Shown piece after piece: positions 1 to 64,000 of a stretch of 64,000 nt of DNA (positions within the stretch are counted from its first letter, which is position 1; the number at the start of each line of letters is the position of its first letter). Location of the stretch: contig JACRMQ010000006.1 of assembly GCA_016214905.1 (NCBI GenBank), forward strand, positions 478,510 to 542,509. The letters are read 5' to 3'. A model generated the notes under the pieces. It was not told where the DNA came from, did no database searches, and saw nothing but the letters and a program-made list of their open reading frames with translations. Made by a program: the position numbers and the translations under genes. The DNA is from Ignavibacteriales bacterium. Its GTDB lineage: Bacteria; Bacteroidota; Ignavibacteria; UBA10030; SZUA-254.

Positions 1-227
1 CCTACGGAGTTCTAGGTATCGAATTCATGGCGGCGGCGCAAGCACTCGATTTCCGTGAGTTCACACCCGGCATTGGAAACAGGAAAGCAAAAGAAGTTAT
101 CCGCAAATATGTAACTCATCTCGATGTTGATCGTCCGCTCTATCCCGATCATACAAAGATGAAAGAAGTTGTTAAGTCGTGTGAAATACTTAAGGAAGTT
201 GAGAAAGTTGCGGGAAGTTTGGAATGA
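1..227 (+). CDS. hutH: Histidine/aromatic amino acid ammonia-lyase, C-terminal end (5' truncated by window)
   Basis: The reading frame is already open at base 3, so this is the 3' end of a gene that begins outside the window; the ATG at 27 is internal. The visible ~75 residues read like the C-terminal helical domain of the HAL/PAL family: a segment EFMAAAQALDFREF followed by VIRKYVTHLDVDRPLYPD, which matches the usual AAQ-x-(L/I)-D-(F/L)-R and LD-x-DRPL ending. HAL deaminates histidine to urocanate using an MIO cofactor, but the MIO-forming Ala-Ser-Gly lies upstream of the window, so His versus Phe/Tyr specificity cannot be read here. Stop codon is TGA at 225-227. No hut genes follow, so the link to histidine degradation is unsupported by context. 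Confidence 0.72.
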   Translation, partial: YGVLGIEFMAAAQALDFREFTPGIGNRKAKEVIRKYVTHLDVDRPLYPDHTKMKEVVKSCEILKEVEKVAGSLE

Positions 228-315
228 CTGCTCTTCCCGAAACTGGCCTTCTATCACATTTGTTGATGTCATGGTATCGAACAAAACAGTCACGGAAAAA
301 GAAAGATTAATCCAG

Positions 316-339
316 CGGTCACGAACCATTTCGTGACCG
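316..339. other. 10-bp perfect inverted repeat in the gatE leader
   Basis: Arms CGGTCACGAA (316-325) and TTCGTGACCG (330-339) pair perfectly around a 4-base loop. It lies 89 bases after the lyase stop. No T-run follows on the + strand, so it is not a typical intrinsic terminator; it may be an RNA hairpin or an operator. Confidence 0.5.
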
Positions 340-404
340 AAGCAGATGGAGAACAAGATAATAAAAAAATCATTATCAGAAAAAAGACATTATCAATCAA
401 TCTA

Positions 405-428
405 CTGTCATGGCATGGACCATGACAG
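405..428. promoter_or_regulatory. 9-bp perfect inverted repeat just upstream of gatE
   Basis: Arms CTGTCATGG (405-413) and CCATGACAG (420-428) flank a 6-base centre. The right arm ends 24 bases before the gatE ATG. The place and symmetry fit an operator dyad or a leader hairpin controlling gatE-gatD; no regulator gene is adjacent, so this is inference. Confidence 0.45.
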
Positions 429-452
429 CCACGAAAGAAACTAAAAACTACT

Positions 453-2366
453 ATGCATAAATTTATATTTAAACCATTTGATGAGATGACTGAAAAAGAT
501 TACGCCACGGTCGGATTCAAATCGGGTTTGGAAATTCATCAACAACTCTTAACCGAGAAGAAACTATTTTGCCGCTGTCCTGCCGGTCGGTACAGCGATA
601 AGTATGATGCTGAAATTCTTCGCCATATGCGTCCGACGTTATCGGAACTTGGCGAGTATGACGGCACAGCATTGATGGAATTCAAAACGAAAAAAGAAAT
701 TATTTACCGCATCAAACGCGAAACAGTTTGCACATACGAGATGGATGATACACCTCCATTTCAAATTGATGATCACGCGCTTGATAGTGCACTTGCCATC
801 GGTATGCTCTACGGATGCACAATGGTGGACGAGGTTCACATCGCGAGGAAGCAATATTTGGATGGAAGTATCCCGACAGGATTTCAGCGGACAGCGATTG
901 TGGGCGTAGATGGGAAAATCCCTTACAAAAATCGGGAAATAAAAATTATACAACTATCGATTGAAGAGGATGCTTGCCGTGAAGTCAGCGACATCGGACA
1001 TCGCAGAGTTTATATAACAGATCGATTAGGTATGCCGTTGATAGAAACAGTCACCGGTCCTGATATGCGCACACCGGTTGAAGTTGCCGAAGTGGCACAG
1101 ATATGCAGACGCTTGGTCAGAAGCACCGGAAGAGTCCGCACAGGTATTGGTGCCGGCAGGGAAGATGTTAACGTGAGTGTTACAGGAGGAACACGAATTG
1201 AAATAAAAGGCGTACCTCGAATCGTTAGTATACCGCTTTTAACTTACAACGAAGCGATGCGGCAATGGAATCTTTTACGACTGCGCGAAGAACTTAAACG
1301 CCGTGGCATCACGGAAAAATCTTTCAAATCGAAGACCGAGAATGTTACCAAAATTCTCAGCAAGACCCGATACCAGCCGATACAAAACGCAATTGAACAG
1401 GGAATGAAAATAAATTGTGTGCTTCTGCAGGGATACAAAGGATTATTGAGATGGCAAACTCAGACCGACACATATTTCTCGCGTGAGATATCTGATCGAG
1501 TTCGCGTTGTTGCATGCCTTACAACTTTGCCGAATATAATTCATTCGGATAGTTCCGGAGACACAATCGCCGCATCTGAATGGCAAAATATTAAAAAACA
1601 GATTGGCGGTAAAGACGATGATACTTTAGTATTAGTTTGGGGTGATGAGCAAGATGCAAATACAGGCGCGCAGGAAATAGTAATCCGCGCGAGAGAAGCG
1701 ACAATCGGAATTCCATCCGAAACGCGTCAAGCTTTGAGAGACGGGACAAATGGATTTGAAAGAATACTCCCCGGTCCGGACAGAATGTACCCCGACACAG
1801 ATTTACCTCCCAAACGGATTGAGGATGAAAGGTTGGATAAATTACGTCTCACTTTGCCGAATCGAATCTGGGAAAATGAAAAGTGGTATCGCAAATTGAA
1901 AATCCCTTCTGATGTCATTGAACCACTTGCAGCTTCTAAATACACAAAACTGTTTAAGATTACAGTCAAGGATTTGAAGTTGAATCCGACTTTAGTTGCT
2001 GTTGCATTAATTCAATATCAGAAACGTTTGAAAACATATTTCCCCAAAGCGAAACAAATAGAGATAGAAGCGTTTGAAGAAATATTTGAGGCATTTAAAT
2101 CCGGCATAGTTACCAGAGAAGGAATCTTCTTAGCGATGAAGAGTTTCTTAGAGAATGGTAAATTGCGATTCCAAAAGAAAATCAAATCGACTGAACTGAC
2201 GAAGATTATTAAAGATTCAAAAATAGCAATCAAAAAAATGAAAATTCAAAAAGATGAAAAGAAAACTGAAATATTAATCGGTTTGATAATGAATAAAGTA
2301 AGAGGCAAAGTTGACGGAAAACTTGTTGCGGAGAAAATCGGATTTTCGGGGAAGGGGAAAAACTAA
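453..2366 (+). CDS. gatE: Glu-tRNA(Gln) amidotransferase subunit E (archaeal type)
   Basis: GatE is the tRNA-binding and kinase/transamidase subunit that, with GatD, converts misacylated Glu-tRNA(Gln) to Gln-tRNA(Gln) in the cytoplasm. The 637-residue product has the GatB/E start motif FKSGLEIHQQL (about residues 22-32), LDGSIPTGFQRT, IEEDACREV, and the GatE-style GAGREDVNVSV near 235. A long insertion at about 280-400 fits the AspRS-like GAD domain that separates GatE from bacterial GatB, and the Lys-rich helical C-terminus fits the YqeY-like tail. Length matches archaeal GatE. The stop codon overlaps the gatD start by one base (taATG), so the two are co-translated. ATG 486 is an alternative start. 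GatDE is normally described as archaeal, so finding it in an otherwise bacterial window is unusual. Confidence 0.93.
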   Translation: MHKFIFKPFDEMTEKDYATVGFKSGLEIHQQLLTEKKLFCRCPAGRYSDKYDAEILRHMRPTLSELGEYDGTALMEFKTKKEIIYRIKRETVCTYEMDDTPPFQIDDHALDSALAIGMLYGCTMVDEVHIARKQYLDGSIPTGFQRTAIVGVDGKIPYKNREIKIIQLSIEEDACREVSDIGHRRVYITDRLGMPLIETVTGPDMRTPVEVAEVAQICRRLVRSTGRVRTGIGAGREDVNVSVTGGTRIEIKGVPRIVSIPLLTYNEAMRQWNLLRLREELKRRGITEKSFKSKTENVTKILSKTRYQPIQNAIEQGMKINCVLLQGYKGLLRWQTQTDTYFSREISDRVRVVACLTTLPNIIHSDSSGDTIAASEWQNIKKQIGGKDDDTLVLVWGDEQDANTGAQEIVIRAREATIGIPSETRQALRDGTNGFERILPGPDRMYPDTDLPPKRIEDERLDKLRLTLPNRIWENEKWYRKLKIPSDVIEPLAASKYTKLFKITVKDLKLNPTLVAVALIQYQKRLKTYFPKAKQIEIEAFEEIFEAFKSGIVTREGIFLAMKSFLENGKLRFQKKIKSTELTKIIKDSKIAIKKMKIQKDEKKTEILIGLIMNKVRGKVDGKLVAEKIGFSGKGKN

Positions 2367-3751
2367 TGGCAACGGATGAATATAAGGGTTATCGCGGTGA
2401 GGCATTATCAACGCTTAAAAATTTTAATGCGTTAGTATGGAGCGATGTAGAGATTAAAACAAGCAAAGGAAGTTATACCGGTATTATTCTTCCGCGTTCA
2501 GAGACTGCTGATCCTCTGCATGTTGTAATCAAATTGCGTTCGGGGTATAACATCGGGATTGCGGCAAATAAAATTCAGAATATAAAAATAGCGGGAAGGA
2601 AAGAGGCGCATTACAAAATTCCTGAGAAAGCATTTCCGTACGACCCTAAAAAACCTAATTTGAAATTACTTGGAACAGGTGGTACAATTGCAAGTCGTTT
2701 AGATTACCGAACAGGTGCGGTGATCCCGGCATTTTCTCCCGGTGAATTATATGGCTCCGTTCCGGAACTCGCCGATATTTGTAATCTCGAAACAGAAAAA
2801 CTTTATGGAGTCTTCAGCGAAAATATGGGACCCGAACAATGGAAAGGTACCGCTGAAGCTATAGGAAGAGAAATTGAAAAAGGAGTTCAGGGAATTGTCA
2901 TTGGGCATGGCACTGATACAATGCATCACACTGCCGCCATACTTTCATTCATGGTGCAGAATTCGCCTGTGCCGATTGTCATGGTTGGATCACAGAGGTC
3001 GAGCGATCGACCTTCTTCGGATGCAGCATTGAATCTTCAGCATAGCGTAAAGACAGCAGCCGAAAGTGATATCGCTGAAGTTATGGTTTGTATGTTCGGA
3101 CCAACCTCTGATACATATGGATTGCTTCATCGAGGAACACGTGTAAGAAAAATGCACTCAAGTTATCGCTCAACTTTCAGAACAATAGGCGACATACCGA
3201 TTGCGATGGTGAGCACCGAAAAGATTACACCGATACGGACGGATTATAAAAAACGAAGGAACGACAAGAATGCAGTGATCAATACTGCATTTGAAGAGAA
3301 AGTCAGCATCGTTTATTATTATCCAAATATGAAACCGGATATTATTGATTCGTTGATCGATAATGATTATAAAGGCATCGTTTTTGCCGGTACCGGGCTT
3401 GGACATGTCAACAAACCGCTTTATCCTGCTTTAAAACGTGCTAAAGAAAAAGGTATTGCTGTTTATATGACAGTGCAGACGTTGTGGGGATATGTTCAAA
3501 TGTATGTTTATGACACTGGGCGAGATATGATGGAGTTAGGCGTGATACCGGGTGAAAATATGTTGCCGGAGGTTGGGTATATGAAATTGGGTTGGGCGCT
3601 TGGGCAGACAAATGATTTGGAAAAAGTTAGAGAAATTATGATGACACCCATTGCTGGTGAGATCACAGAGCGCGAACCAAGTAACGGCTATCTGATTTTC
3701 CAGGGCGGCATACCGGAAGTCGAGGAGTTCATTTCGAAGTACAGGAAGTAA
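2366..3751 (+). CDS. gatD: Glu-tRNA(Gln) amidotransferase subunit D (archaeal type)
   Basis: GatD is the asparaginase-like glutaminase/asparaginase that supplies ammonia to GatE. The first ~95 residues form a small beta domain typical of GatD and absent from plain L-asparaginases. The asparaginase core then begins with LLGTGGTIASR (about 100-110, first catalytic Thr) and has VIGHGTDTMHHTA (about 180, second Thr plus Asp) and VGSQRSSDRPSSDA, the conserved third motif. Length, 461 residues, is slightly longer than usual for GatD. It starts within the gatE stop codon and ends 9 bases before the MFS gene, so the three may form one transcript. The N-terminal domain and the adjacent gatE rule out a simple asparaginase. 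Confidence 0.93.
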   Translation: MATDEYKGYRGEALSTLKNFNALVWSDVEIKTSKGSYTGIILPRSETADPLHVVIKLRSGYNIGIAANKIQNIKIAGRKEAHYKIPEKAFPYDPKKPNLKLLGTGGTIASRLDYRTGAVIPAFSPGELYGSVPELADICNLETEKLYGVFSENMGPEQWKGTAEAIGREIEKGVQGIVIGHGTDTMHHTAAILSFMVQNSPVPIVMVGSQRSSDRPSSDAALNLQHSVKTAAESDIAEVMVCMFGPTSDTYGLLHRGTRVRKMHSSYRSTFRTIGDIPIAMVSTEKITPIRTDYKKRRNDKNAVINTAFEEKVSIVYYYPNMKPDIIDSLIDNDYKGIVFAGTGLGHVNKPLYPALKRAKEKGIAVYMTVQTLWGYVQMYVYDTGRDMMELGVIPGENMLPEVGYMKLGWALGQTNDLEKVREIMMTPIAGEITEREPSNGYLIFQGGIPEVEEFISKYRK

Positions 3752-3760
3752 TCTTCAGAA

Positions 3761-4969
3761 ATGGATACGGTTGCTAAATCCAAGAAATATGAACAAGTAA
3801 GTAGCGCCGGTAAACGAAATGTAAAAGCACTTGGATTAGTAAGCATGTTCAACGACATCGCTTCCGAAATGGTGTATCCAATTATTCCGATTTTTCTCAC
3901 AACATTTCTTGGTGCACCCATTCCCATTGTTGGCGTTATTGAAGGGATCGCAGAAGCAACTGCCAGCATGCTGAAAGTATTCTCAGGTTGGCTCTCGGAT
4001 AGATTGCGTCATCGGAAATCTTTTGTAGCAGTGGGCTATACGCTCTCAGCTTTGGCAAAAATTGTTCTTTCCGTCGCCGCGTCATGGTTATATGTTCTCT
4101 TCGCGCGATTCATAGATCGATTTGGCAAAGGTATTCGCACATCTGCACGCGATGCGCTCATTGCAGATTCAGCTTCACCTGAAACACGCGGCGCAGCATT
4201 CGGTCTTCATCGTGCACTCGATACTGCGGGGGCGGTTGTAGGTCCGCTATTAGCGTTGGTACTTCTTCACTTTTTAGATAATAAATATTCGCTCATATTT
4301 TTTCTTGCCTCTATTCCTGCGTTTATTGGTGTAGGGATTTTGCTTTTGGTTGTAAAAGAACCTAAGCATGAAATCAAGAAATCAGAATTCAAATTGAAAT
4401 TCCCTCTGCGTTCATTCAGCAAACCGTATAAAATATTCCTTTTAGTGAACATTCTATTCGCACTCGGCAACAGCTCGGATGCTTTTTTAATTCTCAGAAC
4501 TCAATCGCTCGGCTATACTACGACCGGCGCGGTAGTACTTTACGTTGTATTCAACGCATTTTATTCATTGCTATCGTACCCATTCGGAAAGCTATCAGAT
4601 CGTTTTGGTGCACGACCAATTCTTATCGGTTCGTTTCTCTTATTCGCAATTGTTTATGCGGGTTTCGGAATCGCTAGTAATGGACTTATCCTCTGGATAT
4701 TATTCCCAATGTACGGATTGTATATGGCGATGAGCGAAGGCATCAGCAAAGCATATATCTCGAATCTTGTCCCAAGTGAAACACGCGCAACTGCAATTGG
4801 ACTTTTCTATACATCCACCGGTATAGTAACATTTTTCTCCAGCCTCATTGCAGGACTGCTTTGGAATTATGTTGGCGTCTCGACTCCATTTTATTTTGGA
4901 GCGGTTTGCTCAATACTTGCAATGATTCTGTTTCTAAACGATGCCTCTCTTAATAAATCCAAAGCTTAA
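3761..4969 (+). CDS. MFS transporter
   Basis: A 402-residue major facilitator superfamily permease with about 12 hydrophobic segments. Near the loop between TM2 and TM3 it carries GWLSDRLRHRKSF, a form of the MFS D-R-x-G/H-R-R/K motif, and the second half repeats it as GKLSDRFGARP. RFIDRFGKGIRTSARDALIADS is typical of a Bacteroidota MFS subgroup whose substrate is not known to me. It starts 9 bases after gatD, probably in the same transcript, but nothing ties its substrate to tRNA amidation. A glutamine or drug efflux role would be a guess. Confidence 0.85.
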   Translation: MDTVAKSKKYEQVSSAGKRNVKALGLVSMFNDIASEMVYPIIPIFLTTFLGAPIPIVGVIEGIAEATASMLKVFSGWLSDRLRHRKSFVAVGYTLSALAKIVLSVAASWLYVLFARFIDRFGKGIRTSARDALIADSASPETRGAAFGLHRALDTAGAVVGPLLALVLLHFLDNKYSLIFFLASIPAFIGVGILLLVVKEPKHEIKKSEFKLKFPLRSFSKPYKIFLLVNILFALGNSSDAFLILRTQSLGYTTTGAVVLYVVFNAFYSLLSYPFGKLSDRFGARPILIGSFLLFAIVYAGFGIASNGLILWILFPMYGLYMAMSEGISKAYISNLVPSETRATAIGLFYTSTGIVTFFSSLIAGLLWNYVGVSTPFYFGAVCSILAMILFLNDASLNKSKA

Positions 4970-5118
4970 TTGCATCCAACAAAATTCTTCTTTACATTTA
5001 ATCACACAGTCACTCCACAACCGGACAAATGTGACTGCATCAACTGCCTTACGCTCCCGGCGATTTGCGTTATTTAGGTGGAATGTTGTACCGATTTGTT
5101 GTTAAGGAAAGCCGAGTG

Positions 5119-6609
5119 ATGAAAGTTCTTTTCGTCTACCCTCGATATCCGGATACGTTCTGGAGTTTCAAGCACGCGTTAAAATTCATATCTAAAAAAG
5201 CCAGTCTTCCACCTTTAGGACTTCTAACTGTTGCCGCAATGCTTCCGAAAGATTGGGAGAAACGTTTAGTTGATTTAAACGTCGCAAACCTCGAGGATGA
5301 CGACATCCGGTGGGCAGATTATGTTTTTATAAGCGCCATGTCGATTCAAAGTGAATCTGTTAAGACAATTATCCAGCAATGTAAAAGACTTGGAACAAAG
5401 ATTGTCGCAGGTGGTCCGCTTTTCACTGCACAACACGATGAGTTTACCGATGTAGATCATTTTGTGCTAAACGAATCGGAAATTACGCTGCCATTGTTTT
5501 TAGAAGATTTGAAAAACGGAATTACCAACCATGTCTATTCAACAGATAAGTGGGCAGATATCGATACAACGCCAACACCACTCTGGGAGTTAATTAATTT
5601 CAAGCACTACGCAACAATGAATTTGCAATATTCACGTGGCTGCCCATACGATTGCGATTTCTGTGATATAACTGTCCTTTATGGACACAAACCACGCACA
5701 AAAATAAAAAATCAGGTTATTGCGGAATTAGAAAGTCTTTACACATCGGGATGGCGGGGTCCTGTTTTTTTCGTCGATGATAATTTCATCGGCAATAAAG
5801 GAAAAGTTAAAAAAGAAATTCTTCCCGTCATAATTGAGTGGATGAATGAAAGGAAACATCCGTTTGTATTTCACACAGAAGCATCAATTAACATAGCTGA
5901 CGATGAAGAACTTATGAGTTTAATGGTTCAAGCCGGGTTTGATGCCGTGTTTATTGGAATTGAATCGCCCAACGAAGATAGTTTAGTTGAGTGCGGAAAG
6001 GTGACAAATAAAAATCGTGACATGATAGCGTCTGTCAAGAAGATTCAAAAGTTTGGACTGCAAGTTCAAGGCGGATTTATCGTAGGTTTTGATAGCGATC
6101 CTGCATCAATCTTCGAACGGCTTTCTGCGTTTATACAGGAAAGCGGTATTGCTACGGCAATGGTGGGCTTGCTGAATGCACCCAAAGGAACAAAGCTTTA
6201 CAAGCGGCTTCACAGTGAGGGGAGGTTACTGAAATCGTTTACAGGCGACAACACCGACTTTTCAATGAACTTTATACCTAAGATGAACCGTGAAGCGCTA
6301 ATCGATGGATATAAAAATATTCTTAAGAATATCTATTCACCAAAACAATATTACGCAAGGGTTAAAGAGTTCCTCAAGAATTATAAACAACCAAGCATGC
6401 GTAAATTTAACTTTAAGCTAAGTCGATTGATTGCGTTATACAAGTCGATACTATTGCTTGGTGTTATTGGAAAAGAACGCTATCAATACTGGAAACTTTT
6501 TATATGGACAGTAATCCGGCATCCACGGCTTTTTCCACTCGCTATTACACTTTCGATATATGGTTTCCACTTCAGGAGAGTATTCGAGCGAAACATAGCG
6601 AACCTATAA
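5119..6609 (+). CDS. B12-binding-domain radical SAM protein (DUF4070-type)
   Basis: The N-terminus (MKVLFVYPRYPDTF, then PPLGLLTVAAMLP) is a cobalamin-binding Rossmann domain. The radical SAM core has the 4Fe-4S motif CPYDCDFC (about residues 175-182) and FFVDDNFIGN, and the C-terminal third fits the DUF4070 region of methylases and cyclases such as HpnR-type enzymes. Family members use SAM and cobalamin to modify unactivated carbons; the substrate here is unknown. The frame is open from 5065 with earlier ATGs (5065, 5083), but ATG 5119 is preferred because AAGGAA lies 9 bases upstream and the protein then starts at the B12 domain. Hydrophobic stretches near the C-terminus suggest membrane association, compatible with a lipid substrate. 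It appears monocistronic. Confidence 0.82.
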   Translation: MKVLFVYPRYPDTFWSFKHALKFISKKASLPPLGLLTVAAMLPKDWEKRLVDLNVANLEDDDIRWADYVFISAMSIQSESVKTIIQQCKRLGTKIVAGGPLFTAQHDEFTDVDHFVLNESEITLPLFLEDLKNGITNHVYSTDKWADIDTTPTPLWELINFKHYATMNLQYSRGCPYDCDFCDITVLYGHKPRTKIKNQVIAELESLYTSGWRGPVFFVDDNFIGNKGKVKKEILPVIIEWMNERKHPFVFHTEASINIADDEELMSLMVQAGFDAVFIGIESPNEDSLVECGKVTNKNRDMIASVKKIQKFGLQVQGGFIVGFDSDPASIFERLSAFIQESGIATAMVGLLNAPKGTKLYKRLHSEGRLLKSFTGDNTDFSMNFIPKMNREALIDGYKNILKNIYSPKQYYARVKEFLKNYKQPSMRKFNFKLSRLIALYKSILLLGVIGKERYQYWKLFIWTVIRHPRLFPLAITLSIYGFHFRRVFERNIANL

Positions 6610-6623
6610 GCGGTTTCATTCCA

Positions 6624-6651
6624 GAGATGCTGAGTCTATCTCAGTGATCTC
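6624..6651. terminator. Candidate bidirectional terminator hairpin
   Basis: GAGAT...CTGAG pairs with CTCAG...ATCTC (one small internal loop, 5-base apical loop TCTAT) between the convergent radical SAM gene and the Spy-like gene. The T-rich sequence after it (6660-6669) is interrupted, so the call is moderate. Confidence 0.4.
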
Positions 6652-6668
6652 TACGTCGGTTGTTTTTG

Positions 6669-7040
6669 TTACTCCTTAAATTTTCTTCCCTCGCTTCTGC
6701 TTCGCCTCTTATTCATTTGCTCTTTCTTGAAAGATTCATACTTTTTTAATTGTTCGGGAGTGAGAAGTGGTTCAATCTCTTTATCAATCGCTTTCATTTG
6801 AATCCGTTCATTTTTCATCATCTCTCTTTTATTCAACGGTTTCGTTGATTGTCCTTGAGTAAATGTCTTTTCGTTGCGTTTCATGATTTCAGAAATTTTC
6901 GCAGCTTGCTCATCAGTGAGTTTCAATGCTTCTTTCAGTCTTTGGACTCTATTTTCAGTACGTGATTGATCCTGAGAATTTATTATACCCGTAAATCCGA
7001 AAAAGAGTAATACGAGGAGGAGGGATTTATATATGTTCAT
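6669..7040 (-). CDS. Small secreted Spy/LTXXQ-like protein
   Basis: A 123-residue protein with a signal peptide (MNIYKSLLLVLLFFGFTGIINS-) followed by a charged helical region with two family hallmarks: LKLTDEQAAKI and LLTPEQLKKYESFK, as in Spy/CpxP periplasmic helical proteins and their Bacteroidota relatives. Such proteins act as envelope chaperones or stress/metal sensors, so a periplasmic role is likely, but the exact function is unknown. The longer frame starts at 7145; ATG 7040 is chosen because AAAGGA lies just upstream and the signal peptide begins there. A palindrome GTCAA-ATA-TTGAC at 7119-7131 lies in its promoter region. A decayed copy of this gene is present at 13006-13274 on the same strand. 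Confidence 0.72.
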   Translation of the reverse strand: MNIYKSLLLVLLFFGFTGIINSQDQSRTENRVQRLKEALKLTDEQAAKISEIMKRNEKTFTQGQSTKPLNKREMMKNERIQMKAIDKEIEPLLTPEQLKKYESFKKEQMNKRRSRSEGRKFKE

Positions 7041-7323
7041 CTTTCGTTCCTTTTTAAAATATGTTAATCTATATTCAAAATCTAAGAGTAATGAAATATA
7101 AGATAGGTTTATGTCGAAGTCAAATATTGACATTTGTTTAAACATTTACTGACGTAGTCCACCAGTTAGAAAGTAAAACGTAAACCTTCGAACGCTAGAG
7201 CTAGCCACTATGGTGCAGTCTAATTCAACTGTAAATAAAAATTCTCTTGGTAACAAGATAAAATATTATTATTTTAAATATCATTTATTTGTCATCAAAT
7301 AATATTTTATAAGGTATCATCAG

Positions 7324-8922
7324 ATGAAACGTTCTTTGTTATTAGTTCTTTTTTGTTTCGGGATTTCTTATTCACAAGTCGCTCAAAGGGATAATCTTGT
7401 ATATCCATCCGATCCCACGGAGGGGGTGATTGATTCTACTTTCGGGACTAACGGATTTGTACGAACAGATTTTTCAACTTCAAGCGATCATGCGTACGGT
7501 GTTGCAATTCAACCAGATCAGAAAATTGTGGCTGTTGGATCGGCAAATAGTATGTTCGCACTGGCAAGATACAATCCTAACGGTACTCTGGATTCTACGT
7601 TCGGATTAAACGGTAAAGTGGTAACCGACAATTACGGTTATTCTTTTGCTTGGTCAGTAGCAATCCAGTCAGACCGGAAAATTGTTGCGGCTGGCTCACT
7701 TACAAGTCCATATATGTTCATGATTGGAAGATACGATACAACCGGCAATTTAGATCCGACTTTTGGTAATGGAGGACTCAAGGCAATTCCCATTCCGATA
7801 GGAAGCGGAAATCAACGTTGTTATGCAATGGCATTGCAGCCGGATGGTAAGATTCTATTAGCAGGCTACATCAATGGAGTCAGCAATGAAGATATTGCAT
7901 TACTTAGATTAAAAACGAATGGCACACTTGATTCTACATTTGGTGCGCTTGGAATAGTAGTTACCGATGTAGGTGGTGGAAACGACGAAGCTCAGTCGGT
8001 TAAAGTACAATCAGATGGAAAAATTCTCGTAGCGGGTAGTTTTTATCTTAATAGCCATTCTGAATTTGGGGTTGTTCGTTATAATACAAATGGTACAGTC
8101 GATTCAACCTTTAACGGAACCGGAAGGGCAGGAGTGACATTCCCGGGTTCTCAGGTAGATAAAGCATATGCGATGGCGATCGATTCGGTCGGAAGAATAT
8201 TGCTCGTTGGTGATACTTATGGTGGAGGTAGAGATTTCTTTGCCTTCGCGCGATTTCTGCCGTCAGGATTGATTGATTCATCTTTCGCTAAGTTTGGTTC
8301 ACGAAAAGATACAATTCAGAACCTTTACGATATAGCTTATTCCGTCGCGTTGCAGAAAGATAATAAAATTGTTGTCTCAGGTGTGACTCAGAACGGTGGT
8401 GGTGAACAGAATATTGTTGTCGCACGATATTTGGAGAATGGATTGGAAGATACATCATTCAATCGCTCCGGAGGTACTATGACGGATATGGGTGGATTTT
8501 TTGAAGAAGGTTTTGGAGTGGCAATACAGGAAAATGGAAGCATAGTAGTTGCCGGTGAAACACTTACACCAAGCAACAGTTACGATTTTGCGTTGTTACG
8601 CTATCATGGTACAACAGGTCCGTTGACAGATGTGGAAACAAATGATCGGAATATTCCAAACGGGTACTTGCTTTCTCAAAATTATCCAAATCCGTTTAAC
8701 CCTACAACATTAATAAAGTATGAAGTTCCGGAAGAATCGTTTGTAACTCTAAAAGTATTTAATCTGCTCGGGCAAGAAATTATAACGCTCGTAGATGATA
8801 AACGAGAAGCTGGAACATACGAAGTGCGTTTAGATGGTACTCATTTATCGAGTGGAATTTATTTTTATCGACTACAAGCTGGTAGCTTTGTAGAAACAAA
8901 GAAATTGATATTGATGAAGTAA
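7324..8922 (+). CDS. T9SS-secreted delta-60 repeat beta-propeller protein
   Basis: A 532-residue exported protein: signal peptide at 1-20, then about seven delta-60 repeats ending in motifs such as GTLDSTFG, GNLDPTFG, GTVDSTFN and GLEDTSFN, expected to fold as a beta-propeller. From about residue 448 there is a type IX secretion C-terminal sorting domain with NYPNPFNPTT, VFNLLGQE and GTYEVRLDGTHLSSGIYFY. The protein is therefore probably exported through the outer membrane and attached to the surface or released. The ligand is unknown. A strong terminator follows at 8947. The next gene is another T9SS cargo with nearly the same terminator, and the pair is bracketed by an intact and a broken copy of the Spy-like gene. 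Confidence 0.88.
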   Translation: MKRSLLLVLFCFGISYSQVAQRDNLVYPSDPTEGVIDSTFGTNGFVRTDFSTSSDHAYGVAIQPDQKIVAVGSANSMFALARYNPNGTLDSTFGLNGKVVTDNYGYSFAWSVAIQSDRKIVAAGSLTSPYMFMIGRYDTTGNLDPTFGNGGLKAIPIPIGSGNQRCYAMALQPDGKILLAGYINGVSNEDIALLRLKTNGTLDSTFGALGIVVTDVGGGNDEAQSVKVQSDGKILVAGSFYLNSHSEFGVVRYNTNGTVDSTFNGTGRAGVTFPGSQVDKAYAMAIDSVGRILLVGDTYGGGRDFFAFARFLPSGLIDSSFAKFGSRKDTIQNLYDIAYSVALQKDNKIVVSGVTQNGGGEQNIVVARYLENGLEDTSFNRSGGTMTDMGGFFEEGFGVAIQENGSIVVAGETLTPSNSYDFALLRYHGTTGPLTDVETNDRNIPNGYLLSQNYPNPFNPTTLIKYEVPEESFVTLKVFNLLGQEIITLVDDKREAGTYEVRLDGTHLSSGIYFYRLQAGSFVETKKLILMK

Positions 8923-8946
8923 ATATTTAATTGGGTTGATGCATAG

Positions 8947-8977
8947 ATGGAGTCCACAAAAAGTGGACTCCATTTTT
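8947..8977 (+). terminator. Rho-independent terminator after the delta-60 repeat gene
   Basis: A perfect 11-bp stem ATGGAGTCCAC / GTGGACTCCAT with a 5-A loop is followed by a T-run. A near-copy stands after the next gene at 12901-12930. Confidence 0.85.
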
Positions 8978-9334
8978 ATTAATATCCATAGAAATCATGA
9001 TCGATTTTTCTGTGGTGTTTATTGGTGAACATTCCATTTGAATGATCAATAATTTTCATCATTCGGGTTGATAGGGGAACATATTTATAATATTCTTAAC
9101 TATTTCAACAATACTTACCTCTTTTGATAAATCGGTGGGAACTATCCTTACTTCAATGTTGGTTGTTCAAGTAGGCAGTACTTTGCTTAGCTGGATTTAT
9201 TACAACGACATTGAAGTATAATCGATAACTAAATCATTGACAAAATCCGGCATTTAAAACTCATACAAGAAAATAAATCACATAATAAATTAATAATCAC
9301 TTTATCGTTCAACTTTTTTTGAAAGGGGTTAGAA
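8978..9334. other. Intergenic region with a 10-bp inverted repeat (9150-9159 / 9208-9217)
   Basis: No credible gene is present. ACTTCAATGT at 9150 and ACATTGAAGT at 9208 are exact inverted copies 48 bases apart, which could be a large hairpin or the remains of a small mobile element. The last ~100 bases are very AT-rich and should contain the promoter of the following gene (TTGACA at about 9237); AAAGGGG precedes the ATG at 9335. Confidence 0.35.
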
Positions 9335-12300
9335 ATGAACTACAGGATACTGTTCATCTTATCGATTCTCTTGATGGGTTTTGCGGTTATCAATGCACAG
9401 ATTCAAACGTCTGTACCCTCGTTAACCGGATTTATCCAAACAAATTCAACTCCATGTCCGACACAATCGTACATATTATCCGGTACAAATATTTCGGCCG
9501 ATGTAGTAGTAACTGCACCAACGGGGTTTGAAATATCCATAGATCAAATCGCGTGGGTTGCGCCTCCGGCTTCAATTACAATCGGACAGAATGGACCTAC
9601 AACAATTCCAACGACAACTATTTTCGTTAGGTTAAATACGCCAACACTTGGCACTTATACCGGTGTAATTTCACATTCAGCAACTGATGCCGCGAGTGTC
9701 TACGTGTCAGTCGATGGTGTAAGAGCTGCAAAATCTCCAACGTTAACAGCTCTATTGTCAGATATTAATCCATCTACTACCGGGCAATTGATTACCTTAA
9801 CGGCACATGTGACATCTCCTTTACCAGGAACACCATCGGGCACTGTCACATTTATGGATGGAGTGAGTGAATTAGGAACTGTTTCATTAAACATCTCTGC
9901 GACTGCATCGATGAGTACATCAACATTACCACTGGGATTACACAATTTAACTGCGGTATACAATGGTAACTCAACTTTCGATGTCAGCACCTCATCTATA
10001 GTTGGGCAATATGTAAAAGGTACATCAACTACTATTGTAATTTCAAATAATAATCCATCAAATCAAGGTACATCTGTAACATTCACGGCAACTGTTTCAT
10101 CAACCACAAGCGGAACACCTACAGGAAGTGTAACATTTTATGATGGTGTAAATCCAATCTCAGCTCCTGTGGCGTTAAGTGCGAGCAGTGCATCGTTTGC
10201 AACATCTTCATTGATACCGGGATCGCATTCTATAACAGCTTCTTACGGAGGAGATGCAACGTTCCTGGGTAGTACATCACCTCCTTTGAGTCAGATGGTA
10301 AAAGCAACTACAACTACTACTTTACAATCAAATCATAATCCATCAGTTACCGGACAGCCTGCAACATTCACGGCAACGATAACGTCGTTAACAGCCGGAA
10401 CAATTACCGGTTCAGTTACATTTTATGATGGGGGTGTACCTCTTGGACCTTCAGTGACTGTAAGTGGTGGACAAGCACAATTTAGTCCGACAGCATTTGC
10501 ATCGTCGGCAAGTCCGCGATCCATTACAGCAACATTTAGTGGAGATGCTAATTATGCCACGAGTACATCTACCATTCTCTCACAGGTTATTAATAAATCT
10601 GCTACAACAACTGGTGTAATTGCTGATGTAAATCCAGCAGGTGTTGGTCAGGCAGTTACATTTACTGCTACCGTTCTTTCTTCATCACCAGGAAGCGGTA
10701 CACCAACAGGTACAGTTACATTTTCTATTGATGGTAATCCATCAAGTCCTATGATTTTGAGTGGCGGAGTTGCATCACTAACAACTTCATCATTAACACT
10801 CGGTACACATTCAATCACCGGTAATTATAACGGTGACGCCGATTTCAATGTGAGTTCATCTTCAGCTTATGCTGATACAATTAGTGCCATCATTACAGCC
10901 ACCACAGGACCTCATGGTTCTATTTTACCATCCGGTTCCGTGTTAACTCATTACGGAAGGGATCAATCATTCACGATGTCACCTTCAATTGGATACCAAA
11001 TTGATAGTTTATATATCGATGGCGTAGGCCAGACAGGAAGTTTGAGTTACACATTTCCGGCAGTTGTTGCCAATCATACAATTCATGCAACATTCATTGT
11101 GAAATTGGATACTGTTGTTGTCAGTGCCGGTGCGAATGGTTCAGCCGTACCATCAGGAAATGTTTCCGTTCAAAATGGTGATAGTCTGATGGTAGTATTC
11201 AATCCGAATCTACACTATCATGTCGCGGATGTCTTATTGGATGGCGGTTCAGTTGGAGCTTCAACAAGTTATACATTGCACAATGTTTTGACTAATCATA
11301 CCTTATCAGTTTCATTCGCCATCGATACTTACACAATTACAGCAAGCACCGGAAGTAATGGTACAATTTCTTCACCGGGTGTATCTGTTGTCAACTATGG
11401 TGCTGATCAAAGTTATACGATGATTCCTGATCCACACTATGCGGTAGATAGTGTGGTGGTGGATGGCTTTTCTGTTGGTGCTGTAACCGGTTATACATTT
11501 AATACCGTTGCAACTAACCATACCATTCAGGCTTTCTTCAAACTGATGCCTGCCTATAGTGCACGTTACAGAACATTCATATATGATTCGATGATTGTGA
11601 AGAAAGCGATTCCCAAAAAACCTGTTACAGAGTATTGGGAATTCAGCATCATAAATACAACCCCAGGAGATCTTTCAGAAATAAACGTATCATTTAAAAA
11701 CGACGTGAAAGAAATACTTTCCGTCAGCGGATCTTTTACAGCCTCAGGATTAAAGAAGGATTGGAAATTCAGCGGTGGAGTATTAAGTCATAATCAGACA
11801 CTCATTATAAAAGGACGAAGTACAAAAGCTAAGGTACAGGCGATTAACAAATTGTTTCTCGGTCCGGTTACAAGAACCCCAAGCGCAAAAAATATTGCAC
11901 CCGATATTGATCTGCATGAACTACCAATGCCTAACATTGCATCGGTACGCGATCTTGCATTCCTGAGAGCAGGTTTTGCAACCAATCCGTGGATCGTAGG
12001 TGTTGCTATGACAAATCCTGACTCGGCAAAAGTATACGGATGGGTTTCGCTAAAGAAGAGTGGCGACATGTATAAATCATTGTACGATAAAGGTCAGCAC
12101 GTACTTATCGGAAAAGGATTTGATCTAATTGGCACAAAAGCATTTACTAAAGCGCAAACAAGTTTAGTTCCGACAAAACAAAACAATAAAACATTTGCCG
12201 ACTTGTTAACTTTCAAGTTTAATATTCTTATCAGTGATTCAGGAATTACTCCACCAGGATTTGGAGATCTTAAATTGGTTCAGCCTGGAAATCCTTGGAA

Positions 12301-12877
12301 CGGTATGCTTCTTCGTGATATCGCAACGGAAGGAGATCGAATGATGACTTATCATGATCGTTATACAAGCACACCTTCGTTATATTTCAGTTTGGATTCT
12401 TTACTTTGCGGTTTGAATGCCGCATTCTCCGGTCCGATCGATACAACATCATGGAGCGTTGCGATGCATCTGACCGGATTGAGTCAATTGCAGGATATCG
12501 GATATCTTTCACCAAGCAGTATGACGCCTGTTGTACATCACGATCAGAACATTCCTGATCCGGTCGTGACTCTTCCATCAAAAATTAATCTGGAACAGAA
12601 TTATCCTAATCCTTTCAATCCAACAACGACTATTCAGTTTGAGTTACCTTTTTCGGCAGTTGTAACATTAACAGTATACAATATGTTGGGACAAGAAGTT
12701 GCTTCCTTGCTGAATCACAAAACGTTGGAAGAAGGAATACAGGAAGCAATCTTCGATGCAAGCACATTGGCATCAGGAATGTATATCTACCGTTTGACTG
12801 TTGAACAGTTGGATGAGAATGGAATAACTTCCCCCGAGCGATTAATCAGCTCGAAAAAGATGCTTTTTGTAAAATAG
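9335..12877 (+). CDS. Giant T9SS-secreted Ig-like/InlB-like repeat surface protein
   Basis: An 1180-residue modular exported protein. The order is: signal peptide (1-21); a ~105-residue beta-rich domain; four tandem bacterial Ig-like repeats of ~95 residues (starting near 131, 229, 324 and 421), each with a GTPTGSVTFYDG-type strand and an ITASYGGDATF-type end; three InlB-B-like beta repeats of ~73 residues (near 520, 594 and 667) with GSNGTIS...G and NHTI-type ends; a ~340-residue region I do not recognise; and a T9SS sorting domain from about 1085 (NYPNPFNPTT, YNMLGQEVAS, LASGMYIYRL). It is probably a cell-surface adhesin or structural protein. It has its own terminator and no partner gene. 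Confidence 0.87.
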   Translation: MNYRILFILSILLMGFAVINAQIQTSVPSLTGFIQTNSTPCPTQSYILSGTNISADVVVTAPTGFEISIDQIAWVAPPASITIGQNGPTTIPTTTIFVRLNTPTLGTYTGVISHSATDAASVYVSVDGVRAAKSPTLTALLSDINPSTTGQLITLTAHVTSPLPGTPSGTVTFMDGVSELGTVSLNISATASMSTSTLPLGLHNLTAVYNGNSTFDVSTSSIVGQYVKGTSTTIVISNNNPSNQGTSVTFTATVSSTTSGTPTGSVTFYDGVNPISAPVALSASSASFATSSLIPGSHSITASYGGDATFLGSTSPPLSQMVKATTTTTLQSNHNPSVTGQPATFTATITSLTAGTITGSVTFYDGGVPLGPSVTVSGGQAQFSPTAFASSASPRSITATFSGDANYATSTSTILSQVINKSATTTGVIADVNPAGVGQAVTFTATVLSSSPGSGTPTGTVTFSIDGNPSSPMILSGGVASLTTSSLTLGTHSITGNYNGDADFNVSSSSAYADTISAIITATTGPHGSILPSGSVLTHYGRDQSFTMSPSIGYQIDSLYIDGVGQTGSLSYTFPAVVANHTIHATFIVKLDTVVVSAGANGSAVPSGNVSVQNGDSLMVVFNPNLHYHVADVLLDGGSVGASTSYTLHNVLTNHTLSVSFAIDTYTITASTGSNGTISSPGVSVVNYGADQSYTMIPDPHYAVDSVVVDGFSVGAVTGYTFNTVATNHTIQAFFKLMPAYSARYRTFIYDSMIVKKAIPKKPVTEYWEFSIINTTPGDLSEINVSFKNDVKEILSVSGSFTASGLKKDWKFSGGVLSHNQTLIIKGRSTKAKVQAINKLFLGPVTRTPSAKNIAPDIDLHELPMPNIASVRDLAFLRAGFATNPWIVGVAMTNPDSAKVYGWVSLKKSGDMYKSLYDKGQHVLIGKGFDLIGTKAFTKAQTSLVPTKQNNKTFADLLTFKFNILISDSGITPPGFGDLKLVQPGNPWNGMLLRDIATEGDRMMTYHDRYTSTPSLYFSLDSLLCGLNAAFSGPIDTTSWSVAMHLTGLSQLQDIGYLSPSSMTPVVHHDQNIPDPVVTLPSKINLEQNYPNPFNPTTTIQFELPFSAVVTLTVYNMLGQEVASLLNHKTLEEGIQEAIFDASTLASGMYIYRLTVEQLDENGITSPERLISSKKMLFVK

Positions 12878-12900
12878 TTATTTAATATTCAACTAATAGA

Positions 12901-12930
12901 GTGGAGTCCATCAAAAGTGGACTCCATTTT
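12901..12930 (+). terminator. Rho-independent terminator after the Ig-repeat surface protein
   Basis: The stem TGGAGTCCA / TGGACTCCA (plus an outer G-T pair) with loop TCAAAAG is followed by TTTTTATTTTTTTT. It is almost identical to the hairpin at 8947-8977. Confidence 0.82.
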
Positions 12931-13005
12931 TATTTTTTTTATGTTTCATCTCATTTGCCTTTTCAGATATTTTTAAGTTATAGCTGAATCACTTAAGATT
13001 GAATT

Positions 13006-13274
13006 AAATTTTCTTCCCTTACTTCTGCTCCGCATTTGATTCATTTGCGCTTTCTTGAATGATTCATACTTCTTCAATTGTTCGGAAGTCAGCAGAGGTT
13101 CAATCTCTTTATCCATTGCTTTCATGCGTAACTGTTCGTTTTTTATCATTGCATTTAATCAACGGTTTCGACGATTGTTCCTGAGTTGCTTTTTGTTTGT
13201 TGCGTGTAATGATTTCAGAAATCTTCGCAGTTTGTTCATTAGATAGCTTCTATGCCTCCTTAAGCAATGCACCT
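13006..13274 (-). pseudogene. Decayed copy of the Spy-like gene (6669-7040)
   Basis: The minus strand encodes residues clearly matching the intact gene, for example KAMDKEIEPLLTSEQLKKYE and SFKKAQMNQMRSRSKGRKF, but it is broken. An in-frame TAG (13250-13252) replaces the Leu codon after LKEA. A 2-base deletion near 13150-13160 shifts the frame. The original stop is lost. The start codon and signal peptide are missing: the LKEA codons are joined almost directly to sequence (13279-13301, containing GATAGGTTTA) that in the intact copy lies upstream of the gene, implying an internal deletion. It is a pseudogene with no credible product. Confidence 0.85.
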
Positions 13275-13441
13275 GATATGTTAGAATATGAGATAGGTTT
13301 AATGGTTCAGCTTCTTATCTGCAAAATACCAGGATCGAAATTGCTTCTTCGATTATCGAGCTGATACACATAATTATTAATTGAATAAATTTTTGGCAAT
13401 TAGGTTTAGATAAGGTATATTTTATTCATGAAAAGAGATTT

Positions 13442-15340
13442 ATGTCCAAAACAGTAAACCCCGTACTTATTGCCGCGCGAGAACTATCCATTCGCTTTGG
13501 TGAGCAGGTAGTTTTGAAAAATGCAATCATGAGCATTCATGAAGACGATAGAATCGGTTTGATAGGCAATAATGGCTCTGGTAAATCAACACTTCTGAAG
13601 ATCATCACGGGTATTATGGAACCAGACTCCGGAACGGTGACCCGGCGGAGGGATATCATCGTAGGTTACCTGTCCCAGGATTTTCAACTTGATCCAGCAT
13701 TAACTGTGTACGAAAACATAATGGAGGGAGCACACGATGTAATCGAAGCACTCCGTGAATATGAGTCGCTTCCACCTGAATCAGAAAAACGGCATCTTCT
13801 TGAGTTGCACATCCATCATCGGGACGGATGGAATTTAGAAAACCGCATCGAAACAGTTATGCACTCGCTGAATGCGCCTGAGAAAAACCGTGATATAACT
13901 ACTCTCTCTGGAGGAGAAAAACGCCGTGTAGCATTGTGCAAAGCAATTATCTCACGCCCCGATCTTCTCATCCTCGATGAACCAACGAATCATCTCGATA
14001 CTCAATCGATAGAATGGATGGAGGAATTTTTGGAAAAATATTCAGGTGCCTGTCTCTTTGTTACGCACGATAGATATTTTCTTGACTCGATTGCGACACG
14101 GATTATTGAACTTGCTAATGGTGTCTGTTACTCACACACCGGTAATTATACCGACTTCATGCTTGATAAGGCAGAGCGTGAATCGCAATTAGAGACTGAA
14201 GAAAGAAAAAGAAACCGTTTCCTGCTCCGCGAGCTTGAGTGGGTGCGCAAAGGACCACGTGCACGGAGAACCAAATCGAAAAGCAGGCTCAGCAAATATT
14301 TTGAAGAGGTTGAGAAGAAAGGGCACGAGCCGGAAGCGGAAGTTGAGCTGATCATCCCACCTGCATCGGTTCTTGGCTCTAAAATTCTGAACTTGAAGAA
14401 TGTCGGAATTGAGCTTGGAGGTAAAAAGCTATTCAGTAAAGTGGATTTCAATTTCGACAGAACGCGAAAGCTTGGCATCATTGGTCGTAACGGTCTTGGA
14501 AAAACTACGATATTGAAAATTATACTCGGAGAATTGCGTCCGACTGATGGTCATACCGAAATAGGTGATAGAACAATCTTTAATTACATCGATCAATCGC
14601 GTTTGGCGCTTAATGATAATAACACTGTCTTACAGGAAATTGGAGAAGGTAACGAATGGATTATCTTTGGCGAAGAACGTATGACAGTCTGGAAATACCT
14701 ACGTCGTTTTCTGTTTGACGATGACAGAATGCAGACGAAGGTAGGAAAACTCTCCGGCGGAGAACGGAGCCGGCTCTTATTGGCAAAGATATTGAAAAAT
14801 GGTGGTAACTTTCTGATATTAGACGAACCAACAAACGATCTCGACCTAGCTACACTCCGAGTTCTCGAAGAAGCGCTTTCAGCATTCGATGGATGTGTTA
14901 TAGCGGTAAGCCATGATAGGTATTTCCTGAACCGTGTATGCAATGGTATTCTTGCCTTTGAAGGAAACGGCTATGTTCATTTTAGCGAAGGCGATTACGA
15001 TTATTACTTAGAGAAACGCAACGCCCGTTTAACAGAGGCAGAGGCGAAGTCTGCTGAAGCAAAACAGCTAGACACTCAATTGAAGCCGCAAATCAAAAAG
15101 CCAAAGAAGAAATTAAGCTGGAAAGAACAAAAAGAACTTGAGACAATTGAGCAGGATATTATCCGGGCTGAAGAGGATGTGGAACGGATTGAAGCAATTT
15201 TTTCCTCACATGATTTCTACGATCAGCATGGGGAGCATACCGTAAAATTGACTAAAGAACTTGCGGCGGCAAAGGAACAAATTGAGCGGTTCTATGTCAG
15301 ATGGCATGAGCTTGAAGAGTTACGTAAAGGGATACAATAA
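13442..15340 (+). CDS. ABC-F family ATPase (Uup-like)
   Basis: A 632-residue soluble protein with two ABC domains and no membrane segments, as in ABC-F translation factors that act on the ribosome. Domain 1 has Walker A GNNGSGKST (near 42), signature LSGGEKRRVAL and Walker B LLILDEPTNHLD. Domain 2 has GRNGLGKTT (near 347), LSGGERSRLLL and FLILDEPTNDLD. The charged linker between them is the P-site tRNA-interaction region. After about 555 a Lys-rich coiled coil (KKPKKKLSWKEQKELE) matches the Uup C-terminal domain, which binds branched DNA in E. coli. Uup or a related subgroup fits better than EttA. The gene stands alone, and resistance subfamilies cannot be excluded by eye. Confidence 0.88.
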   Translation: MSKTVNPVLIAARELSIRFGEQVVLKNAIMSIHEDDRIGLIGNNGSGKSTLLKIITGIMEPDSGTVTRRRDIIVGYLSQDFQLDPALTVYENIMEGAHDVIEALREYESLPPESEKRHLLELHIHHRDGWNLENRIETVMHSLNAPEKNRDITTLSGGEKRRVALCKAIISRPDLLILDEPTNHLDTQSIEWMEEFLEKYSGACLFVTHDRYFLDSIATRIIELANGVCYSHTGNYTDFMLDKAERESQLETEERKRNRFLLRELEWVRKGPRARRTKSKSRLSKYFEEVEKKGHEPEAEVELIIPPASVLGSKILNLKNVGIELGGKKLFSKVDFNFDRTRKLGIIGRNGLGKTTILKIILGELRPTDGHTEIGDRTIFNYIDQSRLALNDNNTVLQEIGEGNEWIIFGEERMTVWKYLRRFLFDDDRMQTKVGKLSGGERSRLLLAKILKNGGNFLILDEPTNDLDLATLRVLEEALSAFDGCVIAVSHDRYFLNRVCNGILAFEGNGYVHFSEGDYDYYLEKRNARLTEAEAKSAEAKQLDTQLKPQIKKPKKKLSWKEQKELETIEQDIIRAEEDVERIEAIFSSHDFYDQHGEHTVKLTKELAAAKEQIERFYVRWHELEELRKGIQ

Positions 15341-15379
15341 AATATACGAATAATTTTCAACTGCAAACAGGTGTATTTA

Positions 15380-15451
15380 ATGTTCAAAGAAATCCTAATC
15401 CAAAACTTAAGCATTGTATTTGTCGGTACAACCATATTGGAAATGCCTTAA
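15380..15451 (+). pseudogene. 5' fragment of a mug-like gene
   Basis: A 23-codon open stretch reads MFKEILIQNLSIVFVGTTIL- and stops at TAA (15449-15451). 16 of 23 residues match the start of the intact mug-like gene at 17842, after which similarity is lost. It is a truncated paralogue on the same strand; the SnoaL-like and S41 genes lie between the two copies. Confidence 0.75.
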
Positions 15452-15684
15452 TTTGCCAGCTTCAAATTAACCATATAAAAATTCTCCCAACCACGCGCGT
15501 TACACAAAAACCACTCCTCTACAAAATTAAGCTGTAGATTAATTATACGCCCGTCTTATTTTTCAAAACTTATTTTCAAAGCCGCCGTATATTGGGGACG
15601 GTAGTGCTGTTGCTTTATTATTCGGATTTATTAATCCTAAATGCCCGCGTACTTTGACAAACGTATCTATGGAGTGGAGAAGAT
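15452..15684. other. Intergenic region without recognisable gene
   Basis: After the mug-like fragment, no further glycosylase codons or other gene can be read here. The AT-rich part near 15610-15660 probably holds the promoter of the next gene; GGAGTGGAGAAG at 15670-15681 serves as its ribosome binding site. Confidence 0.4.
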
Positions 15685-16158
15685 ATGGTAAGATTAAAGA
15701 TTTTATACATCATTTTGTCTTTGTTTATTTGCTCATGTTCACGATCCGCCGAAGACAAAAATATCGATAGAGCGGTAGTTGAGAACACAATCAACGCCTC
15801 TATCGGCTGGGCAAAAAATAAAGATTTTAAATTGCTCTACAGCATCATTTCTAATGATTCAAATTACATCGAGGTCGATCCGACTCCCGGGGTTATCCTG
15901 GGATTCGACGAATTCAAAAAGAACGAACCATTCTGGAACAGTCCAAATTTTAAAGCCATCAAGTACGATATCCGCGATCTGAAAATTAATCTTTCCGAAA
16001 GGGGAGATGTTGCCTGGTTTTATTGTATACTCGACGATGTGAACGAATGGAAAGGAGAACCGGCAAACTGGCTGAACACACGGTGGACAGGTGTACTTGA
16101 GAAGAGAAACGGATATTGGATCATGGTGCAGATGCACTTCTCATTTGCCAAATCATAA
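15685..16158 (+). CDS. SnoaL/NTF2-like lipoprotein
   Basis: A 157-residue protein with a lipoprotein signal (LSLFICSCS, candidate lipid-bearing Cys at 16 or 18) and a SnoaL/DUF4440-like alpha+beta fold. An N-terminal helix (VVENTINASIGWAKNKDF) is followed by LLYSIISNDSNYIEVDPTP, GFDEFKKNEPFW, RGDVAWFYCIL and a final strand GYWIMVQMHFSF, the usual order in nuclear transport factor 2-like domains. Function in this family ranges from enzymes to binding proteins; none can be assigned. A GGAGTGGAGAAG ribosome site precedes the ATG. The next gene encodes an S41 peptidase, but the 109-base gap makes co-transcription uncertain. Confidence 0.68.
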   Translation: MVRLKILYIILSLFICSCSRSAEDKNIDRAVVENTINASIGWAKNKDFKLLYSIISNDSNYIEVDPTPGVILGFDEFKKNEPFWNSPNFKAIKYDIRDLKINLSERGDVAWFYCILDDVNEWKGEPANWLNTRWTGVLEKRNGYWIMVQMHFSFAKS

Positions 16159-16267
16159 CTCAGCTTACCATCAAGAGATAAGATAAGCGTATTAGAATTA
16201 CATCTAAATTATGAAATCAAAGTCACTAAATAATTATTTTAAATACAAATCAATAAAAGGGGAAATC

Positions 16268-17755
16268 ATGAAAAAAAGAATACTACATGAAACAAGTTTG
16301 CTGGTTGCATTGCTATTATTATTTTGCGCATGCAGTGCTCTGGCACTAAACTATAAAGAAAGTATAAATGATACCGGGATATCGAATACCCAAGCACAAA
16401 AAGACAGTATCAATCCTGTCGGTGTATTTGAGCAGGTGTGGAATCTGCTCAACGCCAATTATCCATATTTCGAACAACGAGGCATCGACTGGAATGCACT
16501 TCATAAAGTGTACGCGGCTAAAATATCTCCGACATCAACGGAAGAAGAGTTGTTCAATACTCTCAGCAATATGCTGGAACATTTTAATGATGGACATATT
16601 AATCTGGAAGCCGGACAAAAGAGATTCTGCTCATTCGTTAAAGTAAATCCAAAAATGGAAGATTTCAGTTGGAAATTAGTAAGCGACAAGTACCTAAATA
16701 AGAGTTGTAAGACAAGCCCCGATAGCATGTTTTTCTACGGGTGGTTAACAGATGAGATCGCTTATATGCGCATACGACGATTCCCTCCTAAAGAGGTTAT
16801 AGAAAAATATATAGATAACATTATCGGAGAGTTAGCGAAAGCAAAAGGAATGATACTCGATATAAGGGGAAATCCGGGTGGAAACGGTTTTGGAGTAGCC
16901 GCACTCGGCAGCCGATTTGCAGATAGGAAACGGCTTTACGAAAAAAATATCAACCGCATAGATCAAAGTAAAACGTATACAAGTGCCACGTATCATTATG
17001 TTGAACCACTTGGACCGATTCAATATACAGGACCTGTTATTCTACTTCAGAACGCTTACTCAGAGTCAGGTTCAGATGCCTTTGCACTCGCAATGCGTGT
17101 TCTCCCGAACGCAACATCTATCGGGGAAAACACGGGTGGCTGCTTTGCTGCATACTACCCGGAAAAGCTTATGAACGGATGGACTCTAACAATGCCCTGG
17201 AGCTATGCAGTTGACCAGAACGATTTTTGTTGGGAAGGAATGGGCGTTCCTCCAAACATTCGCAAATTAAACACGAAAGAAGATATTGCTGCAGGTAATG
17301 ACAAGGTGCTTGAATTGGCTATTGATATGCTGAAAGTTGGCGGACATTCCCGAAAAGAAGCAAGTGGAAGTTTGAAGGAAATGAAGATTTCCCTCATCGA
17401 CCAGTTTGTTGCGACGTGCAGTGCCGAGGGAGTTCAGAGTGCTGTTGCTCAATTGGAGAAATCGCGAAAGAATAATCCGGATGGAGTTTATCTAAGTATT
17501 CAGGAATATGGGCTCGCTTTCAAGAAGTTTAACCAGAATGAAAAGATGGATGAGGCATTCGCGTTGCTTGAATTTGGTCTCACTGCTTTTCCCGACGATA
17601 TCAACACCTTGTATTATCTGGCAAGGTTTTATGAGACCATTAAGAAGCAGCCTGAAAAAGCAAAACCCCTATACGAAAAATTGGCAACACTGAAACCCAA
17701 TTTTCCCTGGGAAAGGCCCTTTGTTGCTGCTGCAGAAAAATCATTGGGGAAATAA
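16268..17755 (+). CDS. S41 family peptidase with C-terminal TPR-like tail
   Basis: A 495-residue exported serine peptidase of the tail-specific protease clan. A signal with a possible lipobox (LLLLFCACS) is followed by an alpha-helical N-terminal domain, then the catalytic domain with MILDIRGNPGGNG (about 197-210) and NAYSESGSDAFALAM, where the Ser near 265 is the likely nucleophile, then IGENTGG. No PDZ domain is obvious. The last ~90 residues (AFALLEFGLTAFPDDINTLY) look like tetratricopeptide helices. The frame is open from 16211; ATG 16268 is preferred because AAAGGGG lies upstream and the signal peptide begins there. Substrate unknown; likely periplasmic. Confidence 0.82.
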   Translation: MKKRILHETSLLVALLLLFCACSALALNYKESINDTGISNTQAQKDSINPVGVFEQVWNLLNANYPYFEQRGIDWNALHKVYAAKISPTSTEEELFNTLSNMLEHFNDGHINLEAGQKRFCSFVKVNPKMEDFSWKLVSDKYLNKSCKTSPDSMFFYGWLTDEIAYMRIRRFPPKEVIEKYIDNIIGELAKAKGMILDIRGNPGGNGFGVAALGSRFADRKRLYEKNINRIDQSKTYTSATYHYVEPLGPIQYTGPVILLQNAYSESGSDAFALAMRVLPNATSIGENTGGCFAAYYPEKLMNGWTLTMPWSYAVDQNDFCWEGMGVPPNIRKLNTKEDIAAGNDKVLELAIDMLKVGGHSRKEASGSLKEMKISLIDQFVATCSAEGVQSAVAQLEKSRKNNPDGVYLSIQEYGLAFKKFNQNEKMDEAFALLEFGLTAFPDDINTLYYLARFYETIKKQPEKAKPLYEKLATLKPNFPWERPFVAAAEKSLGK

Positions 17756-17841
17756 TTATTAAAAGAATCATAATAATATGAAAACAGGAAAATAATTCGG
17801 CAAAATATTAGCCAATTTTTGTTTATATTGATATACTATTT

Positions 17842-18450
17842 ATGCTAAAAGAAATCTTAATTCAAAACTTACGCGTTGTATTTGTCGGAACGACGGTAGC
17901 AGAAATATCGGACGAGCTTGGTTTTTATTATCTGACTCCCAAGAACCGGTTTTGGGAAATGCTGGAATATGCCAACATCACTTCGACAATTGTTATCTCT
18001 CAATCTGATCGTAAAGCTCTGGCAGATGCTAAAAATACCGGAGTGCTCAACGATCTGTACAAACAATTCTTTTTCGAGAAGAAGGAATCGACATTATTAA
18101 AACATCATATCGGTTTAACTGATCTCAATCGTCGGCTTGTCGTCAGCAAAGACGATGATCCGTCTGCGGAACCCACACCCGACGATATCCAAAAGTTTAT
18201 CAAGAAAATAGAAAAGTATAAGCCGAAGATTGTGGCATTTGTAACGAGCGTTGAAATATTTGAGAAATGTTTTAAAAAACTTTACCCATCGGCTAATCGC
18301 CAGCGGGGGAAGCAGGATTTCATGATTGGTAATTCAGAGGTTTGGCTCCTCGGCAGTACCAGCGGTCGGGTAAAAGATGTAGATGCGATGGAGCAAGCAT
18401 TTGGCCACCTCGCAGATCGGCTTAAGAGTTTAGAGATAGAGGCATCGTAA
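17842..18450 (+). CDS. Mug/TDG-like uracil-DNA glycosylase family protein
   Basis: A 202-residue protein whose start, LKEILIQNLRVVFVGTTVAE, and following ELGFYYLTPKNRFWEMLE align by eye with E. coli Mug (LRVVFCGINPG...ANRFW). HHIGLTDLNRRLV, IEKYKPKIVAFV and MIGNSEVWLLGSTSGR match the later parts of the fold. Mug removes uracil or thymine from G mismatches. Two active-site motifs differ: GINPG is GTTVA, so the catalytic Asn is missing, and NPSGLS is STSGRV. The protein may have altered chemistry (compare family members without the Asn) or a different role. It is monocistronic, and a 5' copy fragment lies 2.4 kb upstream. Confidence 0.75.
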   Translation: MLKEILIQNLRVVFVGTTVAEISDELGFYYLTPKNRFWEMLEYANITSTIVISQSDRKALADAKNTGVLNDLYKQFFFEKKESTLLKHHIGLTDLNRRLVVSKDDDPSAEPTPDDIQKFIKKIEKYKPKIVAFVTSVEIFEKCFKKLYPSANRQRGKQDFMIGNSEVWLLGSTSGRVKDVDAMEQAFGHLADRLKSLEIEAS

Positions 18451-18458
18451 CCTTATCT

Positions 18459-18477
18459 GGGAGGGAGATTCTCTCCC
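18459..18477. terminator. Hairpin between convergent genes
   Basis: GGGAGGGA / TCTCTCCC (8 pairs including one G-T) with a 3-base loop lies between the mug-like gene and the convergent GIY-YIG-like gene. No clear T-run follows on either strand. Confidence 0.4.
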
Positions 18478-18537
18478 GACCGATTGTAGTTCAGAAGAAG
18501 AACTCCTTCAAAGCATTATTAGGTAAAGAAAATAGTA

Positions 18538-18861
18538 TCAAAGATTACATAGCAAAGTATAATTCTTATGAATGTCGTTTTCAATTGCGGCACGGAGTTC
18601 TGTATCATCCTGCGGAAGGATGCAGATGCAGTTAGCATCGTAATCTTTGAACGAAGATGAGTTTTCAATTTTAAGCGACATATCACTTGCCATCCCACAA
18701 TAAATTCTGCTGTGAGATATCTTACCGTTCATTTGATGATTCCTACTCGTGATGAAATAAACAGCGCCAAAGTTGCTGAACTTTGTTTCTAAAGGGTAAG
18801 CTCTGAATTTATATTCTTTTCCCGATATCCCTTTTATCCGAACGTTTCCTAATCCATCCAT
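18538..18861 (-). CDS. Small GIY-YIG-like domain protein
   Basis: A 107-residue protein whose central part resembles the GIY-YIG fold: FGAVYFITSRN (GIY-like), HSRIYCGMASD (YIG-like, with Cys in place of Ile), then a hydrophobic ANCICILPQDD and an acidic helix ELRAAIENDIHKNY ending in LLCN. Small proteins with this layout occur widely in bacteria; some are nucleases, while others lack the catalytic Arg/Glu set and have unknown roles. Whether this one is catalytic cannot be decided by eye. It is a single gene on the minus strand, convergent with the mug-like gene. Confidence 0.6.
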   Translation of the reverse strand: MDGLGNVRIKGISGKEYKFRAYPLETKFSNFGAVYFITSRNHQMNGKISHSRIYCGMASDMSLKIENSSSFKDYDANCICILPQDDTELRAAIENDIHKNYTLLCNL

Positions 18862-19046
18862 AATTCACTACTTTCTATTGATGTTAAGAATTTCATACTG
18901 TATAATGTACAGAAACAAACCCCCAATACCTAATAAACCTTTAGAACCAGTGAACTGGTCGCAGCCATTTAAGTTATCTTGTGTTGCTGTAATCGAAGGT
19001 TTTCACCAATTTTGATTATTCTTTTTTAGATGGTACATTGTAAAAA

Positions 19047-21446
19047 ATGACAAAATTCAATCGTACATATGTTGGGACGATTAAGAAGATACCGATAATA
19101 GCTTCGTTATTTTCTATATTAGTTGGAATTTTGGTATTAATCGGTTGGAAATTTGATATAACAGTCTTGAGGAGTATTTCCCAGGAATATATTGCGATGA
19201 AGGCGAATGCGGCTGTTTCATTCCTTTTTGTCGGGTTGGCATTTTTGCTCGTAACCACAAATTTAAACAAGAGATATTCCGCAATCAGAACAATCGCGGC
19301 AACACTATCATCGGTCGTTTTATTTATTTCAATCGCAACCATTCTTGAATACATTTCTTCAATAGATTTTGGAATAGATCAATTATTATTCACAGAAGGT
19401 GTTGATGCTAAAGCAACTCTTGTCCCGGGACGAATGCCATGGACTGTTGCCTTAAATTTCTTCTCTATCAGTTTGTTCATTTTGCTGATAAATAAAAATA
19501 ATTTCTCCAAATACATATTTCAGACTTTGGCATTGATACCCGGGATTATCTCGGCAATCGATTTATCCGGTTACATTTTTAAAACCGAGCATATTTACGG
19601 GATGGTCTATAATCAAATGGCGCTTCACGGGTCGGTCACATTCATTGTGCTCGTCATCGGATTACTCTCCTCAAGACCTGATGAAGGAATAGTGAGAATT
19701 GTGGTGAGCAAATCACTTGGCGGAATAACACTACGTCGATTGCTTTTGGGAGCCATGTTAATCCCTGCAACTTTAGGTTGGCTTCTTTTAGAAGCATATT
19801 ATGGTAAGATAATCGACTTCGAAGAAATGGTGGCGATATTTGGACTTGCGGGTACTTTTATTCTAGTTTATGTCATTTGGGCTAACGCCCGGTTATTAGA
19901 CCGGATTGATAGAGAAAAATCGATTGCCGAAGAAAAAAGAAAACAGAGTGAACAAAGATATAAAACATTATTAGCCGAGATGGGAGAAGGGCTTTTACAG
20001 ACCGATTTGAATGAGCAGATCGAATTTGTGAATATGCAGTTTTGTAATTTGCTAGGTTACACTCAAGACGAATTAATCGGCAAAAATGCCAGGATGTTCT
20101 TCACGGCGGAAGATTGGGACAAGATAACGACGAAAACTGCGATGCGCATAAAAGGAGTTGCTGACCGTTACGAAACACAGATGATTCATCGAACCGGAGA
20201 AAAGATCTGGACGAGCGTAAGCGGTTCACCGTTAATCGATGTTGATAATAATATTATTGGCTCAGTCGCGATCGTCGCCGATATCGCGGAGCAAAAAAGG
20301 GCGCAAAAACTTAACGAGGCATTATTTAAAATATCCACAGCAGCCGAACAGGTCGCCGATTTACCGGGTTTATTCAAATCTGTTCATCATGTTATAAGCG
20401 ATGTAATGCCAGCGAATAATTTTTACATTTCTCTGTACGATGACAAAACTGATTTGATAAGTTTTCCATATTTCGTGGACGAAGTAGATACTCCCGAATT
20501 ACCCCGCAAACGGGGAAGAGGACTGACAGAGTACGTTTTACGCACCGGTAAATCGCTTTTGTGCGATGAGATTATGACTGAGAAACTGGACAGAGATGGT
20601 GAAGCCATCCTTATAGGTGTGCCGGCACCGATATGGCTGGGTGTTCCGCTTATAGTCGAAGGAAAAACCATTGGTGTTATGGTTGTTCAACATTACTCAG
20701 ACGCAAAAGCATACGGTGAACAGGAATTAAGGATGCTGGAGTATGTATCCGATCAGGTAGGAAGAGTGATTGCTCATAAACAATCAGAATTAGAATTGAC
20801 AGAAAGTGAACGGCGATTTAGAAATCTATATGATAATGTACCGGTTGGAATTTACAGAACCACTCCCGATGGTAAAATACTCGGAGCAAATCGCGCGCTG
20901 ATAGCTATGATGGGATGTTCATCGTTCAAAGAGCTGACATCAATAGAAATGGATAAGATAGGGTACGAAGATCCCAAGAGACGTGAAATATTCAAAGAGA
21001 TCATTGAAGATAAGGGATTAATACAAAAATTTGAATCAATATGGAGACGTCCTGATGGTTCTACCATAAATGTAAGTGAAAATGCAATAGCTATCAAAGC
21101 GGAAGATGGAAAAATAATTTATTACGAAGGAATGGTAGAAGATATAACTGAACGAAAATCAGTTGAGAAAGAGCGTGAGCGCCTTATCACAGAACTTCAG
21201 CAGGCAATGAAAGAAGTGCAAGCTCTCAGTGGTTTGTTACCGATTTGTGCCTCATGTAAAAAAATCAGAGATGATTCCGGTTACTGGAATCAATTGGAAT
21301 CATTCATCGAGCATCGGGCAACAGTCCAATTCAGCCATGGTATTTGTCCTGACTGTATGCAAAAACTTTACCCGCAATATTACGATCGAATTCATCCGTC
21401 ACAGCCAAAAACTAAAGACTCGGATGAAGTAAAAAAAGAACAATGA
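19047..21446 (+). CDS. Membrane PAS-GAF-PAS sensor with four-Cys C-terminal motif
   Basis: A 799-residue sensor. The first ~285 residues contain about eight hydrophobic segments, followed by a helical linker (RLDRIDREKSIAEEKRK), a PAS domain (about 300-415), a GAF domain (about 430-575), a second PAS (about 590-700, ending DITERKSVEKERERLI) and a short coiled coil. The end carries LLPICASCKKIRDDSGYW (CxxC near 733) and HGICPDCMQKLYP (CxxC near 766), a Cys-pair tail found at the end of many bacterial sensor proteins. No histidine kinase, GGDEF, EAL or HD-GYP domain is present, so output is unclear. The stop is directly adjacent to that of convergent bshB1. Confidence 0.8.
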   Translation: MTKFNRTYVGTIKKIPIIASLFSILVGILVLIGWKFDITVLRSISQEYIAMKANAAVSFLFVGLAFLLVTTNLNKRYSAIRTIAATLSSVVLFISIATILEYISSIDFGIDQLLFTEGVDAKATLVPGRMPWTVALNFFSISLFILLINKNNFSKYIFQTLALIPGIISAIDLSGYIFKTEHIYGMVYNQMALHGSVTFIVLVIGLLSSRPDEGIVRIVVSKSLGGITLRRLLLGAMLIPATLGWLLLEAYYGKIIDFEEMVAIFGLAGTFILVYVIWANARLLDRIDREKSIAEEKRKQSEQRYKTLLAEMGEGLLQTDLNEQIEFVNMQFCNLLGYTQDELIGKNARMFFTAEDWDKITTKTAMRIKGVADRYETQMIHRTGEKIWTSVSGSPLIDVDNNIIGSVAIVADIAEQKRAQKLNEALFKISTAAEQVADLPGLFKSVHHVISDVMPANNFYISLYDDKTDLISFPYFVDEVDTPELPRKRGRGLTEYVLRTGKSLLCDEIMTEKLDRDGEAILIGVPAPIWLGVPLIVEGKTIGVMVVQHYSDAKAYGEQELRMLEYVSDQVGRVIAHKQSELELTESERRFRNLYDNVPVGIYRTTPDGKILGANRALIAMMGCSSFKELTSIEMDKIGYEDPKRREIFKEIIEDKGLIQKFESIWRRPDGSTINVSENAIAIKAEDGKIIYYEGMVEDITERKSVEKERERLITELQQAMKEVQALSGLLPICASCKKIRDDSGYWNQLESFIEHRATVQFSHGICPDCMQKLYPQYYDRIHPSQPKTKDSDEVKKEQ

Positions 21447-22175
21447 TTATCCTTTAAAAAGCTGTAAAGAGAATAGATCGTTAACTCCGATCGGTTCAAC
21501 TGAGAAAAACGGCTCTCCATACTTAACCCCGATTTGCTGACCGTAATATTTCATCCGTGTTTCCATAAAATCGAGAAATGATTTCTGACTGAGAAATGTT
21601 TCAGGATCACTTGAGTTTGGATTGTAGAATTGGGATTTATGAGCTTTCACCGCGTTGACCCTGATATCGTAAACATCGGTGATATCTATGATGAATGAAG
21701 GTGTAAATTCATACTTTTGTTGATAATGAAAATATTTATGTGGTCGCCAGGCAGGTAGTTTCTTTCCGTAAGTTTTAACATCAATCTTCCTTAAACCGGA
21801 ATAGAACTGGGCTTCGCGGCAGAGATAATGAGCGTGCACATGATCTGGATGCCGTTCTTGCCAATGCGGAATCAGTATAATCTCTGGCTGGTACTTGCGG
21901 TAGATTTCAATTACCTTCAATCTGTTTTTCTTATTCACTTCAACATCACCGTCGGGAATGTGAAGATTTTCACGTACTTTCACACCTAATATTTTCGCCG
22001 CTTCTTTAGCTTCTAAACTTCTAATTTTCTTATTTCCGCGCGTTCCAAGTTCGCCATCGGTTAAATCGATGATCCCAACTTTGTATCCAAGTTTAACGCA
22101 TTTTGCAACAGTTCCTCCGCAAGCAAGTTCAACGTCATCCGGATGCGCGCCGATAGCGATTAAATCTAATTTCAT
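21447..22175 (-). CDS. bshB1: Bacillithiol biosynthesis deacetylase BshB1
   Basis: A 242-residue zinc-dependent LmbE-family deacetylase, expected to remove the acetyl group from GlcNAc-malate in bacillithiol synthesis. It shows the metal-binding AHPDDVE near residue 9, LTDGELGTRG, and PHWQERHPDHVHAH with the third metal ligand and catalytic region; length and order match BshB1. The sequence starts at the typical MKLDLIAIG. bshA and bshC are not in the window. If the call is right, the organism uses bacillithiol as a low-molecular-weight thiol, as is common in Bacteroidota. It is monocistronic and its stop abuts the convergent sensor gene with no spacer. Confidence 0.87.
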   Translation of the reverse strand: MKLDLIAIGAHPDDVELACGGTVAKCVKLGYKVGIIDLTDGELGTRGNKKIRSLEAKEAAKILGVKVRENLHIPDGDVEVNKKNRLKVIEIYRKYQPEIILIPHWQERHPDHVHAHYLCREAQFYSGLRKIDVKTYGKKLPAWRPHKYFHYQQKYEFTPSFIIDITDVYDIRVNAVKAHKSQFYNPNSSDPETFLSQKSFLDFMETRMKYYGQQIGVKYGEPFFSVEPIGVNDLFSLQLFKG

Positions 22176-22363
22176 CTTATCCTCATTTCAATTATTTTAA
22201 AAATTAAAAATTCATCTTAATCATATTTGAGCAATCAGAATTACCAAAATATTTAGAGATTCTTATTTAGGTATTAGTGTTTGCTCTTAAATATATTGAA
22301 TGCTTAACTGGAAAACAATCTGTTTGTTTCTCAAATATCGTTTGAATATATTGCAAATATTCT

Positions 22364-23548
22364 ATGTCAAACCAAAACACATTTACTGTTAGCGAACTGA
22401 CCAAGCGTATCAAAGGTGTTTTAGAAACATCTTTCGGTAATGTTTCGGTTGAAGGTGAAATATCTAATTTCAAGAGACATTCATCCGGGCATCTTTATTT
22501 CACTTTGAAAGATGAAGGAGCTCAGATCTCGGCTGTAATGTGGCGAGGTAGAGCGGGGAATCTCTTCTTTACACCGCAAGATGGAATGAAGGTAATTGCC
22601 AACGGTAAGATTACTTTATACGAACCGCAAGGGAAGTATCAGATAGACGTTTTTCAATTGCAGCCGCGCGGTATTGGTGAACTGCAAATCGCATTCGAAA
22701 AGCTGAAGCAAAAACTTGCAGGTGAAGGTCTATTTGATTCGGAACATAAAAAACCTTTGCCTGAATATCCCGAACGAATCGGAATTATTACTTCACCGAC
22801 CGGGGCAGCGCTACAGGATATGCTAAACATCCTCAATCGCCGGTTTCCATCGCTGGAAGTTATTCTAAATCCTGTAAAAGTTCAGGGTGAAGGCGCGTCT
22901 CATGAGATCGCATCCGCGATAAAAGATTTTAATAAATTCGGAGAGATAGATGTTTTAATTATTGGACGAGGAGGCGGATCCCTCGAAGATTTATGGGCTT
23001 TCAACGAAGAAATAGTTGCGAGAGCAATTTATAATTCTAAGGTACCGATCGTAAGCGCAGTGGGACATGAAATTGATTTCACAATTGCTGATTTTGTTGC
23101 CGATCTGAGAGCGCCAACTCCATCTGCAGCAGCAGAACTTGTTGTGAAGGATAAGCTTGATATTTTTGAAAATATACGTAACTTTTGCTATACTATGGAA
23201 CAGGATTTGGAAAACACAATCAAATCCAGAAAAGAGAAAATCGTCTCACTGATTGCAAGTTATTCGTTCAACAGGCCAAAAGATTTAATCAAACAAAACG
23301 CTCAAAGAATAGACGAACTCGACAGGCAGCTTGATCAGACGATAAACTACAAAATAAATATACTCCATGAGCAAACCAGATCATTGGATAAGCGACTTAA
23401 ATCGCTCAATCCTGATTCGGTTCTTGAAAGAGGTTATTCGATTATTTATCGTTCCAATGATATAATTAGTCGGGCGAAGAAACTTAAATCGGGCGATGAT
23501 ATCAGAGTAAAATTTCATGACGGCGAGAAATCGGCGGCCGTTTCTTAA
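22364..23548 (+). CDS. xseA: Exodeoxyribonuclease VII large subunit
   Basis: A 394-residue XseA. It has an N-terminal OB-fold (VSVEGEISNFKRHSSGHLYF, QISAVMWRGRA), then the catalytic domain with the family-typical IGIITSPTGAALQDML, IIGRGGGSLEDLWAFNEE and VGHEIDFTIADFVADLRAPTPSAAAE, followed by a helical coiled-coil region and a small C-terminal domain (LERGYSIIYR). The enzyme degrades single-stranded DNA into oligonucleotides during repair, with XseB. xseB starts 11 bases downstream. This is the first gene of the long + strand cluster that runs to secG. Confidence 0.95.
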   Translation: MSNQNTFTVSELTKRIKGVLETSFGNVSVEGEISNFKRHSSGHLYFTLKDEGAQISAVMWRGRAGNLFFTPQDGMKVIANGKITLYEPQGKYQIDVFQLQPRGIGELQIAFEKLKQKLAGEGLFDSEHKKPLPEYPERIGIITSPTGAALQDMLNILNRRFPSLEVILNPVKVQGEGASHEIASAIKDFNKFGEIDVLIIGRGGGSLEDLWAFNEEIVARAIYNSKVPIVSAVGHEIDFTIADFVADLRAPTPSAAAELVVKDKLDIFENIRNFCYTMEQDLENTIKSRKEKIVSLIASYSFNRPKDLIKQNAQRIDELDRQLDQTINYKINILHEQTRSLDKRLKSLNPDSVLERGYSIIYRSNDIISRAKKLKSGDDIRVKFHDGEKSAAVS

Positions 23549-23559
23549 ATAGGTTCTGT

Positions 23560-23799
23560 ATGAAAAAACATAAAGATATAAGCGGCACATTCGAATCGAT
23601 GATGCATCGACTCGAAGAAATTGTTGAATCACTTGAAAGCGGAAGTGTCCCACTTGAGCAATCAATGAAACTATACGAGGAAGGTGTTAATTTATCAAAA
23701 CAGTGTATCGATAAATTGCACGTATCTGAGATTAAATTGAAAAAGTTGAGTAAAGATATCGAAGGCAATTTTGAGTTGTTCGGTACAAATCAAGAATAA
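23560..23799 (+). CDS. xseB: Exodeoxyribonuclease VII small subunit
   Basis: A 79-residue, all-helical XseB with the family pattern FESMMHRLEEIVESLESGSVPLE and LYEEGVNLSKQC. It binds several-fold to the XseA coiled coil. It is 11 bases after xseA and 11 bases before dxs. Confidence 0.93.
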   Translation: MKKHKDISGTFESMMHRLEEIVESLESGSVPLEQSMKLYEEGVNLSKQCIDKLHVSEIKLKKLSKDIEGNFELFGTNQE

Positions 23800-23810
23800 T
23801 CAGTAAATTA

Positions 23811-25691
23811 ATGTATAAATATCTCTCTGCAATAAACTCACCAGCTGACCTCAGAAAGATTCAGCAATCTGACCTGAAATTTGTTTGCCAGGAGTTACGC
23901 GATTTCATAATAGATAAAATTTCTAAAACAGGCGGACATTTAGGAGCAGGACTTGGAGCAGTTGAACTCGCAGTCACACTTCATTATGTCTTCAACACGC
24001 CTCATGATAAATTGGTATTCGATGTGGGGCATCAGGCGTATCCGCATAAAATTTTAACCGGTAGGCGTGATCAATTTGAGACGATCCGCCAACTCGGCGG
24101 TATCAGTGGTTTTTTGAAAAGGTCGGAAAGCGAGTATGATACTTTTGGCGCCGGACACGCAAGCACTGCTATATCTGCGGCGCTTGGAATGGCGACAGCA
24201 CGCGATCTAGCGAAGGATAATTATTCTGTAGTTGCTATAATCGGCGACGGCGCGATGACTGGTGGCATGGCATACGAGGCAATGAATAATGCCGGCATTC
24301 AGAAGCGAAATATTATCGTCATCCTGAACGATAATAATATGTCTATCTCACAAAACAAGTGGGCGTTCTCTAACTACTTTACGGAACTTATAGCAAATCC
24401 TTCATACAACAAATTCAAAGCGAACGTTTGGGATATTACAGGCAAACTTGATTCTCTGGGAGACAGGATACGCAAAATTGCTTCACGGGTTGAAGAAGGA
24501 ATTAAAGTAGTTATCACACCGGGTATTTTATTTGAAGCATTGGGCTTTCGTTATTTCGGACCAATCAACGGACATAACATTCCGCAGTTAATTAAAATAT
24601 TTAAGGAAATAAAAAATCTTCCAGGACCTATTTTAATTCACACTGTAACAAAAAAAGGAAAAGGATACAGACCGGCTGAGGAAGACGAACAAGCACTTCA
24701 TGGCGTTACACCGTTCGATAAAGTTACAGGTGTTTCATCTAAAAAAACAGGAACTCCTCCAAGTTACACAGATGTTTTCGGTAATGCTTTGGTAGAAATA
24801 GCAAAAGAAAATCAGAAGGTAGTCGGAATAACCGCTGCAATGCCTGATGGAACGGGTTTGGATAAAATTCAAAAAGAATTTCCCGATCGATTTTTTGATG
24901 TTGGAATCGCAGAACAGCACGCGGTTACTTTCGCAGCCGGACTTGCGACTCAAGGATATATACCTGTTGTAGGAATATATTCCACATTCTTACAGAGAGC
25001 GTTTGATCAAATTGTTCATGATGTCGCACTGCAAAAATTGCATGTGGTATTTGTTCTTGACAGAGGAGGAGTTGTTGGTGCCGATGGTCCCACTCATCAT
25101 GGTGTTCTCGATTTTGCATACCTGAGATCGATTCCTGATATGGTCATAATGTCACCGAAGGATGAAGTCGAATTACGTCATATGTTATATACCGCGATAA
25201 CTTATGAGAAAGGACCAATATCGATCAGATATCCCAGAGGTACAGGAGTAGGGTTATCACTTAAACAGCCATTAGTCACACTAAATATTGGAAAAGCAGA
25301 AAAGGTTCGGCAAGGGAAAGATGCTGCAATTTTGGCTATCGGAAATATGGTTTATCCTTCAATTCAGGCGGCCGTATTATTATCGGAGTGTGGTATTGAT
25401 TTAGAAGTTGTTAATATGCGATTTGTAAAACCACTCGATGATGAAATGATATCGGATATTTGCAGAAGATATAAAAATATTATCATCGTCGAAGATCATT
25501 CAGTTATCGGCGGACTTTCCAGTGCGGTACTTGAATCGATCTCGAAGCTCGGTACAACCGATATCAAAGTAAAAAGTCATGGTATACCCGATGCGTTTGT
25601 TGAGCAAGGAACGATTCCGGAAATCCATAAAATTCTTAAACTCGATGTTGCGGGAATCGTTGATACCGTGAAAGATTTCTTAAAAAAATAA
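23811..25691 (+). CDS. dxs: 1-deoxy-D-xylulose-5-phosphate synthase
   Basis: Dxs condenses pyruvate and glyceraldehyde 3-phosphate using thiamine diphosphate, the first step of the MEP isoprenoid pathway. The 626-residue product has the full layout: DVGHQAYPHKILTGRRD, the ThDP/Mg motif GDGAMTGGMAYEAMNNAG...NDNNMSIS (near 150-185), the transketolase pyrimidine domain with DVGIAEQHAVTFAAGLA, DRGGVVGADGPTHHG, and a C-terminal domain with IIVEDHSVIGGLSSAV. xseB-dxs linkage is common in bacteria. The 11-base gap indicates co-transcription. Confidence 0.96.
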   Translation: MYKYLSAINSPADLRKIQQSDLKFVCQELRDFIIDKISKTGGHLGAGLGAVELAVTLHYVFNTPHDKLVFDVGHQAYPHKILTGRRDQFETIRQLGGISGFLKRSESEYDTFGAGHASTAISAALGMATARDLAKDNYSVVAIIGDGAMTGGMAYEAMNNAGIQKRNIIVILNDNNMSISQNKWAFSNYFTELIANPSYNKFKANVWDITGKLDSLGDRIRKIASRVEEGIKVVITPGILFEALGFRYFGPINGHNIPQLIKIFKEIKNLPGPILIHTVTKKGKGYRPAEEDEQALHGVTPFDKVTGVSSKKTGTPPSYTDVFGNALVEIAKENQKVVGITAAMPDGTGLDKIQKEFPDRFFDVGIAEQHAVTFAAGLATQGYIPVVGIYSTFLQRAFDQIVHDVALQKLHVVFVLDRGGVVGADGPTHHGVLDFAYLRSIPDMVIMSPKDEVELRHMLYTAITYEKGPISIRYPRGTGVGLSLKQPLVTLNIGKAEKVRQGKDAAILAIGNMVYPSIQAAVLLSECGIDLEVVNMRFVKPLDDEMISDICRRYKNIIIVEDHSVIGGLSSAVLESISKLGTTDIKVKSHGIPDAFVEQGTIPEIHKILKLDVAGIVDTVKDFLKK

Positions 25692-25724
25692 TTATCATAA
25701 TCATTTATACTCAGGGGATGAGAT

Positions 25725-26747
25725 ATGACGCCGGCAGAAACACAAAATAAATTAAGACTCGGAGTTATCGGACTCGGATGGGTATCCCAGATATTTCATC
25801 TTCCAATGCTCACCAAAATGGATGATGTTGAGATTGTGGCAATTTGCGATAAAGATAAATCACGCGCGAAAATTATTGCCGATCGGTTCAACATCTCCCG
25901 CATTTACATAGATTATCAGCAGATGTTAGCAAAGGAAGAAATGGATGCTGTTGATATTTGCACAAGCACCGATACACATCTACCTATAACTTTATCTTCA
26001 CTTCAAGCGGGTAAAGATGTTTTTGTAGAAAAACCTATCGCGCGGCGTTACCTTGAAGCTGTTCAAATAGCTGAAGCGGTTAAGGAGCACAAACGCAAAT
26101 TGATGGTTGGTATGAATAACCGGTTTCGTCCCGATACAATGATCTTAAAAAGTTTTGTTGAAAAAGGTGAAATAGGTAAGATATTTTATGTCAAAGCGGG
26201 TTGGCTAAAAAGAATTTCTCCTGATAACAAATGGATTACTCAAAAAGATAAAGCAGGCGGGGGAGTACTTCTCGATTTAGGAATCGTAATGCTCGATCTT
26301 ATCCTTTGGCTGTTAGGTTTCCCTCCTGTTCAGCGGGTTAATGCGAAAATGTATATGCACAAAACTAAGAGTGTTGAAGATTCTGCGATAGTTACGCTGG
26401 AAGTGAAATACGGCGTTACACTCGTGATGGAATCAAGTTGGTCTTTTCATTGCGCGGAAGATTATTTTTATTGTAATTTATACGGATCTGAAGGAAGCGC
26501 GATGATTAACCCGCTTCGGATTTATAAACAGATGCATGGCAATCTTGTTAACCTTACACCTGTCAAAGTTGATTCACCTCTCAATTTGTTGAAAAAAAGT
26601 TACGAGAACGAATTGAAACATTTCGTAGGGGCTGCGAGAGGTTTGCACACAATAATCTCGGATGGTGATGAAGCAGTTCAACGCATGAAAGTTGTTGATG
26701 CAATCTATCAATCTGCTCAAAAGGGAAAGGAGATAAAGCTCAAGTGA
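25725..26747 (+). CDS. Gfo/Idh/MocA family oxidoreductase
   Basis: A 340-residue NAD(P)-dependent dehydrogenase. The N-terminal Rossmann domain has GVIGLGWVSQIFHLPML (near 13-29) and VFVEKPIARR (near 96-105) with the family Lys; the C-terminal alpha/beta domain begins at MVGMNNRFRPD. Such enzymes act on sugars, inositols or biliverdin-like compounds; the substrate cannot be read. GGGGATGAG precedes the ATG. Its stop overlaps the GTG start of the next gene by four bases (GTGA), so the two are translationally coupled. Confidence 0.86.
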   Translation: MTPAETQNKLRLGVIGLGWVSQIFHLPMLTKMDDVEIVAICDKDKSRAKIIADRFNISRIYIDYQQMLAKEEMDAVDICTSTDTHLPITLSSLQAGKDVFVEKPIARRYLEAVQIAEAVKEHKRKLMVGMNNRFRPDTMILKSFVEKGEIGKIFYVKAGWLKRISPDNKWITQKDKAGGGVLLDLGIVMLDLILWLLGFPPVQRVNAKMYMHKTKSVEDSAIVTLEVKYGVTLVMESSWSFHCAEDYFYCNLYGSEGSAMINPLRIYKQMHGNLVNLTPVKVDSPLNLLKKSYENELKHFVGAARGLHTIISDGDEAVQRMKVVDAIYQSAQKGKEIKLK

Positions 26748-27538
26748 AAAGGTCATCGGTTATTGCGCTGTTAACCGATTTTGGTACAATGGACGCTTAT
26801 GTTGCCTCGATGCACGGTGTTATTCTTTCTATCGCGCCGAATACGAAGATAATCGATATTTCTCACTCGATCGAACCACAGAATATAGATGAAGCGGCAT
26901 ACATACTTTGGACATCTTTCAGATATTTCCCTAAACACACAACATTCATATGCGTAGTTGACCCGGGTGTAGGTTCCAACAGAAACATTATTTGCGTTGA
27001 GACTCAGGATTACCGATTCATTGCACCCGATAACGGATTGTTGAAGTATGTTTTAGATTCCGTGCATCGTCCTAAAATTATCGCGGTAAAAAATCAGGAC
27101 TATTTTCTACCGCATGTAAGTACAACATTCCATGGGCGTGATATATTTGCCCCAATAGCCGCCCATCTTGCGAATGGATTATCTCCTTCAAAATTAGGAC
27201 CAAGAACAACACCTTTATTTCATGCTGAACAGTTTATCGAGGTCGATACCTCTTTCAATGATGTTTATAAAGGTTCAGTCATTCATATCGATTATTTCGG
27301 AAATATAATCACGAACTATTTGATAAAAGAAAATAAACACAAAAGATTACATCTGAGTATTGGTAAAAAGATAATTCATAAAAAATATGCTTCATACTCC
27401 GATGCACCAATGCGAACACCTTTCCAAATAGTTGGCAGCAGTGGCTTATTGGAGCTTGTTGTTAAAAATGGGAAAGCAACCGATTACATTACTGCACCAA
27501 TTAAAAGTAAATTGAAGTTGACTGTTTCCGATGAATAA
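26744..27538 (+). CDS. SAM hydroxide adenosyltransferase (DUF62 family)
   Basis: A 264-residue protein of the fluorinase/chlorinase-like DUF62 family, which in non-halogenating members cleaves S-adenosylmethionine to adenosine and methionine using hydroxide. Motifs are LLTDFGTMDAYVASMHGVI (start, with the catalytic-triad Asp), IDISHSIEPQNI, FICVVDPGVGS, FIAPDNGLL, and STTFHGRDIFAPIAAHLANG with the conserved His and Arg. Starts with GTG inside the previous stop and overlaps ribD by 8 bases. Neighbouring dxs and rib genes do not explain its role; adenosine recycling or removal of SAM is possible. Confidence 0.87.
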   Translation: MKRSSVIALLTDFGTMDAYVASMHGVILSIAPNTKIIDISHSIEPQNIDEAAYILWTSFRYFPKHTTFICVVDPGVGSNRNIICVETQDYRFIAPDNGLLKYVLDSVHRPKIIAVKNQDYFLPHVSTTFHGRDIFAPIAAHLANGLSPSKLGPRTTPLFHAEQFIEVDTSFNDVYKGSVIHIDYFGNIITNYLIKENKHKRLHLSIGKKIIHKKYASYSDAPMRTPFQIVGSSGLLELVVKNGKATDYITAPIKSKLKLTVSDE

Positions 27539-28634
27539 TTTACAAAAACAAAAGGATGAGCACTTTATGTTGGAGTGTTTATCACTTGCGCATAAAGGGA
27601 TTGGAGATGTAAATCCCAACCCGATGGTTGGTGCGGTTATTGTCAAAAAAGGTAGAATAATCGGGAAAGGTTATCATCATAATTTCGGCGGACCTCATGC
27701 AGAAGTAAACGCGATCGCGAACTCTACAGAATCAGTAAAAGGTTCAACCATTTATGTCAATCTTGAACCGTGTAATTATTTTGGGAAAACCCCCCCGTGC
27801 ACAGATCTCCTTATAAAAAAAGGAATTAAAAAAGTCGTAATCGGCTCGTTAGATCCGAATCCGCGTGTTACCGGTAAAGGTGTTAAACAATTAAGACAAG
27901 CGGGAATAGAAGTTCGAACAGGCATTCTTGGCAATGAATGTCGGAAACTTAATGAAGTGTTCGAGAAATATATAACAACTCATCTCCCGTTTGTTACTTT
28001 GAAAATTGCACAAACACTTGATGGAAAAATTGCAGACACCAATTATTGTTCCCGCTGGATATCCAATAAAACATCGAGAGACCTGGTGCATAAACTTCGC
28101 TCGCATTATGATGCTATACTTGTGGGTGCCACGACGGTGATTAAAGATAATCCGGAACTCACGACCCACAGCAAGAGTAAAAATAATCCGATTAGAATTA
28201 TTATTGACGGTAATTTGAACTGTTTAGTGAGCGCAAAGGTTTTTAATGACAATAAATCGAAGACAATTCTTGTGATTACGAAACAAACAGCGAAGACTAA
28301 TGTCAAGAAAGTAAAAGATTTAAGAATGAAGGGTGTAAATGTTATTGAATTAACCGGAAACACCAAAGGACAAATATCAACAACCAACCTTCTTCGGTTT
28401 CTTGGTAAGATGGGTATATCATCAATCCTCGTAGAAGGCGGTGAACAAACATTTAGTAGGTTTATTGAAGAGAGAAGTACAGACAAATTGCTCATGTTTA
28501 TCGCTCCGAAAATTCTTGGTTCAGGAATCGCTTCTTTTAATTTGAATAACAGGAATATAAATAAAAGTATTGTACTGAAAAATATAAATAGTTTCATGCT
28601 CGAAGATAATATTGTATTCGAAGGATATTTTTAA
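27531..28634 (+). CDS. ribD: Bifunctional riboflavin deaminase/reductase RibD
   Basis: A 367-residue RibD, performing the second and third steps of riboflavin synthesis: deamination of the pyrimidine intermediate and reduction of its ribosyl chain. The deaminase domain (1-145) has VNPNPMVGAVIV, the zinc motif GGPHAEVNAI and LEPCNYFGKTPPCTD with both Cys ligands. The reductase domain starts near 146 (VTLKIAQTLDGKIAD, SRWISN) and includes DAILVGATTVIKDNPELTTH and ILVEGGEQTFSRF. It overlaps the SAM-cleaving gene by 8 bases and is 12 bases before ribE. No FMN riboswitch precedes it. Confidence 0.94.
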   Translation: MNNLQKQKDEHFMLECLSLAHKGIGDVNPNPMVGAVIVKKGRIIGKGYHHNFGGPHAEVNAIANSTESVKGSTIYVNLEPCNYFGKTPPCTDLLIKKGIKKVVIGSLDPNPRVTGKGVKQLRQAGIEVRTGILGNECRKLNEVFEKYITTHLPFVTLKIAQTLDGKIADTNYCSRWISNKTSRDLVHKLRSHYDAILVGATTVIKDNPELTTHSKSKNNPIRIIIDGNLNCLVSAKVFNDNKSKTILVITKQTAKTNVKKVKDLRMKGVNVIELTGNTKGQISTTNLLRFLGKMGISSILVEGGEQTFSRFIEERSTDKLLMFIAPKILGSGIASFNLNNRNINKSIVLKNINSFMLEDNIVFEGYF

Positions 28635-28646
28635 TAAAATAATATT

Positions 28647-29291
28647 ATGTTTACTGGAATAATTGAAGAAATAGGAAATATTAAATCGATTGCGAAAAAG
28701 GGGAGAGGCTTACTTATCGAAGTAGATGCTCCGTTATCAAACAAGGAGATAAAATTAGGCGACAGTGTCGCGGTTAATGGAGTTTGTCAAACCGTTATCA
28801 AAAAGTCGAAATCAACGTTTATTGTCGAAGCTGTAGAAGAAACACTCAAAAAAACCAATTTCAGTCAAATGAAAAAAGGATATCAGGTTAATATCGAATT
28901 GCCACTAAAAACCGATGGAAGATTTGGTGGACATATAGTATTGGGGCATGTTGACACAGTTGGCGAAATAATTAATATTGAAAAACGAACTAACAGTACA
29001 ATTTATCAGGTAAAATATCAGTCAGATTATAAACACTTTGTGGTTAAAGTAGGATCAATAGCGATTGACGGAATAAGTCTCACAATCGCAGAGGTAAAAA
29101 ATAATACGTTATCTGTCTCAATTATTCCGCATACTCTTGCAAATACAATTATGAAATCGTACAAAGTTGGTACGAGAGTGAATCTTGAATTTGATATAAT
29201 AGGAAAATACGTTGCACAAATTATGAACTCGAAGATCTCTTCTTCGGATAATACCTTAACATTAGAATCTTTAAAAAGATCTGGGTACTAG
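28647..29291 (+). CDS. ribE: Riboflavin synthase alpha subunit
   Basis: A 214-residue enzyme that dismutates 6,7-dimethyl-8-ribityllumazine into riboflavin. It has the two lumazine-binding repeats: MFTGIIEEIGNIKSI with SVAVNGVCQTV in the first, and GGHIVLGHVDTVGEI with IAIDGISLTIAEV in the second, plus IPHTLANTI. Length is standard. It follows ribD by 12 bases and precedes the unknown gene by 4 bases. Also named ribC in some species. Lumazine synthase (ribH) and ribBA are not in the window. Confidence 0.94.
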   Translation: MFTGIIEEIGNIKSIAKKGRGLLIEVDAPLSNKEIKLGDSVAVNGVCQTVIKKSKSTFIVEAVEETLKKTNFSQMKKGYQVNIELPLKTDGRFGGHIVLGHVDTVGEIINIEKRTNSTIYQVKYQSDYKHFVVKVGSIAIDGISLTIAEVKNNTLSVSIIPHTLANTIMKSYKVGTRVNLEFDIIGKYVAQIMNSKISSSDNTLTLESLKRSGY

Positions 29292-29295
29292 AGGT

Positions 29296-30060
29296 ATGGC
29301 TCGGAAGATATTTTACAAAATTGTTGATGAACCGTCGAATAAGATAAGCAATCAGGAATGGGATGATGTCCTGAAATTACAACATTGGTATAATTCCGAA
29401 TTTATCTGGACTGCAGGAAGATTGGGATTTAGAATGTTCGCAGTTTTCCCAAACATTGATTCAAGCATAATCGATTATGAATCGCTTGATAAAATCATAC
29501 ACGAGCGAAAAAAAATACTTCGACAAAACGGTTTAACAGAAAATGAAACAATTCAAGCTCTTGAAGCAGAGGGGCTGGTTATCACACAAAAAGGTGGTTA
29601 CATCGATAAATCGCTAGCGAGCGGATTTACGCGTGTTGCCTGCAATGAGTTTAACGCATACCTCGTGTGTGAATTTTTATTAAAAGCTTCTTTGATACTT
29701 CGGAATTCGACAATTACTGTAACTGACGAAGGAGAATTCATCAAATCGAAAAGTGTGATGTTTCATCAAGGGAATGTAATTCTTCGAAAAGAAAATCAGC
29801 AAACGGGTGAACGATTGCAGGAAATGATATTGAATAGACATATTTTTGCGATTGTTGATCCTACAAAATATAATCATCATCCCGATTACAGGAATACAAT
29901 TAATAATTTTTCAACGCTTAAAGAAGAAGAGAAAGAAGCAATTTTAACCGATTGGAATTGGTTGGGATTCTCGGGTAACTATGATATTCACGGAGATGAT
30001 ATCCGCGGGTATGACCTCAACAAAAAAGTGCACAGCTTTTACCTCGAAATCATAAAATAG
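29296..30060 (+). CDS. Conserved-looking protein of unknown function
   Basis: A 254-residue soluble protein I do not recognise. It has no signal peptide, membrane segments or known catalytic motif. The N-terminal third is rich in aromatic residues and acids (WDDVLKLQHWYNSEFIWTAG); the middle has charged helices (IIHERKKILRQNGLTENETI) and a Gly/Thr segment; the C-terminus is WNWLGFSGNYDIHGDDIRGYD. It starts 4 bases after ribE and ends about 70 bases before secG, so it belongs to the riboflavin-end operon. Full frame, strong packing and normal composition argue that it is a real gene. Confidence 0.7.
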   Translation: MARKIFYKIVDEPSNKISNQEWDDVLKLQHWYNSEFIWTAGRLGFRMFAVFPNIDSSIIDYESLDKIIHERKKILRQNGLTENETIQALEAEGLVITQKGGYIDKSLASGFTRVACNEFNAYLVCEFLLKASLILRNSTITVTDEGEFIKSKSVMFHQGNVILRKENQQTGERLQEMILNRHIFAIVDPTKYNHHPDYRNTINNFSTLKEEEKEAILTDWNWLGFSGNYDIHGDDIRGYDLNKKVHSFYLEIIK

Positions 30061-30129
30061 AAGCTTGAAATTCTGCCTAAAAATCGTTATCTTATAAAGT
30101 TTTAAAATCTCAAAAATTCAAGGAATATT

Positions 30130-30474
30130 ATGTTCGGAATATTGGTAACTCTCGAAATTCTTGTAAGTGTGGTCTTAATGGCAGCTGTTTTAATGCAATC
30201 GAGCAAAGGCGGCGGATTAGCCGGTTCGTTTGGTGGCGCCTCAATGGGAACAGTGTTCGGTGTTCGCCGGACAGCTGATTTTCTTAGCAGAGCCACAACT
30301 ATTTTAGCGACAGTCTTTATATTACTAAGTTTGGTAATTAATATCTTTTTCCTACCTGGTAAACAAGCAACAGGCAGCAGTGTGATTCAGCAAGGGGGAA
30401 CTCAAACTGCAGCCCCGCGTGCATTACCACCTAGCAGCCAGCAAGCAGCGTCTCAGGAACAAAATAAAAAATAA
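30130..30474 (+). CDS. secG: Preprotein translocase subunit SecG
   Basis: A 114-residue inner-membrane SecG: TM1 at about 3-22 (LVTLEILVSVVLMAAVLMQ), the conserved SSKGGGLAGSFGG loop, a short linker with FLSRATTI, and TM2 at about 55-74. The Gln/Ala/Ser-rich tail is a common extension in this phylum. SecG assists SecYE in protein export. It ends the + strand run and is followed by tRNA-Lys 16 bases later. Confidence 0.92.
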   Translation: MFGILVTLEILVSVVLMAAVLMQSSKGGGLAGSFGGASMGTVFGVRRTADFLSRATTILATVFILLSLVINIFFLPGKQATGSSVIQQGGTQTAAPRALPPSSQQAASQEQNKK

Positions 30475-30490
30475 ATTTCAGGATCATTGG

Positions 30491-30563
<73 letters not shown>

Positions 30564-30654
30564 CACATTTGTTATCTTACCTCTTTTAATCGCGTTTTAA
30601 TGAATTAATTTATTTTTACAATAATTAATTTTAAATATTTAGGAAACATATTTT

Positions 30655-31386
30655 ATGCAAAATAATAAAGTTGCAATTGTCACCGGTGGCGGTAAACGGT
30701 TGGGGCGAGCAATTGCGATTGCTCTCGCAGAGAATGGATTTAATGTTGTCGTAAATTATAATAAATCTCTTTCTGGTGCTTTAGAAACAGTCAACCTGAT
30801 AAAAGAGAGAGGTACGGAAGCATTTCCCTTAAAAGCCGATATTTCCAAAAAGACGGATGTTAATCGGTTAGTGAATTCAACAATTAAAAAATTTGGTCGA
30901 ATTGATCTCTTGGTAAATAATTCTGGTATTTTTACTGAAAGTTCCTTATTGAAAACGTCTCAAGAGATTTGGGATAATACAATCGACATTAATTTAAAAG
31001 GAAGTTTCCTTTGCGCGCAGGCAGTTGCACCAATTATGCTTAAGCAAAAAGGAGGGAAGATAATCAACATCTCATCTGTTGGTGGCTTAATCGGTTGGAC
31101 AAATTATTTTTCGTATAGTATATCAAAGGCAGGTGTTATCATGTTAACTCGCCTATTAGCGAAAGAACTTGCGCCATACGTACAAGTAAATACAATTGCC
31201 CCGGGATTTATTGCAATACGTGAAAGTGACAAAAATAATGAATTTAAAATGCCTAAGAAAAAGATATTATTGCAAAAGTACGGAAATATTAAAGATATAA
31301 CGGATATGGTAACCTATTTATCAACTAAATCTGAATATATCACAGGCCAAGTAATACCTATAGACGGCGGAAGATCGATAAAATAA
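30655..31386 (+). CDS. SDR family oxidoreductase
   Basis: A 243-residue short-chain dehydrogenase/reductase with a classical Rossmann pattern: cofactor motif VTGGGKRLGRAIA (about 9-21), LLVNNSG (near 87), the catalytic Ser in NISSVGG and the YSISK active-site Tyr/Lys pair, then VNTIAPGFI and the C-terminal ITGQVIPIDGG. The Arg-containing cofactor loop (GGGKRLGR) resembles the pteridine reductase/FabG-like group that prefers NADPH. The substrate is not determined. It is preceded by a tRNA and followed by ssrA, so it is probably monocistronic. Confidence 0.87.
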   Translation: MQNNKVAIVTGGGKRLGRAIAIALAENGFNVVVNYNKSLSGALETVNLIKERGTEAFPLKADISKKTDVNRLVNSTIKKFGRIDLLVNNSGIFTESSLLKTSQEIWDNTIDINLKGSFLCAQAVAPIMLKQKGGKIINISSVGGLIGWTNYFSYSISKAGVIMLTRLLAKELAPYVQVNTIAPGFIAIRESDKNNEFKMPKKKILLQKYGNIKDITDMVTYLSTKSEYITGQVIPIDGGRSIK

Positions 31387-31429
31387 TCTTAACTTGATTT
31401 GGGGAAATCAAAATAGTATATTTGAAATA

Positions 31430-31782
31430 GGGGATGACATGGATTCGACGGGGATGAGAATGGTTAGAACGGCATCTCGTGCTCTCCGCGTAGCACGTAA
31501 ATAAAGCGGAAAACAATAAGTGCAGATTACAACTACGCACTGGCTGCTTAATTAAAGCAACCCATCCTATGTGATTATGCCCAATGAGTCATAATAGGGT
31601 GTCGCTTAAATTGGGATAGCTTGAAGACATTCTCAGGGTCATCAAGTGAAATTTTACTGAGATAGCTTGCAATGACTGAGTTCGCTCCGGAATTTGTAGG
31701 CAAACCTGTACAGAGCGGACTATTGATGTAAATGTTCTGGTGGTTTTCTCTTCGGACCGGGGTTCAATTCCCCGCATCTCCA
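31430..31782 (+). ncRNA. ssrA: tmRNA (SsrA), predicted tag ADYNYALAA
   Basis: The 5' end GGGGATGACATGGATTCGAC and 3' end GGTTCAATTCCCCGCATCTC form the tRNA-like domain; the acceptor pairs GGGGATG with CATCTCC. Between them lie pseudoknot-forming sequences. The tag reading frame starts at GCA 31522 and ends with TAA at 31549-31551, giving ADYNYALAA, which ends in the usual YALAA degradation signal. CCA is not encoded (CAA follows the discriminator). tmRNA rescues stalled ribosomes with SmpB, whose gene is not in the window. Confidence 0.95.
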
Positions 31783-31784
31783 CA

Positions 31785-31818
31785 ATGCTGTCTAAAAATA
31801 ATGACGGCATTTTTTTTT
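31785..31818 (+). terminator. Terminator of ssrA
   Basis: ATGCTGTC (31785-31792) pairs with GACGGCAT (31803-31810) over a 10-base loop, followed by an uninterrupted run of T. It separates ssrA from dapF. Confidence 0.85.
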
Positions 31819-31847
31819 ATAATCTCTTCAGTATATTATTTAATCAA

Positions 31848-32666
31848 ATGCCTAAAATTAGTATTGATTTTGTCAAAATGACCGGAGCAGGAAATGATTT
31901 TGTTTTGGTCGACAATCGTGAAAGTAGATATAATCTTGACTGGGTATCATTATCTACAAAACTTACAGATCGTCGTTATGGAATCGGTGCGGATGGATTG
32001 TTGGTAATAGAAAAGAGCACACATGCTGATTTTCAAATGAACTATTTCAACGCTGATGGAAGTTACGGTGGAATGTGTGGTAATGGAGGCAGATGTTCTG
32101 CATTGTTTGGTATGAACCTACTACAAAAATCTGAAATTACTTTTGAAGCATTGAATCACATCTATAATGCTAACTTATTAAATGATAAAGTATTATTGCG
32201 GATGAAGGATCCACATTCTATTAAACTCAATCAGTCATTGATTGATATTGAACCATCACCTATTTTGTATAATTTCATTGATACAGGGGCTCCACATGTG
32301 GTAATTTTTGAAAATTATTTTGATATAGACATTTTAATGCTGGGAAAACAGATCAGAAACCATAAAACTTTCACGCCAAGTGGAGCGAATGTTAATTTTG
32401 TTATGATAAATCAGGATAAATCATTATCCATAAGAACGTATGAAAGAGGTGTTGAAGCAGAAACATTTGCCTGTGGGACTGGGTCTATAGCAGCTGCTAT
32501 CGTCTATTCATTGAAAAATAATATTAAACCACCTATCGATGTTCATACTAAAAGTAATGAAATTTTAACAGTGAATTTCGAAATGAAGGAAGATAAGTTT
32601 GCAAATATCATTTTAACCGGATCAGCAAAAATTGTCTATTCAGGGGTAATTACGATTAATATATAA
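31848..32666 (+). CDS. dapF: Diaminopimelate epimerase
   Basis: DapF interconverts LL- and meso-diaminopimelate for lysine and peptidoglycan synthesis. The protein (272 residues from this start) has VKMTGAGNDFVLVDN, the catalytic Cys in MCGNGGRCSALFG, FVMINQ and the second Cys in FACGTGSIAAA. The open frame extends back into ssrA (31740), but ATG 31848 is chosen because the protein then starts just before the conserved region and lies after the ssrA terminator. Convergent with purL. Confidence 0.92.
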   Translation: MPKISIDFVKMTGAGNDFVLVDNRESRYNLDWVSLSTKLTDRRYGIGADGLLVIEKSTHADFQMNYFNADGSYGGMCGNGGRCSALFGMNLLQKSEITFEALNHIYNANLLNDKVLLRMKDPHSIKLNQSLIDIEPSPILYNFIDTGAPHVVIFENYFDIDILMLGKQIRNHKTFTPSGANVNFVMINQDKSLSIRTYERGVEAETFACGTGSIAAAIVYSLKNNIKPPIDVHTKSNEILTVNFEMKEDKFANIILTGSAKIVYSGVITINI

Positions 32667-32712
32667 TACGGATAATATATGTTATGTAAAGTATAATTAC
32701 GGTTTTCTTATA

Positions 32713-34950
32713 TTATTCAATAAACAATTCTTCCATCCTCTTTTCATGTAGATCTCCTATCTGCTGAATTTCGATATTAATAATATCATTAACAATTAAT
32801 TTTTTATTACGTGTTACCTTTCCGAGCAGATTAAACTGAATAGAAAAAAATTCTGCCTGAGATTTTAATTTATTTAATTTATCCGGACTACAACTTACCA
32901 CCACCATCGATTGAGATTCACTAAAAAGATAATAATCTAACCTGTCACCTGTTTTTACATGAATCTCGGCACCAAGGTTAACTTCAGAATTTTTATTTGC
33001 ATGAATAATAGATTCACAAATTGCGATAAGCATGCCGCCATCACTAACATCATGAGCGGAATTAAGTAATCCTTCCTGGTTCAGATTAAGAATTAAATTA
33101 TGTAATCTTTTTTCGCTATCTAAATCGTGTCGTGGTATTTCACCTTTAACCAGACCGTAACAATGATTCAAATATTCAGAACCACCAACTTCAGATTTAT
33201 TCTCACCGAGAAGAATAATCAGATCTTCCGGATTTTTGAACGCCTGCGAGATTGTCTTTGAATAATCTTCAATTTCTCCGATCATTCCTATAACAGGTGT
33301 TGGATATATAGCACCGGTAGGATTTTCATTGTAAAAACTAACATTTCCACCAGTAACAGGAGTACCTAAAAATCTACAAGCATCTCCAATGCCTCGAATC
33401 ACTTCTTTGAATTGCCAGTAGATCTCAGGTTTGTAAGGATTTCCAAAATTTAGACAATTTGTAATTGCAAGAGGTTTTGCACCGCTACAAACCAGATTTC
33501 GAGCACATTCGGCGACAGCTATTTCTGCACCTAAATAAGGATTTAAATATATATATCTTGCGTTGCAATCTGTTTTCATTGCTAATGCTTTAATTGTACT
33601 TTTAATTCGAACTACAGCAGAATCACCGCCATATGATATCGTATTTGTTCTTACCATCGCATCATATTGTTTCGATATCCACCCGCGAGAACAAAGATTA
33701 AGCGAACCGATCATCTTTAAAATTACCTGATTATAATTCGATGGTTCGGGTAAAGCGTTGATGTCAAAATCTCTACATTCATCGATATACTTTGGCTTTG
33801 TTGCTTCTCTTGTATAAACGGGAGCACCGCCGCCAAGTACTAAACTAAATGCCGAGACTTCTGCAATTTTATTTCCATGATGATAAATCTCTACATTGCC
33901 ATTATTTGTCACCTCGCCAATGGTTTCGCATTGCAGATCCCATTTTTGGAAAATTTCTTTTACTTTTATTTCATCTTTTGGTTTAACGACCATTAACATA
34001 CGCTCTTGAGATTCCGATAGCATAATTTCATAACCGCTCATCGCTTTTTCCCTAACAGGCACATCGTCTAAATTAATCTTCATGCCTGTTCCTCCTCGAG
34101 CACTCATCTCTGATGTCGAACATGTTATTCCGGCAGCGCCCATATCTTGTATACCGACAATAACATTTTCTTTTATAGCTTCAAGTGTTGCCTCAAGTAA
34201 TAATTTCTCGGTAAATGGATCTCCAACTTGGACAGATGGCCTTTTACTATCTGACTCTTCCGATATTTCTTCTGACGCAAACGTTGCACCATGTATACCA
34301 TCTCGACCTGTTGAAGAACCAACAATCATAACTAAATTACCAACACCTTTTGCGGCACTCTTGGCAATCAATGAATGTTTTACAATTCCGACAGACATCG
34401 CATTCACAATCGGATTTTCATTATAACAATCATCGAAATAAACATCCCCAGCTACTGTTGGCACACCAAAACTATTTCCATAATCGCCAATACCCTGGAC
34501 AATTCTCTTCATTAAATATTTTGTTCTTGGGTGAGATGGATTTCCGAATCTGAGTGAGTTGAGCGCAGCGATCGGTCTTGCTCCCATCGTGAATATGTCT
34601 CTCATTATTCCGCCAACACCAGTTGCAGCACCTTGATATGGTTCAACCGCTGAAGGATGGTTATGACTTTCAATTTTAAATGCGACTGCCAAACCATCCC
34701 CAATATCAATAAGTCCGGCATTTTCTTCACCAGCTTCAACAAGTAAGCGTTCGCCTGTTCGGGGTAATTTTTTAATTTCCTGAATAGAGTTCTTGTAACT
34801 ACAATGTTCGCTCCACATAACGCTATAGATGCCGAGTTCTGTGTAAGTGGGTGTTCGATTAAGTATCTTAAGAATCTCTTCATATTCTTCTTTTGTAAGA
34901 CCGTGCTTTATTGCAAGTTCAACAGTTACTTCAGGTTCTTGTATATTCAT
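32713..34950 (-). CDS. purL: Phosphoribosylformylglycinamidine synthase subunit PurL
   Basis: A ~745-residue small-type PurL, the ATP-dependent FGAR amidotransferase subunit of purine synthesis that works with PurS and PurQ (neither in the window). Motifs are [33 protein letters not shown] (ATP and substrate binding), [13 protein letters not shown], and [17 protein letters not shown] 34950 fits the family N-terminus; an in-frame ATG at 34971 adds 7 residues and would overlap the upstream gene by 11 bases. It is last in the minus-strand run yqeY-cvpA-mutS2-accC-bccP-purL. Confidence 0.94.
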
Positions 34951-34960
34951 TTTTTTACTT

Positions 34961-35467
34961 TTAGATTGCATCGATAATTATTAATATCTGATCTTTTTCG
35001 ACTGAATTGTTATTTTCAATTTTAATTTCTTTAATTTTGCCGTTAATCGGTGATTTTATTTCATTCTCCATTTTCATCGCCTCCAAAATTACTAATCCTT
35101 GGTCCCGCTTTACGAGCTCACCTTTATTAATCTCAATTTTTTTTACCAAACCGGGCATTGGAGCATTGATGATCACCTCACCTCGCAAATCTGTGGATTT
35201 CTTTTGGAAACGATTCAATAACATTCCTCTGCTATCTTCAATTTTGAGTGGAATAATATGATTACCTACCCAAACTTCAGCATCGGAATTATTATTCTTG
35301 AATGAAGTATAGACTCGATGTTGGGATTTTCCCAAATGGATATCAATCATACCATTTTTTGTTTCAGTTTCCGTAAAATTGCATTCTTTGCCATTGATAA
35401 TGATTTTTTCTGCATCATTAATTACATTATAAATTTTTTCTCCAATAGTAATTTTATATTGTTCCAT
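34961..35467 (-). CDS. Biotin carboxyl carrier protein/biotinyl domain subunit of an acyl-CoA carboxylase
   Basis: A 168-residue protein with an N-terminal beta region and a C-terminal biotinyl domain (about 97-168) containing the biotinylation motif [10 protein letters not shown], preceded by [17 protein letters not shown]. The Lys of AMKM is the biotin site. With the biotin carboxylase 26 bases upstream it forms the carboxylation half of a split acyl-CoA (acetyl-, propionyl- or methylcrotonyl-CoA) carboxylase. The PMPG element and separate small subunit are typical of propionyl-/methylmalonyl-type carriers rather than plain AccB. No carboxyltransferase gene lies in the window. Confidence 0.85.
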
Positions 35468-35493
35468 AATTCAATTAAATCATATATTTCATG

Positions 35494-36999
35494 TCAATTA
35501 AAACCATCTATCTTCTTATTTTTCCAATTAGAAAAAGAATTAACTGCGCCTTTTTCTATTTCATTCTGACTCGGATTTTGTATTCTGCCAATCGCTGCAA
35601 TGATAGCGACATTTACTAATTCCTCAGAAGGTTTGTCAAGCTCTTCAACCGAAAAATATTTCTCTATGAATCCTGTATCATATTCTCCTGAAATAAATTT
35701 TGGATGACTGGTGATCCATGAACAGAAGTTTATATTATTTCTAAGTCCTATCAGGTGATACTGCTTTAAAGCAGCCGACATACGACTGCGCGTCTCTTCC
35801 CTCGTTTTTCCAAATGTAATTAATTTGGAAATTAGCGGATCGTAATAGGGTGATATTTCACTTCTTTCTTCCACTCCCCTATCATCCCTGATTCCTAAAC
35901 CGGATGGCACTTGCAGATGAATTATTTTCCCTGTGGATGGAAAAAAATTATTATACGGATCTTCAGCATAAATACGACATTCCATTGAATGTCCATCAAA
36001 TTTTACGTCTTTCTGAGAAAAATCTAAGCGATTTCCTTCAGATATTTTTATCTGCTCCTTAACAAGATCATAACCGATCCTCATTTCTGTGATCGGGTGT
36101 TCAACCTGCAGCCGAGTATTCATTTCCAGAAAATAGAACTTTTTATTTTGATCAAAAATAAATTCGACAGTACCTGCATTGGTATACCCTGCTTCTTTTA
36201 CGAGTGAAACAGCTGCTTGAGTCAATTCGGTTCTAATTGTTTCATTGATATAAGTTGAAGGCGATTCTTCAATTATTTTTTGATGTCTTCTTTGTATGGA
36301 ACACTCACGTTCACCGAAATGAACAACATTTCCATAAGCATCAGCTAAGACCTGAACTTCAATGTGCCGTGGATTTTCTATATATTTCTCAATAAACACT
36401 CTTCCATCACTGAATGCCGATAATGCCTCAGATTTGCTTGCCTTTAATCCTGCTTCAAGTTCATTTGCATTTTTAATTATTCTCATCCCTTTACCGCCGC
36501 CGCCACCTGCTGCTTTAATTAATATAGGATAACCTATTTCATCAGCTACTCTTATGGCTCTACTGATATCATCAATTGGATCAGTCGTTCCAGGGACGAT
36601 CTGTACACCAATCTTTATTGCGAAAGAACGAGCCGAAGTTTTATCCCCCATCAACTTCATTGCAGCAGCTGAAGGACCAATAAATTTTAAATTGTTTTCA
36701 GTAACTTTGTGAGCAAAAGAAGAATTTTCAGATAAGAAACCATAACCGGGATGAATCGCGTCACAACCCGATAATTTCGCGATTTCGATTATTTTATCTT
36801 GATTTAAATAACTATCACGAGCAGGAGCAGGACCTACACAGTATGATTCGTCTGCTAACCTGGCATGGATCGCATATACGTCGACATCAGAGTATATTGA
36901 GACTGTTTTGATACCCATCTCGGAACAACTCTTGATTATTCGAACCGCAATTTCACCTCTGTTCGAAATTAATATTTTTTTTATTGATCTTTTAATCAT
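35494..36999 (-). CDS. accC: Biotin carboxylase subunit of acyl-CoA carboxylase
   Basis: A 501-residue ATP-grasp enzyme that carboxylates biotin with bicarbonate. N-terminal ILISNRGEIAVRIIKS, the Gly-rich ATP loop KAAGGGGGKGMRII, HFGERECSIQRRHQK, and FLEMNTRLQVEHPITE are all in family order; the last ~50 residues extend past the usual AccC end (~450 residues). It starts 7 bases after mutS2 ends. It acts with the biotin carrier downstream. Whether it serves acetyl-CoA or propionyl-CoA cannot be decided from this subunit alone, so the gene symbol is provisional. Confidence 0.88.
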   Translation of the reverse strand: MIKRSIKKILISNRGEIAVRIIKSCSEMGIKTVSIYSDVDVYAIHARLADESYCVGPAPARDSYLNQDKIIEIAKLSGCDAIHPGYGFLSENSSFAHKVTENNLKFIGPSAAAMKLMGDKTSARSFAIKIGVQIVPGTTDPIDDISRAIRVADEIGYPILIKAAGGGGGKGMRIIKNANELEAGLKASKSEALSAFSDGRVFIEKYIENPRHIEVQVLADAYGNVVHFGERECSIQRRHQKIIEESPSTYINETIRTELTQAAVSLVKEAGYTNAGTVEFIFDQNKKFYFLEMNTRLQVEHPITEMRIGYDLVKEQIKISEGNRLDFSQKDVKFDGHSMECRIYAEDPYNNFFPSTGKIIHLQVPSGLGIRDDRGVEERSEISPYYDPLISKLITFGKTREETRSRMSAALKQYHLIGLRNNINFCSWITSHPKFISGEYDTGFIEKYFSVEELDKPSEELVNVAIIAAIGRIQNPSQNEIEKGAVNSFSNWKNKKIDGFN

Positions 37000-37006
37000 T
37001 CTATCA

Positions 37007-39355
37007 CTACTCTAACTCCACAACTGTAACACCTGTTCCACCTTCATTCCATTCACCTAATCTAAACGATTTTATCGCAGACTTATTTTTAAGGTGCTCT
37101 GTTATTTTCTTTCTTAAAGCCCCGGTTCCTTTGCCATGTATTATATCTATACGATTCAGTCCGGTTAATATCGCATCATCAATGAATTTATCGACTGCAG
37201 GTATAGCTTCATCAGCATACATGCCCCGAAGATCGATTTCTCTCTTGAGATTTTTTTGTTCCAAATTCGGAGCATTTGAGAAAACCTTTCGTTCATTTCT
37301 TGTATGAGATATTTCTAATTCCTTTCGATGAATTTTTAATCTTAAATCGCCTGCTTGAATTATGTAATAATCATCATCAAATTTTGAAACTATCTCGCCG
37401 ATGCTCTTCCCTTCCTTAAGATGAACCTGATCACCCGGCTTAAGATCTGGATAGGTTGCAGAAGGATTTACATTTTGCAAAATATCTGTAATATTTTCTT
37501 TGGCTTTTTTTATCTCTTCCTTGGCTTTCCGTACTATTAACCGGTTAGCTGATGTTTCACGTATCTCGCGAACAGAATTTTCAATCAATCTGTTAGCATC
37601 GCGAAGTATATTTTTCGCCTCATCCAAAGCACGAGCTTTTATAACTTTAATTTCTTTTTCTAAAGAAGTTATCTTATTTTGATAATTTGAATTTAAGATA
37701 TCAAGTTTACTTTTTTCTGAATTCACTTTCTCAAGTTTTATTTGAAGCTCTTGTGATTGACGCTCCAAATCGATGATCAAATTTTCTAACTTATTTGCAT
37801 CGGAACCTTTTAAAATCCGTGCTTTTGTGATAACATCGGAAGGCATATTCATTCTTTCAGCCCTCTCGATGGCAAAACTACTTCCGGGAACACCGAGGCG
37901 GAATTTATAGGTCGGCTTTAAAGTTCCTTGGTCGAATTCCATAGCCGCATTTTGCATACCTTTTGTTTCGAATGCGTGTGCCTTCAAAGCACCATGGTGG
38001 GTGGTTATAATATTCAATGACATTCGCTCGGTTAATTTTTCTAATAACGCGGCTGCAATTGATGATCCTTCTACAGGGTCAGTCCCGGATCCAATTTCAT
38101 CAATCAAAACCAAACTTTCATCATCAGATTCAGTTAATATCTCCTTAAGGTTTTTTAGATGAGAACTAAAACTACTTAAATCGTCTTCTATCGATTGTTC
38201 ATCACCCATATCAACAAATATTTTATTGAAAATCCTTATCTCACTTTCAGGAGACGCAGGAATATGACATCCGGATTGAACAAGGAGAGATAAAATGCCA
38301 ACGGTTTTCATTGCCACGCTTTTGCCGCCTGCGTTTGGCCCTGTAATCAAAACAGTGTAGCATTCATCGGGTATATCAATGTTTAGAGGTTGAATTTCTT
38401 TTCTAGCATGCTTCTGAAGAAGAAGCGGATGGTATGCCTGATCTAATTTATATCGACCCGCAGGTTTAACGATCGGCTCACTTCCCATAACAGCAATCGA
38501 ATATTTCGCTTTTGCCTGGATAAAATCGATTTCACCCAAAACGTTTATATTTTGTAATAGATTTTGTTGAACCTCAGTGATTTGTTTTGTCAAATCTTTC
38601 AATATTTTTTCAATTTCACGTTCTTCTTCAAGAATCAACGTTCTGATTTCATTATTTAATTCAAGTGTTTGTGCAGGTTCGATAAATACGGTAGCACCGC
38701 TTGCCGATGCCGTATGAATAAAGCCGGGTACCCGATTTTTATGCTCCGCCTTAACAGGGATAACCATCCTGCCATCGCGCGTTGTTACTATCTCATCCTG
38801 AATCCAATCTTTTTCTGAAATTTGCTTCAATAACGATTCGAGATTGGAATGAAGGTGTGCTTTTTTCTGTATGATTTGCCTACGTATGGCGGCTAATTCT
38901 TTTGTCGCTGAATCTTTAATGTGCCCATCTTCATCCACTGCCCTATCGATGTTATATTCAAGAATTTTATCGACATATAATGTGCTAACTAACGAATATA
39001 TCAGAGGATACGATTGCCCTCTTAGCGAAAAATATTCTTTGCATTTTTTTGAAAGGGTTAGGTTCAGTCTTATATTCTTGAGATCGCTTGCAGAGAGAAA
39101 GAAATTTTCAATCGAACATCTTTGAATTGCAACACGCGTGTCGGGAATTGAATCCAGAGGTAATGGATCTTCGGTCTCTAATATTTTTTTGAATTCAGTT
39201 ACATACGAAAGTTTTTGCCGAATTTCAGTCAAATCGGATAATGGCCGAAGTTTATGGAAATGCTCCCTGCCCAAATCTGAAGTTGAATATCGTTGAAGAT
39301 GTTTGATTATTTTTTCAAATTCTAATTTCTCAAACGATTGAAGATATTCGTGCAT
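37007..39355 (-). CDS. mutS2: Endonuclease MutS2
   Basis: A 782-residue MutS2 with a helical core/lever region, the ATPase domain (Walker A GPNAGGKSVAMKT; IDEIGSGTDPVEGSS; STHH-like ITTHHG), a long charged coiled coil and a C-terminal Smr nuclease domain (REIDLRGMYADEA, DIIHGKGTGALRK). No mismatch-recognition domain is present, as expected for MutS2. The family suppresses recombination and, in some bacteria, acts on collided ribosomes (RqcU). It lies between cvpA and accC with short spacers. Confidence 0.95.
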   Translation of the reverse strand: MHEYLQSFEKLEFEKIIKHLQRYSTSDLGREHFHKLRPLSDLTEIRQKLSYVTEFKKILETEDPLPLDSIPDTRVAIQRCSIENFFLSASDLKNIRLNLTLSKKCKEYFSLRGQSYPLIYSLVSTLYVDKILEYNIDRAVDEDGHIKDSATKELAAIRRQIIQKKAHLHSNLESLLKQISEKDWIQDEIVTTRDGRMVIPVKAEHKNRVPGFIHTASASGATVFIEPAQTLELNNEIRTLILEEEREIEKILKDLTKQITEVQQNLLQNINVLGEIDFIQAKAKYSIAVMGSEPIVKPAGRYKLDQAYHPLLLQKHARKEIQPLNIDIPDECYTVLITGPNAGGKSVAMKTVGILSLLVQSGCHIPASPESEIRIFNKIFVDMGDEQSIEDDLSSFSSHLKNLKEILTESDDESLVLIDEIGSGTDPVEGSSIAAALLEKLTERMSLNIITTHHGALKAHAFETKGMQNAAMEFDQGTLKPTYKFRLGVPGSSFAIERAERMNMPSDVITKARILKGSDANKLENLIIDLERQSQELQIKLEKVNSEKSKLDILNSNYQNKITSLEKEIKVIKARALDEAKNILRDANRLIENSVREIRETSANRLIVRKAKEEIKKAKENITDILQNVNPSATYPDLKPGDQVHLKEGKSIGEIVSKFDDDYYIIQAGDLRLKIHRKELEISHTRNERKVFSNAPNLEQKNLKREIDLRGMYADEAIPAVDKFIDDAILTGLNRIDIIHGKGTGALRKKITEHLKNKSAIKSFRLGEWNEGGTGVTVVELE

Positions 39356-39364
39356 TCGAGTTTT

Positions 39365-39895
39365 TTATTTTATTGTCTCTGATTCGATTTTTCCTTTAAG
39401 CTCATCGAAAAATCTTTTCGAGTCAGGCATCCATCTGGTAGTATAATCAAATATTGTGGGTGCTAAAGGATAAACATCTTCATAAAACAGTGATTCTCTT
39501 TTTGCCTCTTCTTCAGGGATTTGCATGAAAGCGAGCATAACTAATACTAAACTGACAGCAAGAAGTCCTTGTGCTGCACCGAGGATTCCACCCGCGATTC
39601 TTGACCAGAGATGAATTGATTCTCCGCTACTTTGCCCGAACCAACGATAAAATAGATTTGTCAGCAGTATAATTCCTCCAAAGATGATGAAAAATGCTAA
39701 TATCAACGCCCCATCACGTGATATGCCGATCGACTCGACAAATATATCGGCGAGAGATGACATAAATTTTGTTGCGGCAACTAAACCGCCTATAAAACCT
39801 ATTATGCTGTAAAGCTTTTTAAAAAAGCCATCACGTACACCAAGTGCAACAAAAAAAAGAACTCCAATTACGATCAAAATGTCAGTTACATTCAT
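39365..39895 (-). CDS. CvpA family membrane protein
   Basis: A 176-residue inner-membrane protein with four hydrophobic segments. The start DILIVIGVLFFVALGVRDGFFKK and GGLVAATKF, plus RIAGGILGAAQGLLAVSLVL, match the CvpA (colicin V production) family, where the R-x-G-G/A-x-x-G-x-x-x-G motif is conserved. The role is envelope-related and not well defined. CvpA next to mutS2 is frequent in bacteria. It starts 2 bases after yqeY ends and ends 9 bases before mutS2. Confidence 0.86.
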   Translation of the reverse strand: MNVTDILIVIGVLFFVALGVRDGFFKKLYSIIGFIGGLVAATKFMSSLADIFVESIGISRDGALILAFFIIFGGIILLTNLFYRWFGQSSGESIHLWSRIAGGILGAAQGLLAVSLVLVMLAFMQIPEEEAKRESLFYEDVYPLAPTIFDYTTRWMPDSKRFFDELKGKIESETIK

Positions 39896-39897
39896 GA

Positions 39898-40350
39898 TTA
39901 TTCTGGTAGATTATTTTTAACAATTTCTTGAATTATTTTTCCGTCTGCTCTGCCTTTAAATTCTTTCACAACAATCGGCATCACTTTCCCTAAATCTTTC
40001 GCAGATACTGCTCCCACTTCTTGAATTGTTTTTTTGATAAAAGCAGTTATTTCTTCCACACCGGCTTGTTGTGGTAGATACTCCTGGATAATCGATAATT
40101 CTTTTTCCTCTTGCTCAGCCAGCTCGGGTCGATTGTTCTGGCGGTAAATATCGATTGCTTCTTTTCTTTTTTTTGAAGCGGCAATCAACACTGCCACTTC
40201 ATCTTCAGGATTCATACCACCTATTGGTCGTTTTTCCACTTCTTTTTCCAGCAAACCAGCCCTTATCGTCCGAAGTGTTTCTAACCTGATTTTGTCTCCC
40301 GTTTTCATTGCAACTTTCAAATCTTCCGATATCTTTTCTTTAAATGTCAT
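39898..40350 (-). CDS. GatB/YqeY domain-containing protein
   Basis: A 150-residue stand-alone YqeY-like protein: MTFKEKISEDLKVAMKTGDK, LRTIRAGLLEKE, IAASKKRKEAIDIYRQ, ELAEQEEKELSIIQEYLP and AKDLGKVMPIVVKEFKGRADG are all standard. The fold equals the C-terminal tRNA-binding tail of GatB/GatE, but free YqeY proteins have no confirmed role in amidation. First gene of the minus-strand run ending at purL. Confidence 0.9.
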   Translation of the reverse strand: MTFKEKISEDLKVAMKTGDKIRLETLRTIRAGLLEKEVEKRPIGGMNPEDEVAVLIAASKKRKEAIDIYRQNNRPELAEQEEKELSIIQEYLPQQAGVEEITAFIKKTIQEVGAVSAKDLGKVMPIVVKEFKGRADGKIIQEIVKNNLPE

Positions 40351-40458
40351 CCAATTTTCCTTAGTTTAGATAAAATATATCACTTTGCGGTATGAGAGTC
40401 AACAGAGAGAGGACAATTTGTAAAATCGAGTCATATTCCATATATTTTTTAACGCATT

Positions 40459-40812
40459 ATGAGAATCTCAAGTATAAATAAAAAATATATATTAATATTA
40501 TTTATACCGTTTTTAGTAGTATCATTCCACCTTCTGCCGATCTATCATCATCATTCACCTAAAATTGCAAATGAACGAACGACAACTCCTTCCTCGATAA
40601 ACAATCTAAAAACAGTCGGAAAATCTTGTCAGTTGTGTTTGGCGTTTAATTTAAACAAAACATATATAGTTGATAAGATAAATATTCAACATTTGTTATT
40701 TAGACAATCGATTTTGTTTCGAATAACAAAATATGATATATCCGAATCAACAATTTGCGGCCATCCTGGAAGAGCCCCTCCCGCAACTCACCCGGTTCGA
40801 ACTATTTCTTAA
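40459..40812 (+). CDS. Small exported Cys/His protein (DUF2946-like)
   Basis: A 117-residue protein with one N-terminal hydrophobic segment (YILILFIPFLVVSFHLL), a His cluster (IYHHHS), a CQLCLAFN motif and a C-terminal GHPGRAPPATH. The layout TM, HxHH, CxxC, GRAPP fits small DUF2946-like proteins found beside metal-uptake genes in Bacteroidota. His and Cys pairs suggest metal binding at the periplasmic side. It lies 43 bases before the outer-membrane barrel gene and heads the putative zinc-uptake cluster. Function is inferred only from position and residues. Confidence 0.62.
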   Translation: MRISSINKKYILILFIPFLVVSFHLLPIYHHHSPKIANERTTTPSSINNLKTVGKSCQLCLAFNLNKTYIVDKINIQHLLFRQSILFRITKYDISESTICGHPGRAPPATHPVRTIS

Positions 40813-40855
40813 TTATAGCTGTTTTCATTACTAACATTTAGATAGGAGTAATCCG

Positions 40856-41920
40856 ATGATTAAGTTCGGATTAAATGTTTTATTTATTTTTATGTTGCCG
40901 TACCTCTGTATGTCTCAGGATAGCTCAGATCAAGCAAGTACATCAATATCAAACAATCCGAACATCAGCGTGATTGGAGATTTTGAATCTTATTACTCAA
41001 ATACAGGTTCGAGAAAATTTGATCTTTTCTTCAACGAAGCTGAATTCACTTTTAATTCTTTCGTTGATCCGTATGCAAAGGCAGATATTTTTCTTTCATT
41101 TGCCAAAAATACTGAATCCGGTAAATATGAGGTAGACCTCGAAGAGGCGTATATAACCACACTCGATTTACCTTATGGGCTGCAACTACGGGCAGGAAAA
41201 TTCAGAATGGCATTTGGAAAAATTAATAGCATTCATCCGCATGCTTTACCATTTATTGACTTGCCAGCCATCTACGAAAATTATTTAGGTGAAAGTTTAA
41301 ATGATGCCGGCTTATCAGCAAGTTGGATTATACCCAATCCTTTAGATTTTTATCAGGAGTTGACCTTCGAATTAACGTCCGGGAATATTGAAACACCAAC
41401 TTTCTATCACAACTCATCAAGCAAATACCTGATGCTCGTACATCTTAAAAACTTCTGGGACTTAAGTGATAATTCAACTTTTGAATTGGGATTAAGTGGC
41501 ATTAACGGTCCAAACAAGAATAATTATTCAACCTCAATCGGTGGCCTCGACCTTACATATAAATGGAAACCACTCCGGTACAATACATATCATTCATTTC
41601 AATGGCAGACAGAAATATTATTCTGTAAGAAGAAATTATCTAAAGATATTTCCACGAAGTCTGTTGGTTTTTATTCTTTTATCACTTATCAATTGTCCCG
41701 TAGATGGTTCTTAACAGGACGCGTTGATTATTCAAATACACCAGATTATTCCTCAACGATTGACCGGGCGATATCCGGAACAGTTGGATGGTATGCGACT
41801 GAATTTCAAAAAATTGAATTCCAATTAAGTGGTAGAGACTCTAATTATCAGCCAAATTCGTTTGAATTGTGGATGCGTTGGATCTTCGTAATAGGTAGTC
41901 ATGCTGCCCACCAATATTAA
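40856..41920 (+). CDS. Outer-membrane beta-barrel (porin-like) protein of metal cluster
   Basis: A 354-residue secreted protein: signal peptide (MIKFGLNVLFIFMLPYLCMS), then alternating amphipathic strands such as NISVIGDFESYY, FNEAEFTFNSF, LQLRAGKFRMAFGKIN and LFCKKKLSKD, ending in FELWMRWIFVIGSHAAHQY. It fits a porin-like outer-membrane beta-barrel; there is no TonB plug domain, so it is not a TonB-dependent receptor. AGGAG precedes the ATG. Position before a ZnuA-like gene suggests passage of divalent metal. The function is inferred from context. Confidence 0.68.
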   Translation: MIKFGLNVLFIFMLPYLCMSQDSSDQASTSISNNPNISVIGDFESYYSNTGSRKFDLFFNEAEFTFNSFVDPYAKADIFLSFAKNTESGKYEVDLEEAYITTLDLPYGLQLRAGKFRMAFGKINSIHPHALPFIDLPAIYENYLGESLNDAGLSASWIIPNPLDFYQELTFELTSGNIETPTFYHNSSSKYLMLVHLKNFWDLSDNSTFELGLSGINGPNKNNYSTSIGGLDLTYKWKPLRYNTYHSFQWQTEILFCKKKLSKDISTKSVGFYSFITYQLSRRWFLTGRVDYSNTPDYSSTIDRAISGTVGWYATEFQKIEFQLSGRDSNYQPNSFELWMRWIFVIGSHAAHQY

Positions 41921-41941
41921 TTTATCTGAAAGTCTCCAAAT

Positions 41942-42850
41942 ATGAAATTAAAAATTTATGCATTAAACATTTTATTGATTGTATTTTCCATTAAACTGAT
42001 CGCCGGGGATAAGATAAAGGTTGTAACTACTCTTCCCGATTTAAGAAGCATTGTCGAAGAAATTGGTGGTACCAAAGTTGAAGCATTTTCCATTGCAACC
42101 GGTTTTCAAAATCCGCACTTCGTAGATCCGAAACCGAGTTACATACTTAAACTTACTAAAGCGGATATGTTTGTCACCGTCGGACTTGATCTTGAAACTG
42201 GTTGGTCACCTTCTTTGTTGAGCAGCTCACGAAATAATAAAATTCAAAAAGGTAGCAATGGATATGTAGACGCATCGAAGAATATTCCATTGCTTCAGAT
42301 TCCTAACGACGCTAATCGTTCTTCCGGCGACATTCATATGTACGGCAATCCTCACTACTGGCTCGATCCTGTCCGAGGAATAAAAATAGGTCGAACAATT
42401 TGCGAAGCTTTAATCAAAATATCTCCAGACAATAGTAATTATTTTGAAGCGAATTATGTTGCTTTTAAAAATAAATCAGATTCAAAGATTAAAGAATGGT
42501 CGGCACTGATGATGCCATACAAAGGGACTAAAATAATTGCATACCACAATGAGTGGCCTTACTTCGAAGATAGATTCGGGCTGAGGATCGTAGATTTTTT
42601 AGAACCCAAACCTGGGATTCCTCCAACACCGGGTCAATTGTCAAAAGTCATAAATGAAATTAAAGAACAAAATATTAAAGTAATAATTACATCACCATAT
42701 TTTACAACAGAATCAGCAGAATTGATTGCGCGCCAAACCGGTGCGAAAGTTGTTGTACTCGCGACCTCGGTCGGTGCCGATAAATCGATCAATAATTATT
42801 TTGATTTGTTCGATTACAACATCAAAAAACTGATTGATGCACTTAAATAA
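41942..42850 (+). CDS. Zn/Mn ABC transporter substrate-binding protein (ZnuA family)
   Basis: A 302-residue periplasmic binding protein of cluster A-I. Signal peptide (1-21), then KVVTTLPDLRSIVEEIGG. The likely metal ligands are His in FQNPHFVDPKPS (near 60), His in GNPHYWLDPVRG, His in AYHNEWPYFEDRFGL and an acidic residue in TSVGADKSI. PGIPPTPGQLSKVI is the family hinge. The His-rich loop of classic ZnuA is absent, so zinc versus manganese is open. It starts 21 bases after the barrel gene and 30 before the permease. Confidence 0.87.
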   Translation: MKLKIYALNILLIVFSIKLIAGDKIKVVTTLPDLRSIVEEIGGTKVEAFSIATGFQNPHFVDPKPSYILKLTKADMFVTVGLDLETGWSPSLLSSSRNNKIQKGSNGYVDASKNIPLLQIPNDANRSSGDIHMYGNPHYWLDPVRGIKIGRTICEALIKISPDNSNYFEANYVAFKNKSDSKIKEWSALMMPYKGTKIIAYHNEWPYFEDRFGLRIVDFLEPKPGIPPTPGQLSKVINEIKEQNIKVIITSPYFTTESAELIARQTGAKVVVLATSVGADKSINNYFDLFDYNIKKLIDALK

Positions 42851-42880
42851 TTTTTGAGATTAAAATATCCGGAGATATAA

Positions 42881-43711
42881 ATGATAGAATTATTCAAACA
42901 AGAGTTTGTTCTGAACGCTTTAGGAGCGAGTATCGTGATGGGACTGCTTCTCTCCTATCTCGGCGTCCATGTTGTGGAAAGAGGGATTGTATTCGTTGAC
43001 CTCGCACTTGGACAAATATCAATGCTGGGTGTAGCGTTCGCGGGATATATAGAAAAAGACACATTCATGATTTCCATTATCTTCACAATGACAGGAGCGT
43101 TTTTCCTTTCATTAATTAATATCAATGATAAGCGGTTAAAACTTGAGGCAATTATCGGAATTATCTACGCCGTAGCTTCTGCCGCCACGGTGTTACTAAT
43201 CGCCAAATCACCGCACGGTGAAGCGGATATTTCAGAGGTCTTATTCGGCAGTCTATTCACTGTCACTCCGGATAAAATATTCTCCATGGGAATTATTTTT
43301 TCAGTTATAGGTTTAGCTCACATCATATTTCGAAGAAAATTTTTTTCATTGACGGATAGCGCCGAGAATTCGGAGCATATCGCCGTTTTTAATCTATGGA
43401 ATTTCCTTTTTTACCTTTCAATCGGATTGGCAATTGTTATAGCTGTAAGGATGGGTGGTGTAATCCCGGTATTTTCGTATTTAATAATTCCGGCTGTTTC
43501 AGCAATGATGATCGCTCATAGAAGATGGCTGGTGATTTTAATTGCATTAGCAATTAGTATTTTAAGCGGCTTTGTTGGTTTAGTATTCGCTCTCAATTTC
43601 GACTTCCCAGCAGGTTCATCTTTAGTTGCTATTTTGGGTTTATTCTTTGGAATAAGCTCGTTTATCCGAATTGTTTACTCATTTGTGAAGAAATCCACAG
43701 TATCAGTCTAA
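42881..43711 (+). CDS. Metal ABC transporter permease (ABC-3 family)
   Basis: A 276-residue integral membrane protein with about eight hydrophobic segments, of the ZnuB/MntB type: LGASIVMGLLLSYLGVHVVERG, FVDLALGQISMLGVAFAG (the family A-x-G-Q motif) and VFSYLIIPAVSAMM. It should form the channel for the binding protein encoded upstream. An ATP-binding subunit (ZnuC) is not encoded next to it, which is unusual because ABC-3 permeases need one. It may be supplied from elsewhere. Confidence 0.88.
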   Translation: MIELFKQEFVLNALGASIVMGLLLSYLGVHVVERGIVFVDLALGQISMLGVAFAGYIEKDTFMISIIFTMTGAFFLSLININDKRLKLEAIIGIIYAVASAATVLLIAKSPHGEADISEVLFGSLFTVTPDKIFSMGIIFSVIGLAHIIFRRKFFSLTDSAENSEHIAVFNLWNFLFYLSIGLAIVIAVRMGGVIPVFSYLIIPAVSAMMIAHRRWLVILIALAISILSGFVGLVFALNFDFPAGSSLVAILGLFFGISSFIRIVYSFVKKSTVSV

Positions 43712-43849
43712 AATCGATTTAATGGATAATATTGATCGTTTTTGACTGAATTGATCAGCCATTATATCTCATCCGCACCCTTTTATCCGTGCAAGCATCA
43801 AATTTAGTGATTTAAAATAAAATTATCTGTAATAAATTTTGGAGTTGTA

Positions 43850-44266
43850 ATGACTGAAAACTTAAACAAGACTGCTTTTTTAGAAAAAGTTTTTAATTAT
43901 GAAAAGAGCAAAGATTGGAAATTCACCGGTGAGTTACCGACTGTTATCGATTTCTGGGCACCATGGTGCGGACCTTGCCGTATAGTTGGACCTGTGCTAG
44001 ATGAACTTTCAAATGAATATAAAGGAAAAGTTAATTTTTATAAGGTTAACACTGAGGAAGAACAAGAACTTGCATCGGTTTTTGGAATCCAAAGTATACC
44101 AAGTTTATTGTTCGTTCCAAAAGATCGCCAACCTATGATGGCAGTGGGTGCACTTCCTAAAGATACACTCAAAGGAATTATCGACAAAGAACTCCTCTCT
44201 CTTCCAGTTGCCGATGAACATGAACATCATCACCATCATGAGCATGGAGATCAATGCCAACATTAA
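43850..44266 (+). CDS. Thioredoxin with His-rich C-terminal tail
   Basis: A 138-residue thioredoxin: VIDFWAPWCGPCRIVGP with the redox pair at Cys40/Cys43, then VNTEEEQELASVFGIQSIPSL including the cis-Pro. After the normal fold the protein ends in a His/Glu-rich tail (ADEHEHHHHHEHGDQCQH), not part of standard thioredoxins and expected to bind Zn, Ni or Cu. It lacks a signal peptide, so it is probably cytoplasmic. It is 139 bases after the metal permease and overlaps the next gene by 13 bases. The tail next to metal-uptake genes suggests a metal-related role. Confidence 0.88.
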   Translation: MTENLNKTAFLEKVFNYEKSKDWKFTGELPTVIDFWAPWCGPCRIVGPVLDELSNEYKGKVNFYKVNTEEEQELASVFGIQSIPSLLFVPKDRQPMMAVGALPKDTLKGIIDKELLSLPVADEHEHHHHHEHGDQCQH

Positions 44267-44496
44267 TGAATTGTCCTCAAATTTTTGAAAGGATAAAAAC
44301 CGTCTTTGTTGCGCATGTTTGGGTGAGGAGACTGCTATTCGGAGTTATTGGAGCAGTTATAGGTTTCAGTTATTACTTTTTTATCGGTTGTTACAATGGA
44401 ACATGTTTGATATCGAGTAGTCCTTATATCAGCACGTTGTATGGTGCCGGTGTTGGTTTAGTTATCGCTCCTTCAAAAAAGAAAACAGGAGAATAA
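44254..44496 (+). CDS. Small membrane protein, DUF6132-like
   Basis: An 80-residue protein with two hydrophobic segments (LLFGVIGAVIGFSYYFFIGC and ISTLYGAGVGLVIA) separated by a Cys-containing loop CYNGTCLISSSPY. The pattern GC..GTC.I...PY-STLYGA matches the DUF6132 family found beside thioredoxins in Bacteroidota. Function unknown; the Cys pair may be redox-active or metal-binding. It overlaps the thioredoxin gene by 13 bases and is one base from the next gene, so the three are co-translated. Confidence 0.72.
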   Translation: MPTLMNCPQIFERIKTVFVAHVWVRRLLFGVIGAVIGFSYYFFIGCYNGTCLISSSPYISTLYGAGVGLVIAPSKKKTGE

Positions 44497-44497
44497 T

Positions 44498-44884
44498 GTG
44501 ACCATTGTTTACGTCATATCAGGAATTGTAATTCTTTTTATGTCAATGCAATTCTTTCTCCGATTTCAATCTAAATTTAAAAAAGGTAAAGATGCAACAG
44601 TGTTGACAGGGTATATCGGAGATGCGGTTAGGCGCGGCGGTAAAGTACTGCTTTATTTTTATTCTCCAACCTGCGGCGCATGTCGCCAACAAACAACGAT
44701 TATTGATCGTCTCCCCAACACTCCTACAACAATTTTCAAAGTTGATGTCTCTAAGGACGCAAAAACTGCTATGGCAATCGGTGTGCTTGGAACACCATCT
44801 ACCGCAATTATTGAAAATGGAGTTATAAAAGAATTCTTTCTTGGTTTTGTAAATCAAGAAAAGTTATTAAAACTTCTTCAATGA
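44498..44884 (+). CDS. Membrane-anchored thioredoxin-like protein
   Basis: A 128-residue protein starting at GTG, with an N-terminal membrane anchor (VYVISGIVILFMSMQFFL) and a thioredoxin domain carrying FYSPTCGACRQQ, a CGAC redox pair, then FKVDVSKDAKTAMAIGVLGTPST with the cis-Pro. It lies 1 base after the DUF6132-like gene. With that gene and the His-tailed thioredoxin it forms a compact redox trio. Topology of the catalytic domain (cytoplasm versus periplasm) cannot be set by eye. Confidence 0.8.
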   Translation: MTIVYVISGIVILFMSMQFFLRFQSKFKKGKDATVLTGYIGDAVRRGGKVLLYFYSPTCGACRQQTTIIDRLPNTPTTIFKVDVSKDAKTAMAIGVLGTPSTAIIENGVIKEFFLGFVNQEKLLKLLQ

Positions 44885-45041
44885 TTGATTTAATCTGCTG
44901 ATATATAACTAATATCTCCCCAACACTTAATTCTCCTTCCGACAACTATTTAATTTAAAAAATATTAAAAGAGTTGATTGTCCGATTCGCGTTTCATATA
45001 TTGATGATAAATCAATTGTGAAAATTATATTGGAATAACCA

Positions 45042-46460
45042 ATGCCCGGTTCAGATGAGATAATTTCTAAAGCAAGACATGCTGCTCTGGCTTTTAAAAA
45101 ATTAGATCAAAAGCAAACAGATCAGATTGTTCGTGCAGTTTATCTTGAAGCGATGAATAATCGAGTTCGATTAGCCAAGATGGCTGCTCAGGAAACAAAT
45201 TTGGGAATCTGGGAGCATAAAGTTATCAAGAACATTATTGCAAGCCAGTTAGTTTACGAAAACATCAAAGATCAGAAGACCGTCGGAGTAATATCGGAAG
45301 ATTCCTACACAGGAATAATTGAAATGGCTCAACCTATTGGTCCGATATTGGGTCTTGTTCCGGTGATCAATCCTACATCAACTACAATTTTTAAGATACT
45401 GATCTCGCTAAAAACACGTAACCCGATAATTATCAGTTCAGCTACAGCAGCAAAAGAATCGGTTGCGGAAACAGCTTCGATCTGCTATAAAGCAGCTTTG
45501 AATGCAGGTGCGCCGGAACATTGTATCAAGTGGTTGCGCAAACCAAATCTTTTGGTTACTAAAGAGTTGATGAGCCATCGTGGCTTATCGCTCATACTTG
45601 CAACAGGTAGCGGAGATCTGGTTAAAGCAAGTTACAGCTCAGGTACTCCCACAATTGGTGTTGGTGCCGGTAATGTTCCGGTTTACATTGGCGCCAGTGC
45701 AGATATACCATTCGCTGTTTCGAGCATAATGTTTTCAAAAACTTTTGATAACGGATCTATCTGCGCGAGCGAGCAGGCAGTTGTAATCAAAAAACGTATT
45801 TCAGAAAAGGTAATTGCCGAATTTGAAAGACAAAAAGGTTATTTCCTCTCAAAAGACGAGATTGCGAAGGTCAGCAGAATAGCTTACGATAAAGAACGCG
45901 GATTGATGTCACCAATGGTTGTTGGACAATCGGTTCAGCGTATAGCAGAAATGGCTGAGATCATTATTCCGCATGATACCAGAGTTTTAATAGCGCATTT
46001 AGATAAGGTATCGCGCGATTATCCGCTATCAGCAGAAATTTTGGCTCCGATCCTGGCATTCTATGTTGAGGAAGACTTCGAATCTTCTATCGAACGGTGT
46101 ATGGAGTTAACTCGGTTTGGCGGAATCGGACATACGGCAGTGATCTATTCTAATAATCCTGAACGTATAGAATATTTTTCAAACGCATTGGATGTTGCAA
46201 GGATTCTTGTCAATACACCATCTACACAGGGAGCATTGGGTGGAATGTATAATTCTTTACCTCCTTCATTCACTTTGAGCTGTGGCTCAGGTGGTAAGAA
46301 CAGCACGACCGATAATATTACAACCCGGCATCTCCTCAACATTCATCGGATATGTCGACGCCGAATCAACCAGCGTTGGTTCAACATCGATCAGGAGAAA
46401 GCCATCGATGAATCTGTATCAGCGGAAATGATGGAAAGACAATTCAATAAAAACTCTTAA
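45042..46460 (+). CDS. CoA-acylating aldehyde dehydrogenase (AdhE/EutE-like)
   Basis: A 472-residue enzyme of the acetaldehyde dehydrogenase (acetylating) family, which converts acyl-CoA and NADH to aldehyde or the reverse. It has QPIGPILGLVPVINPTSTTIFK, GTPTIGVGAGNVPVYI, and the catalytic Cys in FDNGSICASEQ (near 240). The end (LLNIHRICRRRINQRWF) resembles the linker of bifunctional AdhE, but the Fe-alcohol dehydrogenase half is absent. No microcompartment shell genes or N-terminal encapsulation peptide are evident. It stands alone on the + strand. Confidence 0.86.
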   Translation: MPGSDEIISKARHAALAFKKLDQKQTDQIVRAVYLEAMNNRVRLAKMAAQETNLGIWEHKVIKNIIASQLVYENIKDQKTVGVISEDSYTGIIEMAQPIGPILGLVPVINPTSTTIFKILISLKTRNPIIISSATAAKESVAETASICYKAALNAGAPEHCIKWLRKPNLLVTKELMSHRGLSLILATGSGDLVKASYSSGTPTIGVGAGNVPVYIGASADIPFAVSSIMFSKTFDNGSICASEQAVVIKKRISEKVIAEFERQKGYFLSKDEIAKVSRIAYDKERGLMSPMVVGQSVQRIAEMAEIIIPHDTRVLIAHLDKVSRDYPLSAEILAPILAFYVEEDFESSIERCMELTRFGGIGHTAVIYSNNPERIEYFSNALDVARILVNTPSTQGALGGMYNSLPPSFTLSCGSGGKNSTTDNITTRHLLNIHRICRRRINQRWFNIDQEKAIDESVSAEMMERQFNKNS

Positions 46461-46525
46461 GCGCTATGATCACTTGGGTTAGAGTCTATTATTAATTATA
46501 AATATCCGCATTGCAACCGAGAATA

Positions 46526-47590
46526 TTATTTCTTCTTAATCTGCTTCATTGCATTTTTTATCATCTTCCCAAATTGCTTATCCTTCTTTCGTCTCTCGAC
46601 ATAAGACATTTGATGAAACTTGGATTCCTTCATCAATTTCATGTAGCTCTGGTATCTCTCCTCATCTAAGTTTCCGTCTTGAATACCTGTCAATATAGCA
46701 CAGCCGACTTCTACTGTGTGAGTGCAATCGTTAAAACGGCAATTCTGTGAAAGTTCATGTATATCTGAAAAGCTATCATCTATACTTGTACCAACGGCAA
46801 TCATCCCCAGTTCTCTCATTCCAGGTGTATCTACAAGGAGTGCTCCGTTGTCAAGAACTACCAATTGCCGTCGAGCCGTTGTATGTCTGCCTCTGCTGTC
46901 CTTCTCGCGCACAGGGTTTGTCTCAAATACTTCACGACCCAGAAGATGATTTAGGAGTGTGGTTTTGCCTACACCCGATGAACCAAGCAAACAATATGTC
47001 TTTCCCTTTTCAAGCACCTGTTGTACTGTATCCAGTCCGATAGCAGTCTTGTTGCTGAATGCAATAACTCTTGCGCTGATTTGAGCTTGCCGTATATCTG
47101 AAATCCTTTTTTCCAATTCTTCAGAACTGACGAGATCACTTTTGCTGAGAAGGATTATTGGCTCGACGTGACCTTCTTTTGCCATGACAAGGTACCGTTC
47201 CATCCTGCGTAAGTTGAAATTGAAATCGCACGACTGGATAATGAAAGCAATATCGATATTCGATGCAATCATCTGATAGTCGACAGTATTGCCTGCAGAT
47301 TTGCGGCGCAGGAAGGTTTTCCTTGGTAACAATTCATGAATTATTGCAAGTGTACCATCGTTGTAGTACTGCACGAATACCCAATCACCAACACAAGGGA
47401 AATCTTGATTCGAGTCGGTGAAGAAGAGTAGTTTGCCTGTTGGCTCTGCTTGAACTTCATCATTCTCATTGCGAACTAAGTAGCGTTCACGGTCAACTCT
47501 CGTAATTCGTGCCACGCTAAAATCAGGTTTATGCGATTCTTCGCGCTTCTTTTGAAACCAACTATCAAATCCGAGGTCTGCTAATTCCAT
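46526..47590 (-). CDS. rsgA: Ribosome small subunit-dependent GTPase RsgA
   Basis: A 354-residue circularly permuted GTPase that matures the 30S subunit. The OB-fold region is followed by the permuted motifs: IIQSCDFNFN and LLSKSDL (G4-like), then GSSGVGKTTLLNHLLG (G1), and LVDTPGMRELGM (G3). The C-terminal zinc finger is visible as CRFNDCTHTVEVGCAI. The Lys-rich tail (KKDKQFGKMIKNAMKQIKKK) is typical. It is longer than classic ~300-residue RsgA, as in a Bacteroidota subgroup. It is monocistronic on the minus strand. Confidence 0.92.
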   Translation of the reverse strand: MELADLGFDSWFQKKREESHKPDFSVARITRVDRERYLVRNENDEVQAEPTGKLLFFTDSNQDFPCVGDWVFVQYYNDGTLAIIHELLPRKTFLRRKSAGNTVDYQMIASNIDIAFIIQSCDFNFNLRRMERYLVMAKEGHVEPIILLSKSDLVSSEELEKRISDIRQAQISARVIAFSNKTAIGLDTVQQVLEKGKTYCLLGSSGVGKTTLLNHLLGREVFETNPVREKDSRGRHTTARRQLVVLDNGALLVDTPGMRELGMIAVGTSIDDSFSDIHELSQNCRFNDCTHTVEVGCAILTGIQDGNLDEERYQSYMKLMKESKFHQMSYVERRKKDKQFGKMIKNAMKQIKKK

Positions 47591-47632
47591 TTTCTAATGT
47601 CAGTATAAAATATTGCAGTAATATACAAAAAA

Positions 47633-47783
47633 CTATTTTCTCGTCATCTTCATTTGCGCGAAGGGTTGAAGTTTTCCCTTCACTTCATTATCCATCTGCC
47701 ATTGCCAGATATCAATACTTCCGGTGTACGAGAATTATGTGTGAAAGATACTGCTGTAACTGCCTTTAAATAAGAACGCAATA
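47633..47783 (-). pseudogene. 3' fragment of the DUF1579-like gene (49197-49712)
   Basis: On the minus strand about 48 codons match the C-terminal end of the DUF1579-like gene almost residue for residue (WQWQMDNEVKGKL, QMKMTRK, AFLFKGS), but with one internal TAA in place of a Thr codon after FHT. There is no start codon or N-terminal part. It is a truncated duplicate, separated from the intact gene by the radical SAM gene. Confidence 0.85.
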
Positions 47784-47800
47784 TTACTACGTTCGCCGGT

Positions 47801-49174
47801 TTACTGTTGGTAGATATAGTCTTTATGAATATTGTTCAGCTGTTTTACAAATTTAAAGTACAATTTATAAAGTGAAGGAATTTCGGCAATCGGATATTTT
47901 TTCATGAAACTAATCTGTTTTGAGACGGATCTCGACTTTTTAAATAACGACACGTATTCCTTGTAAAACTCTTTCAAAGGTAATTTTGTTGGCAGAAAGG
48001 TATGGAAAAAATCATAGTAATCATAGTTATCAATAATCATTTTGTTTTTGACGTCATCATAAAGATCAGTCCCTGGTAACGGTGTCATCACCGAAAAACC
48101 GATAAAATCAAAATCGAGGTTTAAACAACTCTTTCTGAATTCCTTAAAGTCATTTTTGCTGAAATCAGGACTCACCATAAAGTTGGGGTGAATATCTATA
48201 TCGAGTGATTTTAATATTCTGACTGCCTCAATATTATCCTTATTGGTTGATCCTTTTCTTATCTTCGTTAAATCATCATCACGAAAGAACTCAAGCCCGA
48301 TAAAAACTCTTTGGAGTCCAACTTCTTTCCACGCTTCTATGAGATCGGGGTGTTTAGCAATCGTATCGCTTCTTCCATAAAGGAAGTAATGTTTCTTAAT
48401 ACCCGACTGTTTAATAAGATGAGCAAGTGTCTTCATCCTTTTTGCGTTAACAAGAGATTCATCATCGGCAAAGAAAACATACTTTTCATCTATTGTACCA
48501 AGTTCTTCAACAATTTTCTCCGGGCTCCTCGTCAGATACTTGCCGCCGGTCAGTTTCCACAATGCACAGAAGTTACACTTAAAAGGACACCCTTTAGAAG
48601 TGCGGATTGAAGCAAGAGGTTTCATCCATTCACTAAAATAGTTTTTTCGGTATTTTGTTGTCAGACTTCTATCGGGAAATGGAAACGAATCAAGATCGAT
48701 CGCTTGATCGTTTTTATTATATATAATTTTTCCATCTTTTTTGAATGCCGTTCCGGGAATTCCATCCATCTCTTTTTTTCTATCGAATCTTTCGATCACT
48801 TCTTTGAATGTAAAAACACCTTCACCAATAATTACCATATTTATTGATGGGACAATGAAATCTTCAGGCATAACCGTAGCATGATGCCCTCCTACCACGG
48901 TGAAGATTTCAGGATTGTATGATTTGATTCTTTCAAAGAGTTGTTTTACAACATTCACATGCACCGTATATGCGGTTATGCCGACAACATCAGGATTGAA
49001 GCTTTTAAGTACCGTATCCAGATCATTTTCAAGACGCATGTCAAAAATTCTCACATCATGATTATCTCTGACGCCTGAGGCAAGATATTCGAGGGCAAGC
49101 GGTTCATAGATATGAAAGTCTTCTCCGCCTATTGCTTTTTCAGGTTTTCTCGGTTGTATTAAAAGAATTTTCAT
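47801..49174 (-). CDS. B12-binding-domain radical SAM protein
   Basis: A 457-residue protein with an N-terminal cobalamin-binding domain (MKILLIQPRKPEKA, YEPLALEYLASGV, DVVGITAYTVHVN, VVGGHHATVMPED), the 4Fe-4S motif CPFKCNFC near 195-202 and FFADDESLV, then a TIM-barrel end with GLEFFRDDDL. The class uses SAM and B12 in methylations or rearrangements; substrate unknown. It differs from the radical SAM gene at 5119 in its C-terminal half. It is bracketed by the intact (23 bases upstream) and broken copies of a DUF1579-like gene. Confidence 0.85.
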   Translation of the reverse strand: MKILLIQPRKPEKAIGGEDFHIYEPLALEYLASGVRDNHDVRIFDMRLENDLDTVLKSFNPDVVGITAYTVHVNVVKQLFERIKSYNPEIFTVVGGHHATVMPEDFIVPSINMVIIGEGVFTFKEVIERFDRKKEMDGIPGTAFKKDGKIIYNKNDQAIDLDSFPFPDRSLTTKYRKNYFSEWMKPLASIRTSKGCPFKCNFCALWKLTGGKYLTRSPEKIVEELGTIDEKYVFFADDESLVNAKRMKTLAHLIKQSGIKKHYFLYGRSDTIAKHPDLIEAWKEVGLQRVFIGLEFFRDDDLTKIRKGSTNKDNIEAVRILKSLDIDIHPNFMVSPDFSKNDFKEFRKSCLNLDFDFIGFSVMTPLPGTDLYDDVKNKMIIDNYDYYDFFHTFLPTKLPLKEFYKEYVSLFKKSRSVSKQISFMKKYPIAEIPSLYKLYFKFVKQLNNIHKDYIYQQ

Positions 49175-49196
49175 TACGCTAGAACAATTTGATTTA

Positions 49197-49712
49197 TTAT
49201 TTCCTCGTCATCTTCATCCGCGCAAAAAATTGAAGTTTTCCCTTCACTTCGTTATCCATCTGCCATTGCCATGTATCTGTACTTCTTGCATACGAAAATG
49301 TTGTATGGAAGATGCTGCCATCGCTGCCTTTGAATAAGAACGCAAGCTTATCCAAGCTGCGTTTAGCATAACCGATTGCCTGAGCCGATAGACCGCCGCC
49401 GCCTGTTACATCGAGCCAAAGACATGCATACCGGCTCGATGGCTGATCCCAGCCGATATAAACGATTGCTTCATACTCCGCTTCACCGTTAGCGTTTTTT
49501 TCGCGTGAGGTTTCGTGAAATTGCAGGTACTGATGACCCAGCACCCACTCTGCGATTATATCGTGTGTAGTTTCTTTTCCGTCTATGGTTCCTTTAAGAA
49601 CCCACTTCCCTGCCATATGATCGAGCAATGAATCCTGAAATGTCGTTTGCTGTGCCGACATGGGTAACGAAACCAGAATAACTAATATGATGATGTTTAT
49701 GATAGGTCTCAT
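49197..49712 (-). CDS. Secreted DUF1579-like protein
   Basis: A 171-residue exported protein: signal peptide (MRPIINIIILVILVSLPMSA-), then LLDHMAGKWVLKGTIDGKETTHDIIAEWVLGHQYLQFHE split over two strands, followed by YEAIVYIGWDQPS and a C-terminal beta region ending in QFFARMKMTRK. The M-x-G-x-W...EWV-x-G-x-Y-L pattern fits the DUF1579 lipocalin-like domains. No enzymatic role is known to me. It precedes the radical SAM gene by 23 bases on the same strand; a 3' copy fragment lies on the far side of that gene. Confidence 0.72.
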   Translation of the reverse strand: MRPIINIIILVILVSLPMSAQQTTFQDSLLDHMAGKWVLKGTIDGKETTHDIIAEWVLGHQYLQFHETSREKNANGEAEYEAIVYIGWDQPSSRYACLWLDVTGGGGLSAQAIGYAKRSLDKLAFLFKGSDGSIFHTTFSYARSTDTWQWQMDNEVKGKLQFFARMKMTRK

Positions 49713-49781
49713 TGAATTCTTCCTTTAAGTAATGTGGTGACGTTTAAATTTTACCTTCAAGATATTTTTCATAGCGTCTTA

Positions 49782-51272
49782 CTAGTCTGCATCACCTTGG
49801 ATCATTCTTGCTGCATCACGATATAAGAAGGGGACCCAAAAATATGGTGTCGTTTTAGTTCCTCGAAGCTCAAAGAATCCTACTTCAACTAAACTGTTAG
49901 CTATCGCGAGAGCCTCTATTTCATTAACCTGCCAAATTCCTGCGAGAGTGCCAGAATATTGTTGTGTCTTTTCACCTGCTAATTTATCAATAAATGGACG
50001 CAACTTTGGATATTCTGCGAAAAGTGTTTGCGAAAGTCTTACATCTGAAATTTTTGGAAGTGCTTCTCTAAATGATACACTTGAAAAAATGCATTCTTGA
50101 TCAAGCTCTTTATCGCCAACTTCGAAGTGTCGAAGCTGCATCTCACGAGCAACGCTAAGTAAATGAATCAATTCACGAGGAGCTGTATGTCCAGTACCAT
50201 CTTTAGTGTGTCCAATCATCCAATCAAGAGTTTTTGGCTTTTTAAGTCCAACATCAACCTGTTTCGGAAATATTCTATAAAATAAAGTTTCTTGATTCGC
50301 AATAGAAGAGAAAACCTCATCTGGTTTGATAGAATAATGTGTGCAAATAGATTCATTGTTTACTGCACGTCGCAACATTAGGCTCATCAATGAAGAACGA
50401 TCCCACGAAATAGTTAAATGTCGGGTTACATGACTTGCTTCTCTAAAACCAGTTTTGGTAAGACGATTCCAAATATCGGTGCGAAGAAATATTTTAAGGC
50501 GAACATTGGAAAGGTTTGTTAGCTCAAGATAGTTGCGAAATAGGGCTCGAAGCGCATTTTCCTCTAATGAATCTGTTTCAGCAAAAGCAACATCGAGCCT
50601 ATCTAATAATATCCATACAGTGACACCCAATTTAGCAAATGCTTTATCGGCATTTTTCAGGAGTTCATTTACTGATTGTATAGATTGATCCGCTGCAATT
50701 GATACCTCATCGAAACTAATTTTCCCCGAGAAACCAGCGGGTAATCCTGTCATTGGATCAATTTTAATTTCGCCTTGTACCGCTGACGGACGAAAAACAC
50801 GTTTCACGTATTCAAATACATTCCTAAGCATCTTGGGAAGATTTGTCGTGCTTTCTAGAAGTTTTGCTTGTTCCAAATAATCTAGAACTGCAATAGCACT
50901 TGCATCATTTGCAGAATACTCTTTAAGTGTCGCACCGAGTAATGAGAGCAAATATAGTCTCCATAATCCGGTGAATTCACGTTCTGTAGTAGGCGGATCT
51001 TGCTGTAAATCTTTAAAGACAGGTGTACCTCGAGGTTGTTCAGCTGACACTACAATAACACCTTTATCAAGTAAATCTGATGCGCGTTGAATCAAGAGTG
51101 AGTAGAGTGCACTTTTTCCCGTACCTTTCGCACCATATATAATGTCAACGTCACCCGCAAAAGTACGCTTCCACTGATCTGTAGCTACAAAGTACCTCTC
51201 AAGTTCTTTGCTTTCTTCCTCAGCAACGCGGTGACCAAAATTTGCAGATTGTAGAACCTCTTGTTTAGTCAT
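49782..51272 (-). CDS. P-loop ATPase, Sll1717-type
   Basis: A 496-residue soluble ATPase. Walker A is YGAKGTGKSALYS (47-54 for the core) and Walker B is VWILLDRLDVAF near 220-231; the sequence between them is helical. The C-terminal half has arginine-rich segments (IFLRTDIWNRLTKTGF) and a winged-helix-like end (IEALAIANSLVEVGFFELRG). The start HRVAEEESKELERYFVATDQW and overall pattern fit the Sll1717 family of STAND/Orc-like P-loop ATPases, known from cyanobacteria and accessory regions of other bacteria. Function is not known; conflict or defence roles have been suggested for related ATPases. It stands alone. Confidence 0.68.
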   Translation of the reverse strand: MTKQEVLQSANFGHRVAEEESKELERYFVATDQWKRTFAGDVDIIYGAKGTGKSALYSLLIQRASDLLDKGVIVVSAEQPRGTPVFKDLQQDPPTTEREFTGLWRLYLLSLLGATLKEYSANDASAIAVLDYLEQAKLLESTTNLPKMLRNVFEYVKRVFRPSAVQGEIKIDPMTGLPAGFSGKISFDEVSIAADQSIQSVNELLKNADKAFAKLGVTVWILLDRLDVAFAETDSLEENALRALFRNYLELTNLSNVRLKIFLRTDIWNRLTKTGFREASHVTRHLTISWDRSSLMSLMLRRAVNNESICTHYSIKPDEVFSSIANQETLFYRIFPKQVDVGLKKPKTLDWMIGHTKDGTGHTAPRELIHLLSVAREMQLRHFEVGDKELDQECIFSSVSFREALPKISDVRLSQTLFAEYPKLRPFIDKLAGEKTQQYSGTLAGIWQVNEIEALAIANSLVEVGFFELRGTKTTPYFWVPFLYRDAARMIQGDAD

Positions 51273-51517
51273 ATACTTCCCTATTATTATATAACTTACT
51301 GGATATCTATTCTATTGCACAATTATTTGATTCGTAAAACAAAATTATGCAACCTTGTGGCTATAAATAATCAAATACAAATTCCTTAATCATTCTACGT
51401 CCACTTTTCTTCGTAACGTAATTTATGAATGCAAAACCAAAAGGTGGCAGAAAATGCAGGGGTAAAATACTATTCTTCTTTTAGAAAGTCAACTTGTTGA
51501 AGTGCGGCGAATTGGAA
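51273..51517. other. AT-rich intergenic region
   Basis: Between the P-loop ATPase gene and the hairpin at 51518 no gene can be read. The part nearest 51273 is the ATPase upstream region; no clear operator is seen. Confidence 0.4.
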
Positions 51518-51564
51518 GTGCGACTCACCTTCAAGATAGAATCACCCATGGAGGTGAGTCGCAC
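51518..51564. repeat. 13-bp-stem inverted repeat, copy 1
   Basis: Arms GTGCGACTCACCT (51518-51530) and AGGTGAGTCGCAC (51552-51564) with a 21-base loop. It ends 10 bases from the stop codon of the minus-strand lipoprotein gene. A second copy at 53587 has the same stem and loop lengths and one compensatory base-pair change. No U-run follows on the minus strand, so it is not a standard terminator. Confidence 0.8.
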
Positions 51565-51574
51565 ATTCACTTTT

Positions 51575-52678
51575 CTATTTCGAAATTATTTTCAAAGCGT
51601 TCACTCCATTGGCGCAGTAGATGATATCAATTTTTCCGGTTGATTCAACTACAACATTCGACGACTTTGATTTAATTGATACGGGAAGTTTTTCTGTCAC
51701 CAATGCACCCGTTTTATTTGTTGTGAGATATAATTCGGAGGTTGAAAGATTTGTGTAACTGATGTATGCCTTTCCGTTAACATCTGTGGCAATGCCTGCC
51801 TCGGTCCAATTAACTAAAGAATCTATCTTCGTAATCACACCGTTATTGTAAATATTCAAATATTTGTCGTCATAATTCCAATAAGGTATTAGCACCGAGC
51901 TGTTTGTTTTATTAATTGCAATATCGGGCGACCATCCTTTATCATCACCGGAACTCGGAACACCAACGATGATATTATTACTGCTCAAAGTGCCGGCTGA
52001 AGTGATCGTTTGAAGATGAAGTGTTCCTTCGCCGCCATGTTCATAGGCAACATAAACGTTATTGCTTGCATCTAAGGCAAGTCGTGGCCGCACATTAGCC
52101 CAATAAGAACCAATCCGTGCAGGACTGCTCCATGTACCTGAAAGGTTATTTGTATAAAGCAAATCTGTACCATCATTACCATAAGCGATATGAACTTTTC
52201 CTGTTGATGTTACAGCAATGCCACATCCGCTCAAGGACGACCCGACTGAATAAGCAATTTTTGTCTTGACCCACGCACCGCTTTTATTTGTTGCATATAT
52301 TATTGCTGAGGTGTCAGTTATCGTTTGTCCAACCACATTGTAAACGATATGAACAAATCCGCTTCCATCAACAGCTATATCGTTATAAACCGACATGGTT
52401 GTAGTTGTATCTTCAGGATGGATCATGGTTGTAACCCACGAGCCGGACTTATTAGTTGCATATTTTAAACCGAGGTTGAACGAAAAATATGAAACGTGTA
52501 TTTTATCGTTCGCATCTATTGCGGCTGAAATGTCGCCATTAGCCGCATTTACATTATCAATTGTTGAATTATCCACAATTGGATTATCATCGGAACTGCC
52601 GGTAGGACTGCTTTCTTTTTTAGAACAGCTAATAAGTAAAATTGAAACAAGAACGAGGAGATAGAAATAGGTTTTCAT
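51575..52678 (-). CDS. Beta-propeller-like lipoprotein
   Basis: A 367-residue lipoprotein with a clear lipobox (LVSILLISCSKK, Cys near 18) and a Ser/Asp/Asn-rich linker. The body contains repeated blocks of about 50-60 residues with patterns such as AAIDANDKIHVSYFS, IAVDGSGFVHIVYN, IAVTSTGKVHIAYG, LALDASNNVYVAYE and IATDVNGKAYISYT, typical of a six- or seven-bladed beta-propeller (sialidase/BNR-like). Function unknown; probably outer-membrane or periplasm facing. It is followed 10 bases later by a repeat hairpin. Confidence 0.75.
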   Translation of the reverse strand: MKTYFYLLVLVSILLISCSKKESSPTGSSDDNPIVDNSTIDNVNAANGDISAAIDANDKIHVSYFSFNLGLKYATNKSGSWVTTMIHPEDTTTTMSVYNDIAVDGSGFVHIVYNVVGQTITDTSAIIYATNKSGAWVKTKIAYSVGSSLSGCGIAVTSTGKVHIAYGNDGTDLLYTNNLSGTWSSPARIGSYWANVRPRLALDASNNVYVAYEHGGEGTLHLQTITSAGTLSSNNIIVGVPSSGDDKGWSPDIAINKTNSSVLIPYWNYDDKYLNIYNNGVITKIDSLVNWTEAGIATDVNGKAYISYTNLSTSELYLTTNKTGALVTEKLPVSIKSKSSNVVVESTGKIDIIYCANGVNALKIISK

Positions 52679-52867
52679 TTTTGAAAAAGTAATTGGTGAA
52701 TAAAATATTTTAAAATAGATTTAGCATTTTGAATATAAATAAAGGAATTCAATCGAACAACATGATTGCGAAGCAGATCACAAATAAAAAGTGCTACTAT
52801 CTTTTAAGGATCATAGCACTTGTTTTAAGTTGGACTAGTAATAAGTCTTCAAAAATATATAATCTTA

Positions 52868-53431
52868 CTAATTTTGATCCTCATCATCTACTACCTCTCT
52901 ATCAGATAGCCATGATAATAAATAAAATACTCCGAAGAAAAATGAAAACATAAAAGAAACAAGTGTAAGCTGCGAGGCATTTTGCTTTCTATTTTCTAAG
53001 TCGAATAATATTCTGTTCTTATTCTCAAGTTGATAAATATCGAATTGTCTGCCCATTCCTAGAATGGTTGTTAGGAGATTACGATGATAAATATAAACAG
53101 TATCTCCAATTGCAAGATCGGCTATAAAATCCCGATAATTGAAATTATCTGAAATTCGAAAATATTCTTGATATCCCTCGACATAAATTCGGAGTTCTCG
53201 GACGCTATGTTTGTAAAATGGTTTGCTAATTTTTGAAGTAACAACATTTTGAATAGAAATGATTTTACCTTTCACATAAAGAAGATCGATTTTCCTTATA
53301 CTCATCTCTATGAATTGACCAATCGTACAATAAATAAAAAACAATGTCACCGGAAGGAGTAGATATTTTCTACCAAAATCCCAATTTGACATATTAAACG
53401 AATTCTTTAAAAATTGATTAATGAATTTCAT
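52868..53431 (-). CDS. Two-TM membrane protein with DUF3592-like layout
   Basis: A 187-residue protein with one hydrophobic segment near 24-42 (YLLLPVTLFFIYCTIG) and another near 155-172 (LVSFMFSFFFGVFYLL), separated by a ~110-residue beta-rich domain (GKIISIQNVVTSKI, YRDFIADLAIGDTVYIYHR). This arrangement resembles DUF3592-like proteins. An internal ATG 39 bases downstream of the first could be the true start. No function can be given. Flanked by the lipoprotein and the ABC-2 permease genes. Confidence 0.55.
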   Translation of the reverse strand: MKFINQFLKNSFNMSNWDFGRKYLLLPVTLFFIYCTIGQFIEMSIRKIDLLYVKGKIISIQNVVTSKISKPFYKHSVRELRIYVEGYQEYFRISDNFNYRDFIADLAIGDTVYIYHRNLLTTILGMGRQFDIYQLENKNRILFDLENRKQNASQLTLVSFMFSFFFGVFYLLSWLSDREVVDDEDQN

Positions 53432-53586
53432 TAATATTTAATATTACTTAATGTATTTGGAGTTTAATCTTGGTTCTTTACATTTATTTAATAACATATA
53501 ATTTTTGTATTAAAAACAAAACTCCAACATCCTTGGATAATATTCTACCTCAGAAGTCGAAGCTTCAAATATTAATACAATATGCA

Positions 53587-53633
53587 GTGCGACTCACTTT
53601 CAGTGTAGATTCAAAATTGGAAGTGAGTCGCAC
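53587..53633. repeat. 13-bp-stem inverted repeat, copy 2
   Basis: Arms GTGCGACTCACTT (53587-53599) and AAGTGAGTCGCAC (53621-53633) with a 21-base loop; 13 of 21 loop bases match copy 1 at 51518. It also ends 10 bases from a minus-strand stop codon (ABC-2 permease). Confidence 0.8.
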
Positions 53634-53643
53634 ATATCTTTCT

Positions 53644-54960
53644 TTAAAAGACGTGTCCCTTTTTAAATTGCCAGATGCTGATGCTTGTTATCAGGACAGC
53701 TATGCCTATTAATATTCCAATGTGTGGAAGAATATCGAATATACCGGCACCACGCCAGAGAACCTGTAATATTCCATCCATTGACCAATAGACAATTGTA
53801 AACTTACTGATCGTCTGTATGAAATCGGGCATGAACGATGTTGGGAACCATGCGCCGCCGATGGAACTCATCGCCAGAATTAAGAACATTCCGTAACCAT
53901 TGGCTTGACCGGCAGTTCTGCTGATTGACGAAAGAAGCATCCCGAATGCCGTGCATGCTGTTGCGGCAGCAATAATGATAAGAACGAGATTAATAAAGTT
54001 GGAGAAAATATCAATCCGGTAAAGTAAGGCGCCTGCACTGAAAAGAATAAGAAGCTGAATGAAACCAAGCGACATGTTGTAAAGATACTTGCTCCAGAGT
54101 ATCTGAACACGTGAAATAGGAGAAGCAAGAAGCCGCAGTACAACGCCACTCTTTTTCTCTTCGAACAAAGCTGATGATGTGGCAGTGAGCGTGAACAATA
54201 GGAACATCATTGCCCAGCCGCCTACACTCCGCGTTGCCCAGGGGTTAGCGATGTCTTGCCCAACTAACTGCACTTTATCGAGTTGAAGTATATTTTGGAA
54301 GAAACTATTCTTAGCGCTATCACTTCCACCAGCCATTGACATAAGCGAATCAACCGGTGGATTTGTAATCCATTTCGGATCTATCTTGAAATATTTGCCT
54401 ACCGTCTTTGCAATTTCGTTGTTAAACGCTTTGCCAGAATCCAATCCCAAAAACTTTGTAGCTTGATTTTTCATTCCCTGCATAAAGATATCAGGGATTT
54501 CAGTCATTATTGTCTTTTGCAGCATACCATCTATCATCTGCATTTCGAGATCGTTCTTTGGATCGTAATAGAATTTCAATTTCAATCCGAAAGCTGTATC
54601 GGATAACGCATCAGAAGGAATCACAAGCGCCGCCGATACACTCCCCTTCCTCACAAAATTCTGAATGGAAGCAGTGTCAAATGGAATGCGCTTGTCATTT
54701 TCATCTTTGTACGTTTTGATGAGAACAAACGTTTTAGAAGAATCAAGCACCCGCTCGATTTTCTTCCCGATTGGAGATGAACTGTTATTCAGGAATGCAA
54801 TGTGAAGCTTGGTTGCTGTTCCACCTTTATTCAGATTTCCAAAAACGGCTCCCCAAATAATAATCAATGCGATCGGGATTATGAACGTCATCGTAACTGC
54901 GCGCCTGTCGCTCCAGAATAACTTATAATCTTTACTGATGAGTTGAAGAATTGTTTTCAA
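53644..54960 (-). CDS. ABC-2 type transporter permease
   Basis: A 438-residue inner-membrane permease of the ABC-2/YhfE-like type: one N-terminal TM segment (VTMTFIIPIALIIIWGAVFG), a large ~200-residue extracytoplasmic domain, then five TM segments in the C-terminal half (MMFLLFTLTATSSALFEEKKSGVVLRLLASP is split across the membrane edge). EEKKSG-x-x-x-RLL-x-SP is the family signature. It overlaps the ATPase gene by four bases and forms an exporter pair with it. Substrate unknown; drug or lipid export is typical. Confidence 0.87.
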   Translation of the reverse strand: MKTILQLISKDYKLFWSDRRAVTMTFIIPIALIIIWGAVFGNLNKGGTATKLHIAFLNNSSSPIGKKIERVLDSSKTFVLIKTYKDENDKRIPFDTASIQNFVRKGSVSAALVIPSDALSDTAFGLKLKFYYDPKNDLEMQMIDGMLQKTIMTEIPDIFMQGMKNQATKFLGLDSGKAFNNEIAKTVGKYFKIDPKWITNPPVDSLMSMAGGSDSAKNSFFQNILQLDKVQLVGQDIANPWATRSVGGWAMMFLLFTLTATSSALFEEKKSGVVLRLLASPISRVQILWSKYLYNMSLGFIQLLILFSAGALLYRIDIFSNFINLVLIIIAAATACTAFGMLLSSISRTAGQANGYGMFLILAMSSIGGAWFPTSFMPDFIQTISKFTIVYWSMDGILQVLWRGAGIFDILPHIGILIGIAVLITSISIWQFKKGHVF

Positions 54961-55874
54961 TCTCTCAACCTCCTTCCCGTTAAATGAAGGAAATATGATT
55001 CGAGTGTCGGTTTGTGCAGCTCAACAAATTTATAACTGATTGTATTCTTTTCTAATGCTGAAAAGAACTGTGATAACTGGAATCCTGTGTTTGGTTTGAG
55101 TTGAAAATGATCGTTCTCGTCAACTACTGAACCGAATGATCTCAGTAAATCTAATTTACCTTTTGTTACTTGATTTTTTGTTATCAGAATAGTCTCATCA
55201 TACGGTAGCTTCTCAATCAACTCATCTATTGTTCCTTCAGCAATAATTCTGCCGAAGTCGATGATGGCGATACGCTTGCACAGGCGTTCCGCTTCTTCCA
55301 TGTAATGAGTCGTATAAACGATAGTTTTGCCTTGCTCATTCAGCATCAATAGATAATCGAAGATGGCATTTCGGGATTGTGGGTCGATGCCCACAGTTGG
55401 CTCATCGCATAGAAGTATCGGCGGATCGTGAAGCATGCTTGCAACAAGATTCAACCGTCTTTTCATTCCGCCTGAAAATGTTATTACCTTATCTTTTCGG
55501 CGCTCGTAGAGTTGAACCGATTCCAATTTTTCCTTGATACGTTCTTTGAGCAACTTTTTTTCAATGTGATAAAAGCTGCCAAAGATTTCTAAATTATCCT
55601 GAGCTGAAAGATCATCATACAGCGCCAGCGACTGCGGCACCAAGCCGATGTTCTTCCGTGTGTGTAAGCCATCCTGCGTTACTTTTTCACCAGCAATATG
55701 AATTTCACCTTGATCCGGATTGATGTAACCGACAAGTAAATTCATCAGTGTAGTTTTGCCAGCACCGTTTGGACCGAGAAGTCCGAAGAATTCTTGTTTA
55801 TTGACAGTAAGGGAAATATTATCCAGCGCGGTGATTGATGGATAAAGCTTTGTAATGCTGCTTATTTTTATCAT
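54957..55874 (-). CDS. ABC transporter ATP-binding protein (ABC-2 exporter)
   Basis: A 305-residue ATPase with Walker A GPNGAGKTT (near 35), Q-loop VPQSLALYDDL, signature FSGGMKRRLNL and Walker B ILLCDEPTVGIDPQSR, then the H-loop THYMEEAERL. The C-terminal ~85 residues (about 220-305) form the extra domain of the DrrA/CcmA-like exporter group. It drives the permease encoded next. Upstream is a divergent small ORF at 55988. Confidence 0.9.
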   Translation of the reverse strand: MIKISSITKLYPSITALDNISLTVNKQEFFGLLGPNGAGKTTLMNLLVGYINPDQGEIHIAGEKVTQDGLHTRKNIGLVPQSLALYDDLSAQDNLEIFGSFYHIEKKLLKERIKEKLESVQLYERRKDKVITFSGGMKRRLNLVASMLHDPPILLCDEPTVGIDPQSRNAIFDYLLMLNEQGKTIVYTTHYMEEAERLCKRIAIIDFGRIIAEGTIDELIEKLPYDETILITKNQVTKGKLDLLRSFGSVVDENDHFQLKPNTGFQLSQFFSALEKNTISYKFVELHKPTLESYFLHLTGRRLRD

Positions 55875-55987
55875 GGTTTAATATACGGATTTTAAGAATG
55901 ATGTTTCATCTGAAATCAGAGATTTAGTGAGAAGGCAGATTGACTCTTTTGCAAATTGCGATGAAATCTTGTAGATTATTTTTTAGA

Positions 55988-56344
55988 ATGAATAATCTTA
56001 TTTTAAATAATAAATTTTCATCAGTATTCAGGACTCTTATACTCCTGCATTTGTCCTTGCTCTTGCTGGAGATATCAATACCTGTATGCAATGATTCACC
56101 GATTAAGCCGATCTCTCAAACACAAATTGTTCAACAAACTGTATTTGGTATTTTTGCAAACTGGATTAAGACAAGAGAAAATAGTCCAGACTCGTTTGTA
56201 AAAACTGTTTCGTTTAACAAGATTTCCGGAGATCAGTTTCACAAGTCGCACATTTCAGTTTTGCTCACCGATTTCCCAACCGAAAAAACACCGGTTTATC
56301 AAAAACATCTCCTTTATACTTTGTTTACTGCCTCCGAGCTGTAA
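55988..56344 (+). CDS. Possible small exported protein of unknown function
   Basis: An open frame of 118 codons from ATG 55988 (also open back to 55940). It has a hydrophobic segment that could be a signal anchor (LILLHLSLLLLEISIPVC) followed by a hydrophilic region without recognised motifs. There is no clear ribosome site. It may be real, since it stays open in a gene-sized gap between divergent genes, but no family is recognised; a chance ORF is possible. Confidence 0.4.
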   Translation: MNNLILNNKFSSVFRTLILLHLSLLLLEISIPVCNDSPIKPISQTQIVQQTVFGIFANWIKTRENSPDSFVKTVSFNKISGDQFHKSHISVLLTDFPTEKTPVYQKHLLYTLFTASEL

Positions 56345-56435
56345 AGTCTTCTCAACATCGTGCTCTTTTAATTAACAATATTTCATGCGATCCATTTAAT
56401 AACGGATTGCATAAACTATTTTACAAAGGAATATT

Positions 56436-56546
56436 ATGTCGGAAGAAAAAACTCAATCAGGTAAACAAATTGGATTGGGAATTATCGGCTTTATAGTCGG
56501 ATTAATCGCCATCCTTTTAATTGTCAAATTTGTGTTTAGCTTTTGA
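56436..56546 (+). CDS. 36-residue single-TM small protein
   Basis: ATG 56436 to TGA 56544-56546 gives 36 residues: a polar start (MSEEKTQSGKQ) and one continuous membrane helix (IGLGIIGFIVGLIAILLIV). AAAGGA lies about 6 bases before the ATG and a strong terminator follows at 56559, so it has a ribosome site, a full ORF and its own terminator. It is probably a small inner-membrane protein; function unknown. Confidence 0.6.
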   Translation: MSEEKTQSGKQIGLGIIGFIVGLIAILLIVKFVFSF

Positions 56547-56558
56547 AATTTAATCTCG

Positions 56559-56597
56559 ATCTCCCGGAGACAAACAAATCTTCGGGAGATTTATTTT
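56559..56597 (+). terminator. Rho-independent terminator after the 36-residue gene
   Basis: ATCTCCCG (56559-56566) pairs with CGGGAGAT (56583-56590), extended inward by a G-T and an A-T pair, and is followed by TTATTTT. Confidence 0.8.
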
Positions 56598-56664
56598 GCT
56601 ATTCTCTGTTCAGTTTACTGAAGTGAACGGAAAAGATGTGAATTTTCTAAATAAATCTTTCCCT

Positions 56665-57072
56665 TTACTGACCTACAACAGAAAATATAAGTTTTGCAGT
56701 AAGATTTGTGAGAGCAAGAATGCAATGCTTTGGCTTTGTTGTCTTAAGACTTGTAATTGCAATTGTCTTATTAGATTTGAGTGTGTCGGAAAAGATTGTT
56801 GCATTTGCTGAATCATTCAGTACAATAATTGCCTGACCCGAGGAATAATTACTTGATGAAAGTGTCACTACCAATGAATCAGAAAGAAAATTAAGATCGT
56901 TTTGACTATTAGATGAATATTGGTTCGCATTGACCGTGTATGTAAAACTATTCGTCACATTTGCCACAACAGGTGAGTTACTGTCATCGTTCGCTGTTGT
57001 AGTAGCAACGTCATCCTTACAAGAATTGATACTAAGAATTATGCTGATGATAAATAAATAATACATTTTCAT
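56665..57072 (-). CDS. Small lipoprotein of unknown function
   Basis: A 135-residue lipoprotein from ATG 57072: signal MKMYYLFIISIILSI ending in the lipobox INSC, a Asp/Thr/Ser-rich linker (KDDVATTTANDDSN) and a beta-rich domain (SFTYTVNANQYSS, SDSLVVTLSSS, GQAIIVLND). The frame can be read from a TTG at 57087, but the ATG starts directly at the signal peptide after GAAGAGA. No family recognised. Confidence 0.62.
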   Translation of the reverse strand: MKMYYLFIISIILSINSCKDDVATTTANDDSNSPVVANVTNSFTYTVNANQYSSNSQNDLNFLSDSLVVTLSSSNYSSGQAIIVLNDSANATIFSDTLKSNKTIAITSLKTTKPKHCILALTNLTAKLIFSVVGQ

Positions 57073-57184
57073 ATTTATTCTCTTCAAATGTTTGATTTCA
57101 ACTTGCTGCGGTTAAACAATCTCTTAATAAAAATTTAATGTCATGTAAAAGTAAACTAAAAATAATCAAGAATATTCCGTCTGG

Positions 57185-57796
57185 TTATAACGCACTCACT
57201 CCCAGCCAGAATTGATATATTCCAAATCCAGCCAGTGCCAGTGCTGATACTCCAATCAAACTTCTATCTATTTTCGGTCCAAGATTTCTTGCACCACTAA
57301 GAAGAATTATGATTCCGATTGTTGTTATAATCATTGTGCCGTAAAAAGCAATTATCAGAACAAATCCATTTAGAGGTGCTTCTCTCCACCCCTTTAACAA
57401 AAGCGGACCCATAACAAAACTCCAACCTATGTATGGTGCAGGGTTCAGAAGATTCACCATCATTCCTTTCCATATGGTTTGTTGAATTGAGTGAGAGGTA
57501 TCGGTTTTAATATTTTTAAAATGCAGCCATGTTTGGAATGCACCATAAGCGAGGTAAATGACAAAAATTCCGCCCACAAGGTGCAACATATTTTCCGCCC
57601 AAAGAGGAATCTTGCTTAACACTGCGAGCACTAAAACTGCAATCGGCAGATCGCTTAAGAGAGGTGCGAAGGTTGCGGGTGCAGTTCGCCTCCATCCTAT
57701 TTTCAGAGATTGAGAAATCAAAAATGTCTGAAAAGGACCAGGTTGCACGGCGGCGGCAAAGCCGTAAGAAAATCCGATGATCAAATAAACCAGCAT
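57185..57796 (-). CDS. LysE family translocator
   Basis: A 203-residue membrane protein with six hydrophobic segments and the LysE/RhtB mark QPGPFQTFLISQSLK near residues 18-32, then a helical GGIFVIYLAYGAFQTW and NLLNPAPYIGWSF. The family exports amino acids such as lysine, threonine or homoserine, or other small metabolites. Substrate cannot be named. It appears monocistronic on the minus strand. Confidence 0.8.
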   Translation of the reverse strand: MLVYLIIGFSYGFAAAVQPGPFQTFLISQSLKIGWRRTAPATFAPLLSDLPIAVLVLAVLSKIPLWAENMLHLVGGIFVIYLAYGAFQTWLHFKNIKTDTSHSIQQTIWKGMMVNLLNPAPYIGWSFVMGPLLLKGWREAPLNGFVLIIAFYGTMIITTIGIIILLSGARNLGPKIDRSLIGVSALALAGFGIYQFWLGVSAL

Positions 57797-57895
57797 GATT
57801 TACGAAGGTACATTAATCCTGGAATATTTCAAAGGAAGGAATAAATTATTTTGTTCGATTTCAATAATGCACAATCTTCATTTCCAATCGAGCAG

Positions 57896-58252
57896 CTATT
57901 TGTCTGTGGCTATCTTTTTCGAAGAGGAAAAAACAGTATCAACAATCAAGGCAAACAAAATTCCAAAGACATTGGCAAGCAAGTCGAGACTGTCGTATAC
58001 ATTGCTGAATATTCCGAATCCATCAAATATTTCAAACGATTCCACTATTACAAGGGCAAGTACAGCGCTCCAGACTCGTTTGTACTTGGAGCTAATTGGT
58101 ACTTGAATCGTTATAAAATATACCGCAAAAGATATTGCGATATTTCCAAGATAACTCTTGATTAGATATTCTGCCGGACCGCTATAATGCCCTTTAAAAA
58201 TGAGTCCGGCCACACCTAATAATACAAAGCCGACATTACGAACTTTAGTCAT
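57896..58252 (-). CDS. Small integral membrane protein, VanZ-like
   Basis: A 118-residue protein with three to four hydrophobic segments. The C-terminal half (AVLALVIVESFEIFDGFG, then NVYDSLDLLANVFGILFALIVD) resembles the E-x-x-Q/D...D-x-x-D-x-x-x-N-x-x-G pattern of VanZ-like proteins. No enzymatic function can be assigned. A longer overlapping + strand frame is treated as a shadow. Confidence 0.55.
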   Translation of the reverse strand: MTKVRNVGFVLLGVAGLIFKGHYSGPAEYLIKSYLGNIAISFAVYFITIQVPISSKYKRVWSAVLALVIVESFEIFDGFGIFSNVYDSLDLLANVFGILFALIVDTVFSSSKKIATDK

Positions 58253-58339
58253 ATATCAAATATTTGATAAATGCTTGTTGATAATTGATGTTGCCTAAAA
58301 TATAAAAGATGTATTAAAATATCAAGTATTGCTATTTAT

Positions 58340-58374
58340 AAAATCAAAAGCCCGCAATTTGACTCGCGGGCTTT
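58340..58374 (-). terminator. Terminator of the tricorn protease gene
   Basis: On the minus strand AAAGCCCGC pairs with GCGGGCTTT (9 bp; 10-base loop) and continues as TTTTGATTTTA, 27 bases past the stop of the tricorn-like gene. Confidence 0.82.
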
Positions 58375-58401
58375 GAATGCTGATTAATATGTTTAGCGGT
58401 A

Positions 58402-61400
58402 TTATTTCTTAATCGGATATTCCGGAACCGGTGGAATCTGATTTTCTTTCGTCTTCAGTTCATCGAGAATCACTTCGATCGCTTTATTCAACTGCTGATC
58501 TTCTCCCGCGAATTCTTTAGCAGGATCGTTATCAACAACGATGTCTGGATCGACACCGTGACCTTCCATTATCCATTTCCCTTCTGTGCTGTAGCGGGAG
58601 AATTCCGGTTTATTAAGAAAACCACCATCCAACAATGGCAATGTACCACGTATTCCTACCACACCACCCCAAGTCCGTTTACCGATAAGTTTTCCCAATC
58701 CATACTTCTTAAATCGATATGGAAAGATATCGCCATCAGAAGCAGAGAACTCATCGATTAAGCATACCTTCGGTCCCCAAATCATCGCATCGGGATCTGG
58801 AGTCGGTATTGTATTACGTCCAATGCTTATCATTGCAATTTCACGCTTTAAACGTTCAACAATCATCGGCGACACGTTGCCACCACCATTACCACGATCA
58901 TCGATTATAACAGCTTTTTTCCTCAATTGCGGGTAGTATTGTTTTACGAATTCGTTCAAACCGTGCACACCCATATCGGGTATGTGGATGTAACCTACTT
59001 TACCGTTAGTCGCTTTATCGACTTTTTCCATGTTGGTTCTCACCCAATTGAAGTAATATAAATTGGCTTCATCGGCTATAGGCAGAATTGTAACTTCCCT
59101 ACTTCCCCTTTCATCGGGAGTTGAATTAAGTTTTAATTTCACCTGCTTCCCCGCTTTGTTTACAAGTGCTGAATAGATATCGACCATTGAAGCGGTTGAT
59201 TTGCCGTCGACTGCAACGATGAAATCACCTTCTTTGGCATTCACGCCGACTTCAGTTAAAGGTGACCGTGTTCCTTTATCCCAATTTTCGCCTTTCAATA
59301 TTTTTGTGATTTTGAAATAACCTGACTTGCTGTCTTTAGAAAGTTGTGCACCTAACAATCCGGTTTGAATTCGTTTCGGTTTCGGATAATCGCCGCCACC
59401 TACATAAGTATGCCCGGCGTTTATTTCTCCGATCATCTCACCGATTATATAAGTTAAGTCAGCACGGTGGTTCACAAACTGCACTAAAGGTTTATATTTT
59501 TCATAAACCTCTTTCCAACCGACTCCGTGCATATTAGGATCATAGAAATAATCCCGCATCTGTCTCCAGCTTTCGGTGAAGATTTGATTCCACTCGGCGC
59601 GTTTATTCAAACTCACCTCCAATCCTGACAAATCAAGCTTATCTTTCAGATCGATTTTCCCTTTCGGTAAATCGATTATATAATATCCTCTGTCCTTCCC
59701 GACAAGCATTTTTTTCTGATCTGCCGAAATTTCATAACCATCGGCTTCGCCTAAATTGGTTTCTTTTAATTCGCTTAAATCATAGATCATAAATTGAGAT
59801 TTTTCATCTTTACTTCCGTTACGGAAATAATACAATGAATTCCCAACCGATCCGAGTCCTCTGTATCCAGATGCTTGAACCGGCAGAGCGACTATTCTCT
59901 CTTTTATTCCTTCAAAATCTATTTTAACAACGACAGATTTTTCCTTTTCATCCTTTTTGTCTTTTTCCTTTTTATCTTTTGATTCATCCGACTTTGGTTT
60001 ATCTTCCTTCAAAGATACTTCATCACTTTTTGGTTTAAACGGTGATTCAATATCTTTATTCAATGTCACTAAATAAATTCTCGACATATCTTGATAGGCG
60101 TGGTTCCACTCGGTTTGACTGTAAGTGGGATTGAAATCACGGTCTGATACGAAGAAAAGGTATTTCCCATCGGAACTGAATGTCGGCTGTCCCGATGAAT
60201 ACCACTTATCGGTCACATCATATTCTTTTTTATTTTCAAGCGAGAAGATATAGACCCTCGACATCCAATCGTCTTCGGGCTTCACATAAGTTATCCATTT
60301 ACTATCGGGTGACCAATTATAATCACCGAACTCAAAAGCTTTCGATTGCTCAACTTCATGAATTGTTTTTGAATCGATCTCAACATAGCGCAAACGTTGA
60401 GCACGATCAGCCCAAAGAATATTTTTAGAATCGGGTGACCATAATATTTGGTACTTATAGTTATCGCTGTTTTTCGTTAATTGAGTTGGCTGAGCACTGC
60501 CATCTTGAGGAATCATATAAATTTCATCTTCCCCTGACGCATCTGAAATATACGCAATCCATTTTCCATCGGGAGACCATTTCGAATTCCGATCATGAAC
60601 TCCTGGTGAATTAGTGAGATTGCGAGGAACTCCGTACTTAGCAGGAACAGTGAATATATCTCCACGGGCACCGAATAAAGCTCGTTTTCCGTCGGGCGAT
60701 ATTTCATAATTAGTGGTCTGGTCACCAACATTCGAAAGCACACTTCTGCCGCCGTTCATATCATCAATAATTTGAATCGGAATCTTTTCTGATTTTTCAG
60801 AAACAAGATCGAAACGGTAAATATATCCACCGTTCTCAAAAACTATGGCTTTATCTCCGAGTGAGGGGAACTTAATATCATAATCTTTGAATGTCGTAAG
60901 TTGTTTCGTCTCTTTTGATGTAAGATCATAAACGTAAAGATTCATTCTCTTGTTGACATCGCGGTCAGATATGTAATATATTTTGTTCCCTGCCCACATT
61001 GGGATAATATCGAGAGCATCGTTATTGGAAATATTTTCTGTCTTCTTTGTCTCGAAATTATAAATCGAAATATCGTCTGCCATACCGCCGCGATAACGCT
61101 TCCACGTCCTGAATTCGCGGAAGATCCGGTTGTATGCAAGTTGTTTATCATCGGGTGAATAAGAACAAAATCCACCGCGAGGAAGCGGAAGCTGCTCTGA
61201 TAACCCACCATCTATCGAGGCGAGATAAAGTTGCCCTTTAAAATCGTTGAACTCTCTCATCCGTGAACGGTAAACTATATGCTTATTATCGTGCATCCAA
61301 CCGATGACTAAATTATTCGGTCCCATTCTGTCAGATACATCATCGCGACCGAGCGTTGCGGTGTATGTTAATCTTTTCGGAATTCCACCGGACGATGGTA

Positions 61401-61674
61401 TCAAAAATACTTCGGTGTTACCGTCATATTGGCCTGTGAATGCAATCCATTTCCCGTCGAACGAAAAGCGCGGAAACATTTCAAATCCAACCTCGTTGGT
61501 AAGTTTGCGCGCGATGCCGCCTGCAGCTTCAACCGAATATAAATCTCCGGCGTAAGTGAAAACAATTTGATTACCATGGATAGCAGGAAAACGTAATAAA
61601 CGTGTTTCCTGTTGTCCATGAAGTGATATTACTGTCAGGAATAGGAATACCATTCCTTGAAAAAATCTTTTCAT
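58402..61674 (-). CDS. Tricorn protease homologue (S41 family)
   Basis: A 1090-residue exported protease. After a signal peptide (1-20) there are two WD/TolB-like beta-propeller regions (about 20-580) with repeats such as SPDGKWIAYISD, SPDSKWITYVKP and SSDGKYLFFVSD, a Lys/Asp-rich insertion near 555-600, then the C1, PDZ and C2 regions of tricorn. Catalytic elements include the His in AGHTYVGGG, the PDZ IVAVDGKS, DDRGNGGGNVS, and the nucleophile Ser in DEFSASDGDIFPY. Tricorn degrades peptides from the proteasome or other proteases. The length, order and signal peptide match secreted bacterial tricorn homologues. Confidence 0.9.
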   Translation of the reverse strand: MKRFFQGMVFLFLTVISLHGQQETRLLRFPAIHGNQIVFTYAGDLYSVEAAGGIARKLTNEVGFEMFPRFSFDGKWIAFTGQYDGNTEVFLIPSSGGIPKRLTYTATLGRDDVSDRMGPNNLVIGWMHDNKHIVYRSRMREFNDFKGQLYLASIDGGLSEQLPLPRGGFCSYSPDDKQLAYNRIFREFRTWKRYRGGMADDISIYNFETKKTENISNNDALDIIPMWAGNKIYYISDRDVNKRMNLYVYDLTSKETKQLTTFKDYDIKFPSLGDKAIVFENGGYIYRFDLVSEKSEKIPIQIIDDMNGGRSVLSNVGDQTTNYEISPDGKRALFGARGDIFTVPAKYGVPRNLTNSPGVHDRNSKWSPDGKWIAYISDASGEDEIYMIPQDGSAQPTQLTKNSDNYKYQILWSPDSKNILWADRAQRLRYVEIDSKTIHEVEQSKAFEFGDYNWSPDSKWITYVKPEDDWMSRVYIFSLENKKEYDVTDKWYSSGQPTFSSDGKYLFFVSDRDFNPTYSQTEWNHAYQDMSRIYLVTLNKDIESPFKPKSDEVSLKEDKPKSDESKDKKEKDKKDEKEKSVVVKIDFEGIKERIVALPVQASGYRGLGSVGNSLYYFRNGSKDEKSQFMIYDLSELKETNLGEADGYEISADQKKMLVGKDRGYYIIDLPKGKIDLKDKLDLSGLEVSLNKRAEWNQIFTESWRQMRDYFYDPNMHGVGWKEVYEKYKPLVQFVNHRADLTYIIGEMIGEINAGHTYVGGGDYPKPKRIQTGLLGAQLSKDSKSGYFKITKILKGENWDKGTRSPLTEVGVNAKEGDFIVAVDGKSTASMVDIYSALVNKAGKQVKLKLNSTPDERGSREVTILPIADEANLYYFNWVRTNMEKVDKATNGKVGYIHIPDMGVHGLNEFVKQYYPQLRKKAVIIDDRGNGGGNVSPMIVERLKREIAMISIGRNTIPTPDPDAMIWGPKVCLIDEFSASDGDIFPYRFKKYGLGKLIGKRTWGGVVGIRGTLPLLDGGFLNKPEFSRYSTEGKWIMEGHGVDPDIVVDNDPAKEFAGEDQQLNKAIEVILDELKTKENQIPPVPEYPIKK

Positions 61675-61895
61675 GAATACTCCAAAAAAGTAAAATATTG
61701 TGTGGTTTATTATTAGATGATTGTTAATCCTTTTACGAATTAATATGAAGAATGTTTGAGATTATTGTAATAAATTTTCGTATTGATGAAAAATATGCGA
61801 ATTCTGCTTATTTATTTCAAATTCTCCTCTTGAAACTCTCATGAAAAGATTGTAAATTGATATAGAATAATTGAAAACGAGCTTGGAGAAATTGA

Positions 61896-62348
61896 ATGAA
61901 TATTTTGTTGGTTGATGATGAAGCCGAATACAGGATGTTACTGGGTCACTATCTTGAAACTGAAGGATACACTGTTTTTCTGGCAGAAAATGGTGAAGCG
62001 GGGCTCGATAAATTAGAAGACGCTTCAATGGATTTGATAATTTCAGATATTTATATGCCGGTGATGGATGGCTTAAAATTCTATAAGCATGTTAGGTCTG
62101 CGCCCAAATTCAAGAATATTCCGTTTCTGTTCGTGTCCGGTTTCGACGATGACCATACAATTTCTGCTGTTAAATCTTCAAAGTTAGATGGTTTTATAAA
62201 AAAAGCCAGACCATTAAATGAACTGAAAGCGTGGATAAAATATCTAACCACACCGATCGATAAGCGCCCATCTATACCTCCAACCTCTTCTGCAGTAAAA
62301 TTAGATAGGGATCGCAGCCGGGATCGCTCACTCCGCTCGAATCGCTGA
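61896..62348 (+). CDS. Single-domain response regulator
   Basis: A 150-residue receiver protein: MNILLVDDEAEYRMLL with acidic Asp7/Asp8, the phosphorylated Asp at 51 in IISDIYMPVMDG, VSGFDD, and a final GFIKKARP in which the usual KP pair is replaced by KKARP. It has no DNA-binding or output domain; the last ~30 residues are a basic tail with repeated RDRS. It lies divergent from the tricorn gene. Its partner kinase is not visible. Confidence 0.85.
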   Translation: MNILLVDDEAEYRMLLGHYLETEGYTVFLAENGEAGLDKLEDASMDLIISDIYMPVMDGLKFYKHVRSAPKFKNIPFLFVSGFDDDHTISAVKSSKLDGFIKKARPLNELKAWIKYLTTPIDKRPSIPPTSSAVKLDRDRSRDRSLRSNR

Positions 62349-62349
62349 T

Positions 62350-63108
62350 TTATTTATGAGGGTGAAGATGCTGAAGAGAATGCGGCTTCTCCAATCCGTG
62401 TTCTAACATCAACTTCTCATCCGATAATAAATCAAGAGTACTCCCATCAGCAACAATTTTCCCTTTATCCAGAACGATTGTTCTTGCACACAGATTTACG
62501 ATCAATTCAAGATCGTGCGATGCGATAATTTTTGTTGTCGGGATATTTTTCAAGATATTTGATAATTCTCTTCTACCCCGTGGATCAAGATCTCTTGTCG
62601 GCTCATCAAGCACCAGTATCTTCGGATCGCAAATCAATAATCCCGCCAAACATACCCTTTGTTTTTCTCCACCGCTTAGATGATGAGGTGAACGATTTTC
62701 AAATCCGGGGATTCCGACTTGCGACAGTAGATTTTCAATTTTGATTTTAATATCCTCTTCATTCATTCCCCATTGTCTCGGACCAAATGCAACGTCGTCG
62801 TAAACCGTCGGACAAAATAACTGGTCGTCAGGATTTTGAAAAAGAACGGCAACATCACGATGTATTTCGTTAGCGTTCTCATTTGAAATTGCCTTCCCTA
62901 AAATCATCACCGAAGAATTATTTTCTTTTTTTTCTGGAAGTAATCCGTTAAGATGCAAAAGAAGCGTTGATTTTCCGGCGCCATTCGGACCAATCAATCC
63001 GACACATTCACCTTTTTGAATTTTGAATGAAACTCCGCGAAGTGCATTTGTTCCGTCGTGATAACTGTATGCAAGATCCTTAACTTCAATAATCGGAGTC
63101 ATGACCAT
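62350..63108 (-). CDS. cbiO: Cobalt/nickel ECF transporter ATPase
   Basis: A 252-residue ATP-binding subunit: GPNGAGKSTLLLHLNG (Walker A), FQNPDDQLFCPTVYDDVAFGPRQ (ECF-type Q-loop region, motif split at FQNPDDQLF), LSGGEKQRVCLAG and ILVLDEPTRDLDPRG. The C-terminal end is His-rich (LQHLHPHK). The QNPDDQLF motif is typical of energy-coupling-factor ATPases. It overlaps cbiQ by 10 bases. With cbiQ and the PDGLE protein it forms a Co/Ni uptake system; cbiM is presumably past the window edge. Confidence 0.9.
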   Translation of the reverse strand: MVMTPIIEVKDLAYSYHDGTNALRGVSFKIQKGECVGLIGPNGAGKSTLLLHLNGLLPEKKENNSSVMILGKAISNENANEIHRDVAVLFQNPDDQLFCPTVYDDVAFGPRQWGMNEEDIKIKIENLLSQVGIPGFENRSPHHLSGGEKQRVCLAGLLICDPKILVLDEPTRDLDPRGRRELSNILKNIPTTKIIASHDLELIVNLCARTIVLDKGKIVADGSTLDLLSDEKLMLEHGLEKPHSLQHLHPHK

Positions 63109-63710
63109 CCCCGTGCGCGCATTGCAGAGTAAATTCGTTCTGCGCGTTCCGTTGAGCGGATAAATAGTTCACCGATCATCTGAATTCTGCTTTTCCAGAT
63201 ATGTTTTTTGGAATTTGAGAATGTTCTGCTCGTACGTGCTCTCTGCATCTTTTCTGTTTCATCAATGAGAACAAAAAGATACCTGTAGAACAAAGCGAGT
63301 ATAGTAACCATGAGCGATGGAATTTTAATTTTCTTCATTAAGGTTAGAATCTGTTCGAATGGCGTAGTGTTCGATAATAAAAGCATGGTTAATAATGCTA
63401 ACGTGCTTTTTATGACGATAGAAACAAAAATAATTATCCCTCCGTCCTTGAACAAAGATAATATTGAAACTCCCAGTACGAATGGTTCTAACATTATTAA
63501 TCGGAGTACTAAAAAACGAATCGGTAATTTGGATAATACGATAACCGGAATTAAAAATAATGCGAGCAAACAAAAGCTCATCCATGATTTATGCGGTAAT
63601 GCGACTATCACGATGATAGTTATGATCGCCGCTGCAACTTTCACAAATGTCGGCAAATCGTGAATGATGCTCTTTTGCCTGCTGTACCTATCTATAAAGT
63701 CATGTCTCAT
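63099..63710 (-). CDS. cbiQ: Cobalt/nickel ECF transporter transmembrane protein CbiQ
   Basis: A 203-residue membrane protein of the ECF T-component: five hydrophobic segments (KVAAAIITIIVIVALPHKSW, FCLLALFLIPVIVLS, and others) and the coupling motifs ARTSRTFSN and ERAERIYSAMRARGW, in which AMRARG is the family signature for contact with the ATPase. It overlaps cbiO by 10 bases and begins 6 bases after the PDGLE gene. Confidence 0.88.
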   Translation of the reverse strand: MRHDFIDRYSRQKSIIHDLPTFVKVAAAIITIIVIVALPHKSWMSFCLLALFLIPVIVLSKLPIRFLVLRLIMLEPFVLGVSILSLFKDGGIIIFVSIVIKSTLALLTMLLLSNTTPFEQILTLMKKIKIPSLMVTILALFYRYLFVLIDETEKMQRARTSRTFSNSKKHIWKSRIQMIGELFIRSTERAERIYSAMRARGWS

Positions 63711-63716
63711 TTATTA

Positions 63717-64000
63717 TCAAGATTTTTTTGTTGTTAAAGCTTTAGAGAGTATGAAAGATAAAATAAATACGATTGTAATCCCGATAAATCCTGCCGCAAT
63801 GGTTGCAAGGGCGGGTGATGAAAATATTCCCAATTGATAATCCGGAAAAGGAGCGTTTAATATCGGTTGCTCAATCGCTTTATGATCGAAACCCAAAACA
63901 GATGCGACTTTTTCTAATCCATCCGGTAATTCTGTGATGAAAGGAGTAATAAAAATCATTATGCCGATAACAATGATGGAAACATAAATTAATTTTGTGC
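63717..64000 (-). CDS. PDGLE domain cobalt/nickel transport protein (CbiN-type), 5' end cut by window
   Basis: The sequence contains PFITELPDGLEKVASVLGFD, the PDGLE motif of CbiN-like partners of ECF Co/Ni transporters, and a C-terminal TM helix (TIAAGFIGITIVFILSFILS). An ATG at 63959 exists, but the frame stays open to the window end and reads TKLIYVSIIVIGI upstream, giving the first TM segment, so the true start lies at or beyond 64000 and the gene is partial here. It could also be fused to CbiM. Confidence 0.8.
   Translation of the reverse strand, partial: TKLIYVSIIVIGIMIFITPFITELPDGLEKVASVLGFDHKAIEQPILNAPFPDYQLGIFSSPALATIAAGFIGITIVFILSFILSKALTTKKS

Follow-up and report, generated by a model that had tools for sequence, protein, structure and literature searches.

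A GatE-GatD tRNA amidotransferase of a bacterial clade, encoded together with glutaminyl-tRNA synthetase

The Glu-tRNA(Gln) amidotransferase GatDE, which converts tRNA-bound glutamate into glutamine, is described in textbooks as restricted to archaea, and GlnRS is considered to make it dispensable. In a 2022 review, it is stated that GatDE is now found in archaea only and that all archaea lack GlnRS, and the pairing of GatDE with tRNA-Gln is used to account for the absence of any GlnRS transfer into archaea (PMC9499178). In archaea, tRNA-Gln carries A1:U72 and A73, and their GatDE is described as reading A1:U72 and the D-loop (PMC9499178). Two other systems are related to GatDE. In GatCAB, the catalytic cradle of GatB is homologous to GatE, and both enzymes amidate misacylated tRNA, while type I L-asparaginase has the catalytic fold and residues of GatD. 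Bacteria with GlnRS, AsnRS and GatCAB, such as Deinococcus and Bdellovibrio, keep a tRNA amidotransferase beside both synthetases (PMC4206432). Their GatCAB serves tRNA-dependent asparagine synthesis, whereas the genes described here belong to a Glu-tRNA(Gln)-specific family. At the time of a 2014 paper, no bacterium was known to have both routes to Gln-tRNA, and our search of openly accessible journal papers found no report of a bacterial GatDE, although these genes have probably been named already by automated annotation.

Here, we analysed a window (the whole stretch of 64,000 nucleotides, C6:478510-542509, free of N and contiguous) on a 793 kb contig of an Ignavibacteriales bacterium. As the preliminary description had stated, both subunits are complete and lie in the order gatE-gatD with overlapping stop and start; the overlap is one base (TGATG). 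The tmRNA that it listed is likewise present. The features are as follows, in window coordinates.

453..2366, + strand: gatE, Glu-tRNA(Gln) amidotransferase subunit E, 637 aa, with kinase/amidotransferase cradle, GAD insertion, and helical and tail domains
1380..1661 (479889-480170 on the contig), + strand: GAD-type insertion of GatE, a weak PF02938 match just under the cut-off
2366..3751, + strand: gatD, asparaginase-like glutaminase subunit D, 461 aa, overlapping the gatE stop by 1 base
2441..2590, + strand: GatD_N domain (PF18195), residues 26-75 of GatD, which separates GatD from plain asparaginases
2684..2686, + strand: GatD Thr107, asparaginase-type active-site Thr in GTGGT, T in 71/71 bacterial GatD and both archaeal structures
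2912..2917, + strand: GatD Thr183-Asp184, active-site pair in HGTDT, invariant
3149..3151, + strand: GatD Lys262, active-site Lys in VRKMH, invariant
3677..3748, + strand: C-terminal extension of bacterial GatD, about 24 residues (EPSNGYLIxQGGIPEVEEFISKYRK), conserved, missing in 1zq1 and 2d6f
3761..4969, + strand: MFS transporter gene, 9 bases 3' of gatD

The MFS gene is possibly co-transcribed with gatE-gatD, but it is regarded as separate from the GatDE system, and among the loci compared it recurs as a neighbour of gatD only in a congener of the host (L007). At the left edge of the window, a gene for a HAL-like aromatic amino acid lyase extends into the window with its 3' part; a run of N interrupts this gene just upstream of position 1 (L134, about 6402-6510).

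By gene identity, the pair is a genuine GatDE. GatE scored 532 bits against the NCBIfam equivalog NF003107 (cut-off 456) and 458 bits against TIGR00134 (cut-off 320), whereas all GatB models remained far under their cut-offs (116 bits versus 315 for the GatB equivalog). GatD exceeded both GatD models, reaching 519 bits against TIGR02153 (cut-off 324). When AlphaFold models were searched with Foldseek, archaeal GatDE (1zq1 and 2d6f) came top for both subunits and was also the best sequence match for both; pLDDT was 77 for the GatE model and 66 for the GatD model, whose confidence is modest and, in the C-terminal extension, low. Window GatE is 36% identical to P. abyssi GatE (34-36% for the other aligned bacterial rows), and GatD is 44-47% identical to archaeal GatD in the Foldseek alignments. 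The extra N-terminal domain that had been proposed for GatD was matched by PF18195, which precedes the asparaginase domains. The GAD-type insertion proposed for GatE is present and aligns with that of archaeal GatE, but its match to PF02938 fell 1 bit short (22.4 bits versus a cut-off of 23.4).

Compared with the archaeal enzymes of Pyrococcus abyssi (1ZQ1) and Methanothermobacter thermautotrophicus (2D6F), the bacterial pair has both subunits, the same order of domains and the same catalytic residues, together with the GAD-type insertion that PF02938 matches weakly, at about 35% identity in GatE. It differs in its adjacent gatE-gatD operon, in a host that is a bacterium and has GlnRS and a tRNA-Gln of bacterial type, and in three features of the proteins: the GatD extension, a conserved bacteria-specific stretch in the GatE insert (RVRV.ACLTTLPNI.HSD), and an altered GatE tail from which the archaeal GMGAMG motif has been lost. 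Compared with GatCAB, the glutaminase subunit is asparaginase-like and not of the GatA type. Compared with type I L-asparaginase, GatD has the GatD_N domain, the gene pairing with GatE and the GatD equivalog score. The enzyme is of a known kind, and what is new is a bacterial clade with its own GatD extension, GatE insert and tail, in the company of GlnRS.

The active sites are intact. GatD Thr107, Thr183, Asp184 and Lys262 do not vary among 71 bacterial GatD and the two archaeal structures, and the GatE residues common to archaea and bacteria (GLE.H, EED, RQD/RED.N.S, E.KGV and the RMY..TD.P region) show no or almost no variation; every catalytic residue checked was kept in the GatE and GatD of the window. 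Strong purifying selection acts on both genes: measured against the copies nearest to those of the window, dN/dS was 0.06-0.07 for gatE and 0.02-0.03 for gatD. In two other genomes gatE looks disrupted: it is seemingly broken into two pieces in G375 (L211, G375:C87) and carries an in-frame TAA in G082 (G082:C87:3574-5436), which is consistent with occasional loss or assembly errors.

We then placed the pair among its relatives. The preliminary description had treated it as an archaeal-type pair out of place in a bacterial genome; instead, it lies deep in a broad bacterial clade of 70 rows and at least 80 loci, an outcome that the preliminary description itself had named as speaking against its reading. 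A scan of contigs from one genome per species, which used exact peptides of the query and so missed distant members, gave 101 relatives, and the best 80 of the 101 all carry a bacterial label (Ignavibacteria/Melioribacter/Kapaibacteria, KSB1, Aminicenantes, Marinimicrobia and others). These taxon names are those given to the MAGs, and a few of them must be erroneous: the GatDE of 'Desulfobulbaceae' L059 is almost identical to that of HGW-Ignavibacteriae-1, and the L059 bin is probably mislabelled. GatD was 79-97% identical to that of the window in nearly all full-length copies, across phyla, and GatE 59-94%. In the concatenated tree, all 70 bacterial rows stood together, apart from the two archaeal rows, with KSB1, Aminicenantes and Marinimicrobia rows among Ignavibacteria. 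In a GatE tree rooted with GatB, three archaeal lineages grouped (100/97) and did not mix with the bacterial rows (bacterial branch 84/90). An asparaginase-rooted GatD tree was set aside for its instability and long branches. On these trees, the GatDE of the window belongs to a broad bacterial clade separate from the few archaeal sequences sampled (three, from Thermococci, Methanobacteria and Halobacteria), and a donor among other archaea is conceivable. Among the PF02934 results for the 247 genomes sampled from the phylum, no GatE signature was found outside the class.

The preliminary description had asked whether the organism makes Gln-tRNA(Gln) with GatDE, GlnRS or GatCAB, and gene content gave the answer. 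The host has two tRNA-synt_1c genes, which are adjacent: a single-copy GluRS (TIGR00464, 556 bits) and a GlnRS (TIGR00440, 777 bits, cut-off 426). It also encodes AsnRS, a bacterial AspRS and LysRS. No GatB was found in the host genome, where GatE is the sole protein with a GatB_N domain. The gltX and glnS ORFs run into each other (G000:C4:117830-120954; L003, L004) and lie side by side in several relatives too. The two host tRNA-Gln genes (CTG and TTG), as read from targeted stretches, are ordinary bacterial ones with U1-A72 and G73. The A1:U72 read by archaeal GatDE is thus missing from both, which bears on substrate use and not on family membership; given U1-A72 in the host, substrate recognition by its GatDE must differ from the archaeal mode or rest on the D-loop. 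The GluRS position equivalent to T. thermophilus Arg358 was also considered as a specificity marker and was rejected: nearly every one of 43 GluRS has Arg there, obligate GatCAB users among them, and the position does not separate these from GlnRS users. As this residue is uninformative, the leaky GluRS is hypothetical.

The company of GlnRS is not peculiar to this host. In 50 GatDE-bearing genomes from the relatives scan, GlnRS was over the cut-off in 46, with fragments at contig ends in two more (G279 and G289), AsnRS in 47 and GatB in 24. A replacement of missing AsnRS by GatDE was rejected, since the host and 47 of these 50 genomes have AsnRS. Among 197 genomes of the class, tabulated by hand from per-genome rows and not independent of each other, GlnRS was present in 47/52 with GatE and 61/145 without it (Fisher p 4e-10, uncorrected for phylogeny). 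The frequency of GatE was 18/26 in genomes with GlnRS and no GatB, 29/82 with both, 4/83 with GatB and no GlnRS, and 1/6 with neither; among GlnRS-bearing genomes, GatE was commoner where GatB was missing (p 0.003, shared ancestry not fully corrected). At the family level, GatE occurred in 10/16 families with GlnRS and in 1/11 without (p 0.008). Within one family (f14), GlnRS was present in 7/7 members with GatE and 0/13 without, which perhaps reflects one or two events. GatDE as the sole route to Gln-tRNA was rejected as well, since it was seen in no genome at least 90% complete and the only candidate (G367) is 74% complete.

GatDE is also mobile among bacteria. The preliminary description had suggested lateral transfer; transfer from bacterium to bacterium, between families, is seen directly; an archaeal donor is hypothetical. 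A genome from another family of the order (G399; L006) has a GatE 94.2% and a GatD 96.7% identical to those of the window, whereas its GlnRS and GluRS are only 79.5% and 65.3% identical to the host's. Between the two genomes, synonymous sites are saturated in the synthetases and unsaturated in gatE and gatD. GatE was found in 1/5 sampled members of the window's own family, 1/4 of f44 and 12/12 of f45. From the G399 identities, the synonymous sites and the sparse presence in the window's own family, we conclude that GatDE moves between bacterial families.

Taken together, we lean towards a functional GatDE of a bacterial clade that is retained for an accessory or repair function alongside GlnRS. 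The presence of GlnRS in the same genome makes an accessory role the most likely one, and the distribution of GatDE, as judged from gene content, also speaks for an auxiliary role. Following the established chemistry of the family, GatD would free ammonia from glutamine or asparagine, and GatE would use ATP to phosphorylate the glutamate on Glu-tRNA(Gln) and then transfer the ammonia to give Gln-tRNA(Gln). If GluRS (or GlnRS) still makes some Glu-tRNA(Gln), its conversion by GatDE would prevent the mistranslation of Gln as Glu. GatCAB can clear Glu-tRNA(Gln) in GatCAB users; where GlnRS was gained and GatCAB lost, residual Glu-tRNA(Gln) would be toxic, and repair by GatDE may matter above all in such lineages. 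Against this reading stand the U1-A72 of both host tRNA-Gln, the uninformative GluRS residue and the fact that half of the GatDE-bearing genomes (24/50) keep GatB too. More tentatively, these may be the first known organisms with two routes to Gln-tRNA(Gln), the direct one by GlnRS and an indirect one by GatDE, in which GatDE repairs Glu-tRNA(Gln) and reads a bacterial U1-A72 tRNA-Gln. A bacterial clade with GatDE and GlnRS contradicts the archaea-only statement of the 2022 review and makes its second statement, on GlnRS and archaea, directly testable (PMC9499178). In the clade, nature provides a setting in which to ask what a cell would gain from a repair amidotransferase beside GlnRS.

Two other functional readings were weighed. 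An intact enzyme under strong purifying selection, retained with GlnRS across several phyla, would also fit an organism that makes Gln-tRNA(Gln) by two parallel routes, with GatDE as a full second route used under certain conditions (for example, with asparagine as amide donor when glutamine is scarce) rather than for clean-up. We regard this as rather unlikely, since it would require efficient charging of tRNA-Gln by GluRS, of which the present analysis gave no sign; in addition, GatDE is the only route in no genome of 90% completeness or more, and some relatives of the same family lost or never had it. Less probable still is a shift of substrate, in which bacterial GatDE would act on another misacylated tRNA or as a tRNA-independent glutaminase/asparaginase. 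GlnRS in 46/50 and AsnRS in 47/50 of the GatDE-bearing genomes leave no obvious need for Gln-tRNA synthesis, the host tRNA-Gln is without the archaeal A1:U72/A73, and bacterial GatD and GatE have their own C-terminal extension and a tail without GMGAMG. Nevertheless, both the amidotransferase residues of GatE and its pairing with GatD have been conserved, for which an asparaginase acting by itself would have no need, and the distribution tracks the tRNA-Gln enzymes GlnRS and GatCAB.

The remaining two explanations dispense with a function in the host. Patchy presence (1/5 in its own family, 1/4 in f44), the recent transfer between families and the damaged gatE of G375 and G082 could be those of a recently acquired selfish or near-neutral passenger, repeatedly transferred and lost. 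This is very improbable given dN/dS of 0.02-0.07, GatD identities of 79-97% across phyla and the carriage of GatDE by all 12 members of f45. An assembly chimera or archaeal contamination, for which the archaea-only reputation of the family is the sole argument, is refuted. The contig belongs to a bacterial assembly of 3.3 Mb that is 99.6% complete and 0.2% contaminated, and the G+C of 0.42, beside a window mean of 0.385 (sd 0.024), also counts against this explanation. The gatE-gatD-MFS order is not chimeric because an independent contig from the MAG of the congener L007 (GlnRS 92.6% and GluRS 90.1% identical to the host's) repeats it down to the MFS gene, and two of the bacterial loci, at least 80 in number, lie on chromosome records (CP054675 and CP053447). 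The contamination check and the proposal of a true GatDE in a bacterial genome both came out in favour of the preliminary description.

Several observations concern gene order. In loci with both genes, the two share a strand and gatE immediately precedes gatD, usually within 150 bases. In L031/L043, L040/L047 and L022/L029, inserted genes widen the gap; one insert, of about 3.2 kb, has a methylenetetrahydrofolate-reductase-like ORF, and the others have a BRO-N-like ORF or an ankyrin-like ORF (named by eye). The neighbours of gatDE vary between genera and suggest no partner. In G014 (L206, G014:C45:504000-517000, 3918-8961), glnS is convergent with, and at most 3 bases from, the gatD of a gatD-gatE pair; among the GatE-bearing genomes compared, glnS lies beside gatD in this one only. 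A scan of viral contigs gave no archaeal GatDE, and a scan of plasmids gave one haloarchaeal gatE copy, frameshifted and unannotated, on a megaplasmid of Natrinema thermotolerans (L145, CP031304.1).

Follow-up and report, generated by a model that had tools for sequence, protein, structure and literature searches.

Several Y1 transposase genes have been described in the company of repeats that differ from GTAG REPs. According to the TIRtron passages of PMC3733652, the repeats on the flanks of the RAYT-like gene in TIRtrons (TIRYT) have no relation to GTAG REPs; some of them are self-complementary and occur scattered over the genome, and a GGGGWSAS motif is described for some TIRs. The Bacteroidetes part of PMC6006769 defines a TnpA_Y1 subclass 2.6, whose gene has 'atypical secondary structures' lacking GT[AG]G on its flanks, with copies elsewhere in the genome. 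Its motifs are NH[LIV]H, WQ and YIH[QN]NP, and its HUH-Tyr distance has a median of 82 aa. For E. coli TnpA_REP, PMC8266576 states that activity needs a conserved mismatch in the stem.

Here we analysed a stretch of 64,000 nucleotides, the window, from an Ignavibacteriales bacterium. It carries two hairpins that are very probably mobile palindromes of the RAYT/TIRYT type (TIRtron/REPtron), with the cognate transposase deduced from relatives. Both resemble leftovers of a mobile repeat of a known kind, the transposase of which can no longer be detected in this genome.

The palindromes and their family

Both palindromes (Table 1) consist of perfect 13-bp arms around a 21-nt loop, 47 nt in total, and their arms differ only at arm position 12, C-G versus T-A. 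Copy 1 lies 10 bases 3' of the minus-strand stop codon of the lipoprotein ORF (which ends at 51575) and copy 2 lies 10 bases 3' of that of the permease ORF (which ends at 53644). No U-run follows either hairpin. The stems, the loops, the one pair difference, the 10-base distance and the missing U-run had been reported in the initial annotation and, like its coordinates, were borne out on the window sequence. The claim that the pair is not due to chance held as well: 100 first-order Markov simulations gave a mean of 0.03 hairpins per window (arms of at least 13 bp, loops of 3-30 nt) and a maximum of 1, versus three in the real window, copies 1 and 2 and one AT-rich hairpin, which rules out a chance hairpin. 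A known RNA family was likewise ruled out, since Rfam at gathering threshold returned only the tmRNA and one tRNA in the window and no described RNA family at the hairpins. Copy 1 is flanked by AA and AT, as are most family copies, and the flanks of copy 2 have the same orientation.

Table 1. Positions of the palindromes and of neighbouring and other features, counted from the first nucleotide of the window
Feature	Position	Strand	Remarks
47-nt palindrome copy 1	51518-51564	+	arms 51518-51530 and 51552-51564; loop 51531-51551
47-nt palindrome copy 2	53587-53633	+	arms 53587-53599 and 53621-53633; loop 53600-53620
Candidate relic of older palindrome arm	51502-51509	+	GTGCGGCG after TTGTTGAA; 6/8 bases match at orthologous position
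Lipoprotein-like ORF, 367 aa	51575-52678	-	between the two palindromes; no Pfam or NCBIfam match
Orphan ORF, 187 aa	52868-53431	-	between the two palindromes
ABC-2 permease	53644-54960	-	PF12698; anchors the orthologous site in relatives
tmRNA	31430-31785		Rfam
tRNA gene	30491-30563		Rfam

The exact-arm pattern, with a permitted spacer of 8-60 bases, was found nine times in the 3.3-Mb genome, every time spanning 47 nt; the reversed pattern, used as a control, had no match there. The 11-base arm occurs 22 times genome-wide, 18 times within exact palindromes and four times opposite a degenerate (mutated) partner arm at the 47-nt span. A covariance-model search of the genome, as proposed in the initial annotation, was run with a model built from 30 distinct copies and gave 29 both-strand matches at no fewer than 14 places. 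Among 60 genomes of relatives, the window's own included, seven contain the exact pattern and 25 have covariance-model matches at E 0.01, weak ones included, among the matches listed. Copies thus exist genome-wide and in relatives, the reverse of the double absence that had been named as speaking against the proposal. In 84,980 species genomes the pattern was present in 26 stretches, all of them in MAGs with Bacteroidetes/Bacteroidota, Ignavibacteriae/Ignavibacteriales or Chlorobiaceae in the title. The MAG FK_Sedi_A_Bin.46 (JAMCQL01; L131, L135-L137, L140, L141, L146) has eight places with the same arms and a span of 60 or 61 nt. A viral origin was ruled out, the viral contigs searched containing no stretch with the pattern. 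Text searches of the literature with the arm GTGCGACTCAC and with RAYT plus Ignavibacteri yielded no account of either, and absence from print is claimed for these searches only; matches on other topics were judged by title (orexin receptors and yeast Cdc48 for the arm).

Across the 30 copies, 15 pairs were standard in 97.3% of cells. The arms begin GTGC, and the one freely varying arm pair was CG in 14, UA in 8, GC in 7 and AU in 1, without a mismatch in any of the 30. Just inside the 13-bp stem, C.A, T.G, A.G, G.G or C.C stood in 29 copies and a Watson-Crick pair in one, and inside this mismatch position CA/TG pairing came next in most copies. The flanks were AA/AT in 23 of 30 copies, with AA before and A after the element as the inner bases, and the outer bases were A...T in 29 of 30, with close variants otherwise, counts that are favoured by turning every copy to its best-fitting orientation. 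Around the same or similar arms the whole span was 29, 47, 60/61 or 76/77 nt, depending on the lineage. A central GANTC site in the loop was ruled out as a defining feature, only 14 of the 30 copies having it. Outer arms CTCCGGTATCTC were also rejected as part of the element; four of their five genome copies adjoin 47-mers, the fifth being apparently unrelated, and we read them as terminator-like hairpins that receive 47-mers (L008/L208). At L001, L008, L009 and L208, 47-mers lie within or against terminator-like arms AAACCTCCGGTATCTC...GAGATACCGGAGGTTT, which suggests insertion into hairpin loops.

For nine of the 13 own-genome copies examined, a stop codon precedes the palindrome by 4-36 bases; these distances are approximate, the ORFs (at least 90 aa) having been called mechanically. 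Since the distances vary, the identical 10-base gap of copies 1 and 2 is partly coincidence.

The orthologous site and transposases in relatives

In the relative G006, the permease protein is 97% identical to that of the window and copy 2 has its ortholog at G006:C32:12478-12524. The two genomes are homologous across the permease and into the adjoining palindrome; the homology breaks off at that point and is found again from the far palindrome on. Where the window has the lipoprotein and orphan ORFs, two 47-mers in G006 bracket a 192-aa Y1/HUH transposase ORF (Pfam Y1_Tnp, 43.6 bits against a cut-off of 23). Copies 1 and 2 of the window are a pair that forms the ends of a single unit, which the initial annotation had missed. 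A second G006 transposase gene, 3 kb away, likewise lies between two 47-mers, and around each gene the 47-mers are 654-659 bp apart. The scores for the NCBIfam model 'REP-associated tyrosine transposase' were 71.5 (the 192-aa ORF) and 67.1, under the curated cut-off of 80. At the orthologous site both loops and flanks of the palindromes are in direct orientation; at the second gene this holds for the loops, one copy having an ambiguous flank. In G004, a transposase of 60% identity has a palindrome with these arms on either side, 76/77 nt long. The transposase motifs are NHYH, YIHRNP and FE, with a HUH-Tyr distance of 57 aa. Pfam at E 0.01 gave no HTH domain, and a PDB sequence search at E 0.01 gave no match, which we counted against the RAYT/TIRYT reading.

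A hairpin of at least 10 bp within about 220 bases was present on both sides of 15 of 30 transposase genes, on one side of 8 and on neither side of 7; the 30 genes are 31 rows after removal of the duplicate L026_4550 (= L091), two rows being halves of one gene. A tree was calculated from 27 of 32 rows, leaving out the duplicate, L102 and three short rows. The three transposase genes with the family arms grouped together with a support of 93/85, just below the star threshold of the tool, and the genes with AACCTTG-type arms formed a separate clade (99/98). Sister genes of the same-arm clade carry CTGCCACGCACC, TTGCCACGCACC or TCCGAC-type arms. Palindrome arms follow the transposase tree. G012 contains the family arms, but its transposase (55% identical) has different ones, and G001, G002 and G020 contain family copies and only distant transposases (40% identity or less). 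At L105 (G009:C64), 1416-1464, a related palindrome whose loop holds another palindrome, CCCGCCGAAAGGCGGG, adjoins a transposase split in two frames.

Transposase and palindromes were found in the same genome in G004 and G006. The window's genome had no Y1_Tnp match and no match with the G006 protein as query. A RAYT remnant between the two palindromes was rejected, as tblastn with the G006 protein matched the window only elsewhere, at E 3.0 and 8.9. Because this genome lacks a detectable family transposase and those of G001, G002 and G020 are only distant, we infer the mover of the palindromes from relatives, and the copies of this genome appear to be non-autonomous leftovers.

One ortholog of the lipoprotein gene (77%) lies across the ABC operon in G001, and another (66%) is in G030. 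The orphan ORF was matched in one of the 60 genomes, its own. No GTGCGACTCAC palindrome follows the permease stop codon in G001, G002, G008, G009 or G020, and the G001 permease site has neither palindrome. The candidate relic GTGCGGCG, just outside copy 1, sits exactly where the G006 palindrome starts; copy 1 may therefore be a newer insertion than this putative older arm. An apparent loop inversion between the permease-site copies of the window's genome and G006, seen by eye only, is not claimed here. The minus-strand ORF 49782-51272, adjoining copy 1, encodes a P-loop ATPase that matches the Sll1717 family model NF047389 with 202 bits and, weakly, an anti-phage protein model (40 bits versus a cut-off of 370). 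In G001 this side of the site is occupied by an ORF that looks HNH-like by eye, in G006 by a different one, so the spot beside copy 1 looks variable.

Other sites point to gain or loss and to decay. The copy at C6:373802-373848 has no counterpart in G001: the orthologous site there (727 aligned columns, 80% identity) carries some 11 extra non-palindrome bases, so that the exact ends of the element are not fixed by this comparison. The copy at C7:748471 occupies the same site as G001:C7:117430; their loops differ, and a terminator-like outer hairpin encloses each of them. The copy at C9:2403 (G000:C9), orthologous to G006:C52:69250, is decayed. Since it decayed although some other orthologous pairs have intact arms, we make no claim of selection on the arms. 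In G006:C29 (L157, about 791-873), two degenerate family copies overlap in part to form a dimer beside the ortholog of the own-genome site C4:186261.

Probable mobile palindromes and alternative explanations

A dispersed repeat family, associated with transposase genes and present at some sites in one relative and absent in another, is what we observed. As E. coli TnpA_REP and IS608 suggest by analogy, the near-perfect 47-nt palindromes would be recognised as single-stranded DNA hairpins by a cognate Y1 HUH transposase, which would cleave next to the AA...AT flanks and copy them into intergenic sites. Relatives have the transposase gene between two palindromes, and G006 retains this arrangement at the orthologous locus; in the window's genome, with no family transposase detected, the palindromes, at least 14, would be non-autonomous copies left behind, and the interval between copies 1 and 2 now holds the lipoprotein and orphan genes.

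The initial annotation had left the choice between a structured 3' element and a small mobile palindrome. Dispersed copies, their presence or absence in relatives and the bracketed Y1 transposase of G006 argue for the second; the first is not needed, the permease being without such a hairpin in five relatives. That the hairpins are kept as RNA, for transcription termination or for protection of the mRNA 3' ends of upstream genes, would agree with the nine copies past stop codons, with strong stems (−27.5 and −28.3 kcal/mol) and with the compensatory pair across 30 copies. We consider it quite unlikely nonetheless, given the missing U-run at both window copies and the decay of the orthologous copy at G000:C9, and it leaves the two-fold symmetric arms and the transposase bracketing unexplained. 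After insertion, the palindromes may have a secondary 3' RNA role.

The contents of the interval could also have changed in one event, in which the two palindromes in direct orientation served as substrates for a transposase that moved or exchanged what lay between them, so that the lipoprotein and orphan genes took the place of the transposase gene. Pairs of 47-mers would then be the ends of exchangeable cassettes in which a now-lost Y1 transposase swapped its gene for passengers, and a REPtron would have turned into a carrier of ordinary genes. The homology with G006 does end at the palindromes on both sides, the interiors are wholly different, and the lipoprotein gene sits elsewhere nearby in G001. 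However, this concerns a single locus, the candidate relic arm and a re-inserted copy 1 suggest stepwise turnover, and ordinary gene turnover may suffice, as the far side of the site has different genes in the window's genome, G001 and G006. The lipoprotein gene of G001, moreover, has no flanking palindromes except a short terminator-like hairpin, and we hold such an exchange to be unlikely. A genome without RAYT would also fit if the palindromes were a protein-binding operator or the solo terminal repeats (MITE) of an unrelated DNA transposon, and the bracketing of transposases a coincidence. This is highly improbable, since three transposases have a palindrome on either side within a few hundred bases and sister transposases carry related arms.

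Comparison with known systems

Taken as mobile palindromes, the elements have two features of RAYT-associated palindromes in the wide sense: they bracket the transposase gene twice in G006 (47 nt) and once in G004 (76/77 nt, same arms), and they are dispersed in intergenic positions (13 contexts examined). A third feature, a transposase in the same genome, applies to G004 and G006 and not to the window's genome. As in the canonical REPtrons covered by the REP/RAYT portions of PMC2817692 and PMC8266576, a Y1 transposase gene is bracketed by genome-repeated palindromes with compensatory stem changes and a conserved stem mismatch; the likeness of this mismatch to that of the E. coli TnpA_REP substrate is an analogy. 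Canonical GTAG REPs, however, carry the tetranucleotide GT[AG]G 5' at the foot of the hairpin, where we found AA or close variants, and a size of 20-40 bp, compared with 47 nt in nine of nine exact own copies and 29, 60/61 and 76/77 nt in sister classes. Their two REPs are inverted around the RAYT gene, whereas those of the orthologous-site RAYT in G006 are direct. The same portions of PMC2817692 and PMC8266576 give usually more than 100 copies, in contrast to the at least 14 places found here; the 21-nt loop is a further difference. With tag, size and inverted orientation lacking, the palindromes are not canonical REPs.

With this finding, the RAYT/REP/TIRtron group gains a family of palindromes, present in MAGs labelled Bacteroidetes, Ignavibacteria or Chlorobi, that combines conserved arms with a lineage-specific loop length. 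Matched pairs of transposase and palindrome could be used to test hairpin recognition without a GT[AG]G tag, and one orthologous locus is available with and without the transposase.

The published systems that come closest are the TIRtrons with self-complementary TIRs and the atypical structures of the Bacteroidetes subclass 2.6, as far as the respective passages of PMC3733652 and PMC6006769 describe them. With the TIRtrons of those passages, the family shares a RAYT-like gene flanked by dispersed self-complementary non-GTAG repeats; it differs in lacking GGGGWSAS and in its palindromic arms GTGCGACTCAC in direct orientation. Flanking structures without GT[AG]G and further genomic copies are common to subclass 2.6 as outlined there, but its motifs are replaced by NHYH and YIHRNP and its distance by 57 aa. 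The motifs of TIRYT subclass 2.1 (NH[YF]H, FQ, Y[IV]HLNP, C-terminal HTH) are present in part only: NHYH fits, FE stands for FQ and YIHRNP for YIHLNP, and Pfam at E 0.01 gave no HTH. In our best reading, the palindromes would work like the REPs of a REPtron, by analogy, and form a new family of a known kind.
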